Assembly (NCBI GenBank): GCA_013812985.1
Contig: JACCSN010000471.1
Location: forward strand, 1 to 8,014
From: Hyphomicrobiales bacterium
GTDB lineage: Bacteria > Pseudomonadota > Alphaproteobacteria > Rhizobiales > Afifellaceae
Direction of reading: 5' to 3'
Length of the DNA stretch: 8,014 nucleotides
Part shown: one piece after another, positions 1 to 8,014 of the stretch
Numbering within the stretch: the stretch's first letter is position 1
How the letters are laid out: the number at the start of each line of letters is the position of its first letter
Program-made: the position numbers and the translations under genes
Notes under the pieces: generated by a model
Database searches by the model: none
What the model was told of the DNA's origin: nothing
What the model saw: the letters and a program-made list of their open reading frames with translations, nothing else

Positions 1-122
1 GGCGTGAGCAGCCGTTCGAGCTTGGCCACACCGCCAGATATGAAGACAAGCCCAAGCCCGACGCGGAGCGCGAGCGCCACTTGGGATTGGACGTTAGCGG
101 ATCGTCCGTCGGAACTGAGCAT
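1..122 (-). CDS. DoxX-family membrane protein, N-terminal fragment cut by window edge
   Basis: The minus strand reads 40 complete codons from an ATG at 122 and runs off the window at base 1. The peptide starts with a short polar stretch (MLSSDGRSANVQSQ) followed by ALALRVGLGLVFISGGVAKL, which resembles the first transmembrane helix and the GG-x-x-KL turn of DoxX/DoxD-like proteins. A strong ribosome binding site (AGAAGGAA) lies about 8 bases upstream of the ATG, so the start is well supported. DoxX proteins are small four-helix inner-membrane proteins, often found in redox or stress operons; their biochemical role varies. The gene lies 36 bases after the stop of the preceding methyltransferase/anti-sigma chimera, in the same direction, so it is probably the last visible member of the leftward operon. 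Family assignment rests on one helix only. Confidence 0.72.
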   Translation of the reverse strand, partial: MLSSDGRSANVQSQVALALRVGLGLVFISGGVAKLERLLT

Positions 123-158
123 GGCTGCTTCCTTCTGCTGGTTATCAGGTTTTGATGA

Positions 159-410
159 TCACGTCTGGTTTTCAACGAGGCGGGCGAACGCACGATCGGC
201 CGACACCAGTACGAAGGCGAGGTCGTGTTCACTCCAGACAGCGACGCCGTGTCCTCTGACGTATTGAACCGATGCGCGCGCACCGCTCGGCAGCGTGCGA
301 TCCGCTTCCGGTAGAGATAGGCCGCGCGCCTCCATGATGTAGATGACAGCTCGTTCTTCGCCGCGGGCGTACGTCAGCCCGATCAGCCGTCGCGTGAGCA
401 GCGAGCACAA
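159..410 (-). pseudogene. Remnant of an anti-sigma factor C-terminal (periplasmic) domain, fused in frame to the methyltransferase
   Basis: The last ~83 residues of the chimera (from LCSLLTRRLIG onward) do not fit a methyltransferase. They resemble the extracytoplasmic end of ChrR/RsiW-like anti-sigma proteins: a strand pair (LTYARGEERAVIYIME), then a YVRGHGVAVWSEHDLAFVLVS block, matching the 'G-hydrophobic-W-x-x-x-D-L-x-Y/F-hydrophobic' pattern that closes such proteins, and a final helix (ADRAFARLVENQT). The N-terminal sigma-binding half and membrane helix are absent. I infer a deletion that joined the 5' part of a methyltransferase gene to the 3' part of an anti-sigma gene, keeping the frame open. 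The following DoxX gene would then be the original neighbour of the lost anti-sigma gene. The resemblance was judged by eye. Confidence 0.45.
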
Positions 411-806
411 CCTTACGACACGCGCAAGCTCGCGCAGTGCGGGCTGTTGGAGATTTTCAGGGAGGACACAGAACAGAAAGGTGGCCACAGCCGCATCGAG
501 CGACCGGTCGGCAAAGGCGAGCTTCGTTACGTCCATTTGGCGCAACTCAACAATCGCCCCGAGTGAAATCCGGCGTCGCTCAGCCCGGGCAAGCATCGCC
601 GGGCTGATATCGATCCCGATCACCTCCGCGTGCTGCGGGTAAAAGGAAATGTTTCGCCCAGTGCCGACGCCGGCGTCCAGGATCCGACCTGAAAGTCCGT
701 CAAAAAGGCGCGGACGAATGTGACGATACCGGCCATGCTCGAACGGCAAATCGAGCAAATCGTAGAATGGGGCGATCCGCTGGTAACGGCCAAGAGCTGA
801 CGGCAT
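159..806 (-). CDS. Class I SAM-dependent methyltransferase with a foreign C-terminus (chimeric, probably non-functional)
   Basis: From the ATG at 806 (215 codons) the protein opens like a UbiE/PmtA-type methyltransferase: YQRIAPFYDLLDLPFEHGRY, then glycine-rich motif I (ILDAGVGTGRN, residues 42-52), the acidic end of strand 2 (EVIGIDIS, about 61-68), motif II/III (DRSLDAAVATFLFCVLP) and the helix ELARVVR ending near residue 132. Normal relatives continue with a PGG turn and two or three further beta strands. Here the sequence changes abruptly at about base 410 to an unrelated segment. The methyltransferase core is therefore missing its C-terminal third, and activity is doubtful. The start at 806 is chosen because family similarity begins there and a GGGA lies 8 bases upstream. 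The frame stays open to an ATG at 1019, which would add 71 residues with a hydrophobic helix. The substrate is unknown; a phospholipid or small-molecule role is only suggested by the nearby phosphatidyltransferase. Confidence 0.65.
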   Translation of the reverse strand: MPSALGRYQRIAPFYDLLDLPFEHGRYRHIRPRLFDGLSGRILDAGVGTGRNISFYPQHAEVIGIDISPAMLARAERRRISLGAIVELRQMDVTKLAFADRSLDAAVATFLFCVLPENLQQPALRELARVVRLCSLLTRRLIGLTYARGEERAVIYIMEARGLSLPEADRTLPSGARASVQYVRGHGVAVWSEHDLAFVLVSADRAFARLVENQT

Positions 807-1019
807 GTGATCATTCCCGCATTGCACCCGATCGCTCGGGTCTCGTGAGGTATTTTCCTCAGGTGCGCTCGCAGCAGACAATACCCGCAACGCTGGTATG
901 GCCCAGAGTGACAAAAGCAGCAGCCCATGCCAGGCAACCAAGACTAGGATGAGCGGCCTCCTTGAGGCGATGACGGCCGCTTGGAACCGGTGCGTCACGG
1001 CGAAGCATTTCGTAAACAT
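807..1019 (-). other. In-frame upstream extension of the methyltransferase frame with a predicted membrane helix
   Basis: The methyltransferase frame stays open upstream to an ATG at 1019, only 18 bases after the stop of the preceding lipo-like gene. The 71 extra residues begin MFTKCFAVTHRF, carry RR at 20-21, and then a hydrophobic run (PLILVLVAWHGLLLLSLWAI, about residues 22-41) followed by a polar linker. This looks like a positively charged, N-in signal anchor. Either the methyltransferase is membrane anchored, or this is the start of a different small membrane protein whose frame fused with the methyltransferase. A GGGA about 9 bases before the ATG could serve as a ribosome binding site. 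Relatives of the enzyme as I know them begin near base 806, so I keep the extension separate. Confidence 0.35.
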
Positions 1020-1037
1020 GGCCGCCGGTCCCGGTTC

Positions 1038-1823
1038 TTAAGCCAGTTCTCGCGCATTCGGCGTCACGAACGCCGTTGGCGAATGGGTTCTCCACCGGAT
1101 AAGGTGGTAGTCAAAGGCTCGCTCCAGAGCCGGCTTCACGATCAGGAAATAAGGCGAGATATCGAAGTCGCGCGGCACAAAGAGAGAGGAGTGGCGTATC
1201 TCCAGCATCTCCTCCCGGGCAAACCCGCTCTCTACAAACGTGATCTGAGGTAAAATCGGGTAGCGAACCGATTGGAATGCCTGGGCAATCATCCCGGAGC
1301 AGATGAGTCGTGTGGGATCCCCGGAGCCAAGCGCAATCATCCGCCGGCGCCACCTTTGCGGAACCGGCAGCGGGACGAGGTAACGGACCAAGTCTAGGAT
1401 GTTCTTAAGGTCGTATTTGAGTCCGATGCACTCGATTGCATGCCCACATACACGCTTGCACTCTTCTGGTGAAAGCCCGACTGGCCGACAAATGCGCGTA
1501 TGAAACTTGTAATATTTCGATAGCGGCGCAGCGATCACGCCATCCGCGACGGTTGCTTCTATGAGGGAATACGACTGCCCGCCCTCCGGATCAGAGGGAA
1601 CGGCTGACCCCACGAATAGTGCCGCATGGGACCAAGTGGATTGCGTCAGATACTTGATCGGGCCTGATATCCGAGTATTGCCCTCGATCAGCAGGACATC
1701 GCCGGGCCGCAGTGTCGACCGCAGCACATCCGGCTCGCTTGGAGTGAACGGCTCATAACCAGGTTCGGGCTGATCCAGGTAGTGGGCGAGCGCCTGTCCA
1801 AACGATTCGAGTATGCGGTTCAT
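1038..1823 (-). CDS. 'Lipo-like' YiiX/YebB-type permuted NlpC/P60 (papain-fold) cysteine hydrolase
   Basis: The 261-residue protein matches the rhizobial 'lipo-like' proteins of the permuted papain fold (DUF830 / C92-like). Residues 39-48 (RPGDVLLIEG) begin the core. The catalytic His is H66 in QSTWSHAALFVG, an acidic partner is E89 in SLIEATVADGV, and the nucleophile Cys is C175 in TRLICSGMIAQAF, in the permuted order His before Cys. The conserved blocks KYDLKNILDLVRYLVP, RRRMIALGSGDPTR and PRDFDISPYFLIVKP are all present. Such enzymes are thought to cleave amide or ester bonds in lipids or peptides of the cell envelope; the substrate here is unknown. I chose the ATG at 1823 because GGAT lies about 8-9 bases upstream and relatives start at this point. 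An in-frame ATG at 1862 overlaps the stop of the DUF2189 gene by one base (TGATG) and would add 13 residues. No signal peptide is obvious. The gene appears intact. Confidence 0.85.
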   Translation of the reverse strand: MNRILESFGQALAHYLDQPEPGYEPFTPSEPDVLRSTLRPGDVLLIEGNTRISGPIKYLTQSTWSHAALFVGSAVPSDPEGGQSYSLIEATVADGVIAAPLSKYYKFHTRICRPVGLSPEECKRVCGHAIECIGLKYDLKNILDLVRYLVPLPVPQRWRRRMIALGSGDPTRLICSGMIAQAFQSVRYPILPQITFVESGFAREEMLEIRHSSLFVPRDFDISPYFLIVKPALERAFDYHLIRWRTHSPTAFVTPNARELA

Positions 1824-1861
1824 GAGCTTATCCGTGCGGACGAACGTCCCAATATGCTGCA

Positions 1862-2656
1862 TCAGTGTACAACGACGCGCCGGTATAGGTGCCAAGTCGC
1901 GTGTCCAAGCACAGGCAGAACCACCGCCAGCCCAACCAAGAAGAGCATAAAACCGATCGCGAGTGCACCGGCGACGATCAGGCCCCACACGGCCATCGTG
2001 GCCGGATTCACGAGCACCACTCTCAAGGAGGTCTGAACGGCCGTGAGAGCATCGACGTTTTGGTCGAGAAGGAGGGGAAACGACACAACGCTCATAGAGA
2101 GCACCAGGACAGCGAACATCAGTCCGATGCCATTGCCCAGAAGGATCAGCATCCATCCGGATCGGGTTGTGAAGACATCCCGCGCGAACGCTACAATGGA
2201 CGGCGGTGCCTGCCGGCCAATTGTCAGTTCGTAGATGACCCATGCCGCGGTCAGCCACGCCAGAAAAATGGCCGCGAGGAGCGTGCCAAGAACAACGATG
2301 GATCCGATTGAGCAGTGGCGGACTACATTAAACGCATCGGACCAGGTTGGGTTAAAGCCCTGTTCCCGTAGCCTGCTAAGCTCATAAAATTGGATTGCTG
2401 CTATTGGCCCGATCAGGGCGAACCCAGTGACAAGCGGATAAAGGAGAGGCACAACAGAGTGTCCGACCGTAATTCTGGCCAGGACGATGCCGATGAGGGG
2501 GTAAATGAGAGCAAGAAAAAAGACATCACTTCTCTGTGCGTTGAAATCGGCGATCCCCTTTCGCAGAACTTCCTTCAGATCCGATAAGTAAATCGGTCGG
2601 ATGCTTAGACGGTCACTGCGCGTATCAGCATTTGGGCTTGTCTGTGCGTGTGTCAT
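1862..2656 (-). CDS. DUF2189 family integral membrane protein
   Basis: The 264-residue protein has a polar N-terminus (IRPIYLSDLKEVLRKGIADF), then hydrophobic segments at about residues 45-61, 68-88, 116-142, 167-193 and 219-249, that is five or six membrane helices. The FPLLLDQNVDALTAVQTSL block and the terminal GHATWHLYRRVV are hallmarks of DUF2189 proteins. Function is unknown in this family; members occur in alpha- and betaproteobacteria, often near respiratory or stress genes. The start at 2656 is supported by AAGGG 7 bases upstream; an upstream ATG at 2683 lacks such a site. It is the first gene of a leftward row: its TGA overlaps an ATG of the next frame by one base, a sign of translational coupling. 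A GTAACT-N16-CGAA promoter-like site lies about 110 bases upstream in the right direction. Confidence 0.85.
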   Translation of the reverse strand: MTHAQTSPNADTRSDRLSIRPIYLSDLKEVLRKGIADFNAQRSDVFFLALIYPLIGIVLARITVGHSVVPLLYPLVTGFALIGPIAAIQFYELSRLREQGFNPTWSDAFNVVRHCSIGSIVVLGTLLAAIFLAWLTAAWVIYELTIGRQAPPSIVAFARDVFTTRSGWMLILLGNGIGLMFAVLVLSMSVVSFPLLLDQNVDALTAVQTSLRVVLVNPATMAVWGLIVAGALAIGFMLFLVGLAVVLPVLGHATWHLYRRVVVH

Positions 2657-2763
2657 TTTGGCGCCCTTCTCGATTCGGCTCACGTCGAGCGAGCACCTGC
2701 GCGATGGTGATGCTCAATCAAGCAGGAGCAAAACGGTGCCTCGTGCGACCTGCTGCCTGTTAA

Positions 2764-2789
2764 TTCGCCACAACGCGAGAAAGAGTTAC
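2764..2789 (-). promoter_or_regulatory. Candidate SigF/EcfF-type ECF promoter facing the DUF2189 operon
   Basis: On the minus strand the -35-like box GTAACT (2789-2784) is followed after exactly 16 bases by CGAATTA (CGAA at 2767-2764). The expected transcript start, near 2757, gives a leader of about 100 bases before the DUF2189 ATG at 2656. The boxes and spacing match two other sites in this window, and match, from memory, the Caulobacter SigF pattern GTAACC-N16-CGAA. Confidence 0.6.
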
Positions 2790-2964
2790 TCTGGAGGCAA
2801 AAGAATCGACCCTGCACAAGGATAAATGAGGCGCACACCCGCCCACGACGGTGAAGACTCAAAGAGAGTGGCGGCGCGACGCGGGCTATGACAGGCGCCA
2901 CGCACCTTTCGCCCGCGTTCCGGCCGGCATTGGCAGGGCAGTCAGCCTGTTCTCGTCACCCCCT

Positions 2965-2990
2965 GTAACCTTTCGGGCGATCACCACGAA
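2965..2990 (+). promoter_or_regulatory. Candidate SigF/EcfF-type ECF promoter facing the phosphatidyltransferase
   Basis: The plus strand reads GTAACC (2965-2970), 16 bases, then CGAA (2987-2990) followed by TTA. This is an exact match to the SigF-type pattern as I recall it. It points rightward toward the small frame at 3061 and the CDP-alcohol phosphatidyltransferase at 3275, and stands back to back with the leftward site at 2764-2789, about 175 bases apart. The leader to 3275 would be about 275 bases. Confidence 0.6.
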
Positions 2991-3060
2991 TTATCCGCAG
3001 GTAAGCGATTCGGATGCTCCGTGCCGGCCCAAAGGCAGATCCGCGAACCGTGGAGGGAGC

Positions 3061-3258
3061 TTGAAATCCATTTCTCGCGCCATAGCAGTCGCCATCCGCG
3101 CCGGTGGCTCCTGCGCGGTCCGTGCCGCGCGCCGGAGCCGACTTTCACGGCCGAGAACGGTTAGATGCCCGGAAACCCTCAATTCCGTTTCGGAGATACG
3201 GGCCGCGCGGGCGTTCGATGCAGGGCGTTCTCGCCACACACAATCCAGGATCCGATAA
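3061..3258 (+). CDS. Possible small ORF (65 aa), perhaps a degraded exported peptide
   Basis: A TTG at 3061 is preceded by a strong purine-rich site (GGAGGGA, 3052-3058) and lies about 70 bases downstream of the rightward promoter-like motif. The peptide begins MKSISRAIAVAI, like the start of a signal peptide, but then turns arginine-rich (RAGGSCAVRAARRSR) and shows no further hydrophobic core or recognised domain. The stop at 3258 is 16 bases before the ATG of the phosphatidyltransferase. It could be a frameshifted remnant of a small secreted protein, a leader peptide, or chance. SigF-type regulons I know of include small exported DUF2282 proteins, which is why it is listed; nothing in the sequence proves the link. 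Confidence 0.25.
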   Translation: MKSISRAIAVAIRAGGSCAVRAARRSRLSRPRTVRCPETLNSVSEIRAARAFDAGRSRHTQSRIR

Positions 3259-3274
3259 ACTCGAAGGCGCTGGC

Positions 3275-3970
3275 ATGATCGACAATGTACTCCGAAATCG
3301 CTTCAGAGTGCCTATCGACAACGCGGGCATTTGGTTGGCTCGGCGGAGCGTGACTGCTACCGGGCTCACCGGCATCGGTTTCGCCGCCGGCCTAGGCGGT
3401 TGCGTTGCACTCACGCAGCAGTTTTATGGAATTGCCCTTGTCTGTCTCGTCCTGAACCGTCTCGCTGATCTCTTCGACGGAGCCGTCGCGCGTGCCACTG
3501 TCGTAACGGATTTCGGTGGCTTTTTGGATATTGTAACAGACTTACTGATCTATTCAGGGTACGTCCTGGCCTTTGCGGTCGGGCGGCCGGAAAATGCGAT
3601 TGCCGCAGCTGTCCTCATTTATACGTTTCTCGGCACTGGGACGACCTTTTTAGCCGCCGCGATCATCGCAGCGAAGCGGAACATCACGCGGGAGCCAAGC
3701 ACTCGGAAAAGTTTCTTCTACAACGCCGCTTTGGCGGAGGGGACGGAGTCAACGATTTATCTCGCATTGATCTGCATAGTGCCCGACTACTTCGCAGTGA
3801 TGTCTTACATTTTTGCCGGTATCGGCTTTGCATCGCTTATCGGGCATTTCACATGGGCAAGCCAGATGGCGATGTCGGCGTGGCGCGTGCCGTCCTCGCG
3901 CTCGCGCGCCTTTCCGAAGACCAGCGTCCAGCGCGCGTCGCGGTCCTTCTGGCGGAGCTTCGCGGGATGA
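3275..3970 (+). CDS. CDP-alcohol phosphatidyltransferase family membrane protein, 3' end replaced by IS sequence
   Basis: These enzymes transfer a phosphatidyl group from a CDP-linked lipid to an alcohol, inside the cytoplasmic membrane. The signature is clear: DLFDGAVAR, then GGFLDIVTD (about residues 67-90), giving the D-x-x-D-G-x-x-A-R...G-x-x-x-D-x-x-x-D metal and CDP site with all four aspartates. Hydrophobic helices flank it, and the later KSFFYNAALAEGTES and YLALICIVPDYF blocks match the ~200-residue rhizobial subfamily. The alcohol acceptor cannot be told. The start at 3275 has AAGG 7 bases upstream; longer in-frame starts give non-homologous residues. About 197 native residues reach base ~3865. 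The last ~34 codons to the stop at 3970 are antisense of the IS5-type transposase, so the native stop is lost. Since the catalytic part is complete, the protein may still work, with a foreign basic tail. Confidence 0.85.
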   Translation: MIDNVLRNRFRVPIDNAGIWLARRSVTATGLTGIGFAAGLGGCVALTQQFYGIALVCLVLNRLADLFDGAVARATVVTDFGGFLDIVTDLLIYSGYVLAFAVGRPENAIAAAVLIYTFLGTGTTFLAAAIIAAKRNITREPSTRKSFFYNAALAEGTESTIYLALICIVPDYFAVMSYIFAGIGFASLIGHFTWASQMAMSAWRVPSSRSRAFPKTSVQRASRSFWRSFAG

Positions 3971-4494
3971 TCCTTCCAGTCCTGCGGGATGCGACCCGCC
4001 TTGATGTCCGCCTTCTCCGTGTCTTTGTTCCTCTGCTTCGGTGCCGAGACGAGGCTCGCGTCGACGATCTGGCCCGACATCGGGATGTACCCGGCGTCTC
4101 GGATCGCGCGGTCGAAGCGGGCGAACAGCGCCTCGATCGCGCCGGCCTTTGTCAGCCGCTCGCGGAATGCCCAGATCGTCTTGGCGTCCGGCACCTTGTC
4201 GGTCAGGCCCAGTCCCAGAAAGCGCATGAAGGAGAGCCGGTCGTTGATCAGGAACTCGGCGCGGTCGTCGGAGAGGTTGTTCTGTGCCTGGATCACCAGG
4301 ATCTTGAACATCATGACCGAGTCGAAGGGCGGGCGACCACCCTTCGCCCCGTCGCCGTAGTTCAGGGCCGCCTCCAGATCGGGCCGGAACATCTCGAACT
4401 CCACCACCGCCGAAAACGCCTCGAGCTGGTCGCCGATGTCGCTCAGTCGCCGAAGCCGCTCGTCCACGTCGAACAATCCGGGATCTCTCGCCAT
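3865..4494 (-). pseudogene. IS5-type transposase, N-terminal ~210 residues (3' half deleted)
   Basis: The minus-strand frame from the ATG at 4494 gives MARDPGLFDVDERL..., a typical IS5-family N-terminus with the KGGRPPFDSVMMFKILVIQ and LGLTDKVPDAKTIWAFRERL blocks and the first DDE aspartate at D145 (QIVDASLVSAPKQRN). A good ribosome binding site (GGGGAGG) lies upstream. The sequence stops matching after HADIAI at base ~3865, where it runs into the end of the phosphatidyltransferase gene; relatives have about 100 more residues including the second D and the E. The frame stays open for 19 junk residues to 3805. The transposase is therefore catalytically dead. Confidence 0.85.
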
Positions 4495-4546
4495 GCTTGC
4501 CTCCCCGTGAAGCGCAGGCTGAGTGAATCATGAAGCCACTGAGCTG
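3865..4546 (-). mobile_element. IS5-family insertion sequence, 5' fragment
   Basis: The element carries the promoter-side end of an IS5-type IS plus two thirds of its transposase. Bases 4517-4546 upstream of the transposase start (TTCATGATTCACTC on the minus strand) resemble the end region of this IS group, so the terminus is probably near 4540-4546. The other terminal repeat has been deleted together with the transposase 3' part and the stop codon of the target gene, so no target-site duplication can be assigned. The right border is an estimate. Confidence 0.65.
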
Positions 4547-4561
4547 GCGAGGTTAATCGAG

Positions 4562-4835
4562 GTGCCCAGCTGCGGGCGATGCAGGTCACGCCGCACGTGG
4601 CGCGGAACACAAACGGCCGACGATCGGCAATCGACGGCCGCACCACAAGGCCGGCTACGGAGCGAGCCAACGCATCCGCAAGCGCATCGAAGAGGTCTTC
4701 GGCTGGATCAAGACGGTGGCCGGCCAGGCGAAGACGAAATTCCGTGGCGTCGCCCGCGTCGGCTTCTCCTTCACTTTTGCCGCCGCTGCCTACAATCTGG
4801 TGCGCCTGCCGAAGCTCCTGGAGGCGCCGACATGA
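4562..4835 (+). pseudogene. IS1182/IS5-like transposase, C-terminal fragment with a frameshift
   Basis: The plus strand encodes the end of a DDE transposase in two frames. First comes LRAMQVTPHVARNTNGRRS followed by AIDGRTTR (to base 4650). Then, after a net one-base loss at about 4651-4652, comes GYGASQRIRKRIEEVFGW followed by IKTVAGQAKTKFRGVARVG (to 4709 and beyond) and FAAAAYNLVRLPKLLEAPT, ending with TGA at 4833-4835. The R-x-x-E-x-x-F-G-W and AAYNLVRLPKL motifs are typical of the C-terminus of these transposases. The N-terminal half is absent. It faces the opposite way to the IS5 fragment, which ends just to its left, and the two do not look like parts of one protein. This is a second, older insertion scar. 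Confidence 0.75.
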
Positions 4836-5147
4836 GCAACCGGTCCGAATGTCGGCTCATCGGCCGTTTCCGAGACGTAAGGCTATTTGCGAGGTCCCAC
4901 CCATCCGTCGTGTTTTGATCTGCGTCGGGAGCATTTTTGCATAGGACTGGCGCTCGTCCCTTCATCACGAATCTTTGAGATGCGCGATCCGGTCACAGCG
5001 GGACAGTCGGCCTCACCGAACATTGATTTCGCCGTGGGAACTCCTAACGCGTACACCCGGCGCATGGGTACCATAATCAATCTCAGCAATGGGGCGGCGG
5101 CTGGCGGCAGCAAAGAAGCCGGTACATGCCATCAGCGGATCGATCCG

Positions 5148-5708
5148 ATGCAAGTGCAGGACCGACATCTCGCCAATCTCATGCAATCGGCGCAGGACGG
5201 TGATAGCGCCGCCTATGCACAGCTGCTGGGCGAACTCACCCCCTTGCTCAGACGGACGGTACGGCGTCGACACGGATTTCTCCCGCCGCAGGAGGTAGAA
5301 GATATCATCCAGGAGATCTTGTTGTCACTTCATACAGCGCGCGCCACCTACGATCCAGGGCACCTCTTCTTTCCTTGGCTGATGGCAATCGCCCGAAACC
5401 GCACGGTGGACGCTTTGAGACGTCGTATTCGACGCTCGACGCATGAGATCGCAGTCGAGCAGTACGATGTAACCTTTCCCAGCGCGGATACGAATAGCCC
5501 TGTGGATGTCTACCGCGACCCGGAGGCGCTCAGACAAGCCATCGGTCGTTTGCCACAAGGACAACGCAAGGCAGTTGAGATGCTGAAGCTCCGTGAAATG
5601 TCGCTGAAGGAGGCCGCCGCGGCCACTGGGATGAGCATCAGCGCACTCAAGGTGGCCGTGCATCGGGCAATGAAAAGCCTTCACGCTGCATTGAGCCACG
5701 AGATTTAA
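5148..5708 (+). CDS. ECF-type RNA polymerase sigma factor (SigF/EcfF-like, paired with NrsF)
   Basis: The 186-residue protein has the two-domain ECF layout. Sigma region 2 spans about residues 20-96, with VEDIIQEILLSLH as the core-binding segment and FPWLMAIARNRTVDALRR as the -10 recognition helix. Region 4 spans about 128-182, with LPQGQRKAVEMLKLREMSL and a helix-turn-helix (EAAAATGMSISALKVAVHRA) for the -35. It directs transcription of a small stress regulon and is held by the anti-sigma protein encoded 1 base downstream. The ATG at 5148 is chosen because similarity and usual family length begin there, with GCGGA 8 bases upstream. In-frame ATGs at 5064 and further up are possible but code for low-complexity residues. 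The upstream region to the IS scar shows no copy of the GTAAC-N16-CGAA motif, so typical autoregulation is not visible. Assignment to the SigF group relies on the NrsF partner and local motifs. Confidence 0.88.
   Translation: MQVQDRHLANLMQSAQDGDSAAYAQLLGELTPLLRRTVRRRHGFLPPQEVEDIIQEILLSLHTARATYDPGHLFFPWLMAIARNRTVDALRRRIRRSTHEIAVEQYDVTFPSADTNSPVDVYRDPEALRQAIGRLPQGQRKAVEMLKLREMSLKEAAAATGMSISALKVAVHRAMKSLHAALSHEI
5469..5494 (+). promoter_or_regulatory. SigF-type promoter motif inside the sigma factor gene, facing nrsF
   Basis: Within codons 108-116 of the sigma gene the plus strand reads GTAACC (5469-5474), 16 bases, then CGAAT (CGAA at 5491-5494). It matches the intergenic site at 2965-2990 in both boxes, in spacing and in the TTTC that opens the spacer. 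It lies about 215 bases before the anti-sigma start and could give the sigma factor a way to raise its own inhibitor separately. It may also be a coincidence of coding sequence. Confidence 0.35.
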
Positions 5709-5709
5709 G

Positions 5710-6369
5710 TTGGAAACGAACGAGCTCGTCTCTGGTCTGACCTCCAGGGCCGTTCCGGTCAGGCGCCTTTCGCCCCCCTGGGTCCGAACGGCGTCGTGGC
5801 TTGCAATCGCGCTTCCCGCGGTCGCACTTATCGTCCTGGTCATGTCGCCGCGGGACGATCTGCCCGCGAAGCTGACCGAATCGCGGTTCGTGATTGAGCA
5901 GGCGGCTGCATTGGCCACGGCTATAACCGCCGCCATGGCGGCGTTCTGCATGATCATCCCCGGCCAGAGTCGGTGGATGGTAGCACTTCCCGTAGCTCCC
6001 CTCACGTTCTGGCTGGGAAGCCTGGGCCAAGGCTGCCTGAGCAGCTGGCTTCGATTGGGACTAGATGGTCTGCGAATCTATCCCGACTTGATCTGCCTTC
6101 CGTCAATCGCTCTGGTCGGTTCCGTCCCGGCGGTGACGATGCTTGTGATGCTTCGGCGTGGCGCGCCACTCGCGCCGCGGTTGACCGTAGCGCTGGGGGG
6201 GCTCGCCGCTGCGGCTCTCGGAAACTTCGGCTTGCGGCTATTCCATTATCAGGATGCCAGTCTCATGGTTCTGATCTGGCAATTCGGCAGTGTCGCGCTG
6301 TTTTCGGCGCTCGCCAGCTGGAGCGGCAAGCATGTTCTTCAGTGGCGGCACATAAGAGCAGCGCACTGA
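5710..6369 (+). CDS. nrsF: NrsF/DUF1109-family six-helix anti-sigma factor
   Basis: The 219-residue protein has six hydrophobic segments (about residues 27-46, 64-84, 90-108, 124-147, 159-176, 186-204), as in NrsF (Caulobacter) and OsrA (Bradyrhizobium). These bind an ECF sigma factor at the inner membrane and release it on oxidative or metal stress. The block CLPSIALVGSVPAVTMLVML then RRGAPLAPRL is typical. C129 sits where the first of two cysteines recalled as conserved lies. The second, usually in an H-C-x-D/E-D-S context, is here tyrosine (FHYQDAS, Y180). Two further cysteines, C80 and C109, are present. The start is a TTG at 5710, one base after the sigma stop, with only a weak ribosome binding site, so translation is probably coupled to the sigma gene. 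No nearby ATG fits. Confidence 0.88.
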   Translation: METNELVSGLTSRAVPVRRLSPPWVRTASWLAIALPAVALIVLVMSPRDDLPAKLTESRFVIEQAAALATAITAAMAAFCMIIPGQSRWMVALPVAPLTFWLGSLGQGCLSSWLRLGLDGLRIYPDLICLPSIALVGSVPAVTMLVMLRRGAPLAPRLTVALGGLAAAALGNFGLRLFHYQDASLMVLIWQFGSVALFSALASWSGKHVLQWRHIRAAH

Positions 6370-6968
6370 AACTGCCCATGTCCTCCAGCGCGAACAAGGT
6401 CAAGAAGGCCAGAACGAGGTCCGGCGAAACCGCTCGCTTAGGGCGACTGCACAACAGAAAGCTCTTTAGCGGCTTGCAACAGAGTTACTTAAATTCGCTA
6501 CATGAACTTACGTCCGGTAAACTGATTATCGTTGTGTACGGGGCGCCGATCGAAGCCGTCGCCGGCGGGCCAGCGACCTTGTCCCGGCTCTTCTGTTATC
6601 GCGGCCTTTATTGCTTGGCTTGTTAAGAGACAGCTCAATTACCGGAACCGTGCCCTTGAGCACCTGGTGGCCGTGAAGCTCAAGGTGCGTGCGGTCTCGC
6701 CGGACGAAAAGGATCACATAGACGTACCAGAAGAGCGGATGGACGATCTACGAAGTCTTTGGCCGGCGATGGGCCCTACGGAGGAAAGCGCCCGCAAATG
6801 GGGGAAATGTGCCGTTCTCGCGGCCGACAATGGAGGCTCTGAGAGATGGCCTCAGGTTCATCGTCGAGAACGCTTGCCCGATTCGCGGCCACCCCGCCGC
6901 CTGAGAGCCCCGACGAACGGAAACCACATTCCCGCACTCGCATCCACAGGGCGGAACGGAGGTCTGTA
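6370..6968 (+). other. About 600 bases between nrsF and the L,D-transpeptidase without a recognised gene
   Basis: Two frames give weak signals. An ATG at 6378, 8 bases after the nrsF stop, opens 82 residues to 6626 (MSSSANKVKKARTRSG..., with a short hydrophobic patch GKLIIVVYGAPIEAV). It has no clear ribosome binding site. A second frame from 6532 to 6969 holds SSVIAAFIAWLVKRQLNYRN and a charged stretch (KDHIDVPEERMDDLRSLWP) that reads like protein, then degenerates into proline/arginine-rich text. The two could be pieces of one decayed small membrane protein joined by a frameshift near 6590. I recognise neither, and see no clear terminator or promoter here. Confidence 0.3.
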
Positions 6969-7685
6969 ATGGCCGAAACGAAAGAACCGCCGCTGGTAAG
7001 CCTGCCGCGGCGAAACTTGCTGGTTGGCTTCGCCGGCCTTGCACTCTCTGGGTGCGTATCGGGACCACTCATGCCGCCGACCTTAGCAGCGTACCCACCG
7101 CCGCCCCGATCCCTCCGCCCGACCATGTACGAGGCGATGCCGGAGGAGCGCTTCCCCATTCCAGCCGTAGACGTTGAGAAGGTCGACGAGAGGTTCTGGC
7201 GAACCATCGTGGATGATCCGACGGGCGAAGCTTCCGGAACCCTGGTGGTCGACACGCCCGCGAAGTACCTTTATTTCACAATGGCCGACGGCTCCGCCAT
7301 CCGTTACGGCATTGGCGTCGGTCGGGAAGGGTTTGCCTGGTCCGGCCGAGCTAAAGTCCAGTACAAGCGCAAGTGGCCCCGTTGGACGCCGCCGGACGAT
7401 ATGGTGGCACGGCAGCCCGAACTTCAGCCATACTCCATCGCCAACGGCGGCATGGATCCAGGTCTCCAGAACCCTCTTGGCGCCCGCGCTCTATACATCT
7501 TTCAGGACGGAAGGGACACGCTCTATCGCCTGCACGGAACTCCCGAGGCTTCGTCCATCGGTCGGGCGGTCTCCTCGGGTTGCATCCGCCTACTTAACCA
7601 GGATGTGATCGACCTATACGAGCGCGTTCCAGATGGTACGCGGATCAAGGTCATTCCTGACCCGAGCCTCCGGGCAGCTTTATAA
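6969..7685 (+). CDS. L,D-transpeptidase (YkuD domain) lipoprotein
   Basis: The 238-residue protein begins with a twin-arginine-like lipoprotein signal: LPRRNLLVGFAGLALSGC, with lipobox LSGC and the lipidated cysteine at residue 29. A proline-rich linker follows (YPPPPRSLRPT), then the YkuD domain from about residue 88 (GTLVVDTPAKYLYF) to 229. The catalytic motif is complete: H189 in LHGTPEASSIG and SSGCIR with nucleophile C205 and R207. Such enzymes form 3-3 peptidoglycan cross-links or attach outer-membrane proteins to peptidoglycan; which applies cannot be told. The start at 6969 has GGAGG 6 bases upstream and places the signal peptide at the N-terminus; an in-frame ATG at 6846 would bury it. 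It follows the sigma/anti-sigma pair on the same strand after ~600 bases, so co-transcription is uncertain. The gene is intact, with length normal for rhizobial members. Confidence 0.9.
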   Translation: MAETKEPPLVSLPRRNLLVGFAGLALSGCVSGPLMPPTLAAYPPPPRSLRPTMYEAMPEERFPIPAVDVEKVDERFWRTIVDDPTGEASGTLVVDTPAKYLYFTMADGSAIRYGIGVGREGFAWSGRAKVQYKRKWPRWTPPDDMVARQPELQPYSIANGGMDPGLQNPLGARALYIFQDGRDTLYRLHGTPEASSIGRAVSSGCIRLLNQDVIDLYERVPDGTRIKVIPDPSLRAAL

Positions 7686-7782
7686 ACGCACTGAAATTCC
7701 GCTGCCCGGGGGGCCGGTCGCAACGCTGTCGCGGGCCGGTCCAGGGTGGCATCCAGATCAAGTGAGGACGAAGACCAAGGGT

Positions 7783-7799
7783 GCCCCCGGGCGTTTTTT
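7783..7799 (+). terminator. Possible weak Rho-independent terminator after the L,D-transpeptidase
   Basis: A GC palindrome (GCCCCCGGGC, 7783-7792) is followed at once by six T's (7794-7799), about 100 bases after the stop of the transpeptidase gene. The stem is short and its loop tight, so termination is only suggested. It also lies directly beyond the end of the possible minus-strand frame at 7799-7972, but lacks a T-run for that direction. Confidence 0.3.
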
Positions 7800-7972
7800 C
7801 ATAGCGCGGGGGCAGGAATGCCCGTTAGCCCGAGCGTCGCGACCGCCGCGAACGAGATCACACTCCACAAAAGCATTGGTGGTCGATCAATCGAGCCCGA
7901 TGGGAGTGCCGTCGCAACAAGTGGCTCGTTGCAATCCGCGTTGGTCCCCTGGCAATCCAAGCACCGGAACAA
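7799..7972 (-). CDS. Possible small membrane peptide ORF (57 aa), unrecognised
   Basis: A minus-strand frame opens after a stop near 7996 and ends with TGA at 7801-7799. From a TTG at 7972 it reads LFRCLDCQGTNADCNEP..., with three cysteines in C-x2-C-x5-C spacing, then a Pro/Ser linker and one hydrophobic helix (MLLWSVISFAAVATLGLTGI). A ribosome binding site is not convincing, and I do not recognise the protein. It could be the C-terminal remnant of a larger membrane protein. The rest of 7686-8014 shows no gene; a GGGCCGGTC direct repeat at about 7710-7742 is the only other structure. Confidence 0.2.
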   Translation of the reverse strand: MFRCLDCQGTNADCNEPLVATALPSGSIDRPPMLLWSVISFAAVATLGLTGIPAPAL

Positions 7973-8014
7973 CCGTCGTTTTGTCCGGCGGCGCTACATG
8001 ATCCTGCGCGCACG

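Follow-up and report, generated by a model that had tools for sequence, protein, structure and literature searches.

The 8,014-nt stretch of DNA analyzed here (the window) contains three sites of one promoter type, two of them in a gap between divergent genes and the third within the gene of an ECF sigma factor, which raises the question of what these sites serve and why one of them lies inside a coding region. In our best explanation, to which as a whole we assign a probability of about 0.65, the window comprises an ECF16-like sigma/anti-sigma pair and three predicted promoters of that sigma factor, with sites 1 and 2 being recruited promoters and site 3 a promoter of the anti-sigma gene nrsF that would provide negative feedback. 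The promoter activity, sigma dependence and direction of feedback are predictions made from sequences, positions, conservation and codon bias.

Three sites of one promoter type

A first-pass annotation of the window had described three sites with shared boxes, a 16-base spacing and a CGAAT extension, judged them unlikely to occur by chance and likened them to the Caulobacter SigF promoter; all three points held. GTAACY-N16-CGAAT (that is, GTAAC-N17-CGAAT) occurs exactly three times on the two strands of the window, each time as an exact match:

2763..2789, minus strand: site 1, GTAACT-N16-CGAAT, pointing toward the DUF2189 gene
2965..2991, plus strand: site 2, GTAACC-N16-CGAAT, facing the CDP-alcohol phosphatidyltransferase gene
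5469..5495, plus strand: site 3, GTAACC-N16-CGAAT, embedded in the sigma gene

The relaxed motif GTAACN-N16-CGAA recovered the same three sites and no more, and a scan of the whole window for GTAACC-N(15-17)-CGAA with at most one mismatch found no fourth. In dinucleotide shuffles of the window (n = 200) the relaxed motif occurred 0.02 times on average and once at most, with three sites in 0 of 200. The three sites are real and not a product of chance. They match the published ECF16/SigF promoter consensus, which the available parts of the sources give as GTAACC-N16-CGAA for Caulobacter SigF (PMC3511200) and (T/C)GTAAC-N17-CGAA for ECF16 (PMC8315932). Site 2 carries GTAACCTTT, a feature also present in part of its kin, and GTAACYTT-N14-CGAA was matched 27 times in 18 kin genomes (11 with a match) versus nine times for the reversed control.

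Genes around sites 1 and 2

Sites 1 and 2 stand back to back in the gap between the DUF2189 operon and the phosphatidyltransferase gene, with two IS5 remnants between them and the sigma gene:

3..122, minus strand: possible DoxX gene start, truncated at the contig end (PF07681, E = 0.015, below cut-off)
159..1019, minus strand: class I SAM methyltransferase (PF13649, E = 2.3e-18)
1038..1862, minus strand: permuted papain-like amidase of the peptidase C92 family (YaeF/YiiX), start unsettled (PF05708, E = 4.9e-7)
1862..2683, minus strand: DUF2189 membrane protein, whose gene comes first after site 1 (PF09955, E = 5.7e-37)
3275..3970, plus strand: CDP-alcohol phosphatidyltransferase (PF01066)
3866..4494, minus strand: IS5-type transposase, 5' half, truncated (PF05598 DUF772; DNA 74% identical to that of a transposase of the IS5 family)
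4579..4840, plus strand: IS5-type transposase, 3' half (by reading; no Pfam match)

The end of the CGAA of site 1 is 80 nt from the GTG at 2683 and 107 nt from the ATG at 2656 of the DUF2189 gene, and site 2 is 284 nt from the ATG of the phosphatidyltransferase gene. From this arrangement, sites 1 and 2 probably serve the DUF2189 operon and the phosphatidyltransferase gene. That part of the local regulon proposed in the first-pass annotation stands, whereas site 3, lying within a gene, has nrsF as its most likely target. The DoxX gene counted in that regulon is possible, but is represented by a fragment of 40 residues where the contig ends, and this sub-threshold match is also all that the window offers of the bufferin, Msr or YedY genes behind such sites. 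No relative was found for the last 99 residues of the methyltransferase, whose tail is possibly broken or fused; kinship with a methyltransferase beside a Nitrobacter pair was rejected, there being no match between the two. Close relatives of the phosphatidyltransferase have 199 aa, and here its last residues are swapped for an IS-derived tail from about 3865.

The gene set did not hold up as a conserved regulon. A site within 1.5 kb was found at 0 of 82 fetched DUF2189 loci, a set that leaves out the nearest relatives by protein search (P0001, 98%; P0002, 61%), and no conservation of the site was seen at these genes. At the phosphatidyltransferase gene, which 79 genomes have, one of 30 fetched loci had a site (L180, 475 bp upstream of the match). 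Both genes were rejected as conserved targets on these counts. An exact match whose spacer is 15 bases long occurs at one DUF2189 locus (L128). Sites in kin precede bufferin DUF2282/DUF692, thioredoxin/CcdA-like, MsrA and YedY-like genes (by reading and annotation), and the proposed DUF2189/transferase regulon looks like a lineage-specific extension.

The sigma and NrsF genes

5148..5708, plus strand: ECF sigma factor gene (PF04542, PF08281; 1460 homologues)
5710..6369, plus strand: NrsF-domain anti-sigma factor gene (PF06532, E = 1.7e-25)

The sigma/anti-sigma pair of the first-pass annotation is present, but it had been placed 2 kb away, which cannot apply to site 3 since this site lies inside the sigma ORF. 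The sigma factor consists of regions 2 and 4 only (PF04542 and PF08281, overlapping PF07638 and PF04545; no region 3 family), and its frame is open further 5', with ATGs at 5064 and 4980. The adjoining NrsF/DUF1109 domain scored 90.5 bits against PF06532 (cut-off 26.8) and 21.1 bits against the NCBIfam equivalog AntiSigF_NrsF (cut-off 300); by these scores it is a distant member of the family and not a Caulobacter-type orthologue. Its residues 109 and 129 fall in columns with Cys in 21 and 26, respectively, of 26 aligned kin. An IS remnant ends ~300 bases upstream of the sigma gene, and no upstream autoregulatory site with two or fewer mismatches was found on the plus strand from 4430 to the sigma start at 5148.

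An element embedded in the sigma gene

Site 3 lies in the linker between regions 2 and 4, 237 nt before the stop codon and 215 nt upstream of nrsF, and encodes V-T-F-x5-N. Among 118 distinct sigma genes, 27 (25 of the 41 closest) have an element GNAACY-N16-CGAA at these same codons, and 91 (16 of the 41 closest) do not. All 27 are in frame 0, 225–267 nt before the stop, with one match elsewhere and none on the reverse strand. Permutation of synonymous codons across the 118 genes gave a mean of 3.6 elements and a maximum of 10 in 1000 permutations, while in the subset with <60% protein identity the element was found in 18 of 73 genes versus a null mean of 2.2 (maximum 8 in 2000). Conservation at the same codons against this synonymous null led us to reject chance as the origin of site 3. 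The motif is fitted by 113 of 120 protein homologues, in which the residue before T is E (88), V (24) or G (1) and that before N is T (70), A (32), P (10) or S (1), these being residues given by GNA and NCG codons.

The distance from the end of the embedded element to nrsF is 197–240 nt, with a median of 215 nt (26 genes measured). Among 19 named plasmid loci, the element is present in eight, from Alpha- and Betaproteobacteria, and absent from 11. Laboratory strains with the element include Cupriavidus necator N-1 and Nitrobacter hamburgensis X14. The usual upstream site was found in one of 25 genes with the element versus 33 of 91 without it, and 20 of those 25 have no GTAAC-type site of any kind in the ~350 nt upstream. 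As related bacteria retain the signal while the surrounding protein changes, site 3 probably drives nrsF, and the best reading of these comparisons is that the sigma gene harbors a sigma-dependent promoter of nrsF.

The element begins with GAAAC in 23 of the 27 genes, a single-base departure from the GTAAC consensus, which the window copy has. GAAACYTT-N14-CGAA gave 46 matches in 25 kin genomes, 18 of them in the sigma gene, versus 14 for the reversed control; with 28 matches outside the sigma gene, six of which are variants of one sequence, against those 14, it is not clear that GAAAC serves as a target form in general, and it may be weak. The idea that GTAAC in the embedded site is tied to target genes behind nrsF, as in Paraburkholderia fungorum and Burkholderia glumae, was rejected as it fails in locus L107.

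Alternative explanations

The conserved codons could instead reflect selection on the protein, in which an ETF/VTF-x5-N linker contacts RNA polymerase or NrsF and the promoter-like DNA is a by-product. The linker touches polymerase in ECF holoenzymes, the xTF-x5-N residues may be important for the sigma protein, and T109, F110 and N116 are well conserved within the clade. Codon conservation in the unselected 41 genes also gives this explanation some room, since it is high but not unique at the boxes: columns 115 and 109 rank only fourth and eighth of 158, column 108 falls below the top eight, and five of those eight are not part of the element. A set of 35 genes was picked for having the element, which makes it circular with regard to columns 108, 109 and 115. 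We nevertheless regard protein selection as unlikely, as the residues shift within the sets that the DNA allows (E/V/A/G; A/T/P/S; N/K) while the bases stay constant, 27 of 28 residue-compatible matches use the required codons against about 3.6 in the null, and the 16-base spacing is exact, with boxes identical to those of the extragenic sites.

The other two alternatives concern how the three sites belong together. Mis-assembly between sites 1 and 2 and the sigma gene is possible because of the IS remnants there, and the contig may join two loci at an IS copy, through an assembly chimera or IS-mediated rearrangement, with sites 1 and 2 being true promoters of the region of another sigma factor. 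The two opposite IS5 halves at 3866–4840 are consistent with such a junction, as are near-identical relatives of proteins to its left and right on separate short contigs (P0001, 2266 bp; P0121, 1575 bp). It is made doubtful by the same promoter type on both sides, a steady GC content (0.54–0.65 in 400-base blocks) and three other genomes in which this transferase neighbors a sigma gene of the ECF16 type. Those three, of the 79 genomes with the transferase gene, have it ~1.5 kb from the sigma gene, which together with the consensus match, the clustering of the sites, and a DUF2189 relative (P0033) and a sigma relative (P0125) each on a contig of length 183,734 would fit one conserved local SigF regulon that includes site 3. 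Against this stand the near absence of sites at the DUF2189 and transferase loci, the intragenic position of site 3 and the other genes preceded by sites in kin, and we consider such a regulon very improbable.

Proposed mechanism and its implications

In the combined explanation that we prefer, sites 1 and 2 would be divergent promoters, recruited in this lineage, in the gap that separates the phosphatidyltransferase gene from the DUF2189-C92-methyltransferase-(DoxX) operon, whereas from site 3 the active sigma factor would transcribe nrsF alone, starting about 215 nt upstream. Stress would free the sigma factor from NrsF to drive its targets, and the freed factor would simultaneously replenish its own inhibitor with no extra sigma being made, a negative feedback. 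In P. fungorum and B. glumae nrsF is followed on its own strand by the target operon, and the embedded site would also start this bufferin operon, for which no other site was found on the operon's strand.

A broader proposal, for which we would put the odds slightly above even, is that in an ECF16-like branch of Alpha- and Betaproteobacteria the amino acids of the linker are dictated by the DNA, which would encode the sigma factor's own site for transcription of the anti-sigma gene (and of the bufferin operon in certain species), replacing the upstream autoregulatory promoter. If true, a single sequence evolves as both promoter and protein linker in two classes of Proteobacteria, and the positive autoregulation usual for ECF sigma/anti-sigma operons becomes negative feedback in this branch. 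It would also predict a start site missed by operon annotation and upstream-only motif scans, and the embedded site may bear on the copper-related bufferin operons of the two species.

Comparison with known systems

In the available part of its description, SigF-NrsF (ECF16) of Caulobacter crescentus shares with the window a sigma and NrsF pair and its promoter type, and its regulon of DUF2282/DUF692/DUF2063/DoxX and YedY genes includes a DoxX gene, of which the window has a possible fragment; however, sigF has its own upstream promoter, whereas the window sigma gene has a site inside it and none upstream (PMC3511200). EcfF-OsrA of Bradyrhizobium japonicum and BcrS-AbcS of Brucella (both ECF16) have, in the portions available, the same promoter consensus as the window and an NrsF/DUF1109 anti-sigma factor with two conserved cysteines, a likeness that does not imply equivalence with OsrA C129/C179 (PMC3420878, PMC8315932). 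Unlike the window sigma gene, ecfF has a promoter upstream of it for its autoregulation, and neither "internal promoter" nor "within the coding" was found as a phrase in that paper (PMC3420878). For gigPABT-rpoQ-rsqA of Cupriavidus metallidurans, the embedded element is absent from the one ECF16-like locus of this species that was fetched (L330, which may not be rpoQ), where sites are instead upstream and divergent.

A precedent for an anti-sigma promoter inside a sigma gene is SigH-RshA of Corynebacterium glutamicum, where the accessible part of the report describes a SigH-dependent promoter, PrshA, that its authors placed in the sigH coding region and that drives only the anti-sigma gene (PMC3489674). 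This system differs from the window in ECF family, phylum and promoter sequence, and whereas PrshA comes from experiment in one species, the element in the window is indicated by sequence constraint across Alpha- and Betaproteobacteria.

Promoter-type sites and their gene surroundings

A pattern scan of the window confirmed the three GTAAC[C/T]-N16-CGAAT sites reported in the first-pass annotation, and their number was indeed far above chance, with a relaxed form of the pattern occurring on average 0.02 times per shuffle in 200 shuffles. The proposed SigF/ECF16 promoter type also agrees with the published ECF16 consensus: in excerpts of the literature, the Caulobacter SigF promoter is GTAACC-N16-CGAA (PMC3511200) and the consensus is given as tGTAACc-N16-CGAA for ECF group 16 (PMC3420878) or (T/C)GTAAC-N17-CGAA for ECF16 (PMC8315932). 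The three sites are real and of a known promoter type. The window appears to be a complete contig, as its own protein P0241 is encoded on one of 8014 bases. The sites and the neighboring features are:

159 to 458, minus strand: C-terminal ~100 residues (odd tail) of a methyltransferase
1862 to 2683, minus strand: DUF2189 gene
2763 to 2789, minus strand: site 1
2965 to 2991, plus strand: site 2
3275 to 3970, plus strand: CDP-alcohol phosphatidyltransferase (transferase) gene
3866 to 4840: two opposite-strand IS5-type transposase halves
5148 to 5708, plus strand: ECF16-like sigma gene
5469 to 5495, plus strand: site 3
5710 to 6369, plus strand: nrsF, gene of the NrsF-domain anti-sigma factor
6932 to 7647, plus strand: L,D-transpeptidase gene

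The minus strand also encodes a C92 amidase and a possible DoxX start. Sites 1 and 2 face outward, 175 bp apart, in the gap between the DUF2189 and transferase genes, and site 3, the more interesting part, lies within the sigma gene. Among relatives, GTAAC-N17-CGAA lies within ~1.5 kb in 21 of the 30 NrsF loci retrieved from a sample across the phylum (matches in 80 of 398 genomes) and in 11 of the 30 retrieved for the sigma genes closest to that of the window. In 20 larger regions of related genomes, 7 of the 16 sites of this kind have the extended form GTAACYTTT, as do sites 2 and 3; site 1, which reads GTAACTCTTT, is without it.

The transferase is complete save its last residues (its close relatives, 199 aa long, align with it from the ATG at 3275 onward). 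The place of its last codons is taken by the IS5-type halves, which lie upstream of the sigma gene. Close to the outer ends of the halves, at 3872 and 4825, is a 9-base inverted repeat; the second half was recognized by reading alone. No convincing relative of the methyltransferase tail was found in Pfam or the plasmid collection, and the tail may be a fusion through deletion or frameshift. The L,D-transpeptidase gene has 78% DNA identity to a Jiella pelagia plasmid copy; the other window-to-plasmid matches, among those listed, were mostly to the IS transposase.

A promoter-like element embedded in the sigma gene

Codon-by-codon alignment revealed that related sigma genes share GNA-ACY-TTY ... 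NCG-AAY at the same codons as site 3, with the boxes exactly 16 bases apart. This element occupies residues 108–116 of the 186-residue protein, between sigma regions 2 and 4 (Pfam bounds), and ends 197–240 nt upstream of nrsF (median 215 in 26 genes taken by script). From 145 loci, some overlapping, 142 sigma genes were usable, and 118 remained after dropping 24 whose last 240 bases were identical to another gene's. Of the 118 genes, 27 have GNAACY-N16-CGAA 215–275 nt ahead of the stop codon, among them 25 of the 41 closest; the pattern occurs elsewhere in the genes only once (L287) and never on their reverse strand. When synonymous codons were shuffled within each gene, keeping protein and codon usage, the mean was 3.6 and the maximum 10 (1000 rounds) versus the 27 observed. 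Thinning to <60% protein identity left 18 of 73 genes with the element (null mean 2.2, maximum 8; 2000 rounds), and thinning at 70% left 21 of 87 (2.6 and 11). In this stretch, 27 of 28 matches to the encoding-capable residues [EVAG]T-x5-[APST][NK] carry the element DNA, the exception being a distant gene (L280). In element genes the codons were GAA for E in 23/23 (52% in these genes overall), GTA for V in 3/3 (8% overall) and NCG in 27/27; since these genes were picked for the element, the permutation test is the evidence, not these counts.

Retention of the linker motif for a protein-level reason, with the promoter-like DNA a by-product, appears unlikely. The motif xTF-x5-N fitted 113 of 120 protein homologues in a set not picked by DNA; the search pattern already demanded T, one of seven residues next, and N or K. 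The residues preceding T (E 88, V 24, G 1) and N (T 70, A 32, P 10, S 1) are spread as would be expected from GNA and NCG codons. For codon conservation among 41 unselected genes, spacer column 111 ranked first of 158 (median ratio 1.21) and box columns 115 and 109 ranked fourth and eighth; because box column 108 fell below the top eight and five of those eight lie outside the element, the ranking by itself backs the element only moderately. Also weighing against a promoter are the many ECF16-like sigma genes that lack the element and the GAAAC, rather than GTAAC, of most copies. GAAACYTT-N14-CGAA had 46 matches in 25 genomes, 18 of them within the sigma gene; since the remaining 28 (six being variants of a single sequence) stand against 14 for a reversed control, GAAAC may be a weak target form and is not clearly a general one.

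The usual upstream site was found in 1 of 25 scorable genes with the element versus 33 of 91 without (Fisher p 0.001, uncorrected for kinship), and no GTAAC-type site in either direction lay upstream of 20 of 25 and 39 of 91, respectively. Eight of 19 named plasmid loci have the element, as GTAAC in Paraburkholderia fungorum and Burkholderia glumae and as GAAAC in Cupriavidus sp. KK10, C. necator N-1, Nitrobacter hamburgensis, Paraburkholderia sp. PGU19, P. phenoliruptrix and B. contaminans; judged from these loci it spans Alphaproteobacteria (Nitrobacter) and Betaproteobacteria (the other seven). The 11 without it are from two Pantoea, Afipia, P. largidicola, C. metallidurans, Skermanella, three Rhizobium, Methylobacterium bullatum and Sphingobium.

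Putative targets in related genomes

Translations read by eye behind sites in related genomes include DUF2282/DUF692-type bufferin genes, thioredoxin-/CcdA-like pairs, MsrA, YedY-like, DUF3179-like and Cys-rich NPCxxK repeat proteins; some sites falling within long frames may be chance matches. The Cys-rich repeats (NPCGAK/NPCAPK units), possible metal-binding peptides or bufferin-like precursors, directly follow SigF-type sites in six loci (L099, L102, L149, L153, L166 and L170, the last read from a shifted frame). In annotated named records the sigma/anti-sigma pair adjoins DUF2282-DUF692-DNA-binding-DoxX genes, an arrangement already known from Buf1 clusters in the available excerpt of PMC12452194. 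In P. fungorum and B. glumae, where the bufferin operon lies behind nrsF, the embedded site may also start that operon, because it is the only such coding-strand site from the sigma start to the operon end. On three plasmids (P. fungorum L324, B. glumae L325 and B. contaminans L342), the ECF16 pair and bufferin operon adjoin mercury-resistance (mer) genes.

Neither DUF2189 nor transferase genes were among those read behind such sites. Conversely, a site was present in 0 of 82 fetched DUF2189 loci, and only 1 of 30 fetched transferase loci had one. Sites 1 and 2 therefore look like good promoters put by this lineage before unusual genes, and the suggested local regulon would be lineage-specific at best. 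Weak hints of an older linkage are three of 79 transferase-bearing genomes (L203, L204 and L205, one order) in which the transferase gene and an ECF16-type sigma gene lie ~1.5 kb apart, and one DUF2189 relative and one sigma relative each on a contig of 183,734 bases.

Proposed mechanism and comparison with known systems

Potentially, stress would act on NrsF to free the sigma factor, which would transcribe its targets and, via site 3, nrsF but not its own gene, so that newly made NrsF could capture it again; a housekeeping promoter would supply the basal sigma-anti-sigma transcript. Among the open-licence PMC papers listed, no title or opening of an abstract describes a promoter embedded in an ECF16 sigma gene, and the one paper listed for DUF2189 together with a sigma factor concerns mycobacterial comparative genomics. 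According to excerpts of the respective papers, release of a sigma factor by stress acting on the anti-sigma factor was demonstrated for OsrA (PMC3420878), and a basal transcript from a housekeeping promoter is reported for rpoQ-rsqA of C. metallidurans (PMC10304878), although the ECF16-like locus fetched from that species lacks the embedded element. The wiring proposed here for sigma and nrsF is the same as that described, in the excerpt available, for Corynebacterium glutamicum, in which four housekeeping promoters serve sigH and the SigH-dependent promoter PrshA lies within sigH (PMC3489674).
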